Shown here: positions 1 through 64,000 of the stretch, piece by piece | Layout: every line of letters begins with the position of its first letter | Position numbering within the stretch: position 1 is the first letter of the stretch | Origin: Pleurocapsa sp. FMAR1 | GTDB lineage: Bacteria; Cyanobacteriota; Cyanobacteriia; Cyanobacteriales; Xenococcaceae | DNA length: 64,000 nucleotides | Direction of reading: 5' to 3' | Assembly: GCF_963665995.1 (NCBI RefSeq) | Contig: NZ_OY762512.1 | Location: 868,001-932,000 of the forward strand | The notes under the pieces: model-generated | The model's database searches: none | What the model was told of the DNA's origin: nothing | Seen by the model: only the letters and a program-made list of their open reading frames with translations | Translations under genes and position numbers: made by a program

Positions 1-501
1 TCTCTCAATCAAGATGTCGGAATTGGAGCGCGATCGCTTACTGTCTCTACAGTGGGTATTCCTGGTAAAATCCAACAGTTAGCTCAACATCAACTACAGA
101 TTGTACTAGCGGTCAGTCTTCATGCCTCTAATCAAGCTTTGCGAGAACAATTAATCCCTAGTGCTAAGAAATACACTTTAGATAATCTATTGGATGAATG
201 TCGCGATTATGTTCAGGTTACGGGGAGAAGAGTAACCTTTGAATATGTTCTACTGGCAGGAGTTAATGACCTATCAGAAAATGCCAGGGAATTGGTTCAG
301 TGTCTTAAAGGCTTCCAAGCCCACGTCAACCTTATTCCTTATAATCCCATTTCTGAAGTTGATTATCAAAGACCAGATAAACGCCGCATTCAAGCATTTA
401 CTGATATTCTAGAAGAGGCAAATATAGCCGTTAGCGTTCGCTATTCTCGTGGCTTGGAAGCAGATGCAGCCTGCGGACAGCTAAGAGCCTCAAAAATTTA
501 G
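1..501 (+). CDS. rlmN: 23S rRNA (adenine-2503-C2)-methyltransferase RlmN, 3' part
   Basis: The 5' end lies outside the window; the frame is open from base 1 and ends at TAG 499-501. The visible part is the C-terminal half of a radical-SAM methyltransferase that methylates A2503 of 23S rRNA (and A37 of some tRNAs in some bacteria). Recognisable RlmN signatures are STVGIP near the start, AVSLHA, the stretch [17 protein letters not shown] and, near the end, the [15 protein letters not shown] block that carries the conserved C-terminal cysteine forming the methyl-carrier adduct. The [4Fe-4S] CxxxCxxC motif must be upstream of the window. The gene converges on the next gene, and the two stop codons overlap by four bases. 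Confidence 0.95.
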
Positions 502-698
502 GCTGAAACAGAAAAAGAAGAATTGACGCGGTGACATTCGACACCTGGAGCGTAAGCTTCAATCACTTTGCCAGTTTTAGCGCATTGAACTAGCAGATAG
601 TCACAGCTACGACACGAAATGCGCTTAATCGAATCATTGATAGTTTTTACAGCGCGATCGCCACAGTTAGAGCAAGGAATTATTTGTGTCTTAGTCAT
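498..698 (-). CDS. Small zinc-ribbon protein, function unknown
   Basis: A 66-residue protein with CSNC at residues 9-12 and CRSC at 29-32, a spacing expected of a treble-clef or zinc-ribbon fold, plus a further Cys at 39. There is no signal peptide or membrane segment. Small proteins of this type are common in cyanobacteria and are sometimes labelled PriA-related because of the zinc ribbon, but nothing here shows a helicase. The stop overlaps the rlmN stop tail-to-tail, so the two transcripts must read into each other. Coding status is well supported by the Cys pattern; the function is not known. Confidence 0.75.
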
Positions 699-1042
699 TT
701 TTACTTCCCAGAACCTTGAGACTTAAATGATCGAGTCTGAAATTCTGTTTGCAGGTAAAGTTTTAATTTTAGTTTACATAAATAAGTGTAATTACCTTTT
801 AAGTATTACTCTTCAGTCTTTAGATATATTTTATATCTTTCTATATTGATCCCTGATGACCATAAGTCTAATTCAATCTATATGTTCTGTCTCGAAGGTA
901 TTTTTAGCTTATTTTCAAATATTAATTATAAAAACACAATTTATCTTTATCTCTTTCTAAGCTTTTATTTTTTCTGCGTCATTATGCTAAATAATGATTT
1001 AATTTTAGAAAACAATTATTTTGCTTTATATGGCAATAATCT
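699..1042. other. AT-rich gap between the zinc-ribbon gene and menB
   Basis: About 340 bases, strongly AT-rich, lying between two divergent genes. It must hold both promoters. I see no repeat, no hairpin followed by a T-run and no convincing extra gene. A reading frame beginning near 846 runs through here but is out of frame with, and overlaps, menB. Confidence 0.5.
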
Positions 1043-1876
1043 ATGCAAGTTGAATGGCAGACAGTTAAAAGTTACGAAGATATTTTTTATCAAAAATGGA
1101 ATGGTATTGCCAAAATCACCATTAATCGTCCTCACAAGCGCAATGCGTTTCGACCCAAAACTATATTTGAAATGTATGATGCTTTTATCGACGCTCGCGA
1201 AGACAATACTGTAGGGGTAGTCTTGCTTACAGGTGCAGGACCTCATACAGACGGTAAATATGCTTTTTGTGCTGGTGGCGATCAAAGCATTAGAGGAAAA
1301 GCAGGATATATAGATGAACAAGGCACACCAAGATTAAATGTCTTAGACTTACAGCGTTTGATTCGCTCATTGCCAAAAGTAACCATCGCTTTAGTAGCTG
1401 GTTATGCGATCGGTGGAGGTCATGTACTTCATGTTTTATGCGACTTGACTATTGCAGCAGATAACGCCATTTTTGGACAAACAGGACCAAAAGTAGGTAG
1501 TTTTGACGGTGGATTTGGCTCTAGCTATTTAGCAAGAATTGTCGGTCAAAAAAAAGCTAGAGAAATTTGGTTTTTATGTCGCCAATATAACGCTACAGAA
1601 GCTAGGGAAATGGGCTTAGTTAACTGCGTTGTACCGATAGATCGCCTAGAAGCCGAGGGGATTAAGTGGTCACAAGAGATTCTATCCAAAAGCCCCATTG
1701 CCATTCGCTGTCTAAAAGCTGCCTTTAATGCTGACTGTGATGGACAAGCAGGTTTACAAGAATTGGCTGGCAACGCTACTATGCTCTACTATATGACAGA
1801 AGAAGGAGCAGAAGGAAAACAAGCCTTCTTAGAAAAGCGATCGCCAAATTTTCAACAGTATCCTTGGCTACCTTGA
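1043..1876 (+). CDS. menB: 1,4-dihydroxy-2-naphthoyl-CoA synthase MenB
   Basis: A 277-residue crotonase-superfamily enzyme that closes the naphthoate ring of o-succinylbenzoyl-CoA in phylloquinone (vitamin K1) synthesis, needed for photosystem I. Family signatures: [14 protein letters not shown] near residue 30, the oxyanion-hole segments FCAGGDQ and [10 protein letters not shown], the motif [13 protein letters not shown], and the C-terminal block near [16 protein letters not shown]. Length matches the family. The start at 1043 gives the usual N-terminus before the EDI..W.GIAKI segment; no clear Shine-Dalgarno sequence is seen, which is ordinary in cyanobacteria. A strong terminator follows directly. 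Confidence 0.96.
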
Positions 1877-1883
1877 AAAACAA

Positions 1884-1918
1884 AAGTGCGTCCCCATAAT
1901 CTTAGGACGCACTTTTTT
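1884..1918 (+). terminator. Rho-independent terminator of menB
   Basis: A perfect 10-bp stem (AAGTGCGTCC at 1884-1893 with GGACGCACTT at 1905-1914) and an 11-base loop run straight into six Ts. It begins 8 bases after the menB stop codon. Confidence 0.9.
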
Positions 1919-1961
1919 GGTAGGCAAAAAAACATAAATATACCAAATTGCCAAGTTTTAA

Positions 1962-2261
1962 TTAACTCAAAGCTTCATCTTTATTTTTTACAAATTGTGT
2001 CCTGCGCGTAGCTACGATCTCGATTTCGGATACTTTTGAGGTCAATTGACTGGTTGATATCGGTTCTACAGAACTTGAATAGTGAAAAATATCTTCTAAT
2101 TTTTTTAAAGTTGTTTTAAAAGGATGAGAAGCAAGTGTACAAGCTTTCCAACTGCCTTGAACAGGTACTCCTAACCTTTGGCAAGAACCACCTCTACGCC
2201 CCTCTGGCTTATATGAATGACAGAAGCGACAGGCTGAAGTTGAAAAATTTATTTCTTCCAT
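1962..2261 (-). CDS. Conserved cyanobacterial Cys-rich protein, function unknown
   Basis: A 99-residue protein whose first half is a compact Cys motif: CRFC at residues 11-14, then PEGRRGG, Cys27, LGVPV.G.W, Cys41 and a closing PF. I recognise this pattern as a conserved, uncharacterised cyanobacterial small-protein family; four cysteines at this spacing could bind zinc or an Fe-S cluster, but that is inference. The second half is low in conservation-like features and ends in charged residues. It stands alone between menB's terminator and a gap with inverted repeats. Confidence 0.8.
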   Translation of the reverse strand: MEEINFSTSACRFCHSYKPEGRRGGSCQRLGVPVQGSWKACTLASHPFKTTLKKLEDIFHYSSSVEPISTSQLTSKVSEIEIVATRRTQFVKNKDEALS

Positions 2262-2356
2262 TTAGGTTATGTAGGACTTCGGTTTAATTCCATCTCCGTT
2301 ACTTCTATTTTGTGCTTACTTCATAAACCGCTAAATTCAATTGCAGCCATTATCTA

Positions 2357-2491
2357 TTAAGGCTTAGAGTGATCCCCAAGCATTATTAAGCCTTAACAAT
2401 CTCTTTATAATTGAGTAACGAATGGAAACAATAACTTTATAAAACGGTATCAAAAATAGATTTATTCTCAGTAATTTACCTAAAATTACTG
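2357..2491. repeat. Two inverted repeats in an intergenic gap
   Basis: TTAAGGCTTA at 2357-2366 pairs with TAAGCCTTAA at 2387-2396 (20-base loop), and CAGTAATTT at 2469-2477 pairs with AAATTACTG at 2483-2491 (5-base loop). Neither has a downstream T-run for the minus-strand gene that ends at 2552, so they are noted as possible operators or RNA hairpins rather than terminators. Confidence 0.45.
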
Positions 2492-2551
2492 AAAAACCTA
2501 CAGGGATCGTGAATAAGAAGCAGATAAACCTTTATAGTTTTTTCATTAAAA

Positions 2552-3154
2552 CTAGGAAGAAGTTGAGGGAATATATTCTGAACACCATTTTTGAGCAATG
2601 CAGTGATAACATGAATTCCACCGTTCAATCTCCTCTATTGGTGTAGAAGCATTACATTGAGGACAACAAGAAAAAGATGATGATTTCTTTTTGATAGTTT
2701 CTAACCAGCGTCTAGCTGCAAGTTTTGCATCTGTAGAAGAATATATACGATCTTCCTTACTCTTGAAATTTGAGGCTTTATATTCAACAGAATGATGTTT
2801 GAATTTCGGCTGCTCACTAATACTAAATAAGTTGGTATTAATAGTATTTTGAACAGTTGCTTGATGCCATTGGGAAGATGAAAAGCGGACATCTTTAAGT
2901 ACAAAAGGCAGTTGATTGTTAAGCTTTTTGAGTAGAGTGTAACGTTGAAAAGAAAGCTCTTGCGCTCTTGCTGCACTCGATGTTGCCACCCAAAGCACTT
3001 GCCTACTAATGTAAAGAGGGCGGGTATGTTGAGCCGTATTTTGACTGACGGTATCGTGCCAGCATTTTAAGAGTTGACGATGTTCACGAAGTTTCTCCCA
3101 ACCTGGCTGTTGCTCAAGTTGAGCTAGTATTTGTTCTACTGAATCAAAAAACAA
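2552..3154 (-). CDS. DUF721 (DciA-like) protein with C-terminal zinc ribbon
   Basis: A 200-residue protein. Residues ~1-95 match the DUF721 family: a helical lead, then CWHDTVSQNTAQHTRPLYI and VLWVATSSAARAQELSF. DUF721 includes DciA, the helicase operator that helps load DnaB in bacteria lacking DnaC/DnaI. The middle is low-complexity and probably disordered. Residues ~158-190 hold CPQC and CYHC pairs, a probable zinc ribbon. The length and zinc ribbon differ from the short DciA of many proteobacteria. The replication role is by family only; the fold assignment is reasonably firm. Confidence 0.8.
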   Translation of the reverse strand: MFFDSVEQILAQLEQQPGWEKLREHRQLLKCWHDTVSQNTAQHTRPLYISRQVLWVATSSAARAQELSFQRYTLLKKLNNQLPFVLKDVRFSSSQWHQATVQNTINTNLFSISEQPKFKHHSVEYKASNFKSKEDRIYSSTDAKLAARRWLETIKKKSSSFSCCPQCNASTPIEEIERWNSCYHCIAQKWCSEYIPSTSS

Positions 3155-3246
3155 AAAATCTAGGGATCTTTAGATCATAAATTTACCATTATTATCAGCA
3201 TAACCTTTAAATTTGCCTAAACTAACTTAACCCGATCTGGCGTAAA

Positions 3247-3477
3247 TTAGTCAGAGTTCTTTTTGGGTGCAGGTACAGGATCGTAGCCACCTGGATGAAA
3301 AGGATGACAGCGTAATATACGATTAACCGCCAGCCAACTCCCTTTAATAGTTCCATAGAGAGCGATCGCCTCAATGGCATATTGTGAACAGGTGGGTTGA
3401 AAGCGACAGGTGGGAGGAAAAAGAGGAGAAATAAAGCGACGATAACCTTTAATTAGCCACAGCAGTAAAGTTTTCAT
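3247..3477 (-). CDS. yidD: Membrane protein insertion efficiency factor YidD
   Basis: A 76-residue protein with the whole YidD signature: an amphipathic N-terminus ([19 protein letters not shown]), the core [15 protein letters not shown] with its paired cysteines, [15 protein letters not shown] and HPGGYDPVP. YidD lies at the inner face of the membrane and assists YidC-dependent insertion. In many bacteria it sits in the rnpA-yidC cluster; here it is separate, next to the DUF721 gene. Confidence 0.95.
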
Positions 3478-3548
3478 GATTTCTTACTCCACAAATGTTC
3501 TAATCAACAGACAATAAAATAAATTCAAGCACATATCTTATTTTATAT

Positions 3549-4259
3549 ATGGGTAATTTAGAATCATCTTCTGCACAAGACGCTATCGCCCTTTTTTTGT
3601 ATCCCTTAGGAACTGTTTTTGCTTACTTAGCAATGTTAGTTATTGTAGCTGACGTTCTTAGTCGCTTCATTGTCGATGATCCCGAATTAACCCGCAAAGT
3701 TGTTCATATTGGCAGTGGCAACGTCATCCTTTTAGCTTGGTGGCTGGATATATCCTCGGCGGTAATTATTGGTGCTGCCATAATTGCTGCGGCGATCGCC
3801 ATTACATCTTATCTTATTCCTATTCTTCCCAGTATTGAAAGCGTTGGGCGCAAAAGCTTTGGTACGTTATTTTATGCCGTCAGCATTGGTGTCTTGGCTG
3901 CCTGTTTCTGGCAAGATAGCCCTCAATATACAACAATTGGCATTTTAATTATGGCTTGGGGAGATGGCATGGCAGCCATTATTGGTCAGCGTTTTGGCAA
4001 ACATCCCTATCATGTCGGTGGGATAACTAAAAGCTGGGAAGGCTCTTTGGCGATGCTAGGGGCAGCTTTTACCGTTACTGGGGCTATTTTATTATTTGTA
4101 GAGGGGAATAGTTGGCAGGTATGGTCAATTTCTCTAGTGGTTGCTGTAGTTGCCACAATATTAGAAGCTTTCTCTAAGCTAGGTGTAGATAATTTAACTG
4201 TCCCTATAAGCAGTGGATTTTTGTGTTTTTTTTGTGTTCAGGTACTATCATTTAGTTAA
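3549..4259 (+). CDS. Phytol/polyprenol kinase-like integral membrane protein (SEC59/VTE5 family)
   Basis: A 236-residue protein with about six or seven membrane segments. The N-terminal DPELTRKVVHIGSGN matches the conserved RK..H...G motif of SEC59/VTE5 and CDP-diglyceride synthetase-like lipid kinases, and AWGDGMAAIIGQRFGKH followed by KSWEGSLAM is the family's nucleotide-binding and active-site region. In cyanobacteria the VTE5 homologue recycles phytol from chlorophyll breakdown for tocopherol synthesis; dolichol-kinase-like use cannot be excluded. The gene heads a forward run of six genes. Confidence 0.8.
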   Translation: MGNLESSSAQDAIALFLYPLGTVFAYLAMLVIVADVLSRFIVDDPELTRKVVHIGSGNVILLAWWLDISSAVIIGAAIIAAAIAITSYLIPILPSIESVGRKSFGTLFYAVSIGVLAACFWQDSPQYTTIGILIMAWGDGMAAIIGQRFGKHPYHVGGITKSWEGSLAMLGAAFTVTGAILLFVEGNSWQVWSISLVVAVVATILEAFSKLGVDNLTVPISSGFLCFFCVQVLSFS

Positions 4260-4306
4260 ATGTTATTTAACCATACAAATTCAAAATTAATTAATAACTC
4301 TAGATA

Positions 4307-4537
4307 ATGACTAATTCTGCGCCTAAACAAGCACCAGAAACCACTATAACCCCTGAAGCTACGTCAGACGGGACTAGAGATAATATCTCAGAAAGTTCCA
4401 AGCCCAAAGATAGCTACGTTAAGTTAGCAATGCGGAACATGGTTCGCAAAGGAGGACAATCTTTGTGGCACTTTTTTCTGACTACTGCTGGTTTAGTGGG
4501 GGTTTTGATTGGTCTAGCTTACCTGACAAAACCATAA
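4307..4537 (+). CDS. DUF3285-like small membrane protein
   Basis: A 76-residue protein: a hydrophilic, Thr/Pro/Ser-rich first 35 residues, then the conserved block SYVKLAMRNMVRKGGQSLWH, then one membrane segment near residues 52-72. The C-terminal block fits a cyanobacterial family I know as DUF3285. Function unknown. It lies 47 bases after the kinase-like gene and 13 bases before ybeY, so it is probably cotranscribed with both. Confidence 0.8.
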   Translation: MTNSAPKQAPETTITPEATSDGTRDNISESSKPKDSYVKLAMRNMVRKGGQSLWHFFLTTAGLVGVLIGLAYLTKP

Positions 4538-4550
4538 ATCAAGCAAGTCT

Positions 4551-5072
4551 ATGGACATAAATGTTAAGCAGCCTATAAATGCTCTAATCTACGTCGAAAA
4601 TGTATATGAAGGGAACTTATCCCCAAATAGTTTAAAAGCTATTGAATCTATTCCTTGGGACGACTGGATTAAAGCTTGGTTTGACTCACTTGAGTCTATA
4701 AGTAATTTAAAGCAAGACTGCGAAATTGGGTTGAGATTAACAGGCGATCTCCAAATTCAGGCTCTTAACTGTCAGTATCGCTCAATAGACAGCCCTACAG
4801 ATGTTTTAGCTTTTGCAGCTACCGAGGCTGATATACCTTTACCTTTAGATATTGCTGAACCTCTTTATTTAGGAGATGTTATTATTTCACTTGACACTGC
4901 TAAAAAACAAGCACAGGAGCAAAATCATTTATTAACAACGGAGTTGGCTTGGTTGGCTAGTCATGGCGTGTTACATCTGTTAGGTTGGGATCATCCCGAT
5001 GAGATTAGTCTAGAGAAAATGTTGAAGCAACAGTCTAAACTGGTTCATTTATCAAAAGTTCGGCAAAATTAG
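4551..5072 (+). CDS. ybeY: Endoribonuclease YbeY
   Basis: A 173-residue single-strand-specific metal-dependent RNase that works in 16S rRNA 3'-end maturation and ribosome quality control. The zinc motif H-x3-H-x5-H is intact as HGVLHLLGWDH, and the upstream block SPTDVLAFAA then LGDVIISLDTAKKQA is typical. Length is normal for the cyanobacterial form. In many genomes ybeY is followed by dgkA, as here. Confidence 0.95.
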   Translation: MDINVKQPINALIYVENVYEGNLSPNSLKAIESIPWDDWIKAWFDSLESISNLKQDCEIGLRLTGDLQIQALNCQYRSIDSPTDVLAFAATEADIPLPLDIAEPLYLGDVIISLDTAKKQAQEQNHLLTTELAWLASHGVLHLLGWDHPDEISLEKMLKQQSKLVHLSKVRQN

Positions 5073-5182
5073 TGAGTAATGTTAAGTGGTTATACTGTTT
5101 TATTTGAACATAGTTGTATGTAATTGTTGAGTTACTATTACATTATAAATAAGTAAATATACGGATCGAGTTTGATATCAAT

Positions 5183-5692
5183 ATGATTGAACCAAACAAG
5201 ACAAATAATCCGACCTTACCTTTATTAGATATAAATATGAAATCCTCTATTATTGCTTCTACTCCTAACGAAGCTTCTACAGCCAGTAAGAAAATAATTC
5301 GTGATTTAGCTTGGCAGGTAGCACCAAATTTATTTTTGAGCTTTAAATATGCCTGGGCGGGAGTGCGTTACTCATTTGTTACCCAGAGAAATTTTCGTAT
5401 TCATACTATTATTGGTACCCTGGCGGTTTGCTTGGGTATTTTTTTAAAAATTCAGGCTATGGAAATGGCAGTAATCGTCATGACCTGCGCTATGGTAATG
5501 GTTCTAGAATTAATTAATACGGCTCTTGAGGCAGTGGTCGATCTGACGGTTAAGCAAACTTATCATGAGCTAGCCAAAATAGCTAAAGATTGCGCTGCTG
5601 GTGCAGTTTTAATTAGTGCGATCGCTGCGGTGATGGTAGCATCTCTTATTCTGCTTCCCAATCTGTTAAAACTGATTGTACCTATGTTGTAA
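5183..5692 (+). CDS. dgkA: Diacylglycerol/undecaprenol kinase DgkA
   Basis: A 169-residue integral membrane kinase of the DagK family with three membrane helices. Core motifs: a Phe-rich amphipathic helix before QRNFRIHTIIGT, then the catalytic helix MVLELINTALEAVVDL and KIAKDCAAGAVLISA. A ~50-residue N-terminal extension before the core is polar and could be trimmed by a later start, for example at the Met near residue 19. Gram-positive homologues phosphorylate undecaprenol; which lipid is used here is unknown. It precedes trpG/pabA by 12 bases. Confidence 0.9.
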   Translation: MIEPNKTNNPTLPLLDINMKSSIIASTPNEASTASKKIIRDLAWQVAPNLFLSFKYAWAGVRYSFVTQRNFRIHTIIGTLAVCLGIFLKIQAMEMAVIVMTCAMVMVLELINTALEAVVDLTVKQTYHELAKIAKDCAAGAVLISAIAAVMVASLILLPNLLKLIVPML

Positions 5693-5704
5693 TGGAGATT
5701 TGAC

Positions 5705-6301
5705 TTGATTTTAGTTATTGATAACTATGATAGTTTCACCTATAACTTGGTGCAGTATTTAGGGGAGTTGGGTCAACAACTGCCTATAGCATCAGACATT
5801 CGCGTCTACAGAAACGATGCAATCGATCTTAAGACGATAAATCAGCTTAAGCCAGACGGTATTGTAATTTCTCCTGGTCCTGGTCGCCCTGAAGATGCGG
5901 GAATATCACTACAGTTAATTGAAAAACTTGGTTCTCAAATCCCTATTTTGGGGGTTTGCCTCGGTCATCAAAGTATTGGACAAGTTTTTGGCGGTCAAGT
6001 TGTCTCTGCACCAGTTTTAATGCACGGCAAAACATCCCCAGTTCATCATCACAATACGGGAATATTTGCTGGGCTAGAATCTCCTTTTACCGCCACCAGA
6101 TATCATAGTTTAGTGATTGAGCGTCAAACTATTCCTGATACCTTAGAAATAACGGCTTGGGTAGAAGACGGCACAATTATGGGAGTCCGTCATCGCGATT
6201 ATCATCATCTTCAAGGAGTGCAGTTTCATCCTGAAAGCATTTTGACGGATAATGGAAAATTATTGTTACGCAATTTTTTAAATTCTTTAGGTAGTAAATA
6301 A
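5705..6301 (+). CDS. Glutamine amidotransferase component II of anthranilate/aminodeoxychorismate synthase
   Basis: A 198-residue class-I glutamine amidotransferase (TrpG/PabA). It supplies ammonia to a chorismate-binding partner for tryptophan or folate synthesis; many bacteria use one subunit for both. Opening [19 protein letters not shown], oxyanion strand [12 protein letters not shown], nucleophile GVCLGHQ and the His-Glu pair in VQFHPES are all intact. The start is TTG at 5705, supported by GGAG at 5694-5697 seven bases upstream and because the family N-terminus begins exactly there. No component I gene is in the window. Confidence 0.93.
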
Positions 6302-6305
6302 ATAT

Positions 6306-7088
6306 ATGAAACGGCGACAGTTAATCCGCTATGGTGGAGTAGGTTTGACAACGGCGATCGCCACAAGTTTAATTCCCCGTCAGTTTTCCTTGGCTCAGGA
6401 AGTTACCGATGGAGTGACTGTTCAATATCTGGGACATACCTGCTTTTTATTTACGGGTGATGGTTTAAAAGTTTTGGTTAATCCCTATGATTCGGCTGGC
6501 TGTACCGCTGGCTTGAGTCTGCCTGACGTGCAGCCAGACGTAGTGCTAGTTAGTAGCTTTCTTTTAGATGAAGGAGCAGTAGACAAAGTACAGGGCAATC
6601 CTCAAGTTATTACAGAGCAAGGTGTTCATCAGTTTAAAAGTATTAAGTTTCAAGGATTTTCTATGCCTCACGATCTTCAAGGAGGTAAACGCTTTGGCAA
6701 TAATATCGCCTGGCGATGGACTCAAGGAGGGGTAAATATTCTGCATCTTGGCGGTGCTGCTGCGCCTCTAACTACAGAAGATAAAATATTGCTAGGTGGT
6801 GCAGATATACTGCTTGCTCCAGTGGGAGGTGGTCCAAAAGCCTATGATGCGTCCGAGGCAAATCGGGTAGTAAAAGTTCTCAATCCAAAAATGGTGATTC
6901 CTACCCAATATCGAGTTGCCACAGCCGACAAAGCAAGCTGCGATCTTGCTCCTGTGGGTGACTTTTTGGCTTTGGTAAAGAGTGAGAATATGGAAGTCGC
7001 CCAGGTAGGCACAGATCGCTTTGAAGTCAAAAAATCTTATTTAAGGGGCGATCGCACTTTAGTCAGAGTTCTAGACTATACCTCATGA
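6306..7088 (+). CDS. Exported metallo-beta-lactamase-fold protein lacking metal ligands
   Basis: 260 residues with a likely Tat signal (KRRQLIRYGG, hydrophobic run, Ala-rich cleavage site near residue 30). The body follows the UlaG-like MBL fold: VQYLGHTCFLF, LVNPYDS, VLVSS, the GA/GG-rich ILHLGGAA, DILLAPVGGG and VIPTQYR. Where the active family has HxHxDH after the 'vlvTH' strand this protein reads VSSFLLDEG, and the later zinc His/Asp of HxGD is replaced by HLGGA. It is therefore probably not a zinc hydrolase, though the fold looks intact. The start is only 4 bases after trpG/pabA, implying one operon. Confidence 0.85.
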   Translation: MKRRQLIRYGGVGLTTAIATSLIPRQFSLAQEVTDGVTVQYLGHTCFLFTGDGLKVLVNPYDSAGCTAGLSLPDVQPDVVLVSSFLLDEGAVDKVQGNPQVITEQGVHQFKSIKFQGFSMPHDLQGGKRFGNNIAWRWTQGGVNILHLGGAAAPLTTEDKILLGGADILLAPVGGGPKAYDASEANRVVKVLNPKMVIPTQYRVATADKASCDLAPVGDFLALVKSENMEVAQVGTDRFEVKKSYLRGDRTLVRVLDYTS

Positions 7089-7298
7089 GCTTTGTAGTTT
7101 TTTGGGGATTAGGATTAGGCGCGATATCTTAGTATCGTTTCGCTTAAGTAAGAAGTAGTAAGTAGCAAGCAGCAAGCTAGATATTATCGAGTTTTCAAGT
7201 TAAATAAATGGTTACTTTATTTACGCCCACTCGAAGAGCTAAAAGCTAGAAACCAGTTAATTTGAACGGAAGCTAATTCACACGCTTGCGGTGAATAG

Positions 7299-7901
7299 TT
7301 AATTGCTGTTTTTCTTTTCCGCTTGAGGATCGACACCTTGTTCAAGCTGCCAGGCGATCGCATTTAGAACTAAGCTACCATTACCTGTACAAGTCTCTTG
7401 GTATTCTTCCTGTGCTGCGACAATAGAGCCTAATTTTTCGATGGTTTTACCGTACTTTTTATCTTTAGCTAGTTCTTTTTCTTCAGCAGTCAAAGGACGC
7501 GATCGCTCTAAAACAACTTTGATAATCGGTATATATTGCTCTGCTTCTTCTGATGCCTCTTGCACATCTAATTGCAGCTTAGTAAGCTCAATAATTTCTT
7601 TTGCTCCCTGAACAATGGGCAATAATTCCTGGTTATCTGACACGGTTTGAGTGGATTTTACTGGAGGACTAACCGATGGTACATAAAAAATGTGGTCTGG
7701 TGTTAAACCATCAGGAAAACGATTAACATCAATCTCTTCTTTTTCCCACATTTCTTGCACCATCTCTAAAGCTTTGGCACGATTTTTTTTGGTATCCCCT
7801 GTTGTACCAGACACCTCTACCAAAATTCCTTCTTGCTCTTGAACTGGTTTAGAAAGATCGCTGACTGCAACAAAATGAGAGACTGCTGGGGTTTTTGTCA
7901 T
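7299..7901 (-). CDS. Hypothetical protein
   Basis: A 200-residue soluble, acidic protein with no signal or membrane segment. The first half has a charged helix (KKNRAKALEMVQEMWEKEEIDVNRFP) and a short proline-rich linker; the second half is helical, with EEAEQYIPIIKVVLERSRPLTAEEKELAKDKK. I do not recognise the family. The base composition and an embedded HIP1 site (GCGATCGC near 7354) are native in character. It stands alone with long gaps on both sides. Confidence 0.65.
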   Translation of the reverse strand: MTKTPAVSHFVAVSDLSKPVQEQEGILVEVSGTTGDTKKNRAKALEMVQEMWEKEEIDVNRFPDGLTPDHIFYVPSVSPPVKSTQTVSDNQELLPIVQGAKEIIELTKLQLDVQEASEEAEQYIPIIKVVLERSRPLTAEEKELAKDKKYGKTIEKLGSIVAAQEEYQETCTGNGSLVLNAIAWQLEQGVDPQAEKKNSN

Positions 7902-8524
7902 CTTGAGAAAGATTTGAATTTTTCAATATTATTGTACTATTTTTACTTTATCAAGAATTTATTAATTTAAGAACAAGGTATCACTGTCATTTAAAGCGCG
8001 ATCGCCTTTAACCAACTGATGCCGAATTTTTAATCCTTGAAGATAGATGTAGAAAGCTTGAAAAAGATAAAGTATAAAGGCTGAAGAATTAACTGCTATT
8101 TATTTTACCAAAAAATTTAACAACAAATTAATCTATAAAAATTTAATTAACTATCCAGAAAACTGTCAAATACGCAGCCTTAAATCATAACAAGATTGAT
8201 ATTATATTGCTAGCTTAAGTTGGTCTTAATATAACAATTATCTTGTTTAAGACGGTTAATAATTTTCTCTTATAAGCTCAAGTTTAACCAGTTTAAGTTA
8301 CTTATTATATAGCTGTGAATAAATTAGTTCGTAAGGCAACTAGTAAAAGAGATATCTATATATTGTTAGACATAAAAATAGACTAATAGCACGCCAGGGG
8401 AATAACAGTAAAAATATTAATTTTTTGACTTTTGGAAAAGCTGTTAACTTAAAATGTTTTCTCAGCTAAATCTTAGTAGTATAGCGGTTAATAGCTACTG
8501 AAATATATAAGAAATAAATTAATT
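7902..8524. other. Long AT-rich gap upstream of the PanE-like gene
   Basis: About 620 bases between two divergent genes, very AT-rich, with a single HIP1 site near 7998. I find no open frame with a recognisable protein, no tRNA-like fold and no strong hairpin. It may carry promoters or a small RNA that cannot be seen by eye. Confidence 0.4.
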
Positions 8525-9736
8525 ATGAATAATATTTTAGTTATAGGTGCTGGCTCTGTTGGCGCACTGATGGGAGCTTCCTTGTTTAAAGCGGGTTTAA
8601 AGATAACTTTTGCGGGAAAGCCAAATAGTGATTATACAAAACAGCTTAAAAATAAAGGCTTACAATTATCTTGTGCTAATAGTGAAAGCTTGTGGATTTC
8701 CCCATCACATCCACGAGTTAAATTTGTTGATACCGCAACAGATTTGAGCGAAAAATTTGAGATAATTATAGTTGCCGTCAAGAGCAATAATTTAAGCAAA
8801 GTTGCCTTTTATATCAAAGCTCATTCAAACCCAGACACAATTCTAATTCATGCCCAAAATGGTATTCCCTACTGGTGGTTTAATAATGATAATTACCTCT
8901 CGACTCTTGACGAAAATCTGTTTGATAAATTAAGTTCTCATCGTTATTTAAATACTGTTGATAGTAATGGTATTTTGCAGAAAAATTTAGGCGATCGCAC
9001 TATAGTAGGATGTGTAGTTAAAGCTCCTTGTCAACGAACAAAACAAGGAAAAATTCAAGTTAACAAACCGCCTCGATTAATTTTGGGTTTAACCAAAAGC
9101 GATCGTCACAACTTAAAACAACAGACTATACAAAGCCTATGTGATACATTTTCTCAACATGGTATAGCTGCTACCTACACTGATAAGATACGCGCCGCCG
9201 TATGTAATAAGCTAGCCCTTAATATAATTACCAATGTTCTTTCAGCTTTGACTGGGAGGGTAATTGGCGATTTAACCACAAACTACCATACCAACAGTCT
9301 AATTGAAACCGTTATTGCCGAGGCTAATCATATTTTTTGCTGTTATGGCATCAAGCCTGAAGATTTACCAACCGAACAAGCAATTTATGCTTATATCAAA
9401 ACTCCAGGCAGCCAAAGCCATCTACCTTCTCTGGCTCAAGATTTTTCTCAGCGCAAACCTGGAGAAGTAAGTTTAATTACCGCGCCTGTAGAAATGGCAG
9501 AAATTGCCCAGCTTAAAGTACCAACTTTATTTAGCCTGAGTGAGTTACTAAAAATATGTCAGACTTATAGCCTCAAAAATCATAACGGCAAACCCTATAT
9601 TCTTACCATAGATCATTCTGCAAATTGCTATATGTTGACCGATGATCTTTGCCAGAGCAATTTAGTAGATAAATGGCAAATATCTAATCTACAGGCTCAT
9701 CTAGCTCAAGTTAACGTATCGGCTTTAAATAATTAA
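8525..9736 (+). CDS. Ketopantoate reductase (PanE/ApbA)-family protein, long form
   Basis: 403 residues. The N-terminal Rossmann segment ILVIGAGSVGALMG and FEIIIVAVKSNN, then LIHAQNGIP, mark the NADP domain; KLALNIITNVLSALTGRVIGDL marks the helical C-terminal domain. True PanE (about 300 residues) reduces 2-dehydropantoate in pantothenate synthesis. This one is ~90 residues longer, with an insert around residues 125-150 and a tail after residue ~340 (LFSLSELLKICQTYS and beyond). The substrate is therefore uncertain; it could be a paralogue with another 2-keto acid substrate. Codon usage and HIP1 content look native. Confidence 0.8.
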   Translation: MNNILVIGAGSVGALMGASLFKAGLKITFAGKPNSDYTKQLKNKGLQLSCANSESLWISPSHPRVKFVDTATDLSEKFEIIIVAVKSNNLSKVAFYIKAHSNPDTILIHAQNGIPYWWFNNDNYLSTLDENLFDKLSSHRYLNTVDSNGILQKNLGDRTIVGCVVKAPCQRTKQGKIQVNKPPRLILGLTKSDRHNLKQQTIQSLCDTFSQHGIAATYTDKIRAAVCNKLALNIITNVLSALTGRVIGDLTTNYHTNSLIETVIAEANHIFCCYGIKPEDLPTEQAIYAYIKTPGSQSHLPSLAQDFSQRKPGEVSLITAPVEMAEIAQLKVPTLFSLSELLKICQTYSLKNHNGKPYILTIDHSANCYMLTDDLCQSNLVDKWQISNLQAHLAQVNVSALNN

Positions 9737-9775
9737 CTGGCAGCTAATTTGTGATCCTTCTGCCCTCTGCCTTTT

Positions 9776-11881
9776 TCAATTCTTATATTCATCTTCAATT
9801 GCCTGTAGCGCAGCTTTAATCAATTGGAAATAGGGTGATTGAGTTACATTAACCTGTTTAGCGACTTCTCTACTTTTACCTAGTAACCCTACCGAATTTC
9901 CTTGACTGACGGCTAAAACATTACCGCGATCGTTCCTAATCCGTAGTTCGGTAAGAGTTTTACTACACACATAAATTCTGCCACTGTGGGTAAACACAGC
10001 TTTTTGAACCTTATCGTTAATTCTTTTATTTAAAACAGCAATATTATTACTGGATTGAGTTTGAGATAACTTGACACCAACTATTTCTAGCTCAATATTG
10101 GTGCTGCCTTGCCAATGGTTTTCTTTTAGTTTGTAGGCGATATCCAAATGTTCTGGTAGAGGGCAATATTCTCCCCATCGCCATGCCAGGGCTTTTATTT
10201 GAGTAAATGTATCGGCTTCTTGAATAGTTAATTTTAAATGAGCCTGGCTTTTACCGATCGCTCTTTGTTCAATCACTCGCACATTGGGAGTCCAGAATAC
10301 GGGGGTACTATTACCAATTCCCCAAGGCTGTAAACCTTCTAGCTGTTCGTAGAGGGTAAAATCTACCTGTCCTAAACTGGCTTGAGCATCTATTTTGACT
10401 AGAGGTTTAAGATGTTCTACTTCTAAACATTTATGGGCAAACTCACTCAATCTTTGCTTTATTTGTTCCAAATTAGCTGCCAGGAAGCTAAATCCCCCTG
10501 CTGCACGATGTCCACCAAATTTACCTAATAAATCGCTGCAATAGTTAAGAGCATCAAAGACATTAAATTCATCAATACTTCTGGCAGAGCCACGAATCAT
10601 GGGCGGAGAAGTGGCATCGGAGGATTCTGACTGCTCCTCTTCATAAGTACCAATAAACACAGGTACACCATAGCGTTCGACTAAACGGGATGCCACAATG
10701 CCAATTACGCCGTGATGCCAACCAGCAGAGACAACAACTAAAATGCGATCGCCTTGCCAGGGAATTGGCGTAGATTCTACTAAATTAATTGCCTCTTTTT
10801 CTATCTGTTCGCAAAGTAAGCGACGATGTTGATTTATTTGTTCACACTGCATTGCTCTTTCTAGAGCCACCCCAGGATCGTCGGTGGTTAATAGTTCAAT
10901 CACCATTTGCGGATCGCCAATCCGTCCTACCGCATTGATGCGAGGACCTAAGCGAAAGCCAATATCATCGGGCTTTAATTGTTTTTGTGCTTCGTCAATT
11001 CCTGCCACCTGCATCAATGCCTGAATGCCCACTAACTGAGAATTAGGTAAGGCTCTTAGTCCGCGCTTGAGCCAACGACGATTTACGCCAATCAAAGGAG
11101 CAAGATCGGCAATTGTTCCCAGGGTAAATAATTCTAAAATAGGGTTGGTTAAACCTTTGAGTTGTCCCAGACTTTGAGCCGTAGCGATCGCCAATATATA
11201 TGCCACTCCTACCCCTGCAAGTCCTTTATAGGGAGAAGTGTCTGCCAATAATTTAGGATTTAAAATAGCGTCCGCTGGAGGAAGTTGGGCTGGCAAGTCG
11301 TGGTGGTCAGTGATAATCACGCTCAAGCCCAATTCTACCGCTCTAACAATGGGTTCATAAGCAGAAATACCGTTATCTACCGTAAGAATTAAACCGACCC
11401 CGTTTGACGCAAATTCTTCAACGATGCGTGTATTAATACCATAGCCATCCTTCATACGGCTAGGGATAGCATAATCTACCTTGGCACCTAGGTGTTTTAA
11501 CGCCCTTAATAATAAGGCAGTACTAGTCATGCCGTCGGCATCATAATCGCCACAGATGGCAATTTGTTCTTCTTCGGCGATCGCTTTTTTAATTAGTTCG
11601 ACGCTTATCCATAAATCCTCAAACTCATCTAGAGGCGAGGGCAAATCCTGAGATTCTGGTTCAATATAGGTATGAGCCTGTTGGGCAGTAGCAATATTCC
11701 GATTAATAATTACCTGAGCTACCAAGGGCAATAAGCCTGTAGAGATACTCAACTCCTGGACTGCTTCTGGCTGAGATGGTGCAATGTGCCATCTTTGATT
11801 GGGCAATCGTTTGCGGGTAGAGCGATTATTGTCTATAGAAGCTTGGCAATTACGCTGTGCGTAGCCTTTGGGGTCGCTCAT
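9776..11881 (-). CDS. recJ: Single-stranded-DNA exonuclease RecJ
   Basis: A 701-residue 5'-3' ssDNA exonuclease of the DHH family, acting in mismatch and recombination repair. Motif I CGDYDADGMTSTALL, motif II LTVDNGI, motif III ITDHHDLP, the GIVASRLVERYGVPV strand, the DHHA1 motif FGGHRAAGG and a C-terminal OB-like region are present. The ATG at 11881 adds about 25 residues that are encoded by a sequence resembling local repeats; a TTG at 11806, which begins LPNQRWHIAP, could be the real start. The C-terminal extension of ~130 residues beyond the OB region is common in cyanobacterial forms. Confidence 0.95.
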   Translation of the reverse strand: MSDPKGYAQRNCQASIDNNRSTRKRLPNQRWHIAPSQPEAVQELSISTGLLPLVAQVIINRNIATAQQAHTYIEPESQDLPSPLDEFEDLWISVELIKKAIAEEEQIAICGDYDADGMTSTALLLRALKHLGAKVDYAIPSRMKDGYGINTRIVEEFASNGVGLILTVDNGISAYEPIVRAVELGLSVIITDHHDLPAQLPPADAILNPKLLADTSPYKGLAGVGVAYILAIATAQSLGQLKGLTNPILELFTLGTIADLAPLIGVNRRWLKRGLRALPNSQLVGIQALMQVAGIDEAQKQLKPDDIGFRLGPRINAVGRIGDPQMVIELLTTDDPGVALERAMQCEQINQHRRLLCEQIEKEAINLVESTPIPWQGDRILVVVSAGWHHGVIGIVASRLVERYGVPVFIGTYEEEQSESSDATSPPMIRGSARSIDEFNVFDALNYCSDLLGKFGGHRAAGGFSFLAANLEQIKQRLSEFAHKCLEVEHLKPLVKIDAQASLGQVDFTLYEQLEGLQPWGIGNSTPVFWTPNVRVIEQRAIGKSQAHLKLTIQEADTFTQIKALAWRWGEYCPLPEHLDIAYKLKENHWQGSTNIELEIVGVKLSQTQSSNNIAVLNKRINDKVQKAVFTHSGRIYVCSKTLTELRIRNDRGNVLAVSQGNSVGLLGKSREVAKQVNVTQSPYFQLIKAALQAIEDEYKN

Positions 11882-11976
11882 ACTAGAATTAAATATCTAT
11901 AAATGTGGGCAACCAAAAGTATATCAGCACCTAAATTAAAACATCAATCGGCAGTGGGCATCTAACCCTTTACTTA

Positions 11977-13488
11977 CTAGTTACTACTTATCCCTGGCGA
12001 CTCTTTTGATTCAATTAATCTCCTAACTTGTTTTTCCCAGTCTCTACCAATTTGGATGGTAATGTCAGATCCTAAAACTCCAGTGCTTTCTACCACAACA
12101 TCTCCCACACCCAAAATCGAGCGTACTTCTTTAGCAGCATCATCATCTCCTGACTGAGCAATTACTCTAGTTTGCCCTAAGGGTTCTTGCCAATTCTTAC
12201 TGGCAGATACTCTTGTATAACCTGCTTCTCTAAGGGTATCCAAAGCAGACTGCAATGCCTTTTGGTTGCCGATACTATCCTGTACATAAATTCTTAGGCG
12301 AGGATTAAGGATGGTAAGAGTATTAGTATTGTTTAGACTAGCGTAGCGATTATTGGAAAGTGCATTATCTTCTTCATTCTTCGGCAGATTAAAATGCTGA
12401 GTCATCAACTTGTGGATACTTCGATCATTAGGCAACCAATAGCTAACGGGTTCATTTGCACTATTAAAATCTCCTGGTAACATCATCATTTTGATGTTAT
12501 GTCTGTCAATTTTGGAAGCAAAATTAGATAGAGCCATTAGTTCTCTAACGCTGAGGTTAGTATCCAAATGGGATTGGACTACAGAAAGTAGTTTGGGTAT
12601 CTTGATTACTGTAGCAGGCTTAAGAGTTTGCTCAACCGCAGCGCGCATCAGCATTTGCTGACGCTGTACCCGAGAAATATCGCCAAACTCATCATAGCGA
12701 AAACGTAAAAACTGCATCGCCTTATCGCCGTCTAAATGCTGAACTCCTTTTTTTAAATTGATATAAAGATGCTGGCTAAAGTCTGTATACTTCATGTCTT
12801 TAGGCACATCAACCGTTACGCCACCCAAAGCATCAATTAATTTTTCTACTCCCTGAACATTAACCCGTACATAGCGATCGATCTTAATTCCACCTAGCAA
12901 GTCACTAGCAACCGCAGCAGTTAAGGCAGGACCACCATACTTATTGGCGTCGTTTATTTTTCTGACTCCATGACCATCGATATAAACGCGAGTATCTCTG
13001 GGAATAGAAAGTACAGAAACCTTTTCTTTCTTAGGGTCAAATCTTACCAGTAACATACTGTCACTCAGACCGTCAAAAGAGTTAACCAGATGAAGATAGC
13101 CAACATTTTTTTTATCGTATTTTATGCCTTGATCATCAAGATCAGAGGTAATTACCTTAATACCCATAACCAAAATATTTACAGGGCGAGATAATTCTGG
13201 CAGGTTAAGATTTTCGGCAGTTACGGTTTCTTCTTTACCAAAAACCTTTTGCTCTTCGTTGCTCAATTGTGCTTGTTGTAGTGGCGAAGCAGTAGATAAA
13301 GCAACAGCTAAAAACGCCCCTACGGCTGCTGAAACCATAGAAACACCAGCTAAACCAAGTCCAACTAAAATCGCTCTTCCTTTATTCAATTTTCTTTTAT
13401 GGCTTTTAGAGTGGTAACTAACAGAACTGACCTGACCAGTAGGCTCTCCTCCTGAAGGATTAGACCGATAAGCTTTTCTAACTGACAC
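11977..13488 (-). CDS. LytR-CpsA-Psr (LCP) family cell-wall glycopolymer ligase
   Basis: 503 residues. A basic cytoplasmic tail, one membrane segment near residues 37-65, then an LCP domain from about residue 100 to 310: SDSMLLVRFDPKK, VLSIPRDTRV with the catalytic-site Arg/Asp, DALGGVTVDVP, and FLRFRYDEFGDISRVQRQQ. A LytR_C-like domain (residues ~385-490, beginning LRIYVQDSIGN and ending ITIQIGRDW) follows. LCP enzymes attach polyisoprenyl-linked glycans to peptidoglycan outside the membrane. It could act on the polysaccharides made by the cluster at 31-45 kb, but that is only a guess. Confidence 0.92.
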   Translation of the reverse strand: MSVRKAYRSNPSGGEPTGQVSSVSYHSKSHKRKLNKGRAILVGLGLAGVSMVSAAVGAFLAVALSTASPLQQAQLSNEEQKVFGKEETVTAENLNLPELSRPVNILVMGIKVITSDLDDQGIKYDKKNVGYLHLVNSFDGLSDSMLLVRFDPKKEKVSVLSIPRDTRVYIDGHGVRKINDANKYGGPALTAAVASDLLGGIKIDRYVRVNVQGVEKLIDALGGVTVDVPKDMKYTDFSQHLYINLKKGVQHLDGDKAMQFLRFRYDEFGDISRVQRQQMLMRAAVEQTLKPATVIKIPKLLSVVQSHLDTNLSVRELMALSNFASKIDRHNIKMMMLPGDFNSANEPVSYWLPNDRSIHKLMTQHFNLPKNEEDNALSNNRYASLNNTNTLTILNPRLRIYVQDSIGNQKALQSALDTLREAGYTRVSASKNWQEPLGQTRVIAQSGDDDAAKEVRSILGVGDVVVESTGVLGSDITIQIGRDWEKQVRRLIESKESPGISSN

Positions 13489-13726
13489 TGAATACCCTCA
13501 CACTAAATAAAGAAATATAGAATACACTACCAAAAAATTCAAATATATATAAATATAATTCGATCAATGTTAACAGGTATTTGCTATAAAAAAACTTGTT
13601 ACAGAATTGCCTTTAGTTAGTTACCTAATCTTATTTGTCCCACTACTTACTATTTTAGAAAAACTTTTTGGTTTCAGCTTCCTCATTAGGGTAACGATAG
13701 TTTAGATAAGTGGCAATTTTTAGGAT

Positions 13727-14116
13727 TTATTTTCTAAAGATGGGGCTGAAATTCATTTCCTTAATTTCAGCCGTTAGTGACAAACTTTTTTTACTAAGAC
13801 GAGTCATTAAGAAAGTACAGGTTACAAAATATCCCGTAGTCAGAATGGCGTTGGTATAAAAAAAACGAAAGGACATAAGATCTACAGCATTAGCTGCACC
13901 CAAAGAAAGTAAAGAATAAGAACTTAACCAAACTAAAATTAAAGAAATAGCTAGACGACTAACTTTTTGTTGTTCACGATTTACTCTGCTTTGTATCTGG
14001 TTTTGAGGGTGGTATATAGTCCAAAGAGCAGGAATTACCCCCACAATGGGTAATAAATAAATCCATAGTTTAAGATGCCGCTCTATTTGTCCTGGGGAAG
14101 GATGTGGATGATTCAT
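13727..14116 (-). CDS. Small membrane protein, function unknown
   Basis: 129 residues starting at MNHPHPSPGQIERHL; a longer frame reaches 14218 but its extra N-terminus overlaps the mobA coding region and looks unlike the rest. Three membrane segments are visible (LWIYLLPIVGVIPALWTIY; LAISLILVWLSSYSLLSLG; an Ile/Leu/Phe-rich one near residues 90-110). I recognise it as the sort of conserved small cyanobacterial membrane protein with no known role. It is divergent from mobA, with the two 5' ends overlapping or nearly touching. Confidence 0.65.
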   Translation of the reverse strand: MNHPHPSPGQIERHLKLWIYLLPIVGVIPALWTIYHPQNQIQSRVNREQQKVSRLAISLILVWLSSYSLLSLGAANAVDLMSFRFFYTNAILTTGYFVTCTFLMTRLSKKSLSLTAEIKEMNFSPIFRK

Positions 14117-14773
14117 AATTGTCTTTCCATATATAATCAAAATTTGGTGAAAAGATCGATTAAAGACGAGATTACAGCACTTGTTTTGGCTGGAGGCGAA
14201 AGTTCTCGTATGGGACAAGACAAAGCCTTGCTAGCTATCAAAAACAGAACTTTACTGTCTCAAATTTGTTTAATTGCTGGTGAATGTGTTGCTCAAGTTT
14301 ATGTAGTCACACCCTGGATTGAAAAATATCAGGGAATTTTACCTCCAGGCTGTCAGCTAATTGAGGAAAAGCTAGTTTTAAATGCTAAATCCAACACGCC
14401 TTTAATTGGCTTTGCTCAAGGATTAAAGATGGTTAATACAGAATGGGTATTGTTATTAGCTTGTGACTTACCTCAGTTGTCTTCGTCTCAAGTAAAACAG
14501 TGGTCGCAAATTTTGGCAACAGTATTACCCACAGAAATTGCTTTGTTACCCCGCCACTCCAAAGGTTGGGAGCCTTTGTGTGGTTTTTATCGTTCTAGTT
14601 GTTTGTCGTTGTTAGAATCTTATCTTGAGGATGGTGGTCGATCTTTTCAATCCTGGCTTAATAAGTATCCTGTTGGAGAATTACCGATTGGCGATCGCAC
14701 TTGTTTATTTAACTGCAATACTCCTGATGACTGGGAATTATTTAAAGAAAAGGATCGAGATATTTTATTCTAG
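14108..14773 (+). CDS. mobA: Molybdenum cofactor guanylyltransferase MobA
   Basis: A nucleotidyltransferase that links GMP to molybdopterin to form the bis-MGD cofactor used by enzymes such as nitrate reductase. Signature LVLAGGESSRMGQDKAL, then the metal-binding ACDLPQL and the C-terminal WEPLCGFYR and FNCNTPDDW segments are clear. The start is uncertain: ATG at 14108 is used here; GTG at 14144 would place the first residue eight before the ITALVLAGG strand, as in typical homologues, and would remove the overlap with the divergent membrane gene. An ATG at 14075 is also in frame but less likely. Confidence 0.9.
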   Translation: MIHNCLSIYNQNLVKRSIKDEITALVLAGGESSRMGQDKALLAIKNRTLLSQICLIAGECVAQVYVVTPWIEKYQGILPPGCQLIEEKLVLNAKSNTPLIGFAQGLKMVNTEWVLLLACDLPQLSSSQVKQWSQILATVLPTEIALLPRHSKGWEPLCGFYRSSCLSLLESYLEDGGRSFQSWLNKYPVGELPIGDRTCLFNCNTPDDWELFKEKDRDILF

Positions 14774-14865
14774 TCAAGGTTGCAAAAGTTAAAATAGTCG
14801 ATAGAATCGGGAATAATATTTTTCTGATGAGATATTCTCTTTATTCTTAATTCTTACCAACCAAA

Positions 14866-16167
14866 GTGATTAAATCTCGCTCCCAACTTAGAACAACTAA
14901 TTCCCCTAAATTTAAGCTCAAATATTTGGGACGGCAAATATTAGATTCGCTTTATGACTGGCGACGGCTAGACTGGCTTTTACTCTTATCAGTAGTTAGT
15001 CTAGCTATTTTTGGTGGTTTTACTATTTATAGTACAGAATCTTCAACTCATAGCTATAGTTATCAACATTGGACAATTAGCCTCTTAGGTTTGGGATTAG
15101 TATTGTTTTTGTCCCGTTGGCGTTATCAGTCTCTATTGCGCTGGCATTGGCTGATCTATGTCCTGACTAATCTTTCTTTGATTGGGGTAATGGTTACTGG
15201 GGTAAGTGCAAAAGGAGCGCAGCGTTGGATTACGGTAGGGGGATTTAATGTTCAGCCCTCAGAGTTCGCCAAAATCGGTATGGTAATTACTCTTGCTGCC
15301 CTGTTACATAATCAAGATAGAGCTAACTTAAAAACGGTTTTACGTACCTTAGCAATTACGGCTATTCCCTGGGGACTAGTTTTTTTACAGCCAGATTTAG
15401 GTACTTCTTTGGTGTTTGGCGTAATTGTATTAACCATGCTGTACTGGGCTAATGTTAATATAGGTTGGTTGATTTTAATGATTTCTCCCTTAGTTTCAGC
15501 TATCCTATATCATCTTTACCTGCCTGGATGGCTGATTTGGGTTCTAGCTGTAGGAGGAGTTGCCTGGCTAACGTTACCAGCAAAAATTGTTTCTACCCTC
15601 AGTGCGATCGCTATAAATTTGGGCGCGGTAGAATTGGGCAACGTTTTCTGGGGACTGCTTAAGGATTATCAACAAGCTAGACTGATCATGTTTCTCGATC
15701 CCGAACAAGATCCTTTGGGCAATGGCTATCATCTGATTCAGTCTCGAATTGCGATCGGCGCAGGTAAACTTTGGGGACAGGGATGGCATCAAGGAACACA
15801 AACAAACCTTAATTTTATTCCCGAACAGCATACTGATTTTATTTTTTCGGCTGTAGGAGAACAGTTTGGTTTTATTGGTAGTATTCTATTGCTAGCAGTG
15901 TTTTGGTTTATCTGTATGCGTCTAATGTGGATTGCTTCTACCGCTAAAGATAATTTTGGTTCTTTATTAGCCATAGGTATTCTCAGTATTATCGCTTTTC
16001 AGACCGTAATTAATATTAGTATGACTATCGGACTTGCACCCATTACAGGAATTCCTTTGCCCTGGATGAGCTATGGACGATCCTCTTTGTTATCTAGTTT
16101 TATTAGTATTGGCTTGGCAGAGTCAGTAGCTAATCATCGAGAAGGCAAAACCAGAAAATCTTACTAG
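14866..16167 (+). CDS. rodA: Rod shape-determining protein RodA (SEDS glycosyltransferase)
   Basis: 433 residues, about ten membrane segments, SEDS family peptidoglycan polymerase of the elongation machinery. Family landmarks: KGAQRWITVGGFNVQPSEFAK, FLQPDLGTSLVFGVI, FLDPEQDPLGNGYHLIQS, IGAGKLWGQGW, FIPEQHTDFIFSAVGEQFG and ITGIPLPWMSYGRSSLL. The start is GTG at 14866. A ~30-residue basic N-terminal tail precedes the first helix. Long size is normal for cyanobacterial RodA. No mreBCD or PBP2 partner is nearby. Confidence 0.93.
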   Translation: MIKSRSQLRTTNSPKFKLKYLGRQILDSLYDWRRLDWLLLLSVVSLAIFGGFTIYSTESSTHSYSYQHWTISLLGLGLVLFLSRWRYQSLLRWHWLIYVLTNLSLIGVMVTGVSAKGAQRWITVGGFNVQPSEFAKIGMVITLAALLHNQDRANLKTVLRTLAITAIPWGLVFLQPDLGTSLVFGVIVLTMLYWANVNIGWLILMISPLVSAILYHLYLPGWLIWVLAVGGVAWLTLPAKIVSTLSAIAINLGAVELGNVFWGLLKDYQQARLIMFLDPEQDPLGNGYHLIQSRIAIGAGKLWGQGWHQGTQTNLNFIPEQHTDFIFSAVGEQFGFIGSILLLAVFWFICMRLMWIASTAKDNFGSLLAIGILSIIAFQTVINISMTIGLAPITGIPLPWMSYGRSSLLSSFISIGLAESVANHREGKTRKSY

Positions 16168-16174
16168 AAAATCG

Positions 16175-16200
16175 ACGGGAGTGGTATATTCCACTCCCGT
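16175..16200 (-). terminator. Hairpin between converging rodA and the GAF-receptor gene
   Basis: ACGGGAGTGG (16175-16184) pairs perfectly with CCACTCCCGT (16191-16200) around a 6-base loop. On the minus strand it is followed by CGATTTTC, so it best fits the minus-strand GAF gene that ends at 16281; it may also slow forward transcripts from rodA. Confidence 0.65.
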
Positions 16201-16280
16201 GTTGACCAATTATTATCAGTTTGATAGAAACTCAGATCTACTCTTACAGTTGTATTATATCTGGCTAAATTTGAATCTCA

Positions 16281-19200
16281 TTATAGTTTTTGTACTAATA
16301 CTACTAATTGATTAAAAGATTGAGTTATAGTCATAGACTGTGCCGAAATCCGCTCGGCGATGCTTGCCACTTCCTGTACAGAATCTTTGGCAAAGGTTGA
16401 ACTCTGCGTCTGATTTTCTACAGACCTAGAAATATTTTCAATCAGAGAATTCACCTTGTTGTATAAGGTAACAACTCGATCTAACTTTTGACGAACCGCT
16501 TGAAACTCTCCCACGCCATTAATTAACTGCTGTGTTCCTGAGTCTAGAGTAATTGTCTTTTCTCTTATCTCTGTCTGAATATTGACAAACAGTGGTTCGA
16601 CTTTAGCGGAGGCTTCATATAGCTGCTGCATTAAAGAGAAAATAGTATCAGACAAATCCATAACTGAGTTTTGACTACTTGCTTCAATCTGACTACGATT
16701 TACTGCTCTAGTTATACTCATTGAATGCTGAACTATTTGCTTACTCAAATCTCTGATCGTATTAACTGTCTCAGCCAGCTTCTCAGAAGAATTACTGAGA
16801 TTGTCAAATCCAACTGCGACACCTTGAACTTTGCGTTGAATATTAGAAATGCTGTCTACAGCACGATCTAAACTTGCTTGGGTATCATGTACCGCTAATT
16901 CATTTTGCTGTTCTTGGAATTTAACCTGCTGCACATTTAACGCTATGCCGTTGAATGAATCAGCAACCTTTTGGATTTGATGGAGAACGTTAATTGTAGT
17001 CTCTGATTGACGCATAGCCTCCTGAGAAAGAGTTTGATAAGCGTCTCCATTGTCTACAAGGATCTCAACTACCTGATTTTTAAGAGTTTCTGTTTGCTCG
17101 TATTGCTGATGGGATATTTGCTTGTTTGTTTGAGTAGATTCTTGAAGCTGTTCTAGGAGTTTAGCGTTATCAAGAGCAAAACCAACTTGCATGGCAATTT
17201 GAGCTATCCAACGAATTTCAGCTTGCTGCCACTCACGGATATCAGAACATTGATGAGCCACCAACAAGCCAAACAGTTTGCCTTCATTGATGATTGGCGT
17301 TACAAGACTAGCCTTAACCTCTAATTTTTTGAGCTGTTCGATATAGCATTTAGTCATGCCCGCTTCATAAATATTGTTCCAAGCGCGGACGCGACCATTA
17401 AGATATTTGTCTCGATAAGTAGGTTCAAAGCAAGGATCGTCTATTTTTTGACCTAAAGCTCGTGTCCATCCAGGGGCAACGGATTCAGCTAGTACCGTAC
17501 CATAGCGCAAATCCTGGTTTAGACTATAAACTACTACGCGATCGCATTCTAAGATTCGGCGCACTTCTTGGACGCTGCTTTTGAGTATATCTTCGGTTTT
17601 AAGGGATTCTCTAATGTGCCCGATGGCATCGGTGAAGTACTCTGTCCATTTGTTTTCGTCCTCTACCTGCTGCTGTAGACGTTTGGCTTCAGCTAACGAT
17701 TTGGCATTATCAAGGGCAAAAGCCACTTGAGTGGCAATTTGAGTCACCCAGCGAATTTCAGGCTGCTGCCAATTACGAAAGTCCGAACACTGATGAGCTA
17801 CCAATAAGCCAAACAGCTTACCTTCGTTGACAATCGGCGTTACTAAGTTAGCTTTTACCTGTAGATCTTCTAGCTGTTCGATATAGCATTTAGTCATGCC
17901 TGCTTCATAAATGTTGCTCCAGGCCCTAACTCTACCGTTACGATACTTTTCTCGATAAGTGGGTTCAAAACAAGGATCGTCTATCTGTTTGTTCAAAGCT
18001 CTCGTCCAACCAGCCGCAACGGATTCGGCAATTACTGCACCATAGCGAAGCTTTTGATTAAGACTATATACGACCACGCGATCGCAGTTCAAAACGCGAC
18101 GTACTTCTTCTACACTAACTTCGAGGATATCTTCTTGGTGCAAAGATTCTCGAATATAGCGGACAGCATCGGTGAAATACTGCGTCATTTTGGCTTCATT
18201 TTCTAACTGATGTTGAAGTTGTTTAGCATCAGCTAGTAATTTGGCATTATCTAGAGCGAAACCGACTTGAGTGGCAATTTGAGCTACCCAACGAACTTCA
18301 GGCTGTTGCCAAGTACGAAAGTCCGAACACTGGTGAGCTACCAATAAACCAAATAGTTTGCCTTCATTAATAATAGGGGCTACGAGATTAGCTTTAACTT
18401 CTAACTCTTCTAACTGCTCGACATAGCATTTAGTCATGCCCGTTTCATAAATGTTGTTCCATGCCCTAACTCTACCGTTACGATACTTGTCTCGATAGGT
18501 AGGTTCAAAACAGGGGTCGTCTATCTGTTTGTTTAAAGCCCTTGTCCAACCAGGAGCAACAGATTCGGCAATTACTGCACCATAGCGGAGATCTCGGTTC
18601 AGACTATAGACTACCACGCGATCGCATTCTAAAACCCGGCGTACTTCTTTGACGCTGGCTTTCAAAATATCTTCTTGGTTTAGAGACTGACGAATATATT
18701 GAATTGCATCGGTGAAATGGTGATTCCATTTATTTTCACTTGCAGCTAATAATTTTTGTGATTCAGAGTCATTATCGGCAATTGTTTCAGTATATTCGAG
18801 CATCAGACCTACCTGATCACCGATTTCAGTTATCCAGTTAATTTCTTGTTCTTGCCAATGGCGGGGGTTGGAACAATGATGGGCAATTAATAGACCAAAT
18901 AATTGATCCTCACTGACAATTGGTGCAACTAAGTTGGCTTTTACCTGTAGTTCTTCTAGCTGTTCGAGATAACAAGGGGTAATACTCGCGCTATGAATAT
19001 CATCTATAGCGCGGACTCGACCATTTTTATATTCTTCGATATATCTAACCGCCAAACAGGGGTCATCTATCACTCTGCCCTTAGCTTTGTTCCATTGGGG
19101 CGCAACGGATTCGGCTGCTACCACTCCATAATTATCTTTATCTAAACTGTAAACCACCACGCGATCGCACTCAAGCAGATAACGTAGTTCATTAACTGTA

Positions 19201-19937
19201 GTGTTAAAGATATTTTCTTGTCCCAATTGAGCGGCTATTCTGTCATTAATATCAGAAAACAATTTAGTTTTGTTCTCCTGAATCTTTGTCTGTTGTTCTG
19301 AAGGTAGAATATTTTCGTGACCGTTTTTTTCTCGATCCATTCTTAAAGAAGAGTTGTTGTTTTGGTTTTTTATTTGTTGTGCTGCTTCTAAAACTTCATT
19401 GTTAGAAGACGGACTAAGGGGTATACTTTTATTTTCGCTTGACTCAGACTTTTGAGCTTTGACAATATTAGAGAGAGCAAAGCCTGTCATATTAGCTTTC
19501 TCGGTCAAAAATTTGCTAGTTTCAGAATTCCAAGCGCGAAATTCAGAGCATTGATGAGCGACTAAAAAAGCTAATAATTTTTGATTGACAGAAATTGGTG
19601 CAACTAGTAGACTTTTAATCTTAAGTCTTTCTAAGTCTTCCAATTTGCTTTTGCTTATATGTGTGTCATAAATATTATCTATAGCTACAACTTGACCATA
19701 GCAATACAGTTCTAGATAATCTCCTGCTAAGAACGGGTTGATGATCGTTTTTCCGACAATAGAAGCATATTGAGAATCAACAGACTCGGCTATTACTTTT
19801 GATTTGAGCAGTTCACTAGCATCATAAATAATGACGCGATCGCATTTGAGAGTTTTTCTAGTTGTCTCAACAGTAAGCTGGACAATTTCTTCAAGATGCT
19901 GGTAATTATTTGTTTTTAGATTAGGAGATTGAGTCAT
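16281..19937 (-). CDS. Five-GAF soluble receptor-like protein with degenerate chemoreceptor C-terminus
   Basis: 1218 residues, no membrane segment. Five GAF domains lie at about 15-160, 228-385, 405-570, 585-750 and 765-930; the last three repeat every 180 residues. GAF2-5 each hold two cysteines exactly 28 apart (294/322, 476/504, 656/684, 836/864), the first in a DPC(F/L) motif and the second in T(K/P)CY, at the bilin positions of DXCF-type cyanobacteriochromes. GAF1 lacks both. Residues ~935-1218 are coiled coil resembling a methyl-accepting chemoreceptor, ending in ASIAERISAQS...SFNQLV, but the conserved hairpin tip (N-LALNA-IEAARAGE-GRGFAVVA type) is unrecognisable at residues ~1062-1100. 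A light or ligand sensor that does not signal through CheA is possible. Function is inference. Confidence 0.85.
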   Translation of the reverse strand: MTQSPNLKTNNYQHLEEIVQLTVETTRKTLKCDRVIIYDASELLKSKVIAESVDSQYASIVGKTIINPFLAGDYLELYCYGQVVAIDNIYDTHISKSKLEDLERLKIKSLLVAPISVNQKLLAFLVAHQCSEFRAWNSETSKFLTEKANMTGFALSNIVKAQKSESSENKSIPLSPSSNNEVLEAAQQIKNQNNNSSLRMDREKNGHENILPSEQQTKIQENKTKLFSDINDRIAAQLGQENIFNTTVNELRYLLECDRVVVYSLDKDNYGVVAAESVAPQWNKAKGRVIDDPCLAVRYIEEYKNGRVRAIDDIHSASITPCYLEQLEELQVKANLVAPIVSEDQLFGLLIAHHCSNPRHWQEQEINWITEIGDQVGLMLEYTETIADNDSESQKLLAASENKWNHHFTDAIQYIRQSLNQEDILKASVKEVRRVLECDRVVVYSLNRDLRYGAVIAESVAPGWTRALNKQIDDPCFEPTYRDKYRNGRVRAWNNIYETGMTKCYVEQLEELEVKANLVAPIINEGKLFGLLVAHQCSDFRTWQQPEVRWVAQIATQVGFALDNAKLLADAKQLQHQLENEAKMTQYFTDAVRYIRESLHQEDILEVSVEEVRRVLNCDRVVVYSLNQKLRYGAVIAESVAAGWTRALNKQIDDPCFEPTYREKYRNGRVRAWSNIYEAGMTKCYIEQLEDLQVKANLVTPIVNEGKLFGLLVAHQCSDFRNWQQPEIRWVTQIATQVAFALDNAKSLAEAKRLQQQVEDENKWTEYFTDAIGHIRESLKTEDILKSSVQEVRRILECDRVVVYSLNQDLRYGTVLAESVAPGWTRALGQKIDDPCFEPTYRDKYLNGRVRAWNNIYEAGMTKCYIEQLKKLEVKASLVTPIINEGKLFGLLVAHQCSDIREWQQAEIRWIAQIAMQVGFALDNAKLLEQLQESTQTNKQISHQQYEQTETLKNQVVEILVDNGDAYQTLSQEAMRQSETTINVLHQIQKVADSFNGIALNVQQVKFQEQQNELAVHDTQASLDRAVDSISNIQRKVQGVAVGFDNLSNSSEKLAETVNTIRDLSKQIVQHSMSITRAVNRSQIEASSQNSVMDLSDTIFSLMQQLYEASAKVEPLFVNIQTEIREKTITLDSGTQQLINGVGEFQAVRQKLDRVVTLYNKVNSLIENISRSVENQTQSSTFAKDSVQEVASIAERISAQSMTITQSFNQLVVLVQKL

Positions 19938-20228
19938 TGATTGCCTGGGTAGATAGCTTTTAAAATATTTGAATAAATCGACAATTAAAATTAAAAAACT
20001 CGTTTAGCTGTCTAAAATAAAATTTCAGCGGCAGAAATAACATTCTAAAACAATTATTTAGGTAAGATTACTTAATATTATATAAATATAGCTTATATAA
20101 ATCGCTAAAATAGCCTGAAAATTTTTTAGGCACAATTTTAGACGACTTTCCCTGGCACAATCTTTGGTCAGCATTTTCACTTAATATGAGTAGAAAGTAA
20201 ACACATCACTGACTTTAAAATTGATTTT

Positions 20229-21269
20229 ATGGGCGCTCCGCATGAGAAAAGTTATGAGAAGTTAACTTTAGTTGCTGTAGGTATAGCAGCCTTTGTTTCT
20301 CTAGCATGGTCAGTAGGATTAGTCGGCAAAGGAATTTGGCAATTGTCCCAATCCAGAATTGAAGCTGGGTCAAACAGCAAAAATATTCCTGATTTTTCTC
20401 GTGTGCCAAACGTAACTACTGGAGTCTTCAATTATGGCGGTAGCACTGCTTGGGCTTCTCTTCGTTTAGCCGTAGACTCAGTTATTCAGTCAGAACGACC
20501 TGAAATACAATTTCGCTATGTTCAACCCCAAAATGAGCCACCAGGTTCTAGCCCAGGAATTAGAATGCTGCTCAAAGGTCAAGTAGATTTTGTCCAATCT
20601 TCTCGTTCTCTACGTCCAGAAGAATATCAGCTAGCTAAACAAAAAGGCATAAAGCTCAAACAAGTGCCAGTGGCTGTCGATAGTATCGCTGTGGCAGTAA
20701 ACCCCAAGCTTGACATTCGGGGTTTAACTCTTAGCCAACTCCAAGCAATCTACACAGGAAAAATAATCTCAAATTGGCAAGAAATAGGTGGACCAGATCT
20801 ACCAATTACCGTCTATTCTCGTCCTGCCAGTGCGGGAGAAAGAGTCGATTTTATTAATTCTAAAATCTTTCAAAATAGGGAAATGGGTTCAAACGTTAAA
20901 TTTATGCCGACGGCTACTCAAGCTCTTCGCCAATTAGCTAATAATCCAGGAGGCATTTACTATGATTCTACGGCAACAATTGTGCCTCAATGTACTGTCA
21001 AACCGTTGCCTCTAGGGAAGCAAATGAATGACTTGGTTGCTCCTTATCAACAGCCTTTAGTACCTGCTTCTGAATGCCCACAAAGGCGCAACAGACTAAA
21101 TGTTAAAGCTCTACGTACTGCGAAATATCCATTGACTCATTATTTATATGTGGTATTTCGACAAAGTGAAAACGGTAAGTCACAAATTGGTCAGGCGTAT
21201 GCTAATTTCCTGCTTACTCCTCAAGGTCAAAAGCTGATAACCAAGGCTGGCTTTGTTCCTCTTGACTAG
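20229..21269 (+). CDS. PstS-like substrate-binding protein, membrane-anchored
   Basis: 346 residues. One uncleaved-looking membrane anchor at residues ~12-36 is followed by a type-2 periplasmic-binding fold of the phosphate-binding (PstS) superfamily: FNYGGSTAW near the start, VDFVQSSRSLRPEE, VDSIAVAVNPKLDIRGLTLSQLQAIYTG, NWQEIGGPDLPITVYSRPASAG and the C-terminal ANFLLTPQGQKLI. These match the Ser/Thr/Arg-rich oxyanion-binding loops of PstS-like proteins, but the ligand is not proven. It lies between the two GAF receptor genes, divergent from the first and converging on the second (8-base gap), and 7.7 kb from pstCA. Confidence 0.85.
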   Translation: MGAPHEKSYEKLTLVAVGIAAFVSLAWSVGLVGKGIWQLSQSRIEAGSNSKNIPDFSRVPNVTTGVFNYGGSTAWASLRLAVDSVIQSERPEIQFRYVQPQNEPPGSSPGIRMLLKGQVDFVQSSRSLRPEEYQLAKQKGIKLKQVPVAVDSIAVAVNPKLDIRGLTLSQLQAIYTGKIISNWQEIGGPDLPITVYSRPASAGERVDFINSKIFQNREMGSNVKFMPTATQALRQLANNPGGIYYDSTATIVPQCTVKPLPLGKQMNDLVAPYQQPLVPASECPQRRNRLNVKALRTAKYPLTHYLYVVFRQSENGKSQIGQAYANFLLTPQGQKLITKAGFVPLD

Positions 21270-21276
21270 TTGGGTT

Positions 21277-24200
21277 TTAAAGTTCTTTAGGTTCTGATAG
21301 CTGTTGAGCAAACTCAGCTAACTTCCGAAAAGAATCAGTGACAATTAAAGATTGCTGGGAGATCTTATCTGACAAGTCAGTAATATCGCCGATAAATTGA
21401 TTCGTTAAAAGCAAACTTGGTGCTGATTCTGAGTCTTTAGTTAGCTGCCCTGTAATCACATCTAAATCGTAATCATAGCTATCCATTGTCTCTAAAGTTA
21501 CTTCCCTAGCTTCTATGGTGATTTCTCCCATTGGTAAGGCTGGTTGATTCGATGCTGATAAGAGATCGCTCTTTTCTTTCATGTCATTGATTGGATTTAC
21601 CATTTGGTAAAAATATTGGTGCGACTGATTTAGTATTTCAACTTTTTTGGCAGCATTAACATCATTTTCTATTTGAGTATTTTTTGATTTACTAACCTTT
21701 CCTTGTGTTGCTGAGTGGTGGCTAATTTTTGCTCCGAGATCCTGCAATGCAGCTTGGTTTTTTGTCAGTAGCTTGGAGATCTTTTGATTAAGACTTTGTT
21801 GTTCTAAGTGTTGTTTGTCAGTCTCATTTCTTTGGACATTTTTCGCTGCATTTAATGCCTCTCTTAACCCGACTCTATCTAAAGCTAATCCCAATTGCAG
21901 AGCTAGTTGAGCAAACAGATCTATTTCCGACTGTGACCACAGGCGAGGCTGTTGGCATTGATGTCCAATAAGTAAACCAAACAATTGCTCGTCCTGTACA
22001 ATTGGTACTATCACGCTTGCTTTGACTGATAAAGATTCAAGCTGTTCTAAATGATAGGCTGTTAGATTAGCCTGATGAATATTAGCGATCGCCTCTGTTC
22101 TACCTTGACGATATTTTTCGCCATATTCTTTAGCAAAGCAGGGATCTTGGCTCTGGGAATTTAAAGCTTTAGGATAACCAGGGACAACTGATTCGGCAAC
22201 AATATTTCCGTTTAAATTGTCATCAAATTGATAAAGGATTACGCGATCGAGCTTAATTACTTTACGAGCTTGTTCGACGGCAATTTTTAGCAGTTGCGAT
22301 CTGTTAACTTTTTCACTGATACCAAAACTGAAATTGTTTAACAGTTGCATTGGCAGACCGTCATTTTTTAATTTTTTCAGCAGTGTGGCATTATCGAGAG
22401 CAAAACCTACTTGTGTGGCAATCTGTGTCATCCAGCGAATTTCATAGTCCTGCCAGTTGCGAGGTTCACTACACTGATGAGCTACCAGTAAACCAAACAG
22501 CTTTCCTTCATTAAGGATCGGCGTAACTAAATTGGCTTTTACCTCTAGGTTTTCTAGCTGTTCGATATAGCATTTACTCATGCCTGCTTCATAAATATTA
22601 TTAATGGCTCTGACCCTGCCATCACGGTATTTGTCGAGATATTTGGCTTCAAAACAGGGATCTTTAATGGTTTTATTTAATGCCCTAGGATATCCTGCCG
22701 ATACGGATTCGGCGATTACTACGCCGTACTTGTCTTGATTAAGACTATAAACCACTACGCGATCGCATTCTAAGACTCTTCTAACTTCTTCGACGCTGGT
22801 ATCTAGGACATCTTCTTGTTTGATTGAGGCGCGAATGTACTTAGTGGCATCGGTAAAGTAATTAGTCCATTTGCGTTCTTTTTCTACTTGAATCTGAGCA
22901 ATCGCTGATGCTGCTAATACCTTGGCATTATCGAGGGCAAAACCTACTTGTGTGGCAATCTGTGTTACCCAGCGAATTTCATAATCCTGCCAGTTGCGAG
23001 GTTCTCTACACTGATGAGCTACTAGTAAACCAAACAGCTTTCCTTCATTAAGGATCGGCGTGACTAAATTGGCTTTTACCTCTAGGTTTTCTAGATGTTC
23101 GATGTAGCATTTAGTCATGCCTGCTTCATAAATATCATTAATGGCTCTGATCTCACCATCACGGTACTTGTCGAGATATCTGGCTTCAAAATAGGGTTCT
23201 TCAATGGTTTTATTCAATGCCCTAGGATATCCTGCCGATACCGATTCGGCGATTACCACACCGTACTTGTCTTGATTAAGACTATAAACCACTACGCGAT
23301 CGCATTCTAAGACTCTTCTAACTTCTTCGACGCTGATATCTAGGACATCTTCTTGTTTAATTGAGGAGCGAATGTACTTAGTGGCATCGGTAAAGTAGTT
23401 AGTCCATTTGCGTTCTCTTTCTGCTTGAGTTTGGAGATTAACCATATCATCTAATAACTTAGCGTTTTCCAAAGCCAAACCAGTTTTTTTAGCTAGCTGG
23501 TGTAAAAACTCAATGTCCCCCTGCTGCCAATGTCTCGGTTTATCACACTGATGAGCTACTAGTAGACCAAATAACTTTCCTTCAATAATAATAGGCGTAA
23601 CTAAATTGGCTTTTACCTCTAGCTTTTCTAACTGTTCTCTATGGGAAGGGGTCATTTTTGTCTTATAGATATTGTCTATGGCTCTGACTTTGCCATCACG
23701 GTATTTATCCAGATATCGAGCTTCAAAACAGGGATCTTCGATTGCTATACCCAACCATTGAGTATAGCCAAGAGCAACTGATTCTGCTATGATTTCGCCG
23801 TATCTATCTTGGTCAAGGCTGTAGACTACAGTGCGAGCGCAATTCAAATAGTTGCGTGCCTCTTCGACAATGGCTTTAAGAGTATCTTTTTGTGAAACAG
23901 ACTGGCTTAAATTATCAATAAACTCTCTATATACTTGAGTGTTCGCTTCTTCAGCGATTCCTGAGCTTGACGTTTGAGACATCGAATCCAAAAGCCGTTT
24001 TGTCCCCAAGGCCGCGATCGCACCAGCCAGTAAAGCTGTTATTCCACTACCAATTAATAGAGCAGCCAGTAGTTCTTGTTGTCGTGCTAACTCTGTTTCA
24101 GCCAGATCTATATTATCAGATCGTTTTGCTAAGATTGCCTGTTTATTAACAGCTTGGCTACCAAAATAGTAGGTTGCAGTTCCTATTGCGAGTATAGGTA

Positions 24201-24540
24201 ACATTATCGCACTACCTACCAATGCTGCTGCTGTTTTGGCTTTCAGCCTTTGAAAAATTGATTTGCTTAGGTTTTTGCTCGGTGATTTTGTCTCTACCCT
24301 GATTAGTTCACCTCTCTTGTCAACATTCTGTGTATGGGAATTAGCTTGCTCTTTTGCTGGTTTAAAGACAAGTGATTTAGAGGCTTTAACTGATGTAAGT
24401 TTGCCTTCTGCGTTATTCGATAAGACGGAACTCTGAGAAATATCAGTTAAATTAGCTTGGCGATTAATATCAGTTTTAAGTACCTGAGAACTAATTTTAT
24501 CTTTGCCGTTATTGGTTTTACTGCTAGGCGTTTTAGTCAT
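21277..24540 (-). CDS. Membrane-anchored four-GAF receptor-like protein, PixJ-type, no signalling tip
   Basis: 1087 residues from the ATG at 24540; a longer frame to 24630 adds a hydrophobic leader I think is untranslated. The N-terminus (MTKTPSSKTNN) resembles that of the paralogue at 16281-19937. Two membrane segments at ~102-127 and ~157-180 resemble those of PixJ-like receptors. GAF domains: ~205-365, 380-540, 560-720, 735-895. At the two cysteine positions (28 apart) they read C271/S299, Y450/C478, C629/C657 and C801/Y829, so only GAF3 keeps both. The C-terminal ~190 residues are coiled coil and linker ending DLSDKISQQS...DSFRKLAEFAQQL, like a chemoreceptor end, with the central methylation helices and hairpin tip missing. 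Confidence 0.85.
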   Translation of the reverse strand: MTKTPSSKTNNGKDKISSQVLKTDINRQANLTDISQSSVLSNNAEGKLTSVKASKSLVFKPAKEQANSHTQNVDKRGELIRVETKSPSKNLSKSIFQRLKAKTAAALVGSAIMLPILAIGTATYYFGSQAVNKQAILAKRSDNIDLAETELARQQELLAALLIGSGITALLAGAIAALGTKRLLDSMSQTSSSGIAEEANTQVYREFIDNLSQSVSQKDTLKAIVEEARNYLNCARTVVYSLDQDRYGEIIAESVALGYTQWLGIAIEDPCFEARYLDKYRDGKVRAIDNIYKTKMTPSHREQLEKLEVKANLVTPIIIEGKLFGLLVAHQCDKPRHWQQGDIEFLHQLAKKTGLALENAKLLDDMVNLQTQAERERKWTNYFTDATKYIRSSIKQEDVLDISVEEVRRVLECDRVVVYSLNQDKYGVVIAESVSAGYPRALNKTIEEPYFEARYLDKYRDGEIRAINDIYEAGMTKCYIEHLENLEVKANLVTPILNEGKLFGLLVAHQCREPRNWQDYEIRWVTQIATQVGFALDNAKVLAASAIAQIQVEKERKWTNYFTDATKYIRASIKQEDVLDTSVEEVRRVLECDRVVVYSLNQDKYGVVIAESVSAGYPRALNKTIKDPCFEAKYLDKYRDGRVRAINNIYEAGMSKCYIEQLENLEVKANLVTPILNEGKLFGLLVAHQCSEPRNWQDYEIRWMTQIATQVGFALDNATLLKKLKNDGLPMQLLNNFSFGISEKVNRSQLLKIAVEQARKVIKLDRVILYQFDDNLNGNIVAESVVPGYPKALNSQSQDPCFAKEYGEKYRQGRTEAIANIHQANLTAYHLEQLESLSVKASVIVPIVQDEQLFGLLIGHQCQQPRLWSQSEIDLFAQLALQLGLALDRVGLREALNAAKNVQRNETDKQHLEQQSLNQKISKLLTKNQAALQDLGAKISHHSATQGKVSKSKNTQIENDVNAAKKVEILNQSHQYFYQMVNPINDMKEKSDLLSASNQPALPMGEITIEAREVTLETMDSYDYDLDVITGQLTKDSESAPSLLLTNQFIGDITDLSDKISQQSLIVTDSFRKLAEFAQQLSEPKEL

Positions 24541-24946
24541 TATTAATCCAATAAAAAATGGAATAAATTCTTTTTTAATCAGGTGTTGAAAGCAAAATAT
24601 TCTGAAAATAAGAGAATCTATGACAAGCAAATAACTTTTGATATAAAAATACCAAAACTTTACGTATTTTTACTTAATTTATAATACTACATTAACTCAA
24701 GAAAACTATCGGCTTAGTTATGTCATCTGAAGGGTTAAATTGAAAAATGCGGTTAGCACCACAAAGATAAAATTTATAGATTTTACAGCCATAGATATTC
24801 AAACTTCACTACAAAATATCAAGACTGAATAATTCCATTGTCTATTTTGCTGACGCTTTCTGAATATTGTCTGGCTACATAATCATACTAATTGCTGTTC
24901 GTATAGGTGAGTTATCTATTTCAGAGGTCAGAGGTCAATTCGAGCA

Positions 24947-25225
24947 TTATATGCGGACAAGCGCGAAAAGCGAAGCGAGGCGGTCTTGGGGGTTTCCCCG
25001 CAGGGCTGGGTACAGCCCAGAGCGTCGCTGGACGCGACTCAACGCTTCGCGTTGTGCAGCCATCGCTTCAAGAAGCCGTTGCGGGGGTTTCCCCCGTTGC
25101 GAAGCAAAGCGTTGCGGAGGTTCCCTCCGAGTAGCGCTATTGCTGAGGGCGAGGCTCCATAAGCAAGAAAGGGCTAGATGCGGACAAGTCCTTTCTTGCA
25201 TCTAGTCCTTTCCTGCATCTAGTTC
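24947..25225. repeat. GC-rich cluster of short hairpin repeats
   Basis: A GC-rich block in an AT-rich gap. It contains successive hairpins: GGGCTG-GGTA-CAGCCC near 25002, GGGGG-TTT-CCCCC near 25083, and GGAGG-TTC-CCTCC near 25117, joined by GCGTTGCG-type units. It ends with repeats of GCATCTAGT. The 12-mer GCGGACAAGTCC at 25180-25191 occurs inverted at 61021-61032, so the cluster belongs to the same dispersed family as the 59-62 kb island. Frames that cross it on both strands are artefacts of repeat composition. The rest of the gap (24541-24946) is plain AT-rich DNA. Confidence 0.8.
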
Positions 25226-25238
25226 TTAGATCGCTAAT

Positions 25239-26015
25239 TCATCGAGAATTTGCAGATGTTTTAATCATTTTACTTTTGATAAAAGGTTCAGAAGCCAAGT
25301 CCTCTAAACCAACCGTCCCTAATAATTCTGACCATTTCTTTCTAACTGTAGATTGTTTAGCATTAAAGTCTTGCTCGTGAGCTAGTGTAGCTATAGCATC
25401 ATACCAAAAACCTTGTTCACTATATAATTCAGCCTTTTCTACGGAGGTAGCAAATTGAAGTTTTTGTTTAATAGCCCGATCGATTTCCTTCTGATGCAGC
25501 CAGCCTTCAACCACTACATCACGTGAACGCTCTTGAGGATTACAAATCATTGATAGATACCAATGATAATTTTGCTCGGTTTCGGGTTGATTTGAATTAA
25601 TTACAGCAGGAATTTTGACGCTCATAATCCCTTTTCCTGGAGTAGTCAAAAATGCTTCATATATCAATTCATCCTGTTCATTACGCAGCACAAACTCAAT
25701 AGTTTTTTGCTGGCTAACTTCTGGGACGTAAAAGAAAAGTGTAGGAGAGGCAGAATTCTTGATTCCTACGGTTTCATTAGGAATCAAGGCGATTAAATTG
25801 CTATTACTAACATTTGCTAAACAATTATCACCACTTCTACTTCCGCCATCTCGACGATTAGTAGGTAAACCATAATTAGAATTGGCGGACTTACTTTTTT
25901 CTGATTTTTGTTCGGCTGTAGCTGGATTAACTAAACTTAGCTGTAACAAATTTACAATAATTAATAAGCCAAATAATCTATTGAATTTACTTAGTATGAA
26001 TTTAATATTTAACAT
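25239..26015 (-). CDS. DUF928 secreted protein
   Basis: 258 residues with a signal peptide (hydrophobic run ~12-30, cleavage after PATA). The mature part has the DUF928 pattern: YGLPTNRRDGGSRSGDNCL, LIALIPNETVGI, PTLFFYVPE, TIEFVLRNEQDELIYEA and YHWYLSMICNPQERS...VEGWL, followed by a helical C-terminus with WYDAIATLA. The fold is probably an all-beta domain plus helices, located in the periplasm. In cyanobacteria such genes often neighbour CHASE2 sensor genes; here a CHASE2 gene starts divergently 237 bases away, so the two may form a periplasmic sensing pair. Confidence 0.85.
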   Translation of the reverse strand: MLNIKFILSKFNRLFGLLIIVNLLQLSLVNPATAEQKSEKSKSANSNYGLPTNRRDGGSRSGDNCLANVSNSNLIALIPNETVGIKNSASPTLFFYVPEVSQQKTIEFVLRNEQDELIYEAFLTTPGKGIMSVKIPAVINSNQPETEQNYHWYLSMICNPQERSRDVVVEGWLHQKEIDRAIKQKLQFATSVEKAELYSEQGFWYDAIATLAHEQDFNAKQSTVRKKWSELLGTVGLEDLASEPFIKSKMIKTSANSR

Positions 26016-26252
26016 TATTTATTTGTTGACAAATTAATTGATAATATATAAATATATTAATCTTATTTGTCAACAAATGTCCATGTTTGTAAACTTTAAC
26101 TATACTTATTTAAAACAATATTTTATTGGCTAATAAATTAACTGGTTTTACTGAATATTTTGCTAATTGTGCTTTTCTATTAGTAAATTTACTTAATTAA
26201 TAATATATTTTTTACTCTTTAAACTCTCGATTATGTAGGAATTAACTAGTCA

Positions 26253-28781
26253 ATGAATAATGATAATGCCAAAACGGTTTATAAATACTTTAATTTTAAA
26301 AAAGCCAAAAATTGGATTGGGGCATATAGTTTTTCTTTATTGTTATTAACGAGTTTTGTTACCTTAATAGTATTAGGAGCTAGGCAATTTAGTGGGTTAC
26401 AGGGATTAGAATTATTGGCTTACGACTGGATGATCAATTTTAAAAGCAAAAACGAAATTGATCCAAGATTATTAGTAGTTGAAATTACGGACAAAGATAT
26501 TGACTCACAAAATAGCTGGCCAATCACTGATGAAACGATTGCTCAGTTGCTTAAAAATATACAGCAGTATCAGCCAAAGGTAGTTGGCTTTGACCTTTAT
26601 CGAGAAGTGGCTTATCCTCCAGGTACAAAATCCCTCAGACAAGAATTACAAAAAGATAATGTAGTCGCCATTCAACTATTAGGAAATGGAAATAATAGTG
26701 TTTCTGCACCTCCAGGGCTAAAACCTGAGCAAATTGGTTTTAATGACATAGTTATCGACGAAGGAGATGATGTTCTGCGTCGTAATCTTATGTATGTTCA
26801 ATTGGGTAAAAAAGAAGAGGAAAAGATGTATGCCTTTTCTTTGCGCTTAAGTCTTAAATATTTGGCAGAGCGTAATCTTTTATTCCAAGTTCATGATGAT
26901 TCTCTGCAAATCGGTAATGCAGTTTTTCCTGATTTAAAAGCAAATTCAGGTGGTTATCAGCTAAAGTCGTCTGAGACTGCGGGTTGGCAAACTTTAATTA
27001 ACTATCGTTCTCCTAATATTGCCCAAAAAGTAACTTTATCGGCAGTATTAGAGGGGAAAGTTCCACCCAATCTAATCAAAGACAAGATAGTTTTAATTGG
27101 TACGACCGCCCCTAGCATTAAAGATATTTATCCTACTCCCTATAAAGGTGCTGAAGGGTCTATGCCAGGAGTAATAGCTCATGCTCAAATGGTCAGCCAA
27201 ATTTTAAACGTAGTTTTAGATGATAAGTCTCTATTTTGGTTTTGGCCTGAATGGCTTGAAGGAATATGGATTTGGGGGTGGGCATTATTAGGAGCAGCGA
27301 TCGCCTGGAGACTGAGACACCCTTTATTAATTGTCACTGTGGGTATAGTTAGCATAGGCGGTTTATGGGGAATTTGCTTTGTTACCTTTACTTTTAACGG
27401 TTGGATTCCCTTTGTTCCCGCTGCTATTACCTTGGCGTTAACTACCGCCAGCGTTTTAGGCTATAAATCTCTATATAACCTGTTTTATGATTCTTTGACA
27501 GGACTACCCAACCGTACTTTATTTACCAAAAAACTTGAGGAACTAAAACAGAGAAATCGCTTTAAATCAAAAGGATTAATTGCAATTCTCTGTCTCGATT
27601 TAGACCGTTTTAAATTAATTAATGACGGCTTAGGATATCAGGCGGGCGATCTCATTTTGATCGAGACGGCTCAACGTTTACAGGACAATTTGGATTCTAA
27701 AGCAATTCTTGCCAGGGTAGGGGCTGATGAATTTGCGATCGCTATTAGAACTACCGAAGAAACTACAGAAGCGATCAAAATAGCTAATAAATTAAATAAA
27801 GTATTATCTATTCCTTTTAAACTTAGTCAACAAGATATCTTTACCTCTGCCAGTATCGGTTTAGCACTCAATCGTCTGGGGGAAGATTTTCAACCAGAAG
27901 AACTATTGCAAGCATCTCATACCGCTATGTATAAGGCTAAGGCATCAGGGAAAAGCCAGCATGAGGTATTTGCCATCAAGATGCACGAACAGGCATTAAA
28001 GCGACTGCAATTGGAAGCAGATTTGAACCAGGCGATTACTAATCAAGAATTTGAGCTTTACTATCAGCCAATTATCTCTCTGGCTACAGGAATGCTTAGT
28101 GGTTTTGAGGCTTTAGTGCGCTGGCAATCTCCCGCCAGAGGTTTTATATCTCCTGGGGCTTTTATTCCCGTCGCCGAAGAAACAGGTTTAATTGTGCCAA
28201 TGGGAAAATGGATCTTAGAAACAGCCTGTAGTCAGATGCAGGCATGGCGCAGAGAATTTACCCAAGCACAATCAGTAGTTATGAGCGTCAATCTTTCTAG
28301 CCGACAGTTTGCTCAACCCGATCTAATTGCTCAAATTCAGGAAGCTTTAATTATTACAGAATTAGATCCAGCTAATCTGAAGCTGGAGATTACCGAAAGC
28401 ATGGTGATGGACGATGTGGAAAATACAATTATTTTACTCAATCAGTTAAAAAAATTAAATATTAAAATCAGCATGGATGACTTTGGTACAGGGTTTTCTT
28501 CTTTTAGTTATCTCCATCGTTTTCCCACGGATACTCTTAAAATAGATCGCTCCTTTGTCAGTAATATGAGTCAGGGAGTTAAAAATTTAGAGATTGTTAA
28601 TACCATAGTCATTTTGGCTCACAAACTGGGTATGGATGTCATCGCTGAAGGCATTGAAACCGAGTCAGAAAGAAAGATTATTCAAGACTTTAAATGCGAA
28701 TATGGACAAGGTTATTTCTTTGCTAAACCTTTATCCAAACATGATGCTACAGAGTTATTTGTTCAAAATAGGCAGTGGTAA
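26253..28781 (+). CDS. CHASE2-GGDEF-EAL cyclic-di-GMP sensor protein
   Basis: 842 residues. A membrane segment near 25-45, a periplasmic CHASE2 domain (~45-310; ITDKDID, VVGFDLYREV, KDKIVLIGTTAPSIKD), three membrane helices (~325-405), GGDEF at ~412-570 and EAL at ~588-835. The GGDEF signature is GADEF (residues 490-494), with an Ala in place of the second Gly, so cyclase activity is doubtful. The EAL domain looks complete: EALVRW at 619, NLSSRQF, LEITES, MDDFGTGFSS, LKIDRSFV and VIAEGIE. It is probably a c-di-GMP phosphodiesterase whose GGDEF may bind GTP as a regulatory domain. Its neighbour upstream is DUF928; pstCA follows in the same direction after ~160 bases. Confidence 0.92.
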   Translation: MNNDNAKTVYKYFNFKKAKNWIGAYSFSLLLLTSFVTLIVLGARQFSGLQGLELLAYDWMINFKSKNEIDPRLLVVEITDKDIDSQNSWPITDETIAQLLKNIQQYQPKVVGFDLYREVAYPPGTKSLRQELQKDNVVAIQLLGNGNNSVSAPPGLKPEQIGFNDIVIDEGDDVLRRNLMYVQLGKKEEEKMYAFSLRLSLKYLAERNLLFQVHDDSLQIGNAVFPDLKANSGGYQLKSSETAGWQTLINYRSPNIAQKVTLSAVLEGKVPPNLIKDKIVLIGTTAPSIKDIYPTPYKGAEGSMPGVIAHAQMVSQILNVVLDDKSLFWFWPEWLEGIWIWGWALLGAAIAWRLRHPLLIVTVGIVSIGGLWGICFVTFTFNGWIPFVPAAITLALTTASVLGYKSLYNLFYDSLTGLPNRTLFTKKLEELKQRNRFKSKGLIAILCLDLDRFKLINDGLGYQAGDLILIETAQRLQDNLDSKAILARVGADEFAIAIRTTEETTEAIKIANKLNKVLSIPFKLSQQDIFTSASIGLALNRLGEDFQPEELLQASHTAMYKAKASGKSQHEVFAIKMHEQALKRLQLEADLNQAITNQEFELYYQPIISLATGMLSGFEALVRWQSPARGFISPGAFIPVAEETGLIVPMGKWILETACSQMQAWRREFTQAQSVVMSVNLSSRQFAQPDLIAQIQEALIITELDPANLKLEITESMVMDDVENTIILLNQLKKLNIKISMDDFGTGFSSFSYLHRFPTDTLKIDRSFVSNMSQGVKNLEIVNTIVILAHKLGMDVIAEGIETESERKIIQDFKCEYGQGYFFAKPLSKHDATELFVQNRQW

Positions 28782-28942
28782 TTTTAAAGCTGCTTTGATT
28801 TGGAGCGAACAGATAACTTATTCTTTACATATCCTTAATGAGGTTAGGGTAAATAAATACTAGTAGAATATTTACTGATAACTATTTTAATTTCAATCAT
28901 TATCCTCAGTACCAATAGAATAAAAAGCAATTTAATTAAGTT

Positions 28943-29839
28943 ATGAATAATAAATATGAGCCAAGGATCGAACCCCGTTCGGGAATTGAAAGAAGTTTAG
29001 ATACTAGTTTTTATTGGATATCAAAGATTTTGGCATTTGCGATCGCCGGTGTTTTAGCTTGGATTACAATTCAAGTAGCCATTAAAGCTATGCCTGCAAT
29101 AAGTGAATTTGGCTTAGGCTTTCTGACTAGCAGTAGCTGGAATCCTGTTAATAGCCAATATGGAGTTTGGCCAGCAATTTACGGCACATTGGTTAGCTCA
29201 TTTATCGCCCTGGCGATTTCCGTACCAATTGGTTTAGGGGTAGCTATTTTTCTGAGTGAAGATTATTTGCCCCCTATAGTGCAAAGAATTATTGTTTTTT
29301 TGGTAGAGTTATTAGCAGCCGTACCCAGCGTAGTCTATGGCTTGTGGGGAATTTTTGTTTTGATTCCCTTTCTCAAAGGTTTTACACCCCTAAGAGGACC
29401 TGGAATGTTACCTGCTGCTCTAATCTTATCGGTGATGATTTTGCCTACCATTGCCGTTATTTCTCGCGATGCAATTATTAATGTAGACCAAGGTATGCGT
29501 CAAGCTGCTGTAGGCTTAGGGGCAACTCGCTGGGAAGCTATTTTACAAATCATTTTACCTGCTGCCTCTTCTGGTATTATCGGCGGAATTATGCTGGCTT
29601 TGGGTCGAGCTTTAGGCGAGACAATGGCAGTAACTATGTTGATTGGTAACTCTAATAAAGTCGATGCTTCGGTTTTTGCTCCCTCCAATACAGTTTCCTC
29701 TCTTTTGGCAAACCAGTTTGCCGAGGCTAGTGGTTTACAGGTAGCAGCTTTGATGTACGCTGCTTTAATTTTGTTTTTTATTACCTTGGTAGTAAATATT
29801 TTGGCACAGTTATTAGTTACTAGACTCCAAAGAATTTAA
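28943..29839 (+). CDS. pstC: Phosphate ABC transporter permease PstC
   Basis: 298 residues with six membrane segments and the binding-protein-dependent permease signature. Typical PstC segments: a large first loop with FLTSSSWNPVNSQYGVWPAIYGTL, AISVPIGLGVAIFLSE, LLAAVPSVVYGLWGIFVLIPF and the EAA-type loop AAVGLGATRWEAILQIILPAA, then GRALGETMAVTMLIGN. It works with PstA, an ATPase (PstB) and PstS in high-affinity phosphate uptake. The ~30-residue N-terminal tail is hydrophilic. pstA starts 40 bases downstream. Confidence 0.95.
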   Translation: MNNKYEPRIEPRSGIERSLDTSFYWISKILAFAIAGVLAWITIQVAIKAMPAISEFGLGFLTSSSWNPVNSQYGVWPAIYGTLVSSFIALAISVPIGLGVAIFLSEDYLPPIVQRIIVFLVELLAAVPSVVYGLWGIFVLIPFLKGFTPLRGPGMLPAALILSVMILPTIAVISRDAIINVDQGMRQAAVGLGATRWEAILQIILPAASSGIIGGIMLALGRALGETMAVTMLIGNSNKVDASVFAPSNTVSSLLANQFAEASGLQVAALMYAALILFFITLVVNILAQLLVTRLQRI

Positions 29840-29879
29840 GAGATTATCAGAAATCAAGCAAAGCAAGTTTAAAAAAATA

Positions 29880-30773
29880 ATGACCATAAACACTTCAAAA
29901 TCAGGTTTTGACGTTGTAAGCCTCAATCGGAATCCTTCCTCTCCCCGTACTCTGTTTGGTTTGATTATGAGTGGTATTGCTGGCTTTTTTACCCTGCTGG
30001 CAATAATTCCTTTATTTATCATCCTCACTTATTTAATCACTAAAGGAGTTAGCTCTATTTCTGCATCTGCTTTTACTGAGCTACCCCCTCCGCCAATGGT
30101 AGATGGCGGTGGTTTTGGAAATGCCATTTTAGGTACGTTAATCATGGTCGGCATTGGTGCATTAATTAGCGTGCCGATAGGAGTTATGGCTGCAATTTAT
30201 CTCTCGGAATTTTATGAGGGTAAAGCCGCCGATTTGATTCGCTTTGCGACGAATGTACTTAGTGGCGTACCTTCAATTATTGTTGGTGTATTTGCCTATA
30301 GTGCAGTTGTTTTAACTTTTGGAACATATTCTGCCTGGGCAGGGGGATTTGCTTTGGCAATTTTAATGCTGCCAATTATTGTCCGCACTACTGATGAATC
30401 TCTTAAGCTTGTTCCCCAAGAAGTGCGACAAGCATCAGTAGGTATTGGCGCCAATACCTACCAAACAGTTTTGCAGGTAGTTTTGCCCGCTGCCTTACCT
30501 GCAATTATTACAGGTGTTACTCTAGCGATCGCTCGTGCTGCTGGGGAAACCGCCCCATTGCTCTTTACCGCCCTGTTTACTCAATTTTGGCCTAATTGGG
30601 GTAATGGTTTAGCTGAACCCACTGCTTCTCTGGCAGTACTTGTTTATAATTTTGCGATCGTTCCTTTTAAAAACCAGCAAGAATTAGCTTGGGGTGCAGC
30701 ATTTATTTTGGTACTGATGGTTTTAATCACCAGTGTCGCTTCACGCTTGGCAACTGCAAAGAGGACTTATTGA
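29880..30773 (+). CDS. pstA: Phosphate ABC transporter permease PstA
   Basis: 297 residues, six membrane segments, second permease of the phosphate importer. Signatures: LPPPPMVDGGGFGNAILGT, ISVPIGVMAAIYLSEF, LSGVPSIIVGVFAYS, ASVGIGANTYQTVLQVVLPAA in the EAA loop, and ARAAGETAPLLFTALF. The next gene is on the other strand and no pstB follows, so the ATPase must be encoded elsewhere. The closest binding-protein gene is the PstS-like one at 20229-21269. Confidence 0.95.
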   Translation: MTINTSKSGFDVVSLNRNPSSPRTLFGLIMSGIAGFFTLLAIIPLFIILTYLITKGVSSISASAFTELPPPPMVDGGGFGNAILGTLIMVGIGALISVPIGVMAAIYLSEFYEGKAADLIRFATNVLSGVPSIIVGVFAYSAVVLTFGTYSAWAGGFALAILMLPIIVRTTDESLKLVPQEVRQASVGIGANTYQTVLQVVLPAALPAIITGVTLAIARAAGETAPLLFTALFTQFWPNWGNGLAEPTASLAVLVYNFAIVPFKNQQELAWGAAFILVLMVLITSVASRLATAKRTY

Positions 30774-30831
30774 TTTTCTGATATTGTAAATCAAAACACG
30801 GTCTTCACTTTATAATAAAACATCTAAAATT

Positions 30832-32156
30832 TTAAATTCGTAAAGAAGTATTTTCGCTTTTATTACGTTGTTTGAGAATAATAAGAGATGTAATTATAAT
30901 ATATAACATTATCAAAAATACGCTGAAAAATAAGGCTCTAGGTAAAATAATAAAGCCAGCTATACTCAATAGTATTCCAGACAGAAAAAGAATAATTATC
31001 TTATTACTAATTAGATCTTTAGCATCTATTTGGCTAATTATAATTAATAGAGGCAAAATCATTTGGATATCATAATAAGAATATCTACCGACTGGAATAA
31101 AAAAGTCGCCGATTAAACAGATCAAAGTTCCCAATAAAAATAGATGAGCCATATTCTTGTTTTTCCAGGAAAACTTTAAAACATATAGAGAGAAAAATAC
31201 TAGAGTAATCACAAATCCAATTAACAAAATATCTCGCTTGTTAGGTATGTCTAAAGCATTTAAAACATCATATAAAGAAGTATTGTCAAGATAGTATTCT
31301 AAAGGGTTTCTAACGGTTGTATCGAATCCTTCAATCATTTTTGGATAGACAATATCTGGACTAGGAAGAGTTCTTTCTGAGGGGGGCAAATATGTATTTA
31401 AATCTATAACGCCAGTCATTCCTAACATAGTCAGGACGTATTTTTTCCAAATAAAAACACTAGCCACCGTAAAAGACAAAGATACGCTAAATACTAAACC
31501 AAGAAATCCTCCTAAAAGAAAAGAATATCTCTGGCAAATTAGAAAAGGAATAAAGAATAGGATAAAAGAGGGTCTTAGGCTAACCGTTATGCCTACAAAG
31601 AAACCACTAAGAATATTATTAAATTTTGATGGTTGATTTAGAAAAAACCAGGCTATTGATAGCAGAAAAACATAAACGATATATATTTGACCTGAGTTAA
31701 CGTGAAAACGCCAAAACAAGCTGTTGGCAAAAAAAAACTAACAACAAGTATTAAATTATTTTCCGACTGAGAATTGCTAGTTTTTAGAAAGATTAGTACA
31801 GTGCCTAATAATGCTGCCCATTGAACTATTAGCCAAATTACTTTTTGCTGTAGATAAGATAGTCCCGCAATCGCTGAATGCAAAGCTAAGACAGTAGGTG
31901 GAACACTAACTTTGGACAATAATTCTGTTGAAATATCTAACGGATCGTAAAATCTTGCTGATAATCCTGGATGCCATTTAAAAAAATAAGGATCTATTCC
32001 TTCCAGCATTAATCTTGCGCCTACAATCCTATTTCTTAAATCTGTACCTGGATATATAAGAGTATTTCGTAGATCGACCAGAAAGCCAATAATTGTAATA
32101 ACTATTGCTACGATTACCAGTAAATTTATTATTTTGTTGTTTTTAGTTAATTCCAT
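30832..32156 (-). pseudogene. GT87-like membrane glycosyltransferase split by a frameshift in an A9 tract
   Basis: Two overlapping frames make one protein: residues from 32156 to the homopolymer at 31729-31737, then the frame ending at 30832. The first half has a single membrane segment and DLRNRIVGARLMLEGIDPYFFKW; the second has FWRFHVNSGQIYIVYVFLLSIAW, the GQ-containing signature of DUF2029/GT87 polyprenyl-phosphate mannosyl/arabinosyl-type GT-C enzymes, and many more helices. The span is 1325 bases; adding one base to the T9 run (coding sense) gives 441 uninterrupted residues. It may be a true pseudogene, a phase-variable gene, a slippage-decoded gene or a sequencing error. Confidence 0.8.
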
Positions 32157-32188
32157 ATTTTTGATTTTATTATTTTGCTTAAAAAAAA

Positions 32189-33082
32189 CTAAACGGTACG
32201 AGTTGAATTAAAATTAAATCTTTCCCAGAAAAAGCCAGCAACATTGGCTACCTGAGAAATAAAAAATAAACCAGAGATAAGTAATTTTGGTTGCCGAGAA
32301 GCTTGAGAAAAAGGATAGGAAAGCAAATTAAAATAAAAGGATAATGGTTCGACTTCTATATCTTTTGCTACCCGTTTAGAACGCAATTGATGAAAACAAA
32401 AAGCTCCTCTGCCATAGCCAAAATGCTGCTTCCAGAAGGTCGTTAAACTAAGCTTATGATAGTGATTTACCTGTGCCTGGGAAACATAAAGCATGGGATA
32501 ACTTAAATTCCAGCGATCGCAAAAGTCTCGATCTTCCGCAGCAGCTAGAGGGAAAGATACATCAAAACCATTTAAAGCTTTGAAATTGGCAGCAGGCATG
32601 GCAATATTGTTAGAGGCAAAAAAAGCGTCCTTACCTTTAGCTGGATTGTAATACTCATAGAGATAGTCAATCAGCTTTTGAGATGCAGCAGAAAAAGGAT
32701 TTTTATCTAGGGCGTTAATTGTCTTACCGCCAATCATGGCTCCTCGATTGTTATTGAACCCAGTCGCAAACTGAGTTAGCCAATCAGGGGTTGGCTGACA
32801 ATCATCATCAGTAAAAGCTAAAAACTCTCCTGTTGCCACCTCTGCGCCCTTATTTCTGGCAGCAGCAGGACCAGCATTTTCTTGACGTAGCAACTTAATA
32901 TTTATTTTGTTCTGTAAAGGTGCAACTATTGAATCTAAAGGTGTTTTGCTGCCGTCATCGACTACAATCACTTCAAAACGATCGCGAGGATAGTCTAAAA
33001 GAGCGATCGCCTGTAAACAGCTTGCTAGTCTTTCTGGACGATTGTAAGTCGGAATAATAATCGAAAAAAAAGGCTGATTCAT
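32189..33082 (-). CDS. Family 2 glycosyltransferase
   Basis: 297 residues of GT-A fold: FFSIIIPTYNRPERLASCLQAI, VIVVDDGSKTPL, the GPAAARNKGA segment, then FTDDDCQP as the DxD metal site, MIGGKT, FDVSFPLAAAEDRDFCDRW as the acceptor-side ED loop. It transfers a sugar from a nucleotide-sugar on the cytoplasmic face. The C-terminal part (HYHKLSLTTFWKQHFGYGRGA) is common in exopolysaccharide GT2 enzymes. No membrane helix. It lies in the polysaccharide cluster, 32 bases upstream of the GT87-like gene. Confidence 0.9.
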   Translation of the reverse strand: MNQPFFSIIIPTYNRPERLASCLQAIALLDYPRDRFEVIVVDDGSKTPLDSIVAPLQNKINIKLLRQENAGPAAARNKGAEVATGEFLAFTDDDCQPTPDWLTQFATGFNNNRGAMIGGKTINALDKNPFSAASQKLIDYLYEYYNPAKGKDAFFASNNIAMPAANFKALNGFDVSFPLAAAEDRDFCDRWNLSYPMLYVSQAQVNHYHKLSLTTFWKQHFGYGRGAFCFHQLRSKRVAKDIEVEPLSFYFNLLSYPFSQASRQPKLLISGLFFISQVANVAGFFWERFNFNSTRTV

Positions 33083-33378
33083 TATATTCTTGATATTAAA
33101 TAAAGTAAGCTCTAAGTATTTACAACTATTGATGGTATCGAGCTAATTACCTATTGTAACAATAGCTAATTAGCAATAAAAAAAGACCCATAACTGAGAT
33201 ACAGCCAATCATAACAATTATAATTAGCTGTCGCTAATTATCAAAGGTAGGAAAGGAGTAAAAGATAATATTGTTATAAATAAAATCAAAGAAATAAAGC
33301 GATTGAAGTATCTATTCTTTTGCCTAAAATGCTGTTGATTTCTCAGAACATAAACAACTAAGCTGTACAAAGCAAAAA

Positions 33379-35028
33379 TTAATTAACATAGTAAATAAAG
33401 TATTTTTCTTCTGCAACTATAGAATCTTCATAAGATACAAGAAAGTTAATATCTAAGGATGTGGATGTTTCACGCAATCTATGATCGAGTATCAAAAGCA
33501 AACTATCAGAATTATCGACCTTTAACTGTTCAACCTGTCTAAGAATATCTAGCTGAGTTATATCTGTATTGAGTCTTACGTTTTTTGATGTCCAAACAGT
33601 AAATGTTCCAAAATCTCTAATTTCTGGATAATATATTTTGCGATTTAGCCAAGCAGAAATAGGAGCCACTTTTTTATAGTCGCTGCCGACAATAGTTAAT
33701 TTTTCTAATTGATTATCTTTGATAAATTGAGCAGCATTTTGGCTATTTGAGAACAATCTGATTGAATCTACGGCATACATTCCAATCCCAGCATAAAGTT
33801 GTATACACAATATGATAGTTAAAAATAAGCTTTGGTATTTATGAATTAAACTAGTAACATGATTTTGATTCAGGTTGTAGCGCTTTCTCCTTGATTCGTA
33901 AATATGTATCCAAAAACAAGCGATTAGCAAAATAAACAAATGCCCATTATGTCTTATTCGTGGTGTCGTAACTACCAAACCAAAAAGCGTAATTGACAAG
34001 GTGCCAAAAACATAGATGAACAATACTTTATAGTTATAAATAAAGATAAAGGCGAAAATTGAGAATAATATTATTGATAAAAATGCAGCTATAAAAGAGC
34101 CTAAATTTATATTGGCTATTTCTGGTAACTGAGTGTTACCTGTAAGAATATTAGACCCCCAACAGTGATCCTTGGAAAAATTAGGAATAGGAACATAACT
34201 ACGCCAGATGCCTGTAACAGCATTTTGTAGAGATTTGATAAATTTTGATAGTTCACCAGAAGCTTGAGCTATGTCAATATTACTTTTATTTCTCAATACA
34301 TTTATGTTGACTTCACTATTGCCATCTGAAGGAGGGATTATTTGAATAACAGATGCTGATAAACCTAATAAGTAAATAGTTATGCTAATAGCTAATTTAC
34401 TTGCTAAATCTCGTTGTTGCAAAAGAGTTTTTTTGAGAGATATTTTCTTTACTATCGTAAAAATAAGCACGACTGCAAAAACAAAGCTGATAATCAAACC
34501 GTATACACTAGTGTTAGATAATAGAGCTAAAATAACAGCTAAGTATATATAGTTATGTTTTTTACGACAAAATAAGGTACAAAAGCTAAAAATAAACAGT
34601 ACGCCAAGACTGTAACTTCTACTAATTATTCCATATTCATATAAAGGAAAATATCCAAAGCAAAACAAAGCTTTTTGTAGTTTATTAAATGTAGAGTAAT
34701 AGATAAAAATGAATATTACGACCGTAGCAACAATCAAATGGAACAACTGTATGATTAGAGGATTGTCGGTAACTTTTGATAGCAAATACAAGCATAGATA
34801 CCACAAAGCAGGATGACCTGTATATTTTAGATTATCCAACAAATCATTAACAGATATGCTATCTCTGGCGATCAACCAAGCCTCTAATTCATCTCGCCAC
34901 ATTTCATGATGAATTAGACCAAACGCGGCAACAATAAAAAAGGTCAACAATAAAAAAAGATTGAAATTGCTTCGCTTAACATTTTTAAATCCGAACTTAG
35001 AAACATTGTCAGCTTTCATAATGTTCAT
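33379..35028 (-). CDS. Multi-pass membrane protein, GT-C/GT39-like
   Basis: 549 residues with about ten to twelve membrane segments. After the first helix comes IHHEMWRDELEAWLIARDS; the acidic DE pair in the first outer loop is the hallmark of GT-C lipid-linked-sugar transferases (GT39/DUF2723 type). NLKYTGHPALWYLCLYLLS follows, then FCFGYFPLYEYGIISRSYSLGV. The C-terminal ~180 residues after FILLIACFWIHIYESR are less hydrophobic and may form an outer domain. The substrate is unknown. A start at 35019 (second Met) is equally possible. The 296-base gap on its 3' side holds nothing I recognise. Confidence 0.8.
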   Translation of the reverse strand: MNIMKADNVSKFGFKNVKRSNFNLFLLLTFFIVAAFGLIHHEMWRDELEAWLIARDSISVNDLLDNLKYTGHPALWYLCLYLLSKVTDNPLIIQLFHLIVATVVIFIFIYYSTFNKLQKALFCFGYFPLYEYGIISRSYSLGVLFIFSFCTLFCRKKHNYIYLAVILALLSNTSVYGLIISFVFAVVLIFTIVKKISLKKTLLQQRDLASKLAISITIYLLGLSASVIQIIPPSDGNSEVNINVLRNKSNIDIAQASGELSKFIKSLQNAVTGIWRSYVPIPNFSKDHCWGSNILTGNTQLPEIANINLGSFIAAFLSIILFSIFAFIFIYNYKVLFIYVFGTLSITLFGLVVTTPRIRHNGHLFILLIACFWIHIYESRRKRYNLNQNHVTSLIHKYQSLFLTIILCIQLYAGIGMYAVDSIRLFSNSQNAAQFIKDNQLEKLTIVGSDYKKVAPISAWLNRKIYYPEIRDFGTFTVWTSKNVRLNTDITQLDILRQVEQLKVDNSDSLLLILDHRLRETSTSLDINFLVSYEDSIVAEEKYFIYYVN

Positions 35029-35121
35029 ATCTTTAATTTTTTAAGCTCAGATTATATTTAGGATTATCAATTATGCTGTTTTGAATTACCTAAAATTTAT
35101 ATCTCCAATTATGATTTTGTA

Positions 35122-35259
35122 ATGTTTGCCTGTATACATAATTCAGGGCAAAATTTTCCAGATATGCTGGGAATTAATAATGCTAATGCCCTACGCCAAA
35201 GTCTAAGAAGTCAAGATTTCTTGGAAGTTGCAGCACGTTTTTTATACGTCAAACAATAA
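35122..35259 (+). other. Possible gene remnant, 45 codons
   Basis: A short open frame (ATG at 35122, TAA at 35257-35259), opposite in strand to its neighbours. Its sequence has protein-like composition (SGQNFPDMLGINNANALRQ and FLEVAARFLYVKQ) rather than the Lys/Asn/Ile bias of random AT-rich DNA, and it ends just before the flippase stop. It may be the tail of a lost gene. I do not recognise it and cannot exclude chance. Confidence 0.25.
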
Positions 35260-35260
35260 G

Positions 35261-36796
35261 CTAATTAGGTGGCTTAACTACTCCCCCTTTTATCCCTTTT
35301 ATATTTTTAATACCTTTGACGATCTCTAATGTTGATCGCCAACCTCCTGGTAACAATAACCAAAAGGCTATATAAATTAAGCCATAGGTAATAGATCTGC
35401 CTAAAAATTCTAAGAATAGGCGATCGCTCGTTATCAAACCTCTACTAAAATAGAGACAAGCTGCTGCAATAATCGAAGCTACAAAAGGTCGCCAAATTGC
35501 ACCCATAAAATCACTCCAGCCAAGAGGAGAAAACTTAAGACAATAGTTAACCGCAGGATAAGTCAACAAACAAGTTCCAATCATATATCCCATCGCTACA
35601 CCATAAGCACCCCATTTTGCCCCAATGACTACCGCAACAATCATTACTGGAGTGTGAATCAATGCCCAACGAAACTGTCTTTGAGTTTGACCAGCAGAGA
35701 CATAGAGCCATTTGGTGACGCGGTACATACTGACAACGTATACTGAAATAGCTAGCAATTTAAATAGAGGCACAGCTTCTAGCCATTGCTCTCCCACCAA
35801 TAGCAAAATCACGTTGCGCGCTTCTACAAAACAATAAGCCAAGGCGGGTAAACAAAAAGCAAAAATCGGCATTAGCCCGTGGCGAGAGTAAGATCGATAC
35901 AAATCAGGGTCATGCTGGACGCGACTGAGGCTAGATACAGCAACGTCAAACATGGGAAAGTAGACTTGTTCAAAGGGAAAATATGCCCATTTATAAGCTA
36001 TATAGTATAAACCTAAAGCGTTAGCATTGCTGACATAACCAATCAAAACGCGGTCTAGGTGCATTCCAATGCGAGTAAGAAAGCGAAAGCCAGTTAAATG
36101 CTTGCCATAGCTCAACATTGAATCTAATTCGGTGTTTGAGTTATCATCTTTAATATATTTGCTGGGTCGCCAGTCACAAATCCACCATTGAGCAATGCTT
36201 TGAGTCACCTGCATTACTGATAATTGCAATACTAATGCCCAGTAACCCCAGCCGACTAGAGCAGCAGCGATCGCAGCTATCGTACTCAACAATAGAGCAA
36301 CCAGTTCAATGATGGTTAAAGTTCCAAAGCGCATCTGTCGCTTTAACAAGGAATTATGCTGAAAAGCCAGGCAGACACTAAATGCACCTACAGCCAGACC
36401 CAAAACTATTCCTGTTAGCCTTGCATCATGGTAAAACATGGCAACAAGGGGAGCAAACAAGACCGTTATCCCAATCAGTAAAGTATTAATTTTTAGCGAT
36501 CGCCAGAATACGGCACTAGCTTGTTGCTGATCTAAAAAATCTTTTTGCACTACCGCCGTTTCTAAACCAAAGCTGCTTAAGCTGTCTACCAGTAAAAACA
36601 CGGGGGTAGCCATAGCCAATAGTCCAAAGTCTCCTGGAGTAAGTAAACGAGCCAAAACAGCGGTCGAGCCAATACCCAGAACTAACTTTAGAGGCTGAGA
36701 GGCAAAGGTAATCATACCTGAGCGGATTGACTTCTGCTTTAAATTGGCAGATAGATCGTCAGTATTAAAGTGCTGCTGGGAGGATTTCTGGGTCAT
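35261..36796 (-). CDS. Polysaccharide flippase (Wzx/MOP-type)
   Basis: 511 residues and about twelve to fourteen membrane helices. The first part, SGMITFASQPLKLVLGIGSTAVLARLLTPGDFGLLAMATP, is typical of the MOP-superfamily polysaccharide exporters (Wzx/RfbX/EpsK), and DRVLIGYVSNANALGLYYIAYKW is a second landmark. It would move lipid-linked oligosaccharide repeat units across the plasma membrane. Its C-terminus is hydrophilic and Lys/Gly-rich. In the same strand run as the sulfotransferase and glycosyltransferases that follow upstream. Confidence 0.9.
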   Translation of the reverse strand: MTQKSSQQHFNTDDLSANLKQKSIRSGMITFASQPLKLVLGIGSTAVLARLLTPGDFGLLAMATPVFLLVDSLSSFGLETAVVQKDFLDQQQASAVFWRSLKINTLLIGITVLFAPLVAMFYHDARLTGIVLGLAVGAFSVCLAFQHNSLLKRQMRFGTLTIIELVALLLSTIAAIAAALVGWGYWALVLQLSVMQVTQSIAQWWICDWRPSKYIKDDNSNTELDSMLSYGKHLTGFRFLTRIGMHLDRVLIGYVSNANALGLYYIAYKWAYFPFEQVYFPMFDVAVSSLSRVQHDPDLYRSYSRHGLMPIFAFCLPALAYCFVEARNVILLLVGEQWLEAVPLFKLLAISVYVVSMYRVTKWLYVSAGQTQRQFRWALIHTPVMIVAVVIGAKWGAYGVAMGYMIGTCLLTYPAVNYCLKFSPLGWSDFMGAIWRPFVASIIAAACLYFSRGLITSDRLFLEFLGRSITYGLIYIAFWLLLPGGWRSTLEIVKGIKNIKGIKGGVVKPPN

Positions 36797-36812
36797 GATC
36801 AGTTTATCTCCT

Positions 36813-37814
36813 CTATGCTTTTACCAAGCGTTTAATTTTGCCTAACGACCAGTCTTTTGCTAGATTTGCTTTCGCCGAGATAGTTCTTTGACTATTTAAA
36901 AAGCCGTAAAAACGTTGAACCTGATCTAAAGGTGAACGATGAGAAAAAGCGATCGCACTTTCCCATGCTGCTCGATCTATATCTTTAGATAAGTTAGGTA
37001 AATCCTGCTGTGTAGGAGGATATCCCAGCAAATCCAGCATTGGTGCTGCAACTTGTTCTACTTTTTGTTTCTGGCGATCGCTTAGTTTCGTTTGCCATTG
37101 ACCCGAACTACCTTTTCGTAGGTGCTTTGGGCTTTGCTGCTTCATGGTTTTAAAGGCAACATTATGTTTAATTTGAGCGATCGCATCTGGGGATAATTCT
37201 ATTTCTAAATAAGCCAGTAATCCTTCTAACTCACTGTCAAATGAATGTAGTAATCGCTCATAAAAAATAGGATAAATATTTAATTCTGTCTGATATTTTA
37301 AATAAACGCCTACGTGCTGCACCCATTGGCGCGTCATCTCTTCAATCCTGTTTTCTAAATAGGTTTCGGGGTTTTGTTCGTAATGGGGCGAACCGTTTTT
37401 AAGTTTATGTTCGGTAAAGGCAAATTTAGAATAAGAAATCGCTACGTCGCGAGGATCGCGAATAATATAAATAATTTTATTAAATTTGGGTAATATAGAC
37501 TTTGCTAGGGGATTTAAATTTGAATGAGTCCAGACTTGACTAGATTGCTTAATATAGCTATCTATATCGGTAATTTCTTCGCGAAAAACTCCACTAAGGC
37601 GACAGTAACAACGCTCTTCTATAGATAAAAAATCCATTGAACTTTGACCTGCAAAGCTTAATTGCCAATTCTTAGCTTGCTCTTGAATTGGGTGCTGTTG
37701 AATATAGCTGTGGTGTTCTTCTCCTGCTGAAGCAAGAATATTTTTGATAATGGAGTAAAGCCAATAATTACCGCTTTTAGGAACTCCTGCTTGTAATATG
37801 GTCATTTTTTTCAT
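36813..37814 (-). CDS. Sulfotransferase-domain protein
   Basis: 333 residues. The 5'-phosphosulfate loop is QAGVPKSGNYWLYSIIKN (PKSG..WL), the 3'-phosphate site is IIYIIRDPRDVAISYSKFA, and the late motif is RKGSSGQWQTKLS, equivalent to RKG..G.W...L of PAPS-dependent sulfotransferases. It would sulfate a carbohydrate or similar acceptor using PAPS. Its place between a flippase and two glycosyltransferases suggests sulfated exopolysaccharide, a known trait of cyanobacterial sheaths. Soluble; no signal peptide. Confidence 0.88.
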   Translation of the reverse strand: MKKMTILQAGVPKSGNYWLYSIIKNILASAGEEHHSYIQQHPIQEQAKNWQLSFAGQSSMDFLSIEERCYCRLSGVFREEITDIDSYIKQSSQVWTHSNLNPLAKSILPKFNKIIYIIRDPRDVAISYSKFAFTEHKLKNGSPHYEQNPETYLENRIEEMTRQWVQHVGVYLKYQTELNIYPIFYERLLHSFDSELEGLLAYLEIELSPDAIAQIKHNVAFKTMKQQSPKHLRKGSSGQWQTKLSDRQKQKVEQVAAPMLDLLGYPPTQQDLPNLSKDIDRAAWESAIAFSHRSPLDQVQRFYGFLNSQRTISAKANLAKDWSLGKIKRLVKA

Positions 37815-37856
37815 TTATCATTAAACATTTATCATTGGCGAGATGGAAATCTATTT

Positions 37857-39080
37857 TCAACTAATGGATCTATTAAGGGATAGATCGCCAATTGCATATT
37901 TCTCTTGGAGGCGATTATAAATCTCCAGGAAGCTTTGATTACGGTTATTTTCGCTGAATTTAGCAAGAGCGCGATCGCGTCCCATATTGCCCATTTTGGC
38001 TGCTAACTGACAGTCAGACAATAACCGAGTTAAATTTGCTGTCCAAGAGTCAACATCTCCAGGAGATGAAATCAAAAATCCCGTTTCGCCATCGACGACA
38101 ATTTCTGGTTGCGCCCCTACAGCCGAGGCAATTACCGTCGTTCCGCGCATCATCGCTTCAGTGGTAACATTTCCAAATGGTTCTGCCCACTGAGAAGGAA
38201 CTGCCTGCACCCAAGCACCTGCAAAATGCTTTTCCATTTCTGACTGCGGTAAATAGCCTAACCAAGTTACAGCATCGGCAATGCCTAAATCTTTGCTTAA
38301 ATCCTGTAAGCTGTCTTTGGCTGCACCATCACCAGCAATCATAAGCTGAGACTGAGGTACTTGAACTAAGACTTTAGCAAAGGCTCGTAGTAGAATATCT
38401 ACACCTTTTTCTGACACTAAACGTCCTGCATACACTACGGTAGGTATCTGACTTAAAGGCAGTTGCTCTTCTCTAATTGGCACACCGTTATAAACTACTT
38501 CAACGGGTCTAATTCCCGCCTCTTCTAATTTTATTTTCATTCCTTGACTTAAAGCAACCACCACATCAAAGGCATCTCGCCAATACTCCCATAGCTTATG
38601 CTGCACCATCAGCATCGCCCAAGACTGAGGAGTAAGACAGCCATTGCTTAAACAAACTGTTCCAGGTTTACTGTGGCAATCACTACCGTCGGGTAAGACT
38701 TTAGTTCCTGCGGGGCAGATTGCTTTATAGACTGCCGTTTGATATATGCAGGGGATATTTTTAAGTAAGGGCAAAATTGCTGGCGACATCTGCCACATAA
38801 ACATTCTGACGTGGACGACATCGGGTTTAAATTTCCGTAGAATTTGACGCAGCTTTAAATATGCACTGGGGTTAATAGTCTGGGACAATACTTGCAATAA
38901 AGTGTTAGTACCAAAACAGCTATAGTCAGCTAATAATTTGCTGTCCTTTACTGGTGTCGCCAAGCTAGAAAATAATCTGACATCGTGACCCAAATCCCGC
39001 AATCCTTGGCGCAACGAAAGCATTTGTAATTCTGCTCCTCCCGTTGCCGTGCCGATATCGTGAATCATCAGAATTTTCAT
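37857..39080 (-). CDS. Family 4 glycosyltransferase
   Basis: 407 residues, GT-B fold. The N-terminal half begins ILMIHDIGTATGGAELQMLSL, and the C-terminal donor domain contains VVYAGRLVSEKGVDILLRAF, LMIAGDGAAKDSLQ, WLGYLPQSEM, PSQWAEPFGNVTTEAMMRGTTVIAS (the E-x7-E motif) and GETGFLISSPGD. It shares the typical retaining GT4 layout. Several Cys residues around residues 115-150 (CPAGTKVLPDGSDCHSK, CLSNGC) are an uncommon insert that could bind metal. It ends 3 bases from the next gene upstream, so translation is likely coupled. Confidence 0.92.
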   Translation of the reverse strand: MKILMIHDIGTATGGAELQMLSLRQGLRDLGHDVRLFSSLATPVKDSKLLADYSCFGTNTLLQVLSQTINPSAYLKLRQILRKFKPDVVHVRMFMWQMSPAILPLLKNIPCIYQTAVYKAICPAGTKVLPDGSDCHSKPGTVCLSNGCLTPQSWAMLMVQHKLWEYWRDAFDVVVALSQGMKIKLEEAGIRPVEVVYNGVPIREEQLPLSQIPTVVYAGRLVSEKGVDILLRAFAKVLVQVPQSQLMIAGDGAAKDSLQDLSKDLGIADAVTWLGYLPQSEMEKHFAGAWVQAVPSQWAEPFGNVTTEAMMRGTTVIASAVGAQPEIVVDGETGFLISSPGDVDSWTANLTRLLSDCQLAAKMGNMGRDRALAKFSENNRNQSFLEIYNRLQEKYAIGDLSLNRSIS

Positions 39081-39083
39081 AGA

Positions 39084-40133
39084 TCAACGATGAACTAGTT
39101 CTCTAGTATCAGCTTGTTTGGTAGGAGAACTTTTTTGTCTCTGCTGATGTGCCTGTTCGTGGCGGGATGTCAGATAGTGATTTAGGGTTTTTTCAACGGG
39201 TGCTAATAAACCAAACATCACTAGTTTTTTAAAGAAACGATTATTTATACCCAAAGTTAGTTTATTAACTATAGGAGACAAGATCGTATCTCTGCGTCGC
39301 CAACCTAATGCTTTGTGCTTTTGCTTAAAGTAGCTGTCCTCTGCCAAATCCCATTTTTGGCGCATCCGAATCAGGCTTTTGGTTTCCCAGTCATTGCTCC
39401 AGCGCAGCATATAATAATGTAAGTCGCTCCACTGCAAAGGAACTGCGGCAACATAGGTTACTAGGCTATCTGGCTCAAAATAAACTTTGTAACCTGCTTG
39501 CATTACGCCAAGGCAAAAATCAATATGTTCTTTGGTATTAAGCATTTGTTCATCAAAATAGCCCAATTCCTCAAAGATGCTGGTGCGGACAAGCATACAG
39601 TGAAATTCACACAGTTCGGTTTCGCAACGCTGCATTTGCGATCGCATTTTTCCCGTTGCATGACCCTGCTTATACATTTTTTCGCGCATCCGTCTTCTGC
39701 CCTTGGCATCAACTACAATGCGAGACTCGCCACCTGCACAATGAATTTCTTCATGGATTGGTTCGTATTGACACATCAACGGACCAACAACTACTGCATC
39801 AGTCGTTTCGGCGCAGTCTACTAGCGTTTTAAGCCAGCCTGGCTGCACTACTATATCGTTGTCGGCAAAAACCACATATTTGGTATCAACTTTAGCCAAG
39901 CCCAAATTGCGCGCCTGATTGGGATACAGGTAATAATTAGTTCTAATAAGCTCAAACTCTTTTTGTTGGGCTTGAGCTTCCAGATATACTTTAATTGCTT
40001 GGGGAGAATTACCGTCTACGTAAATAAGCTTGAAAGGTAATTCGGTATTTTGATAAATACTTTCTAATGATTCACGAGTATAGCTAAAGCGTTCACGAGG
40101 AACGACAACTATCGTAACTAAAGGATTATTCAT
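39084..40133 (-). CDS. Family 2 glycosyltransferase
   Basis: 349 residues, GT-A fold: VTIVVVPRERFSYTRESLESIY, LIYVDGNSP, NQARNLGL, VVFADNDIVVQPGWL with the DND metal motif, then a long segment including FCLGVMQAGYKVYFEP. The shape of the variable loop (CEFHCMLVRTSIFEELGYFDE) resembles glycosyltransferases of extracellular polysaccharide loci. The C-terminal 60 residues are basic and probably disordered. Neighbours: GT4 on the 3' side, flavoprotein on the 5' side. Confidence 0.9.
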   Translation of the reverse strand: MNNPLVTIVVVPRERFSYTRESLESIYQNTELPFKLIYVDGNSPQAIKVYLEAQAQQKEFELIRTNYYLYPNQARNLGLAKVDTKYVVFADNDIVVQPGWLKTLVDCAETTDAVVVGPLMCQYEPIHEEIHCAGGESRIVVDAKGRRRMREKMYKQGHATGKMRSQMQRCETELCEFHCMLVRTSIFEELGYFDEQMLNTKEHIDFCLGVMQAGYKVYFEPDSLVTYVAAVPLQWSDLHYYMLRWSNDWETKSLIRMRQKWDLAEDSYFKQKHKALGWRRRDTILSPIVNKLTLGINNRFFKKLVMFGLLAPVEKTLNHYLTSRHEQAHQQRQKSSPTKQADTRELVHR

Positions 40134-40229
40134 ATTGTAATCTGAGTCGATTAATTTTTTAAAGCTTAGAGCAAGCGAGCTTAAAGCTATGAACCAATAT
40201 TTAAACGAAGCTAATTGATAACCAGAGGG

Positions 40230-41693
40230 TTAATTAGAGACAGCATAAGCTTGGTTTTTTAGATTGGAGTAAGCTTTTTTGCTATCGGTGAAATCTTCGT
40301 GATAGGAACGCTCAACGTTTACATTCCAGAGATCGTGTTTTTCACCCAGAATGTTTTTCGCTGCCAACAAACCAGTCAACATAGAGTGGTCGCTATTGTT
40401 ATAACGGTGCATACCATTTCGACCTACCGTTTGTAAGTTCTCAAATTTCTGGATGTATTCCTGAATTATTTCCACGTTTTGACGATACTCGTCATCATAA
40501 ACGGGATAAGCTTTAAACTGGCGAATGACCGTACCGTCTTCAATGTTAACTTCTGGATCTACTAGCCCTAAAGCTTTAACTTCACGACTAGCTAATTCGA
40601 CTAATTGCTCGTTAGACATTTGCCAAATGCGATCGCCTTCGTTACAGAAGTATTCCATTCCCAAACAGGTTTTACTCTGATCAGGCACCATTGCTTTACT
40701 CCAGTTTTTGAAGTTTTGAATTCTGCCTACCTTAAATTCAGGACTATGAATATAAATCCAGTTATCAGGAAATAGTTCAGCCTTGTCTACTACCAAAGAA
40801 ACAATCAGGAAATCGCGATACTTAAGGCTGCTAGCAGCTTTCAAAATTGCTTCTGGGGGTGCTGGATTCATTTTTTTTAGCAACAAAGATACAGGCATAC
40901 TAGATACAAAGTTCTCTCCTGCAACTTTGCTAGTTTTACCGTCCTGTTTTATGGTGACGCTATTGACTCGGTAACCATCCCGTTCTATTTCAACAACCTC
41001 AGTATTGAGATGTACGGGTGAACCTTTGCTATCTAGCTTTTGTTGAAAACGTTCCCACATTTGCCCAGGACCATATACGGGATAGTTAAATTCTTTGATT
41101 AAAGTCTTAGTATCATTACTGCCAAAAAGAGCGTTAGTAATAGCTGTTTTAAGAGATAATCCTTTAATGCGCTGTGCTGCCCAATCTGCTCTAATTTCTG
41201 TACAGGGTATACCCCAGACCTTTTCTGTATAAGTTTTAAAAAAAGTTTCAAATAAACGCTTACCAAAGCGATTAGAAACCCACTGCTCAAAGTTTTCCTC
41301 TACAGGGTTGGGACTTACTTTGGCTTTAAAATAGCTCCACATAATTAGGGTACTATTGATTAGACCTAAATTAGATAAGGCATTATAAGGTTCTAACGGA
41401 TAGCTAAAAAATTTATTTTTATAATAGATTCTTGACATCCGAGGAACTTTAATAAATTCCTTTCCCATCACTTCTTGCCAAAGCTGTTCTACTTCTCCAA
41501 CTTTAGTAAAAAACCGATGTCCACCAATGTCAAAACGGTAGCCTTTATAAGTTTCGGTGCGCGAAATACCACCAACTCGATCTGCTTTTTCAAACACAAC
41601 TGATTTTTTACCGTGCTTACTTAGTTCATAAGCAGCAGTTAGACCAGCAGGACCACCACCAATAACAACTGTCGGGATTTGATTCATATTCAT
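40230..41693 (-). CDS. FAD-dependent oxidoreductase, UDP-galactopyranose-mutase-like
   Basis: 487 residues counted from the Met at 41693 (a longer frame to 41756 adds a basic, non-homologous lead). PTVVIGGGPAGLTAAYELSKHG is the FAD-binding GxGxxG, FEKADRVGGISRT and FDIGGHRFFT follow, as in UDP-galactopyranose mutases and protoporphyrinogen-oxidase-like amine oxidases. Later segments: FKTYTEKVWGIPCTEI, PVYGPGQMWERFQQ, TVGRNGMHRYNNSDHSMLTG, the last closing the FAD site. It would interconvert a nucleotide sugar or oxidise a related precursor for the polysaccharide. The exact reaction cannot be read from sequence. Confidence 0.85.
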   Translation of the reverse strand: MNMNQIPTVVIGGGPAGLTAAYELSKHGKKSVVFEKADRVGGISRTETYKGYRFDIGGHRFFTKVGEVEQLWQEVMGKEFIKVPRMSRIYYKNKFFSYPLEPYNALSNLGLINSTLIMWSYFKAKVSPNPVEENFEQWVSNRFGKRLFETFFKTYTEKVWGIPCTEIRADWAAQRIKGLSLKTAITNALFGSNDTKTLIKEFNYPVYGPGQMWERFQQKLDSKGSPVHLNTEVVEIERDGYRVNSVTIKQDGKTSKVAGENFVSSMPVSLLLKKMNPAPPEAILKAASSLKYRDFLIVSLVVDKAELFPDNWIYIHSPEFKVGRIQNFKNWSKAMVPDQSKTCLGMEYFCNEGDRIWQMSNEQLVELASREVKALGLVDPEVNIEDGTVIRQFKAYPVYDDEYRQNVEIIQEYIQKFENLQTVGRNGMHRYNNSDHSMLTGLLAAKNILGEKHDLWNVNVERSYHEDFTDSKKAYSNLKNQAYAVSN

Positions 41694-42169
41694 AATAATT
41701 TGCCTGTAAATAATTTTGGCTCGTTTCTGTATACGTTTAACCTGTCTTGAAGGCAATCATTGATTTGGCAAGAAAACTTTCAAGGCAAAGATGATGATTG
41801 GCAATTTGAACAAATATTTATTGCAGTTGAGCATTAGTATTTTTGTTCAAACTTGCTATACGATATAGGTATTTTATAAATGTTTTTAGTGTTGCCATGA
41901 TGATGTTGTGAGCAATATTACCATGTAACCAAGCATTTTTACTCTTAACGGTAATTATAAATTCCCAAAAAATATTACGTAAGATACGCTGTGCAAACTT
42001 CATATAACTTTTACATGAAAAGCTGCTTTAGCCTGTACAAAATAAAGTTGGCGTGAAATAAAATATCTTAGATGCAGTTTAAGCTTTTAAGTTAGTGTTA
42101 TTTTAACTAAAACTAAAGTTGAAGATGCGATCGCATTTTATGAATAAAGATTTGCAGATCTAAGCAAAT
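41694..42169. other. Gap between divergent polysaccharide operons
   Basis: 476 AT-rich bases separating the minus-strand flavoprotein operon from the plus-strand GT-C-like gene, so it should hold both promoters. A HIP1 site lies near 42127. A 61-codon minus-strand frame at 41818-42003 looks like random AT-rich translation. A 26-codon plus-strand stretch ending near 41828 (ending WQFEQIFIAVEH) has protein-like composition but no start, perhaps a gene scrap. Confidence 0.45.
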
Positions 42170-43756
42170 ATGAAGACGGCGCACAGAGTAACCGTAATAG
42201 CATTACTGTGGTTAATGTTCGTTAATCCTGGTAGCATAACTAATCTTGATACTGAGCGCAGATTAAATATGTCTCACGCTTGGTGGACCAGAACTGAAGA
42301 AAGTTTTTCAGGAAACAAGGTAGTGATTAACATTAATGGGAAAAACTATGTTCCCTATGATTTGGGGCAGTCAATGCTAATGCTTCCAGGGGATTGGCTG
42401 GGAGAGAAACTGGGTCAAAATATTGACAACGAAAAAGAACGTCAATATTTTAGGGAAGCAGTTGTCAGCTTCTTAATTTTCTTACCAATAAATTTGCTAG
42501 CTGTACTAACTTGCTTTAAATTTTTACAGCTTGTTGGTTATTCAGAAAGAATTGCTGGACTATCTAGTATTGTCTGGCTTCTAGGAACTAGCGTCTTATT
42601 CTACTCTAGTTTTCATCAACAAAATAACCAAATACTGCTGTTTGTCTTAATTAGTTATCAAGCTGCTTTAGCTTATGTTCTCAAAGATAAGAAATCCCTG
42701 GCGATATTGAGCGGAGCAAGCTTAGGAGTTGCTTTTCTCATCAGAATTACTAGTATTTTATACGCAGTCAGCGTTCTGATATTTTTAATAGGATGCGTCT
42801 TTAGTAAACGTAAGTTGAAGTCATCATTTTCTAGAGCTTTTAAAGCTTTGACTTTGTGGATGACTGGTTTTGTTCCGTTTATTTTATTAGAAAGAATTTT
42901 AACCTATGTCCGTTATGGAGATTGGACAGCAACCAGCACTTCGTTACATCTACAAATATACTCAAAAGCCAGTAGCTTGGGCGATCCCAATGCTATAGTC
43001 GAGGGAGCAAATAAAGGCTTTTCCTTTTTGAAGTTGTTGACAAAGGTTCAACCAGAGGCATTGTTAGCACCTTTATTTTCTCCAGAAAAGAGCATTTTTC
43101 TTTACGATCCGCTGGTGCTGCCATGCTTAATTCTATTTTTCATCTGCCAGAAATTTTTATCTCAATACATCAAATGGTATGTTACAACTGTAATAATCAG
43201 TTTTATATTACATACATATATTTACTCTTGGACTTCCAATTGGATAACAGACGGAGTTTGGGGAGCTAGATATCATATAACCTTAGTTCATTTGCTGCTT
43301 GTTCCTCTTATTCCTTTACTGGTTAGAGGTGCTATGAAACAAGCAAAGAATATAAACATAAATTCAAGTCAGTTGGCTTTACGCTCGATTGCGAGGATTA
43401 TAATTGTGGTAGCTATCTTAATTCAATTTGCCTCTATTAGTCTAGACTTTAGCTTAGAGGCAACTCAACATACGTTAGGTGTTGGTTCTCGATTTTATAT
43501 AGTCCAACGATTTGATAATATTTTTGCAAAAATAGATCGTGCTGATAAAAACAGTCTCCATCTACCAAAAATTAAAGACAGTGCAGATAAAACTGCTTTA
43601 AAAAATAAACTACGCTGGGATTTTTTACCGTTTCTGTATCAAAATGATTTAAAAAATGATTCTTCCCTAAACAAATTTATGCCCGTATTATTTGGAGTTT
43701 GGGCATTAATTTTTATATTTGCAGCTATTACTACAGCTTGGATATTTTTTGAGTAA
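42170..43756 (+). CDS. Multi-pass membrane protein, GT-C-like
   Basis: 528 residues with about eleven membrane segments. The first outer loop holds LDTERRLNMSHAWW, where the acidic residues could serve as the GT-C catalytic site; the pattern resembles uncharacterised bacterial GT39-like proteins. Later segments: LLAVLTCFKFLQLVGYSERIAGLSSIVWLLGTS and YSWTSNWITDGVWGARYHI. It probably acts on a lipid-linked sugar outside the plasma membrane. No family can be fixed by eye. A GT2 gene follows 64 bases downstream. Confidence 0.75.
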   Translation: MKTAHRVTVIALLWLMFVNPGSITNLDTERRLNMSHAWWTRTEESFSGNKVVININGKNYVPYDLGQSMLMLPGDWLGEKLGQNIDNEKERQYFREAVVSFLIFLPINLLAVLTCFKFLQLVGYSERIAGLSSIVWLLGTSVLFYSSFHQQNNQILLFVLISYQAALAYVLKDKKSLAILSGASLGVAFLIRITSILYAVSVLIFLIGCVFSKRKLKSSFSRAFKALTLWMTGFVPFILLERILTYVRYGDWTATSTSLHLQIYSKASSLGDPNAIVEGANKGFSFLKLLTKVQPEALLAPLFSPEKSIFLYDPLVLPCLILFFICQKFLSQYIKWYVTTVIISFILHTYIYSWTSNWITDGVWGARYHITLVHLLLVPLIPLLVRGAMKQAKNININSSQLALRSIARIIIVVAILIQFASISLDFSLEATQHTLGVGSRFYIVQRFDNIFAKIDRADKNSLHLPKIKDSADKTALKNKLRWDFLPFLYQNDLKNDSSLNKFMPVLFGVWALIFIFAAITTAWIFFE

Positions 43757-43820
43757 TAATATTAGAAACTAGCTCAAATTATTTAAAAAATTAAATTACT
43801 TAAAATCAAATTAAAATACT

Positions 43821-44855
43821 ATGAACAAATCTCCTTTAATTTCGATTATTACTCCTGTATACAACGGCGGCTATCCTTTTATTTACTGCTTATTAGCCAT
43901 GTCTAGAACGCAATTTACTGACTATGAGCTAATAGTAGTAGATGATGGCTCTACAGATGAATCAGCAGCGATCGCTCATAAATTCGGCGCAAAAGTGTTA
44001 CAAACAAGTGGCAGAGAAGGTCCTGGTGCAGCCAGAAACCAGGGAGCAGAGGTAGCAAAAGGAAAGTATTTATGCTTTATTGATGCCGACTGTGAAGTCT
44101 GTGAAAATGCGATCGCCGATTTGGCTCAAAAACTCCAGTCACAACCACAGATAGATGCGTTATTTGGCTCTTATGATGATGCACCCGCAGCAACTAATTT
44201 TATAGCTCAATATAAAAATTTGATGCACCATTACGTCCATCAGCAAGGTAGCGAAGATGCTTCGACGTTTTGGTCTGGTTTTGGTGTAATTAAGCGCGAA
44301 CTCTTTTTACAATTGGGTGGCTTTGATATTGAACGTTATTCTCGTCCTTGCATCGAAGATATCGATCTAGGTTATCGACTAAAACAAACTGATGCAAAAA
44401 TTCATTTGGCTAAGGAATTACAGGTAAAGCATCACAAAGCCTGGAAGCTATTTGGCTTGATTAAAACAGATATATTCGATCGGGGTATTCCCTGGACAAT
44501 ATTGCTTCTTAGCAACAAATCAAATCGGATTAATGATTTAAACCTGCAAACCAATAGTCGTATTAGCGCAATTGCCACCTATAGTTTGCTTCTTTGTTTA
44601 TTGGCTAGTATTTTCTATGCTGCTGCAATTATTCCCAGTCTGATATTAATTATGTTGCTTTTGATTCTGAACTGGGATACATACCTGTTTTTTTATCAAA
44701 AACGTGGTTTTTGGTTTGCTTTGAGAGTAATTCCCCTGCATTGGCTATATTACTTTTATGCAGGATTATCTTTCGTCATCGGCACTTTAGCATATTGGAA
44801 AACTAACTTATTGAGCAAAGACACAATTTCTGTCGAATTTCCAGCTTCATCTTAA
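43821..44855 (+). CDS. Family 2 glycosyltransferase with C-terminal membrane segments
   Basis: 344 residues. ISIITPVYNGG, LIVVDDGSTDESAAIA, GPGAARNQGAE, CFIDADCEV (the DAD metal site) and PCIEDIDLGYRLKQ (the ED acceptor loop) mark a GT2 enzyme. Two or three membrane helices follow from residue ~250 (IATYSLLLCLLASIFYAAAIIPSLILIMLL and a later one), as in processive or undecaprenyl-linked sugar transferases. It converges on aroA with an 18-base gap and no visible terminator. Confidence 0.9.
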   Translation: MNKSPLISIITPVYNGGYPFIYCLLAMSRTQFTDYELIVVDDGSTDESAAIAHKFGAKVLQTSGREGPGAARNQGAEVAKGKYLCFIDADCEVCENAIADLAQKLQSQPQIDALFGSYDDAPAATNFIAQYKNLMHHYVHQQGSEDASTFWSGFGVIKRELFLQLGGFDIERYSRPCIEDIDLGYRLKQTDAKIHLAKELQVKHHKAWKLFGLIKTDIFDRGIPWTILLLSNKSNRINDLNLQTNSRISAIATYSLLLCLLASIFYAAAIIPSLILIMLLLILNWDTYLFFYQKRGFWFALRVIPLHWLYYFYAGLSFVIGTLAYWKTNLLSKDTISVEFPASS

Positions 44856-44873
44856 TAGGATATTACTTAACGT

Positions 44874-46223
44874 TTATTGCAAAACTTGGGTCAATGTCTC
44901 GACAAAGTTAGGATAAGAAATTGAAGCTGCTTCGGCACGGTGAATGGTGGTTTTGCCTGTAGCATTTAAAGCTGCGATCGCTAAACTCATGGCAATACGA
45001 TGATCCGTAAAGCTATCAACTTCTGTTCCTTTAAGTTGCCTCCCGCCAGTAATTTCTAAACCATCACTTAATTCACTGATATTTGCCCCCATTTTGCCTA
45101 ATTCTGTTGCCATTACCGCTAGGCGATCGCTTTCTTTAACTCTCAATTCTGCTGCATCTTTAATCACCGTTGTTCCTTCGGCAAAGGCAGCAGCCACGGC
45201 TAAAACTGGTATTTCATCAATCAGACGGGGAATGATATCTCCCGATATTTCACAGGCTTTTAGCTGACTGTATTTAACTCGCAAGTCTGCCACGGGTTCA
45301 CCTGCCACAGTTCGCTCATTCTCACGCCCGATATCTGCTTCCATCATTGCCAAGGCTTCTAATACTCCCGTGCGGGTAGGATTTACTCCTACATTGGTAA
45401 TCAGCAAATCTGAACCAGGAACAATTGCCCCAGCTACTAACCAAAAAGCAGCCGAACTTATATCTCCAGGTACAATAACCTGTTGTCCTTTTAGTTCTGG
45501 TTGTCCTGTCAGGGTGACGCTATGGGTATCTGTATCAATATTTAGGGTTGCGCCAAAAGCTTGCAGCATTCTTTCACTATGATCGCGGGATAAAGCAGGT
45601 TCGGTTACGGTAGTTTTGCCCTCTACCATTAATCCTGCTAATAACACACAAGACTTAACCTGTGCTGAGGCAATGGGAGAATGATAGTGAGTTGGTTTTA
45701 GCTGTTGTCCTTTTACCGCTAAGGGCGCAAGAGAATTGCTTTTTCTGCCCCAAATACTTGCTCCCATCTGCTCTAAAGGTTTAATCACCCGCGACATGGG
45801 ACGCGATCGCAATGAGTTATCCCCTGTCACAGTAAACAAGCGATCGGGGTGAGAAGCTAGTAGCCCTAACATCAAGCGCATAGTAGTCCCTGAGTTGCCA
45901 GCATCTAAGATATCTGAAGGCTCTTGAAGATTGCCTAAACCTACTCCTCTCACTACTACTCGTTGAGAATTCAATTCTGATATCTCTGCCCCCATTGCCC
46001 GAAAACAGGCTGCTGTGCTGCGGGGATCTTCTCCTAAGAGTAAACCTTCAATTACTGTTTCCCCTTGGGCGATCGCTCCTAGCATCAAGGCACGATGCGA
46101 AATAGACTTATCCCCAGGAATGGTAATACTACCTTTGACTGTAATCCTTATACTGTGAGGATCGATCGATAACGTTTGCGAATTTGGCGCGCTGTTTTGA
46201 ATGCTTACAAGAGGAGAAGACAT
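44874..46223 (-). CDS. aroA: 3-phosphoshikimate 1-carboxyvinyltransferase (EPSP synthase)
   Basis: 449 residues; sixth step of the shikimate pathway to chorismate. Signatures: [20 protein letters not shown], the family motif [47 protein letters not shown] and [28 protein letters not shown], and [15 protein letters not shown]. The residues in the glycine-rich loop (GNSGTT) resemble class II rather than E. coli-like enzymes. The ~25 N-terminal residues before the domain are variable. Convergent with the GT2 gene; ribBA lies upstream in the same direction. Confidence 0.96.
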
Positions 46224-46273
46224 AAAGTAATAATATCAGGCTTGGTTGAATAGTTAAATACTTTAGAGATTAG

Positions 46274-46396
46274 GGAATACTGACCTATCAAGACAAAGGC
46301 GCCGAAGTGCCTCATGTACGCGCATCGGGTATCGAGCTATTTTCTCTTCTGACCAACGGTCAATTAAGAAGTGAGCATTTTCATTCAAAGCTATAA
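46274..46396 (+). other. Possible gene remnant, no start codon
   Basis: An open frame of about 40 codons on the plus strand, between two minus-strand genes and running into the 3' end of ribBA. It reads as protein-like (LTYQDKGAEVPHVRASGIE and LFSLLTNGQLRSEHFH) and ends at a TAA, but has no ATG. It may be the 3' tail of a decayed gene, possibly a nuclease or transposon-type gene; I cannot identify it. Confidence 0.25.
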
Positions 46397-48039
46397 ATAG
46401 TTTGGCTTTCGATTTTATCAAGGCTTGAAGGTTTTTGCTCCAGACTGTAATTTTGACGATCTAATTTGACCTGTAAACCAGTCATCGGGTCATCTCCAGA
46501 AGCAATCAAAAATTCTAAACGACTAACATTTTGCCATTGCGCTAAAGTATCTAAAATTTTGATTACCCCCCATAGATAGGGATGGTTATCTTGATACCAA
46601 TCTGAACTAGCTAAATTAGGTTGGTCTAAACCAAGATGAAAAATTAGAGAAGATCTGCTAAACAAAGCGATCGCAATCGGTCGAGCCTCTTGCTGGACTA
46701 AAAAGTTATCTTCTTGAGCAAGATAGCGAATTTTATCAAGCTTTTCATATTGAACTTCAGGGGTAATATCCTCTTTCCAGGTAATTCCCACGGTAATTAA
46801 ATAAGTCTGCAAGAGCAGGTGACCCAGTTTTTTAGCTTTAGTAGCCAAGTATCCAGAGTTGTAGTCAGTGGCTTCAATCAGTAAAGGCAGACGATCGACC
46901 ATCTCTAAACCATAACCTTTTAAACCAGCTATTTTCCTAGGATTATTAGTGATCAGGCGAATCTGTTTAATACCCAAATCATTAAGAATTTGCGCTCCCA
47001 TACCATAGTCTCTTAAGTCAGCAGGAAAACCTAGCCTCTCGTTAGCTTCTACCGTGTCTAGACCCATATCTTGTAAAGTATAAGCTTTGAGCTTATTTAC
47101 CAGTCCAATGCCTCTACCTTCCTGGCGTAAATAAACCACAACTCCTAATCCGTGTGCCTCGATCATCTTTAAAGCAGCCTGTAGCTGCATCCGACAGTCA
47201 CAACGCATCGATCCCAGAGAATCTCCCGTTAAGCATTCAGAGTGCATCCGCACTACGGCAGGTTTAGTTCCTAGTTCAGCTAAATCTCCTTTGACAATTG
47301 CCAAATGTTCTGTATTGTCTAAAGTGTTACGGTAAGCATAAATTTGAAAGTCGCCAAACTGACTGGGAAACTTGCAGACTGTCTCTCGATAAACAAAGCG
47401 ATCGTGCTTCAGACGATAGCTAATCAAGTCGGCAATGCTAATCAGTTTTAGCTTATGTTCACGGGCATATTCGACCAATTCTGGTAACCTTGCCATCGAA
47501 CCATTTCGATTTTGAATTTCACAGATAACTCCTGCTGGATATAAACCTGCTAATCTTGCCAAGTCTACTGCTGCCTCTGTATGCCCTGCCCTTTTTAAAA
47601 CTCCCCCATTTCTAGCTCGTAAAGGGAAAATATGCCCAGGACGAACCAAGTCATCGGGAATACTGGCGGGATTGATTGCCACTTGAATAGTACGGGCGCG
47701 ATCGTCGGCAGAAATACCTGTGGTTACTCCCAATTTGGGAGAAGCGTCAATACTAACCGTAAAGGCAGTTTGATTGCGATCGGTGTTTTTGCTAACCATT
47801 AGAGGTAAATCTAAGGTATCCAAGCGATCGCCCGTCATTGCCACGCAAATTAACCCCCTGGCTTCTACTGCCATGAAGTTAATCATGCTAGGAGTAGCAA
47901 ACTGGGCAGCACAAATGAGATCCCCCTCATTTTCGCGGTTTTCATCGTCGACTACAACTACTGAGCGACCTGCTTTAATTTCAGCTAAAGCTGAATCGAT
48001 AGAATCAAAATTGACGGAACTAGTTTGAGGCGTTTGCAC
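46381..48039 (-). CDS. ribBA: Bifunctional RibBA: DHBP synthase / GTP cyclohydrolase II
   Basis: 552 residues. Residues ~1-205 are RibB (DDENRENEGDLICAAQ; RPGHIFPLRARNGGVLKRAGHTEA), which makes 3,4-dihydroxy-2-butanone 4-phosphate. Residues ~206-405 are RibA (RMHSECLTGDSLGSMRCDCR with the zinc cysteines; YLRQEGRGIGLVNKL; GLGIKQIR-like segment), which opens GTP; both feed riboflavin synthesis. The last ~145 residues form an extra domain (ITPEVQYEKLDKIRYLAQED, LDTLAQWQNVSRLEFLIAS) seen in cyanobacterial proteins; its role is unknown. No FMN riboswitch was recognised upstream. Confidence 0.95.
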   Translation of the reverse strand: MQTPQTSSVNFDSIDSALAEIKAGRSVVVVDDENRENEGDLICAAQFATPSMINFMAVEARGLICVAMTGDRLDTLDLPLMVSKNTDRNQTAFTVSIDASPKLGVTTGISADDRARTIQVAINPASIPDDLVRPGHIFPLRARNGGVLKRAGHTEAAVDLARLAGLYPAGVICEIQNRNGSMARLPELVEYAREHKLKLISIADLISYRLKHDRFVYRETVCKFPSQFGDFQIYAYRNTLDNTEHLAIVKGDLAELGTKPAVVRMHSECLTGDSLGSMRCDCRMQLQAALKMIEAHGLGVVVYLRQEGRGIGLVNKLKAYTLQDMGLDTVEANERLGFPADLRDYGMGAQILNDLGIKQIRLITNNPRKIAGLKGYGLEMVDRLPLLIEATDYNSGYLATKAKKLGHLLLQTYLITVGITWKEDITPEVQYEKLDKIRYLAQEDNFLVQQEARPIAIALFSRSSLIFHLGLDQPNLASSDWYQDNHPYLWGVIKILDTLAQWQNVSRLEFLIASGDDPMTGLQVKLDRQNYSLEQKPSSLDKIESQTIYSFE

Positions 48040-48379
48040 TACAAAAACTCAAATTAAATTAAAGTACCTGAAAATAAATTCTGAGTACTTAAACAATTGT
48101 AACTTTTTTCTCTCATAGTTTTCGCTTACCCCCTAGGCTAAAATAATTCAATGGTTTCACGCTTTAAGCAATATTTGTTAAAAGTTTGTTGAATTATCTG
48201 ACAAACTAGTCAATCAATAATAAACTGAGTTTTAATATAAGGTAAGCAAGTTCGCTGCACTCAAGCTAAAACAATATTTATCAAATTACTGAGTTTTCCC
48301 TCTCTCTTCAAACCCTCAACTGGGTCTATTTAGTTTTTCAACATCTAGCTAATCTTTTATTTATAGAGAATATTCGACT
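48040..48379. other. Gap between divergent ribBA and the GH57-like gene
   Basis: About 340 bases, AT-rich. It must carry both promoters. I see no repeat, hairpin with T-run or coding frame worth reporting. Confidence 0.45.
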
Positions 48380-50950
48380 ATGGTATCCAGTCTACCCAGC
48401 AAAACTATTGCCCCTGTTCAGGCAACAACAAAAACTAAGCACGATCCCCTCAAAACTGCTCAAGGAGTATACGTTACTGTTCACGGACATTTTTATCAGC
48501 CACCGAGGGAAAACCCCTACCTCAATACAATTGAGAGGCAGCCTAGCGCGCACCCATATCATGATTGGAATGAACGCATCCATCATGAATGCTATCGTCC
48601 TAATGCTTTTGCCCGCATCCTTAATCATCAACGAGAAGTAGTGGGGATCGTTAACAACTTTGAATATCTCAGCTTTAATATCGGTGCGACTTTGATGTCG
48701 TGGTTAGAAAAATACGATCCCGAAGTCTATCAACGCATACTAGAGGCGGATCGCCAAAGTTGCCAAAGACTAAACGGACACGGTAATGCGATCGCCCAAG
48801 TTTATAATCATATTATTCTTCCTTTGGCAAATCAGCGGGATAAAATTACGCAAATTCGCTGGGGGAAAGAAGATTTTTGCGATCGCTTTGGGCGCGATCC
48901 CGAAGGGATGTGGCTAGCGGAAACTGCCGTTGATTACCAAACTTTAGAAGTCTTAATCCAAGAGGAAATCAAGTTTATTATTCTTGCTCCTTCTCAAGCA
49001 CAAAGATGTCGCTTGATGTCTACCAAAGAAGAAACCAAATGGCAAGAAGTAGGAAGTTCGCAGATAGATCCTACTTGTCCCTATCGTTGCTTTGTAGATG
49101 AAAATCGCTATATTGATATTTTCTTTTACGATGGTCCAATTTCCCGCGACATGGGCTTTAACGATGTTCTCGAAACAACAGATAATTTTATTACTAGACT
49201 AGGACAAGCCATAAAAACAGATGAGGATCAGCGTCCTTCTCAACTAATCAACGTTGCTACCGATGGTGAAACCTTTGGACATCACAAAGGTGGAACAGAA
49301 AAATGTCTTGCCTATGCCTTTAAACAAAAATTTGCCAACTATGGCTGGACGGTTACTAACTATGCTCACTATCTTAGTATCTGTCCTCCTACCTGGGAAG
49401 TTGTACTCAAGCCTGTAACAGCCTGGAGTTGCGCCCATGGAGTCGATCGCTGGCAAGATGATTGTGGCTGTGCTAGTGGTGGCGGTTGGCATCAAAAATG
49501 GCGTAAACCGCTGCGAGATTCTTTAGACTGGCTACGGGATCGATTAGTAACCATATATCAAGAGACAGGAAGCAAGTTTTTCCGCGATCCTTGGCTTGCT
49601 AGAAATGAATATATTGAAGTATTGCGCGATCGCTCTTCGGCAAATATCGAGCAGTTTTTACAAGGTCATCAGCAAAAAGAATTATCACCCACAGAGAAAA
49701 TTGACGCTCTGCGCCTACTAGAAATGCAGCGTCATACACTGTTGATGTATACAAGCTGTGGCTGGTTTTTTGAAGAGATTTCTCGTCCTGAAGGTACCCA
49801 AATTCTGCGCTATGCAGCACGGGCTTTAGAGTTGGCCGGAGAAGTATCAGGGATCGATCTCAAGCAAGAATTTGTGCGTCATTTGGCTAAAGCTCCTAGT
49901 AATGTTATATCCTTTGGGAATGGCGAGAAAGTATATCAGGAGCTAGTTATCCCTTCTCAAGTTAGTTTGCAGCAGGTAGCTGCTCACTATGCTATTAGCT
50001 CTCTATTTACTAACTATCGGCAACAAAAACAAAAACGCATTTACTGTTATGAAGTAGAGCAATTAGATTATCAAAAGCAAGAGCTAGGGACGCTGACTCT
50101 TTCTGTAGGACAGGTGCGTTTAACTTCCGAGATTACCTGGGAAAGCCAGCATTTTGTCTTTGCGGTGCTGCATCTTGGAGGATGGGATTTTCATTGCTGC
50201 ATTAATAGTTTTGATGGTCGTTTGGCTTATGCAGAATTAAAACAACAGCTATTTACTAATATTCAACAGGCGAGTGCTGCTCAAGTGATTTTAACCATGA
50301 ATCGTTTAATGGGGAATCAATCATTTAATCTCAAGCATTTATTTGCTGAAGAAAGACAACGTATCATTAGACTTCTGACCACTAAAACTAAAAAGCACTT
50401 AGATCAGCTATACACTCAGGTATACCGTGAAAACTATAGTATGCTAGCAGCTTTCCACAGGGAAGAATTACCTGTTCCCCAAGAATTAAAGGTGGCTGCG
50501 GATGTTGCCCTATCCTATCGTTGTCTAGAAACAGTTAAGAATTTAGAAAAAGTGATTGAAGATCCTCTTGCCGTAGATAGTTGTTTGGCAGAATTAACGG
50601 CAACAGCAACGGAAGCTTACTATCTTCAATGCCAGCTAAATATTGACGAAGCTAAGAAAATTCTCGAACAAACGATCTTACGCTTGCTATGGAAACTACT
50701 TTACAATGGCGATCCCGCAACCTTAGAAGCAGATATATGCAGATTAGAAAAAGCGATCGCCGTAGGTGAGCAATTGAACCTTGGTTTAGTTTTAGACCGC
50801 GCCCAAGAAGTTTACTTTAACTGTTTGCATCAACGTATATTACCCGACTGTTTGCTTAACAACCATAGCTGTCGTTGGGAAAGTGGACAATTAAAGCCTT
50901 TGCTAAAACTAGGACAAAAACTAGCAATTAACGTTAGTGGTTGGGTGTAG
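48380..50950 (+). CDS. DUF3536 GH57-like glycoside hydrolase
   Basis: 856 residues. The N-terminal GH57-type fold is clear: VYVTVHGHFYQPPRENPYL, DWNERIHHECYRPNAFARIL, NFEYLSFNIGATLMSWL, PEGMWLAETAVDYQTLEVL (the catalytic Glu region), and the acid Asp in NVATDGETFGHHKGGTEKCLAYA. A cysteine cluster CAHG..RWQDDCGCASGGGWHQ follows. The C-terminal half is DUF3536, helical. GH57 members are alpha-amylases, branching enzymes or alpha-galactosidases; the substrate here is not known. Soluble, no signal peptide. HIP1 sites are frequent within it. Confidence 0.92.
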   Translation: MVSSLPSKTIAPVQATTKTKHDPLKTAQGVYVTVHGHFYQPPRENPYLNTIERQPSAHPYHDWNERIHHECYRPNAFARILNHQREVVGIVNNFEYLSFNIGATLMSWLEKYDPEVYQRILEADRQSCQRLNGHGNAIAQVYNHIILPLANQRDKITQIRWGKEDFCDRFGRDPEGMWLAETAVDYQTLEVLIQEEIKFIILAPSQAQRCRLMSTKEETKWQEVGSSQIDPTCPYRCFVDENRYIDIFFYDGPISRDMGFNDVLETTDNFITRLGQAIKTDEDQRPSQLINVATDGETFGHHKGGTEKCLAYAFKQKFANYGWTVTNYAHYLSICPPTWEVVLKPVTAWSCAHGVDRWQDDCGCASGGGWHQKWRKPLRDSLDWLRDRLVTIYQETGSKFFRDPWLARNEYIEVLRDRSSANIEQFLQGHQQKELSPTEKIDALRLLEMQRHTLLMYTSCGWFFEEISRPEGTQILRYAARALELAGEVSGIDLKQEFVRHLAKAPSNVISFGNGEKVYQELVIPSQVSLQQVAAHYAISSLFTNYRQQKQKRIYCYEVEQLDYQKQELGTLTLSVGQVRLTSEITWESQHFVFAVLHLGGWDFHCCINSFDGRLAYAELKQQLFTNIQQASAAQVILTMNRLMGNQSFNLKHLFAEERQRIIRLLTTKTKKHLDQLYTQVYRENYSMLAAFHREELPVPQELKVAADVALSYRCLETVKNLEKVIEDPLAVDSCLAELTATATEAYYLQCQLNIDEAKKILEQTILRLLWKLLYNGDPATLEADICRLEKAIAVGEQLNLGLVLDRAQEVYFNCLHQRILPDCLLNNHSCRWESGQLKPLLKLGQKLAINVSGWV

Positions 50951-50973
50951 TTTCAACCTTCTCATCTCTGTAC

Positions 50974-51049
50974 GGGCGAACGGCCCTTCGGGTTCGGCAG
51001 TCGCTTCAAGTCGGGAAACCCGCCCAATGCGCTGCCTCACCGTTCGCCC
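50974..51049. repeat. 76-bp fold-back repeat
   Basis: Perfect 10-bp terminal inverted repeats (GGGCGAACGG at 50974-50983, CCGTTCGCCC at 51040-51049) surround GC-rich DNA with an inner CCC-TTC-GGG hairpin. The interior phrase CTTCGGGTTCG...AAGTCGGG recurs near 59804-59833, so it is a member of a dispersed family. It sits between a plus-strand and a minus-strand gene end and could act as a bidirectional terminator, or be a MITE-like insert. Confidence 0.75.
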
Positions 51050-51064
51050 CTAACTGACTCCTAC

Positions 51065-52699
51065 CTATTTTTCATCTTGAAGTGAATTAAAACGACTTAG
51101 CCAAATCTGTTGTTGAGGTATGGGTAAGGGCATATCTGCTGCTTCAAAAGCATTTTTGAGCCGACGGCGAAATTCGCGAGAGATATCCCACTGTTTGAGG
51201 GGTTCGGTTTTAAACCAGATACGAATAACAAAGCCTCGCTCGGCGAAATCTTCTACACCTAATACCTCTGGCGGTTCGAGAATGTTATCGCGACATTCAC
51301 AGTCTTGATACATTTGCGTTGCTACCTGTTCAATTAAGGCGATCGCTCGATCCACATCGGCTTGATATGCCACATGAATCTTTAAGTCAGATCTCGACCA
51401 GCCATTAGAATGATTGGCGACAATGTTAACAGAACTATTAGGAATAGTAATCAAACGTCCTTCTCCATCCCGAAGCTGAGTAATCCGTAAATTCAAATTT
51501 TCAACTAATCCTCCTACTTCGCCAATAGTTACCACATCACCGACGGCATATTGATCTTCCAAAATAATTAGCAAACCATTGATAGTATCTTTAATCAGGT
51601 TTTGCGAAGCAAAAGAAAAAGCTAAACCCAAAACTCCCGCACCAGCTAGCAAAGGAGCGATGTTCAGACCAATAATGGTCAGGGAGATAAATAAAGCAAT
51701 ACCCGCCCAAAAGCAAGTGACTATGCCTCTAAACAGACGAGAAAAAGTATTAACCCTAACCTGGAGTCGGTGATTTGTATCGGGGCTTAATACATAGTTA
51801 TCAGTAAAAGCTTTACCCGTGATAACTGTATTAATTCTAGCGATCGCAGCGAAGCTGAGACGAATTAAAACATAACAAATCCAGACAACAACTATCAACC
51901 GCAGCGGAATCCTGAGAATGGTAACGATCCACAGTTGAGTCAAGCGAGTGTCAGGAAATAAGCCCAAAATAAGCAACATTCCGCCAACCCAGATAGTTAT
52001 CTGAGTCAGTTGTAATAGGCGGTGCTGTACTTCTTTGAGGTTAAATGTTTTTCTTTGCTCTAATTGAGATGATAAAGACTCGGCATCTAGGCTCAAGGTA
52101 ACTTTGTCTTTGGTTAGGCGTTTGCTCCAGCGCAATAGAACAAAGTTGATCAGCACCATCAGCAGCAAGACAACTGCTGATAATTTGGCTTGCTTGAGTA
52201 AAAATATAGGCTGTCTTTCTAACTTGGCTTTTTCCAATCCTGTTTCGATGCGATCGGCTATTTGCTGTGCCTGAGATTCTAGATTGACATCGCCAACAGC
52301 TACATCACTACTATCAAGTGTCAAAACAGGGATCTTTTTGTCGCCTACTGCCACATCAAGACTTTGCTTATTTTGATCTCCTTGAGCAGAAACGTTTAAT
52401 CGGGCATGATTAGACTTGAGATATACACTTTTGATATCGGCTAACTTTTCTTCTGTATATTTAATTCGTTGACCTAAATCTGCTTTTTGGTCTGATAATT
52501 TAAATACACAACGACCATCCAAATATACGCAAGCTGAAATAGCAGTATCAGTTGAATCACTATCTAGCTTGAGGGTTTCTAAATTCAGTTTGGGCAACAG
52601 TGGCAACTGCGCCCAAACTGGACTAGCAAAAAGATTAATAAAAATAACCGTGCTGATTAATACCCATAAGAGAAAATTCTTTTTAGTCATGCTACCCAT
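51065..52699 (-). CDS. MscS-family mechanosensitive channel
   Basis: 544 residues with a signal peptide (FLLWVLISTVIFINLFASPVWA). A ~150-residue periplasmic N-terminal domain is followed by at least four membrane segments (~175-195, 232-252, 265-290, 330-370) and the MscS pore and beta domain: LLAGAGVLGLAFSFASQNLIKDTINGLLIILEDQYAVGD, then GGLVENLNLRITQLRDGEGRLITIPNS and the C-terminal alpha/beta vestibule. It releases solutes on osmotic downshock. A second start at 52690 is possible. Confidence 0.92.
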   Translation of the reverse strand: MGSMTKKNFLLWVLISTVIFINLFASPVWAQLPLLPKLNLETLKLDSDSTDTAISACVYLDGRCVFKLSDQKADLGQRIKYTEEKLADIKSVYLKSNHARLNVSAQGDQNKQSLDVAVGDKKIPVLTLDSSDVAVGDVNLESQAQQIADRIETGLEKAKLERQPIFLLKQAKLSAVVLLLMVLINFVLLRWSKRLTKDKVTLSLDAESLSSQLEQRKTFNLKEVQHRLLQLTQITIWVGGMLLILGLFPDTRLTQLWIVTILRIPLRLIVVVWICYVLIRLSFAAIARINTVITGKAFTDNYVLSPDTNHRLQVRVNTFSRLFRGIVTCFWAGIALFISLTIIGLNIAPLLAGAGVLGLAFSFASQNLIKDTINGLLIILEDQYAVGDVVTIGEVGGLVENLNLRITQLRDGEGRLITIPNSSVNIVANHSNGWSRSDLKIHVAYQADVDRAIALIEQVATQMYQDCECRDNILEPPEVLGVEDFAERGFVIRIWFKTEPLKQWDISREFRRRLKNAFEAADMPLPIPQQQIWLSRFNSLQDEK

Positions 52700-52903
52700 A
52701 AACTAATCTGCCAGCAACTGGCGATCGCCGTCAATAATATAAATAACTTGTCTTATCTACTTGTGATTTGACTTACGTTTGATTTTTAATCATTTATAAC
52801 TCAACAAATATTAGAACTTAATCCAGTAATTTGTTAATCTTTCATAAAGTCGTCTTAAACTTAATTTTTCACCTTAACTCAGCGTTTATAGCAGCAACGC
52901 CTT

Positions 52904-53785
52904 ATGCCCTTGTCTCGTATAATAAGCTCAGTAGTAGCGATCGCCCTGGCTTTGGGAATGATTATTCTCGGAGGATGGTATTTTACCCTTGGTATAGGTA
53001 TTTTAATTGTCTTGGCACAATTAGAATACTTTCGATTAGTTCGTGCCAAAGGAGTAGAACCTGCTGCAAAAACCACTTTAATTGTGTCTCAACTTCTGCT
53101 GATCAGCTCTACCATTGCGCCGAGCGTAACTGACGCGATGTTTTGCTTGGGAGGAACAATTATTTGTTTCTATCTGCTGTTTCAACCTAAAATGGCAACT
53201 ATTGCCGATATTTCAAGCTCTATTTTAGGCTTATTTTACACAGGTTATCTGCCTACTTTCTGGGTACGGTTGCGAGTTAGCTTACCTAATACAAACAACG
53301 GCAGCAACCTACCTTTAGACGGCTATTGGCCCGACTCTTGGCTCAATCCTAGCCAGTTTCCTACCGCTTTAACCCTGACGTTTTTAGTGATGGCTTGTAT
53401 TTGGGCAGCAGACATTGGCGCATATACTATGGGTAAAAGTTTTGGTCGTACCAGACTTTCAGATATTAGCCCGAAAAAAACCGTCGAAGGTGCTGTATTC
53501 GGGGTAATTGGTAGCTTAATAGTGGCAGAATTGGGAGCTTGGTATTTTGATTTTCCTGCATGGCAACTTAGTGGAGTTATGCTAGGCACGCTGATTGGTA
53601 TTACTAGCTTATTGGGAGATTTAACCGAGTCAATGATGAAGCGAGATGCTGGGGTAAAAGATTCAGGACAGTTAATTCCTGGGCATGGAGGTATTTTAGA
53701 TAGAACCGACAGTTACGTTTTTACTGCTCCTTTGGTATATTATTTTTTTACTTTATTATTACCTTTACTCTCAGCTAATATCTAA
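52904..53785 (+). CDS. cdsA: Phosphatidate cytidylyltransferase CdsA
   Basis: 293 residues, seven to eight membrane segments. It makes CDP-diacylglycerol from CTP and phosphatidate, the branch point to phosphatidylglycerol. The family signature SMMKRDAGVKDSGQLIPG followed by HGGILDRTDSY is complete, and DIGAYTMGKSFGRTRLSDISPKKTVEGA precedes it. The start is consistent with the first Met before the first helix. A GC-rich repeat cluster follows. Confidence 0.95.
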   Translation: MPLSRIISSVVAIALALGMIILGGWYFTLGIGILIVLAQLEYFRLVRAKGVEPAAKTTLIVSQLLLISSTIAPSVTDAMFCLGGTIICFYLLFQPKMATIADISSSILGLFYTGYLPTFWVRLRVSLPNTNNGSNLPLDGYWPDSWLNPSQFPTALTLTFLVMACIWAADIGAYTMGKSFGRTRLSDISPKKTVEGAVFGVIGSLIVAELGAWYFDFPAWQLSGVMLGTLIGITSLLGDLTESMMKRDAGVKDSGQLIPGHGGILDRTDSYVFTAPLVYYFFTLLLPLLSANI

Positions 53786-53820
53786 ACATTACCAACATCG
53801 TTAACGTTACGCAAAATAAA

Positions 53821-54012
53821 CTGCTGCGCCGTAGTCCCTGCGGGGGGTACCCCTTGGCTAGTTATTAGTTCCTGTGGGGATTATCCCCCTTGGCTATTTA
53901 TTGGTGCAGGGCATTCGCTTGGCGCGTTTTGGGTGGGAAGATTCCTACCCAAAAGCCGCCAACCAGATCGTCCCCCAAGGGGAAACTTCGCTGCCTTGCA
54001 GCGTGCATCAAA
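53821..54012. repeat. GC-rich repeat cluster with a tandem pair and a long hairpin
   Basis: Two imperfect tandem units, 53833-53866 and 53867-53902, share AGT(C/T)CCTG(C/T)GGGG...CCCCTTGGCTA. Downstream, TTTTGGGTGGGAA (53927-53939) pairs with TTCCTACCCAAAA (53942-53954) as a near-perfect hairpin with a G-T step. Similar GC-rich palindromic DNA recurs at 25 kb, 51 kb and 59-62 kb. No coding frame. Confidence 0.7.
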
Positions 54013-54068
54013 TATAGTCTTGAATTCTACCTGATTGAGACTACTAAAAACTAAAAACTTTTTGATAA

Positions 54069-54095
54069 AAAAAGACGAGCATTAAAAAGCTCGCC
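54069..54095 (-). terminator. Terminator of the PRC-barrel gene
   Basis: On the minus strand GGCGAGC (95-89 of this block) pairs with GCTCGTC (80-74), including one G-U pair, and is followed by a run of seven Ts. The G-U pair only forms in the minus-strand RNA, which fixes the orientation. Confidence 0.8.
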
Positions 54096-54121
54096 TTGTA
54101 AATAACCTGATGTAATTTTAT

Positions 54122-55087
54122 TTAGCCTGGTTCTTCCTCATATTCAGGAGCTTTTTCTTTTTTGGGAATATTTATTGCTGGAGGATTATAGGGTTCAGGT
54201 TTGATATCATCATCCCAAACATCTTCATTTGTTACTTCTTCATATTCGTATTCCTTAACTGGTGGCGCATCATACACTGGTGCATCATAAATTTCAGGTT
54301 CTGCATCTTCCCAATTATTTTCTTCATATTCTTCTTCATAGGGAATTGCTTGTGCCTGCTGTCTAATTGGCTGTTGAGCAACACGATTTTCTTGCCATTC
54401 GTCTTCATCCCATCTTTCTTCCATTACGGGTTCTCTAGAATCTACAGGTGTAGAAATCGGTGTACGAATTGGAGTTCCTGTACCTAGCTGGTTTTCCGCA
54501 TTGATAGTTTGAGGATAATAGTCTTCGCGATCTTTTTCCCAAGGAGGACGACCAATACCCAAACGCTCCAAAAGACCGACTGAAATTTGTTCAATCCGTT
54601 CTTCTGAGCCTTCAAAAACAATTAAGCGATTAGGACCACTGCTAACCACCTCTTCGATAGATAGTTCGTAGGTACTAATAAACTGTTCGGGGATCTGCGG
54701 TAGTCCCAGTGAAGCAATCACAATCGAGTTTACTGCTCCATTTTCTGCATCAAACTGAAAATCTCTAACCTTACCTAGAGGTTCGCCAGCTTCAGTAATC
54801 ACTTCGCAACTAATTAGCTTACTGTAAGCCTCAATATCTATATCTTCTATTGCACTTTCATCGTCGACCAAAATCACGTCTCCAGTCTGACGAATACTGT
54901 CAAGGTACATATACTTTGGTATTCCAGAAACCGAAAGTAAATTATCTCGCAGTCCTAAAGCCACTATTTCTCTGCGATCTATATCGACCAAAACCTCTTT
55001 TACCACTCCTAATCGTTTACCGCTATTACGGGCGATAACCTGAGTGTTGATAAATTCAGAGCGCAGATGTATGTTTTCGGTTGTCAT
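54122..55087 (-). CDS. PRC-barrel domain protein with acidic tail
   Basis: 321 residues. Two PRC-barrel domains: residues ~7-80 (VIARNSGKRLGVVKEVLVDI; VALGLRDNLLS) and ~92-170 (CEVITEAGEPLGKVRDFQFD; SIVIASLGLPQIPE). The C-terminal ~130 residues are strongly acidic and rich in Glu, Tyr, Pro and Asp, with repeats such as YDAPVYDAPP; they are probably disordered. PRC barrels occur in RimM and in photosynthetic proteins. In cyanobacteria related proteins act in assembly or as scaffold-like factors; the specific role here is unknown. A strong terminator follows. Confidence 0.88.
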   Translation of the reverse strand: MTTENIHLRSEFINTQVIARNSGKRLGVVKEVLVDIDRREIVALGLRDNLLSVSGIPKYMYLDSIRQTGDVILVDDESAIEDIDIEAYSKLISCEVITEAGEPLGKVRDFQFDAENGAVNSIVIASLGLPQIPEQFISTYELSIEEVVSSGPNRLIVFEGSEERIEQISVGLLERLGIGRPPWEKDREDYYPQTINAENQLGTGTPIRTPISTPVDSREPVMEERWDEDEWQENRVAQQPIRQQAQAIPYEEEYEENNWEDAEPEIYDAPVYDAPPVKEYEYEEVTNEDVWDDDIKPEPYNPPAINIPKKEKAPEYEEEPG

Positions 55088-55473
55088 TTTATTGTTTGGT
55101 TAATGTAAGCTATTGCTTGCACTTGCTATCTATATAGTAATTTTTTTAAATCGAGACAGTGTAAGTATTTATTTTAAGATAACGTCACAAAAGTCACTAG
55201 ACTAAAATATTCTATAGGTATCTAAAGACTATTTTAGCTAATCGTGATGCGTTTGCCTCATTGGAGCATGAATAATACCTTTTGGCAAGACGGTTTAGAC
55301 GTGATTGGCGGTAGAACAGATAGGAATACATTTAAAATTAAGAATTAAACTTTAGATTCAAATTGCCGTGTGTATTACCCTCAAACTGAGCTAAAACGGG
55401 TATGTATAAAAAAACCCAAGCAGTTTTTATCTATTTGAGGTGTTAATCTCCAGATATAAAATGGATATTTTAA

Positions 55474-55823
55474 GATTGTGCCGTAGCTATTGGCGACCTA
55501 ACAACCCAACAAAATCAAGCTATCTACAAGTTATTAACAGGATTAAATTTTCGCCAAACCAGTGCAGTGCTAAATTTAGATAATAAGGCGATCGCCTTAT
55601 TATCTCCCTCGATCCTAGATCGGGATATTATTGTCCGAGATCCCAATCCTCCATTTGACAAATTACCTAGACTGCCTCAGCAAGAAAGCGACAAAGCATC
55701 AAAGCATCATTAAATCCTAGTTGGTCAGATGATAATAACAATAGTGGGTTTGATACTAATGTTCATAGCCAAGGTACGCCTTCAGTTACTCAGTGTAATT
55801 CGACAATATCTTCAATAAAATAA
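55474..55823 (+). pseudogene. Hypothetical gene remnant broken by an 8-bp tandem duplication
   Basis: An open frame without start runs from 55474 to TAA 55711-55713 (DLTTQQNQAIYKLLTGLNF; ILDRDIIVRDPNPPFDKLP). An 8-bp repeat AAAGCATC at 55693-55700 is followed by an identical copy at 55701-55708. Removing one copy restores the frame, giving KASLNPSWSDD and continuing to TAA at 55821-55823. A separate 33-codon frame at 55247-55348 (begins MRLPHWSMNNTFWQDG) may be a further piece of the same or another gene. I do not recognise the family. Confidence 0.6.
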
Positions 55824-55840
55824 TTTCTTTACCAAAAATT

Positions 55841-55869
55841 GCGATCGCGGAGCTAGCCGTAGGCATCGC
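55841..55869. repeat. HIP1-linked short repeat
   Basis: GCGATCGC followed by GGAGCTAGCC and GTAGGCATCGC. This combination is the sort of short dispersed cyanobacterial repeat seen near HIP1 sites. It sits between the broken gene and the argS stop. Confidence 0.5.
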
Positions 55870-55914
55870 TTTATTAATAATTCGCAGAATTTAAATAATA
55901 AATCTCAATTAAAA

Positions 55915-57672
55915 TTACATTCTTTCCAAGACATTGATACCCAACAATGACAATCCTAATTTAATCGTACGTGCTGTTAAATTAGCCAAGATTAGGCGAG
56001 ATGTGCGCTGGGGTTCATCTGCTTGAAGAACAGGACATTGATCGTAAAATTGATTAAACTTTTGACTTAGTTCAAACAAATACAAGCAAATACGGTTGGG
56101 TAATAAATCTTTTTCTACATCTTTAAGAACTTCTTCAAACTGTAAAATATGTTTGGCTAAAGTTAATTCGCTGGCTTCTGCTAATGTAATCTTGGCATCA
56201 GATAATTTTTTTAAATCAACATTGCCTTTGCGACTAATTCCCTGTACTCTTACGTAAGCGTAAAGTAAATATGGTGCAGTATTTCCCTTAAGATCTAGCA
56301 TTTTATCGTAGCTAAATCTATAGTCAGAGGTGCGATTTTGGCTCAAATCTGCATATTTAACTGCACTGATGCCGATGACTTCAGCAGACTCGTTGATAAA
56401 TTCTGGGGTTTCGGTTCGTTTTTCGGCGATAAACCTTGCTTTTAAATCAGCGCGCACTCTTTCAATTGCTTCGTTTAGTAAATCTTTGAGCTTAATAGCT
56501 TCCCCTGAACGAGTTTTCAGCTTCTTACCATCTTCGCCTAAAATCAGACCAAATTCTGCATGAACAAAGTTATGCCCATCTGTAATCCATCCTGCACGTT
56601 TGCCTACCTGAAAAATTTGGGCGAAATGATTATTTTGTTCTGAACCAACGGGATAAATGACTCGTTGTGCCTTGTCTTCTCTAACTCGATGACGAATAGC
56701 TGCTAAATCTGTAGTAGCATAATTGTAGCCACCATCTGACTTTTTAACAATCAAAGGCAAAGGATTCCCCTCGCGATTGGTAAAACCTTCTAAGAAAACG
56801 CACATCGCACCTTCGCTTGCTTCTAAAAGACCGAGTCGATCTAGTTCTTGCAAAGTTTGGGAGAGAAAAGGATTATAGAAAGATTCTCCTCGTTCGATAA
56901 TAGAAGACAGTCCCATTAAATCGTAGATCTGACGATAAGAACGACTAGACAATTCACAAACAATTTTCCAGGCTTTAATTGTTTTTTCATCTCCTGCCTG
57001 TAATTCCACAACTGCTTGGCGAGAAGCATCCCGAAAGGTTTCGTCTTCGTCAAATCTTTTCTTTGCCTGACGATAAAAAGTAGACAACTCTCCCAAATTC
57101 ATTTCTTGCTCAGATGCTAATGCTTCAGGATAAGCTTCTCTTAGATAAGCAATCAACATTCCAAAAGGTGTACCCCAATCGCCTATATGACTTATACGTA
57201 GAACATCATGACCAATAAATTCTAAAATCCTACTCAGACATTCACCAATAATCGCCGATCGCAAATGTCCCACGTGCATTTCTTTGGCAACATTAGGACT
57301 GGGGTAATCAACTATGACTCGTTGAGGATTTTGAGTCGGTTCAATACCTAATCTTTTGTCGGCCTGGATTTTACGTAGCAATTCCCCAATGTAATTAGAT
57401 TTTAGCGTAAAGTTGATAAAACCTGATCCTGCGATTATGGGAGTTTCGCACATATCTGCTAGCTGAAGCCGATCGATGAGCGATTGGGCGATCGCTCTAG
57501 GATTTTGCTTGAGAGGTTTAGCTAAGGATAGAGCAACGTTAGACTGATAGTCACCAAACTTAGGATTATTTGTCGGCGCAATCAAAGGATCTGTATCTGC
57601 CAATTCTGCACCAAAGGCAGCAACCAGAGCTTGGCTAACAGAATCTTGAAGCTGTTTTAGTATAGAAGTCAT
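55915..57672 (-). CDS. argS: Arginyl-tRNA synthetase
   Basis: 585 residues, class I synthetase. The N-terminal Add-1 domain is followed by [15 protein letters not shown], which contains the HIGH-type motif (HVGH), [12 protein letters not shown], and [16 protein letters not shown]. The KMSKS loop is replaced by LKTRSG, as usual in ArgRS. The DALR anticodon-binding domain begins near YAYVRVQGI and the protein ends in [14 protein letters not shown], typical. The start at 57672 ([12 protein letters not shown]) fits the family. The 240 bases upstream hold a short AGCTCTAAGCC-type repeat near 57722 and no gene. Confidence 0.96.
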
Positions 57673-57911
57673 GATAATAGCTGGAAACCTTAAATTTGAT
57701 GTGTATAAATGTCTGTATGTAGCTCTAAGCCTTAAGCTCCTGGCTCTAAGCTTTCTTTTGTAAATTATTAAATCAACTAACAGAAAAAATACTTAAAGTA
57801 GATGAGCCGTTATTATCCAGAATAATTAATTTATCATCAATCTAGCTAGTAGAATGTCGATCTTCCATAATTATCAGTAACTGTGTTTACTACTCCCTAC
57901 TTTCTATCTCC

Positions 57912-58703
57912 CTAATTATTTTGTGTAGACATCAAGATTGAACCCTGATGGGCTTGAGGAGCAGATACATCTTCAACAGTTATAGCAACTATCTTAATTG
58001 TTTTGGGTTCAAGATAGGGTTGTGGAACAGCAATTTCCTGAGCAAAATAGCCTGAATCGTTGACTTGAAATACCGCAGTTAAAATAGCTCCTTTCTCATC
58101 TGTGGTATAGGGAACATCTTTACCTACCACTGTCCATAGAGCATAAGCTTTTTCTGGAGGTAAAGGCGGTAAATTATTAACGTTGAGGGTAGCATTTAGC
58201 CGATCTGGGGAGACAACTAACTTAGCTGTTGATTTTTTAGCTGCATCTTCGCTCTTTAATAAATAGGTAAGTTGATCGCTCTGTGTATCTGTCTGCGTAT
58301 CTGTTGTTTGTGCGGTTTGAATAGATTCCCATAAACGATAGTTAGCAATACCTAATGTCGTAATTGCAGCTATGGCGATCACACCTAAAATTTTGTTCCA
58401 GGGTAATTTAGACTTTGAAGTTACAGTACTTTCTGAGTTGCTAGCGGTCGAAAGTGCTGCTTGTGTATTTGCTGTCTGAGAACTAGCTGCTATTAAAATA
58501 CGATCGCGAAGGGTCGCCGTCGGCGTTACTTCTGGAGGAGCGTAAGCCAAATCTAAAGCTTCTTGCATAGCTGTAACCTGCTCTATTAAATCAGGATTTT
58601 CGGTTAGCATTTCTTTAAATAGTAAAGCTTCGGCAGGACTTAAGTTGCCTAATACATAGCCCGAAACTAATAATTGTTCGCATTCTGGAGGTAGTGTTGA
58701 CAT
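57912..58703 (-). CDS. Anti-sigma factor (RskA-like), membrane-bound
   Basis: 263 residues. N-terminal helical anti-sigma domain (ECEQLLVSGYVLGNLSPAEALLFKEML), lacking the HxxxCxxC zinc site; one membrane segment near residues 103-122 (ILGVIAIAAITTLGIANY); then an outer RskA-type beta domain (~150-260; ALWTVVGKDVPYTTDEKGA; KIVAITVEDVSAPQAHQGSI). It starts 4 bases after the sigma gene stop, so the pair is cotranscribed and this protein likely restrains the sigma factor until a signal outside the membrane is received. Confidence 0.9.
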   Translation of the reverse strand: MSTLPPECEQLLVSGYVLGNLSPAEALLFKEMLTENPDLIEQVTAMQEALDLAYAPPEVTPTATLRDRILIAASSQTANTQAALSTASNSESTVTSKSKLPWNKILGVIAIAAITTLGIANYRLWESIQTAQTTDTQTDTQSDQLTYLLKSEDAAKKSTAKLVVSPDRLNATLNVNNLPPLPPEKAYALWTVVGKDVPYTTDEKGAILTAVFQVNDSGYFAQEIAVPQPYLEPKTIKIVAITVEDVSAPQAHQGSILMSTQNN

Positions 58704-58707
58704 GATG

Positions 58708-59307
58708 TTATGACTGCCTCCTAGGATTTGTCAGAGCCAGACGTAATTTAAGTAAGCCACGACGGGTTCTCGACTTCACCGTTCCTAATGCAGTACTTAG
58801 TCTCGTAGCAATTTCTGACTGGCTTAATCCTTGATAGTACGCCATTCTTAATACTTCTCTTTCTTCGGTTGATAGCTGTTCTAAAGCCTTTAAGACTTCT
58901 TGCGATCGCTCTAGTTGAGCAACCTCTTCCATGGGACTTCCAGACAACAATTGCTCATTTTGATTTGCTGCTTGATGGCGAAGTTTTTGTTGTCTTCTAG
59001 TGCGGGTTCTGAGGCGATCTAAGGCACGCGATCGCGTTAAGATTCTTAAGTATGTGCGTAAACTCCCTCGCTGAGGATCGTAAGCAGAATTCTTAGTCAG
59101 ACTTAGAAAAACATCTTGAGTCAAGTCTTCTGCTTCGGCTGTATTAGCTAGTAAATGCAACGCTATCCCATAAACCAAGGTGGCATGGCGATCGTACAAA
59201 GTAGCTAGAGCATCGGTTTCTCCATTTTGCAGCCGCAAAAACAAGTCTGCATCAGTCTGATTGGGATTCTCATCCTCAAAATAATGACTGGAGGGTTCAG
59301 GAGACAT
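58708..59307 (-). CDS. ECF-type (group 3) RNA polymerase sigma factor
   Basis: 199 residues. Region 2: LFLRLQNGETDALATLYDRHATLVYGIALHLL, AEAEDLTQDVFLSLTKN and YDPQRGSLRTYLRILTRSRALDRLRTRTRRQQ. Region 4: ALEQLSTEEREVLRMAYYQGLSQSEIATRLSTALGTVKSRTRRGLLKLR, a clear helix-turn-helix. It matches SigG/RskA-linked ECF sigma factors. Its partner anti-sigma follows. The start at ATG 59307 is one choice; a short acidic lead precedes region 2. Self-regulation is common for such pairs but no promoter could be read here. Confidence 0.93.
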   Translation of the reverse strand: MSPEPSSHYFEDENPNQTDADLFLRLQNGETDALATLYDRHATLVYGIALHLLANTAEAEDLTQDVFLSLTKNSAYDPQRGSLRTYLRILTRSRALDRLRTRTRRQQKLRHQAANQNEQLLSGSPMEEVAQLERSQEVLKALEQLSTEEREVLRMAYYQGLSQSEIATRLSTALGTVKSRTRRGLLKLRLALTNPRRQS

Positions 59308-59391
59308 ATGTAACGATTAAGAAATATGGCATTGTTACATAATATCTTTTCTTGGCGTTGCACAGTTAAAATATGATAAATGCTATTAACT

Positions 59392-59451
59392 ATGCAGTGT
59401 CCTAAATGCGAATCAAAGAAAACAGTCAAAAATGGTCGGCGCAAAAGTAAG
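59392..59451 (+). pseudogene. Possible IS1-type transposase (InsA-like) N-terminal stub
   Basis: ATG at 59392 begins MQCPKCESKKTVKNGRRKSK, matching the CxxC zinc-ribbon start of InsA-like proteins of IS1-family elements. The homology stops at the point where the repeat island begins, and the frame then runs through palindromic repeats to a stop about 40 codons later. I read it as the truncated 5' end of a transposase gene. A short unrelated zinc-ribbon protein cannot be excluded. Confidence 0.45.
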
Positions 59452-60250
59452 CACCCTCGACACTTCCTTCAAGTCGGTGAAAGCCAAGGCGCGTTTTGGG
59501 GTGAATATTCACACACGGCGCGTTTGGCGAGACAGCCTTGCAGGAACGGCGGCTTATGAAACTTCATACTCAACAGGCGAGTGGAATAGCGCTTGGGTCT
59601 GTTGCGCGGCTTCCCCGCGTTGAAGAACTGAACAAAGACAGCTTGGGTTTCCCAAGCATTTCCTCGCCTCAAAACGCGCCTTGGCTTTCCCTCCGCAGAC
59701 GAACGAAGGACTTGTACGCACGTACTTGTACGCACGTACTGTCGAGGGCGGCTCAGAGTATTCTGTCCCAACAGGCGAGTGGAACAAGCGGTCAGACCCC
59801 CTTCGGGTTCGTGCCTTTGCTCAAGTCGGGGAACCCTTTCAGCATTTGCTCATGGGGGAAACCCCCAAGACCGCAATGCTTCACCGCGTCGCCGTCACAA
59901 AGGCTTTAGCCGCATGTAGTCAGACCCCGCCTCGGCGTAAGACGCAAGGGAATGCTGACTTAGCAAGGGAACGCTGACCAAGACAGCCCCCGTTTAGGGG
60001 GCGTTTCCTCGCCTCAAAAACTGCCGTTTGCAACGCAAGTGTCTCACCAACGCAACTGCTTCACCGCAACGGTTTGGTCTCGCCAAACGCGCCGTACAAA
60101 GAGGAGACACGGACTCGGATGCAAGCTCCGAGTAGTAAGTGCCGTCGACTGTCGAGGGCGAGTTTAAGACTCCGACCTCGACAGTCGTCACGGGGCGATC
60201 GCCCCATCGTCTGCGAAGCAGACTTGTGAAGCTTCGCTTCAGGTATTAAG
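59452..60250. repeat. Dense palindromic repeat island
   Basis: About 800 GC-rich bases. A 20-bp perfect inverted repeat joins 59479-59498 with 59670-59689. A 14-bp tandem pair of CTTGTACGCACGTA lies at 59711-59738. ACAGGCGAGTGGAA occurs near 59572 and again near 59770. ACTGTCGAGGGCG occurs at 59738-59750 and 60148-60160, and inverted at 61077-61089. CCTCGCCTC recurs near 59662 and 60006. Several frames on both strands are open only because of repeat composition and have no protein-like character. Confidence 0.8.
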
Positions 60251-60315
60251 TAGAGTTCAAGACTCTATTTAATTGGTACTAGCAAGCGTGGTACCCAGCG
60301 CACCAGACTAATTAC

Positions 60316-60552
60316 TTATTTATTATCCTTTATTTTGACTGTACGGGGCTTGAATTCGATACCAATATCGTAACTTCTTTTGAATTTGGAAAACTTAGAT
60401 TGCCCTGAAAAGAAACGACGAAAAGCATTATCTTGATGTCTAATTGATTGCTGTAAAACATCTGAGCTTACATCAGCATACCAAGCTTTAGTTTGTCGCC
60501 AAGACGTTGCCAAAGAAGAATGTATTTCAACTGCTGAACGACGAGGGTTAAA
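60316..60552 (-). pseudogene. IS200/IS605 tnpB fragment
   Basis: The minus frame ending at 60316 encodes SLATSWRQTKAWYADV, VLQQSIRHQDNAFRRFF, GQSKFSKFKRS and PRTVKIKDNK, the early part of TnpB (the segment before the RuvC core). Both ends are missing: the N-terminus stops at the junction near 60552-60598, and the rest of the protein after KDNK is gone. It is divergent from the tnpA piece, as in IS605-type elements. TnpB is an RNA-guided nuclease in intact elements; this one lacks its catalytic part. Confidence 0.75.
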
Positions 60553-60598
60553 AGGTTTGTTTTTTTTGCCTCGCCTTTTACTGGGGTTATCTTCTTTA

Positions 60599-60970
60599 TA
60601 CAGAAAGAAGGTGATCGATGCAGTTATGTTGAAGCGATTAGAAGAAATATTTGCTGATACCTGCAAGAAGTGGGGCTGTGAATTAAAAGAATTTAACGGG
60701 GAAAATAATCATTGTCATCTATTGATAGCAATCAATCCCAAAGCTCAGATAAGTGCTTTTGCTAATAATCTCAAAACAGTCTCATCTCGGCGTATCAGGA
60801 AAGAATTTTCCACTAGATGCGGTCAGTTCTATCACCAGCCTGTATTTTGGAAGATAGGCTACTTTGTTTCCTCTATTGGCGGTGCTAATCTAGAGACAGT
60901 AAAAAAGTATATCCAACAACAAGATTCCCCTACTCAAAGAGTCGATCGTTCGCGATTCCCCTACACCTAA
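60599..60970 (+). pseudogene. IS200/IS605 tnpA (Y1 transposase), 5'-truncated
   Basis: Homology begins at YRKKVIDAVMLKRLEEIF and runs through CKKWGCELKEFNGENNHCHLLIAI with the HUH metal site as HCH, NNLKTVSSRRIRKEF, QPVFWKIGYFVSSIGG and the catalytic Tyr in VKKYIQQQDSP. About 25 N-terminal residues normal for TnpA (the HLVF.TKYRRK strand) are missing and replaced by DNA at the junction with the tnpB fragment. A TTG at 60557 leaves the frame open but gives no proper N-terminus. The protein ends ~10 residues beyond the usual end. Confidence 0.75.
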
Positions 60971-60984
60971 GCCCTACATCCTTA

Positions 60985-61170
60985 TCGGCGGCTTTTTTAA
61001 GGCGGCTTTTCTGTGACCAAGGACTTGTCCGCAGGTAGCTTCCCACCCAACCTCGACAGTTCTTACGAAAGTTGCTCGCCCTCGACAGTACATGCGGCTT
61101 AAGCCTTTATAAGCCCCGAACCGAACCCGCGCAACGGACTCAGATGCGGACGAAGCGTCCTTTCTCACCG
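60985..61170. repeat. Short repeats flanking the IS605 remnant
   Basis: GGCGGCTTTT occurs twice near 60987 and 61001. GGACTTGTCCGC at 61021-61032 is the inverse of a 12-mer at 25180-25191. CCTCGACAGT occurs at 61051-61060 and within CGCCCTCGACAGT at 61077-61089, the inverse of two copies on the other side of the element. Confidence 0.7.
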
Positions 61171-61189
61171 CTTTCCGATTTAAAGTTTT

Positions 61190-61282
61190 CTAAAATAGCT
61201 CGATAATTTGAGCGATTCTTTCGATGGAGATCGCCTGTCTTTCTTTGATATTCCGAAGTGCTTCAGTTTGCTCTGGAGTCAT
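61190..61282 (-). CDS. Candidate small protein, 30 codons
   Basis: ATG at 61282 overlaps the stop of the upstream gene in a TAATG arrangement, typical of translational coupling. The product, beginning MTPEQTEALRNIKERQ and ending IAQIIELF, looks like one or two helices. It is part of a module whose main gene is disrupted, so it may no longer be made. No family recognised. Confidence 0.35.
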   Translation of the reverse strand: MTPEQTEALRNIKERQAISIERIAQIIELF

Positions 61283-62133
61283 TACTTTCTTAATACTCCT
61301 TCTACAATTGCAGATTCAATTCCACTTCTAGACTGATGTTTATACATCAGAGCGATAAATTGGTCTGGGGTAAATTCAACGCAAAAACTGACAGATTCAA
61401 CTGGCTTAATATCTTGAGGGGAGACTACATAAGAGCCATACCCCAGAATTGAAACATTGAAGTTGCATCCAGTTTCAGTTAGCGCGGTAATAGTTCCAAA
61501 ACTATGATTGGCTAACTTCAATTTTTCTGATACGCCATCAAAGTTAGATAGCTGCAATTTAATTAGCTGCCCTACCTTGAATTGCTCGATCAATTTCTTA
61601 TTAGACGTAGTAACTTGATGCACAGCTTCTTTAACTAATGCTGCAGAAGGATTATTGCCCTTGGCTAATTCCACAGCCTTTTTCCATGCTTCAGGTTGTT
61701 TTTCTGAAGATACTTTAGCTAATTCTCTGGTAACTCTTCCTGATTAAGGTATAGGCAAAACTGATGTATAGTCAGTTGATTGATAGGCGATTGGCAAAAA
61801 GTGTCCCCTATGGGGGACACTTCTTGGAACAGTTTCTTTAACGGAGACAAAGGCGTGAGCCGCATGTGCTCCGCAACGAACTGTTCCGCTTTTTTTTGCT
61901 TCAATTATGTTGTTAACTACTTCTGCCGAATCAATTAATCGATAAGCTTGCGACTTGCCCATATTCCAACGCTCCTTTAAATACTGATTGAAATTTGAGT
62001 ATCCCACATCTTTATAAAGTTGGCGATCGCGTATCTTCGCCAAAGCTTCCCCCACTCGGTAAAAAATTTCTAGTCCCTGCTTAACAATGTGTTCGAGTTT
62101 ATCTAGGTCTTGTTTATCAAAAAGCTTTAAGCT
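61282..62133 (-). pseudogene. Plasmid/phage-type DNA-associated protein gene with an internal stop
   Basis: One minus-strand frame is open from just after a TAG at 62134-62136 to TAA at 61282-61284 except for one TAA at 61744-61746. The upstream part reads LEIFYRVGEALAKIRDRQLY then QYLKERWNMGKSQAYRLIDSAEVV, a pattern I know from plasmid- and phage-borne proteins related to partition or KilA-like proteins; after the stop it resumes with VTRELAKVSSEKQPEAWKKA and a KOW-like beta segment. A CAA-to-TAA change would explain the stop. A palindromic insert lies between. The true start is missing because repeats abut the 5' end. Confidence 0.6.
61799..61822. repeat. Perfect hairpin inside the disrupted gene
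   Basis: AAGTGTCCCC (61799-61808) pairs with GGGGACACTT (61813-61822), a 10-bp stem with a 4-base loop. Next to it GGAACAGTT near 61826 pairs with AACTGTTCC near 61879, marking a fold-back insert within the coding frame. Confidence 0.75.
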
Positions 62134-62136
62134 CTA

Positions 62137-62413
62137 GGCTCTAAGCCTTTTAGTTGACTACCTGCGTAGTAGCTTTAAACTGCACAAAGCAAAGCTTTGA
62201 GTCGCGCCTAGCGACGCAAGGCGGCTGTACCAAGCCCTGCGCTTCGTGGGTTTAAGACCCCCTTCAAGCAACCGCTTGGTGGTCTTCAATCAGGCGGGGT
62301 TTAATACCTTGTCTGATACAGCCCCAAGAGCGAAGCGCGCTTCGCTCTTGGGGCGTAAGCCCCGTGCTTATAGCTTAAGGCTTAAAGCTTATAGCTGGGG
62401 CTTCGCCCCTTTA
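62137..62413. repeat. AGCTTAAGCC-type and palindromic repeats, with a 34-bp perfect palindrome
   Basis: Composed of short units such as AAGCTTTAAGCTC, GCTCTAAGCC and GCTTATAGCTT, like those near 57722. At 62321-62354 a 34-base perfect palindrome (half-site GCCCCAAGAGCGAAGCG) occurs, followed by a GGGGCTTCGCCCC hairpin near 62396. No gene. Confidence 0.8.
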
Positions 62414-62596
62414 TTAACCCAGATAATTCTTTTGCGTAGGTAGTAAATAAAAATCTCCAGACTCGGCTACAACATCAGGAGTACCATCGACTGCATATTG
62501 CGATCGCCATTTAGCTTCCGCGCGCTCGGCGGTAAAGTTAGTATCGTAATTGGAGTTGATATTTTTATAAATACCAACTCCAAAACGATCACTCAT
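62414..62596 (-). CDS. Hypothetical small protein in prophage-like region
   Basis: 60 residues: begins MSDRFGVGIYKNI and contains AERAEAKWRSQYAVDG and GDFYLLPTQKNYLG. It has no membrane segment or known motif. The balanced amino-acid use and position on the same strand as the phage gene suggest a real gene, possibly truncated at the 3' end by the repeat block that begins at its stop codon. Confidence 0.5.
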   Translation of the reverse strand: MSDRFGVGIYKNINSNYDTNFTAERAEAKWRSQYAVDGTPDVVAESGDFYLLPTQKNYLG

Positions 62597-62621
62597 AACT
62601 AGGTAGTGAGTAGTGGGTAAA

Positions 62622-63000
62622 TTATTTTTCTTTTAGTTTTTTTGTTATTGAAACTAATATTTTTATTATTACTTCTATCTCAGAAAACATCTCGGTAAAT
62701 TTAGCTCCAGAAGCTAAATTATTTTCAACAATTAATTCAATCCAATGAACGCGCTATGCCGATTGTTTCATTTGCCTCTTTTAAAGCTATTATATATTTT
62801 GATAAAAAGTCTTTGTTTGACTGTGCGAATTCTGCCTCGGAACAATTTGCACCTATTGAAGTACCAAAGCGTAAAAACTGTTTTAATAATATTTTACTTG
62901 CGTCATTGTAATGTTTTTTATTTAACTCTGTGTAAGCGTTAATTACTCTGTTAGCAAAATTTCTAGTTCTATTTTAAATTGAAATACTATTATTAATCAT
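62622..63000 (-). pseudogene. S23 four-helix-bundle protein gene, disrupted
   Basis: On the minus strand, RNFANRVINAY, QFLRFGTSIGANCSEAEFAQS, NKDFLSKYIIALKEANET then, after a frame change, HWIELIVENNLASG and a lysine-rich end match the S23/23S-rRNA-intervening-sequence four-helix family. Two lesions: an in-frame TAA early in the frame (codon 9 from the ATG at 63000), and a 13-base insert (CGGCATAGCGCGT on the minus strand, near 62740-62760) that shifts the frame; removing it gives ANETIHWIEL, the family pattern. It lies between the phage gene and a hypothetical gene. Confidence 0.65.
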
Positions 63001-63058
63001 GAAAAAAATTGAACGTCGTAACTCAATTTTACCAGTGGCAAGTAGTATTTTTTGCTAC

Positions 63059-63919
63059 TTACTTTGTCGGTGTTTCAATCGCTAAATCTGTAGTTGGAAT
63101 ATCAGGTTCACCATCAAAATAATAAAAGTTTTGAAACTTAGTTATACAGGCTAACTTGGTTTTATTGCATCCTGCGAGCGCCGTCAAGTTATCGCCTACG
63201 GCAATGTTAAATGGTGCTTGTTCAAACAGGATTATTTGTGAACCGACATAAAAGTCAATATCCAGGTGTACACCATTATTTGCCCCACTGGTAAAATATA
63301 AGCGTCCCCGATCCAAGTGTTTATCAGGTAGTCCACCATTAACTGAAAACACGCGCCGATTAACTACGTTAGTTACAGCTAAAAGGTGCGTGAAGTTGGT
63401 TAAATCTTTGGTACAGACATCATCACCTAGGTGCGCCCTACAGGTCTTACCAGTAGTTGTGCCGACATTATTCTCTAGTAAAGATAAGTTGCTTTTGACT
63501 TTGATTTCGTAACCTAAATTATTGCTCGTAAAATCAGCTAAATATCCCGTGGGTAACTCTATATGCTTGGGGGGATTTAAACTAAAAGAAGAAGGTAAAT
63601 TTGTATAGTCCACAATAAAACGCCGTACTTGAGCCTTGGCATAGATACCACTTTGTAAGTCAACTTTAGATATCACCGCCACATCTAAAATACCTTTTAA
63701 ATTCTGACTGTCCAATCTTTCTAACCCCTCACTTACCTGGTCTGCGGTAGAGTCAAAACCTGTAAAACTTTGGTAAGTTACCCCGCCGATCGCGATCATT
63801 TGGTCAAAACCCGTAAAGCCAAGCTGCGCTCCATCGGTGCGCGTAATTAACCAGCACCAGCAAAGAGTTAGAGTTTTTTTAGTTATCGCACTGGTTGAGA
63901 CAGGATCTAGAATTAGCAT
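63059..63919 (-). CDS. Phage baseplate-hub-like protein (DUF2163/Phage_BR0599)
   Basis: 286 residues. The N-terminal half resembles DUF2163 (CWLITRTDGAQLGFTGFDQ, GVTYQSFTGFD, VRRFIVDYTN). The C-terminal Phage_BR0599-type part holds CRAHLGDDVCTKDL, GRLYFTSGANNG, LTALAGCNKTKLACITKF and FYYFDGEPDIP, where homologues have a conserved cysteine pattern. Such proteins belong to siphophage tail tips and gene-transfer-agent clusters. The start at 63919 adds ~12 residues before the usual beginning. It indicates a prophage or its remnant extending past the window. Confidence 0.85.
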   Translation of the reverse strand: MLILDPVSTSAITKKTLTLCWCWLITRTDGAQLGFTGFDQMIAIGGVTYQSFTGFDSTADQVSEGLERLDSQNLKGILDVAVISKVDLQSGIYAKAQVRRFIVDYTNLPSSFSLNPPKHIELPTGYLADFTSNNLGYEIKVKSNLSLLENNVGTTTGKTCRAHLGDDVCTKDLTNFTHLLAVTNVVNRRVFSVNGGLPDKHLDRGRLYFTSGANNGVHLDIDFYVGSQIILFEQAPFNIAVGDNLTALAGCNKTKLACITKFQNFYYFDGEPDIPTTDLAIETPTK

Positions 63920-64000
63920 TTAGAAGCATGAGGTGCGGTCTGGAGCGTGTGTATGAGGTATGAAGTAATGTTTTTCTTCAAACTTCGCGCCTTCAAACTT

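Follow-up and report, generated by a model that had tools for sequence, protein, structure and literature searches.

The question raised by this locus is whether ORF A, an open reading frame on the reverse strand of the window (the whole 64,000-nucleotide stretch of Pleurocapsa sp. FMAR1 DNA analysed here), encodes a light sensor with several chromophores or a chain of GAF domains that bind no bilin. The best explanation as a whole, to which we give a probability of about 0.6, sees ORF A as a PixJ-family relative located in the cytoplasm, with DXCF-type bilin GAF domains and with its contact with CheA lost. The features of ORF A and of the adjacent genes are listed in Table 1.

Table 1. Positions of ORF A, its domains and the adjacent genes in the window.
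Feature	Positions	Strand	Description
ORF A	16281..19937	-	1218 aa; five GAF domains (Pfam) and an MCP-derived coiled coil
GAF1	19437..19907	-	Phe / Ser at TePixJ 494 / 522 positions; no Cys pair; 27.5% identity to TePixJ GAF
GAF2	18765..19262	-	DPCL/TPCY; Cys294 and Cys322; 47.1% identity to TePixJ GAF
GAF3	18216..18719	-	DPCF/TKCY; Cys476 and Cys504; 39.2% identity to TePixJ GAF
GAF4	17676..18182	-	DPCF/TKCY; Cys656 and Cys684; 43.1% identity to TePixJ GAF; AlphaFold2 model (residues 590-755) fits TePixJ
GAF5	17136..17642	-	DPCF/TKCY; Cys836 and Cys864; 42.5% identity to TePixJ GAF; Ser at Asn535 equivalent
C-terminal coiled coil of ORF A, from MCP signalling domain	16284..17135	-	Pfam MCPsignal match exactly at its cut-off, 34.6 bits
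Eroded hairpin tip of ORF A	16656..16739	-	Aligned to the NLLALNAAIEAARAGE region of intact MCPs; NLLALNAAIEAARAGE itself absent
PBP_like_2 (PstS-like) gene	20229..21269	+	Between A and B; kept in relatives
ORF B, paralogue of A	21277..24630	-	Two hydrophobic segments, four GAF domains, tip-less tail

Domain make-up and likeness to TePixJ

A simple hydropathy scan detected no transmembrane segment in ORF A, so the earlier note's description of one soluble chain is reasonable. A Pfam match to SpoVT_C (31.8 bits against a cut-off of 27.5) lies inside GAF5 and was rejected, since no stretch passes alone; it is presumably a cross-match of a GAF-like domain. FilR1_middle, BDV_G and the remaining Pfam matches to ORF A fell under their cut-offs.

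The same note had placed the DPC(F/L) and T(K/P)CY cysteines of GAF2-5 28 residues apart, and the translation of ORF A bears this out, with a spacing of exactly 28 in all four pairs. For a chain with 19 cysteines, well under one pair at this distance would be expected by random scatter (about 0.3 by our own estimate). The bare recurrence was rejected as evidence, because the domains are duplicates and the Cys-Cys distances 33 and 61 likewise occur four times each, the same four cysteines being present in each of the four domains. Identity to GAF4 is 84% for GAF3, 76% for GAF5, 52% for GAF2 and 37% for GAF1. Since GAF2-5 are duplicates, the regular spacing, though genuine, goes back to about two lines (GAF2 and GAF3-5) and not to four independent events.

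By sequence, the nearest solved structure is TePixJ 3vv4 (E 4.2e-42; GAF4 alone, E 3e-39). GAF2 aligns with TePixJ without gaps over 144 residues. Prediction of the CBCR GAF fold covered GAF4 only; the AlphaFold2 model, built from 37 sequences (pLDDT 86.3), gave TePixJ 4fof as its top fold match (E 5.9e-19, TM-score 0.86, 42% identity). The gapless alignment and the fold match support the placing of the cysteine pairs at the positions of Cys494 and Cys522 of TePixJ. By fold and sequence the domains match CBCR GAF domains of the DXCF type, with a DXCF motif that reads DPCF in GAF3-5 and DPCL in GAF2, and with the canonical bilin-attachment position 28 residues on filled by cysteine in GAF2-5.

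It was reported that in TePixJ ring A is held by C522 and C494 adds to C10, that H498 and W499 contact the B-ring propionate, and that the surroundings of the bilin include D492, Q526, H523 and N535 (PMC6955287). The comparison of bilin-contact residues that the earlier note called for gave a divided result: Asp492, Cys494, Cys522 and Gln526 are retained in GAF2-5 and Asn535 in GAF2-4, but His523, His498 and Trp499 are replaced in all four domains, by Tyr, by Thr or Arg, and by Tyr, respectively. Tyr at 499 is usual in the wider group (110 of 116 two-Cys domains). ORF A shares with the TePixJ GAF domain (3vv4, 4fof, 4glq) the GAF fold, the DPCF cysteine, the second cysteine 28 residues on and the retained residues near the bilin; it differs in positions 498, 499 and 523, in the presence of four such domains, and in having neither a transmembrane segment nor an intact tip.

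The genome contains one heme oxygenase match, 13 phycobilisome-family matches and, by NCBIfam, three bilin reductases, namely phycocyanobilin, 15,16-dihydrobiliverdin and phycoerythrobilin ferredoxin oxidoreductases, which we take to be PcyA, PebA and PebB. Judged by gene content, the cell can make bilin.

Conservation of the cysteines and the tyrosine beside them

Orthologues were taken from Pleurocapsa, Xenococcus and Hyellaceae assemblies (four loci) and from same-genus and same-family genomes, and conservation was counted by domain position in 16 proteins, namely ORF A plus 15 orthologues, of which two are incomplete. In GAF3 and later domains of these proteins, Cys494, Cys522 and Tyr523 are found in 49 of 49 cases, and Asp492, Pro493 and Phe495 are equally invariant. 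The conservation of the cysteine pair across orthologues speaks against relic domains without bilin, the alternative offered in the earlier note, as far as GAF3-5 are concerned. Taken by itself, an unvarying pair carries modest weight, because 45 of the 166 columns are invariant in these 49 domains, the non-ligand Cys457 and Cys555 among them. Cys494 is present in 13 of 16 GAF2 domains and Cys522 in 15, with both in 13 and at least one lost in three. GAF1 has neither ligand cysteine in 15 of 15 proteins (that of L019 sits in another frame and is outside this count), and it retains Cys457 in 15 and Cys555 in 12 of them. Among 157 distinct, mutually related domains, both ligand cysteines occur in 116, one only in 15 and neither in 26. 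The ligand cysteines are mostly present or absent jointly, whereas GAF1 keeps Cys457 and Cys555; the pair thus follows a course of its own, separate from the other two cysteines. Both TGT and TGC are in use at each cysteine site when codons are pooled over orthologue domains, which shows that silent changes have occurred there.

A test for relaxed selection in the three GAF2 domains that have lost cysteine gave a mixed result. By root-to-tip length the signal looked strong, since these domains were the three deepest of 17 rows (three rows unnamed). When GAF3 of each protein served as the control, however, two of the three still exceeded other GAF2 domains in divergence and L021 did not. Faster change in Cys-losing domains was not seen in pooled terminal branches, where the medians were 0.083 for domains with both cysteines, 0.051 with one and 0.126 with none.

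The residue after the second cysteine, for which the earlier note pointed to Tyr instead of the usual His, is indeed Tyr in GAF2-5; it is common in a large group, however, and no oddity of ORF A. His at this position is usual but not strictly defining. In 116 two-Cys domains, a sample drawn with the window's own protein and favouring its kin, the residue is Tyr in 96, His in 19 and Gln in one. A quick tree of 207 domains (without ORF B) interleaves CY and CH rows, and at least five CY changes are forced by its well-supported branches. Among tip-bearing MCPs, L055 and L086 have CY in the last GAF domain before the MCP domain, L059 and L060 have CH there, and in some tip-keeping MCPs, e.g., L055 and L086, CY belongs to the sole full cysteine pair among the GAF domains found by profile.

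Red/green CBCRs were described as nearly all CH, with the exception of NpF2164g5 (also printed NpR2164g5), which is CY and showed high fluorescence while photoconversion was not detected (PMC9378818). In the C448S mutant of SPI1085g3, a His-to-Tyr change raised biliverdin binding and fluorescence (PMC9378818). NpF2164g5 is the one natural Cys-Tyr precedent found, and it is placed among the red/green CBCRs, not the DXCF type; a measured DXCF domain with CY was not found in the open-access literature searched. With Tyr next to the putative attachment cysteine, the GAF domains may or may not switch well.

The C-terminal tail and the gene neighborhood

The C-terminus of ORF A is an altered MCP-like end, which the earlier note had missed. 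The tail aligns to MCP tails with the conserved tip segment gone, and with neighbors in frame the MCPsignal score is 44.8 bits. Tip pattern searches miss near-canonical tips, and a tip profile was used in their place. Seven canonical tips went into it; near-copies had been removed before scoring, tails shorter than 170 aa were unscored, and another four rows, which hold proteins of other kinds from the same genome, are excluded from the counts. The profile gave at least 92.9 bits for 31 proteins (four of them in the profile), at most 38.7 bits for 28 tandem-GAF relatives (including B-type proteins with tails only loosely MCP-like), and 4.0 bits for ORF A. The eroded CheA/CheW contact tip in an MCP-derived coil is new here and is common to other CY-dominated tandem-GAF proteins. 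At least one two-Cys CY domain is present in 27 of the 28 tip-less proteins (the remaining one is a partial frame) versus 7 of the 31 tip-bearing ones, an association for which shared descent and the drawing of the sample from relatives of the window are confounders. A split of the tails into 24 tip-bearing and 26 tip-less rows (100/100) was discounted, as it is partly self-made, the tip being in the alignment.

Over its 274 residues the tail of ORF A shares 66 to 85% identity with its counterparts in the 14 other genomes that match best, so it looks used, not decayed. The structure model of the tail was too poor (pLDDT 44.9) and gives no structural proof. Standard CheA signaling by ORF A is unlikely. 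Nine CheW-family matches occur in the genome; besides ORF A, four MCP-family matches exceed the cut-off, three with canonical tips and the fourth with an in-frame stop. The window has 42 ORFs of 150 aa or more, and in the 10 other than A that were scanned, including the nearest on both sides, neither Che proteins nor a che-type gene cluster was found.

The cysteine pairs of ORF B read C/S, Y/C, C/C and C/Y by GAF domain, one of four being complete, and Pfam gave no MCPsignal match in this protein; its relatives in L082 and L083 each have five of five pairs complete. Six loci were compared for gene order: B, PBP and A follow each other in L018 (B partial), L019, L020, L082 and L083, and the stretch of L084 carries A and PBP only.

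Readings of ORF A and known systems

ORF A probably represents not a classic light sensor but a re-purposed one. Most likely it is a sensor of the cytoplasm that binds bilin, may be poorly photochromic and lacks the standard drive of CheA. Judged from sequence, the balance favors bilin binding by GAF3-5, and GAF2 probably binds bilin too. As a cytoplasmic relative of the PixJ family, ORF A would have bilin attached via the CY cysteine in the DXCF-type domains GAF3-5 and probably GAF2, the candidate being phycocyanobilin, isomerised or not to phycoviolobilin, and the DPCF cysteine would be placed for reversible addition to C10. Tyr in place of the usual His may render photoconversion weak, slow or absent in some domains, and GAF1 would be a non-binding member of the same domain family. 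The signal would pass into the long coiled coil, which, its CheA/CheW contact tip being lost, is proposed not to activate the CheA kinase directly; a route via a second protein (paralogue B, a different receptor or some other partner) appears more likely.

The best explanation is supported by the TePixJ match, the cysteine pair in 49 of 49 domains, the joint presence of both cysteines in 116 of 157 domains, the use of TGT and TGC, the bilin genes, NpF2164g5 and the SPI1085g3 variant, CY as the sole full pair in some tip-keeping MCPs, and the tip scores; it is weakened by the replacement of His523, His498 and Trp499, by SyPixJ1, by the cysteine losses in GAF2 and ORF B, and by the class of NpF2164g5. 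That the GAF domains are relics or re-used domains without bilin, in which the cysteine pair persists because it stabilises the fold or serves as a thiol/redox switch, is possible but doubtful. GAF1 persists in 15 of 15 proteins without either cysteine, and only one of the two GAF domains of SyPixJ1 was reported to bind bilin (PMC5812497), so that GAF homology alone is no proof of binding; the incomplete pairs in three of four ORF B domains, set against the complete ones of L082 and L083, the replaced His523 and the pooled terminal branches point the same way. Such a reading has to reckon with the six residues invariant in 49 of 49 GAF3 and later domains, with ligand cysteines that vary together and apart from Cys457 and Cys555 kept in GAF1, and with the greater divergence of two of the three Cys-losing GAF2 domains relative to GAF3 of the same protein, which L021 does not share. 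Alternatively, the domains may bind bilin and act as locked antennae or bilin/thiol sensors, not as photoswitches, a view that we hold tentatively at best. The fluorescent CY domain NpF2164g5, the Tyr fixed in all 49 domains and the tendency of CY to accompany tip loss agree with it, but NpF2164g5 was described among red/green CBCRs (PMC9378818), the link between CY and tip loss is confounded, and a measured DXCF-plus-CY domain for comparison was not found in the open-access literature searched.

It is very unlikely that ORF A works in full as a PixJ-like receptor for phototaxis, with blue/green photocycles of the ordinary kind and output via CheA. TePixJ is the closest solved relative, MCPsignal reaches its cut-off in the C-terminus, and CheW-family and other MCP-family proteins are encoded in the genome; against these stand the tip score far from that of the 31 tip-bearing relatives, the Tyr at 523, the absence of Che proteins among the 10 window ORFs scanned, and the lack of a transmembrane segment in ORF A, two of which were reported for SyPixJ1 (PMC5812497). 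A broader proposal, in which a receptor lineage was remodelled at both ends so that damped or locked dual-Cys CY bilin arrays and an MCP coil without kinase contact would form a CheA-independent light, bilin or thiol sensor or a dominant modulator in receptor clusters, is speculative and rather improbable. If the domains bind bilin, they would offer a natural test, with three close copies per chain, of the role of the attachment cysteine's neighbor in dual-Cys sensors. Since the rest of the tail is well conserved, the loss of its tip prompts one to ask by what route an MCP-like receptor could signal in the absence of CheA, or whether it tunes other receptors.

The earlier view of an unusual multi-chromophore sensor is not supported in that form: of the seven GAF domains in Nostoc punctiforme PtxD, at least six bind bilin (PMC5812497), and five GAF domains are present in a Synechococcus elongatus PixJ homologue (PMC8794177). 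Compared by description only, PtxD / NpF2164 resembles ORF A in carrying bilin GAF domains in tandem ahead of an MCP domain (PMC5812497) and in the CY of its g5 domain (PMC9378818), and it differs in its che-type gene cluster (PMC5812497) and in the placement of g5 with red/green CBCRs. The S. elongatus homologue, likened to ORF A by description only through the five GAF domains of each, differs in that phototaxis was reported lost in its mutant (PMC8794177). As far as our searches show, arrays of DXCF-plus-CY domains joined to a tip-less MCP tail are a new combination. The tip-bearing MCPs L055, L059 and L086 have GAF domains of the DXCF type (CY or CH) like ORF A but, unlike it, an intact tip. 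L086 further differs from ORF A in having Cache and HAMP domains, and it lies beside CheW and CheA-like proteins and a DUF4388-receiver protein, presumably of the PATAN type.

Cysteine pairs of paralogue B

One cysteine of the pair (TePixJ positions 494/522) is missing in three of the four GAF domains of ORF B, the paralogue of ORF A, the residues being C/S, Y/C and C/Y, and the pairs are complete in all five GAF domains of each of its relatives at loci L082 and L083. ORF B seems to be undergoing decay in the Pleurocapsa sp. FMAR1 genome.

Genes around A and B

The PstS-like gene between A and B keeps this position in relatives, and a functional link is possible.

Features by location
Feature	Location	Strand
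PBP_like_2 (PstS-like) gene	window 20229-21269	+
ORF B	window 21277-24630	-
DUF928 and CHASE2-GGDEF-EAL genes, adjoining B	window 25239-28781	
A orthologue, in two overlapping frames	L019:7935-8735 and 8519-11680	
Third paralogue, 954 aa	L083:12337-15201	
MCP-family match (L015)	C1:1056153-1056599	
GAF frame, ~185 aa (L006)	C1:1264411-1264815	

Related frames

At locus L019 of a relative, GAF1 and GAF2-5 of the A orthologue lie in different, overlapping frames: either the reading frame is broken there or the assembly is wrong. The third paralogue, found in one same-genus genome, immediately adjoins A; it includes domains with Tyr and domains with His after the second cysteine, and the CheA/CheW-contacting tip is absent. 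Elsewhere in the FMAR1 genome, L015 contains an in-frame TGA, and L006 encodes a GAF domain alone, with cysteines in DDCF and ECH.
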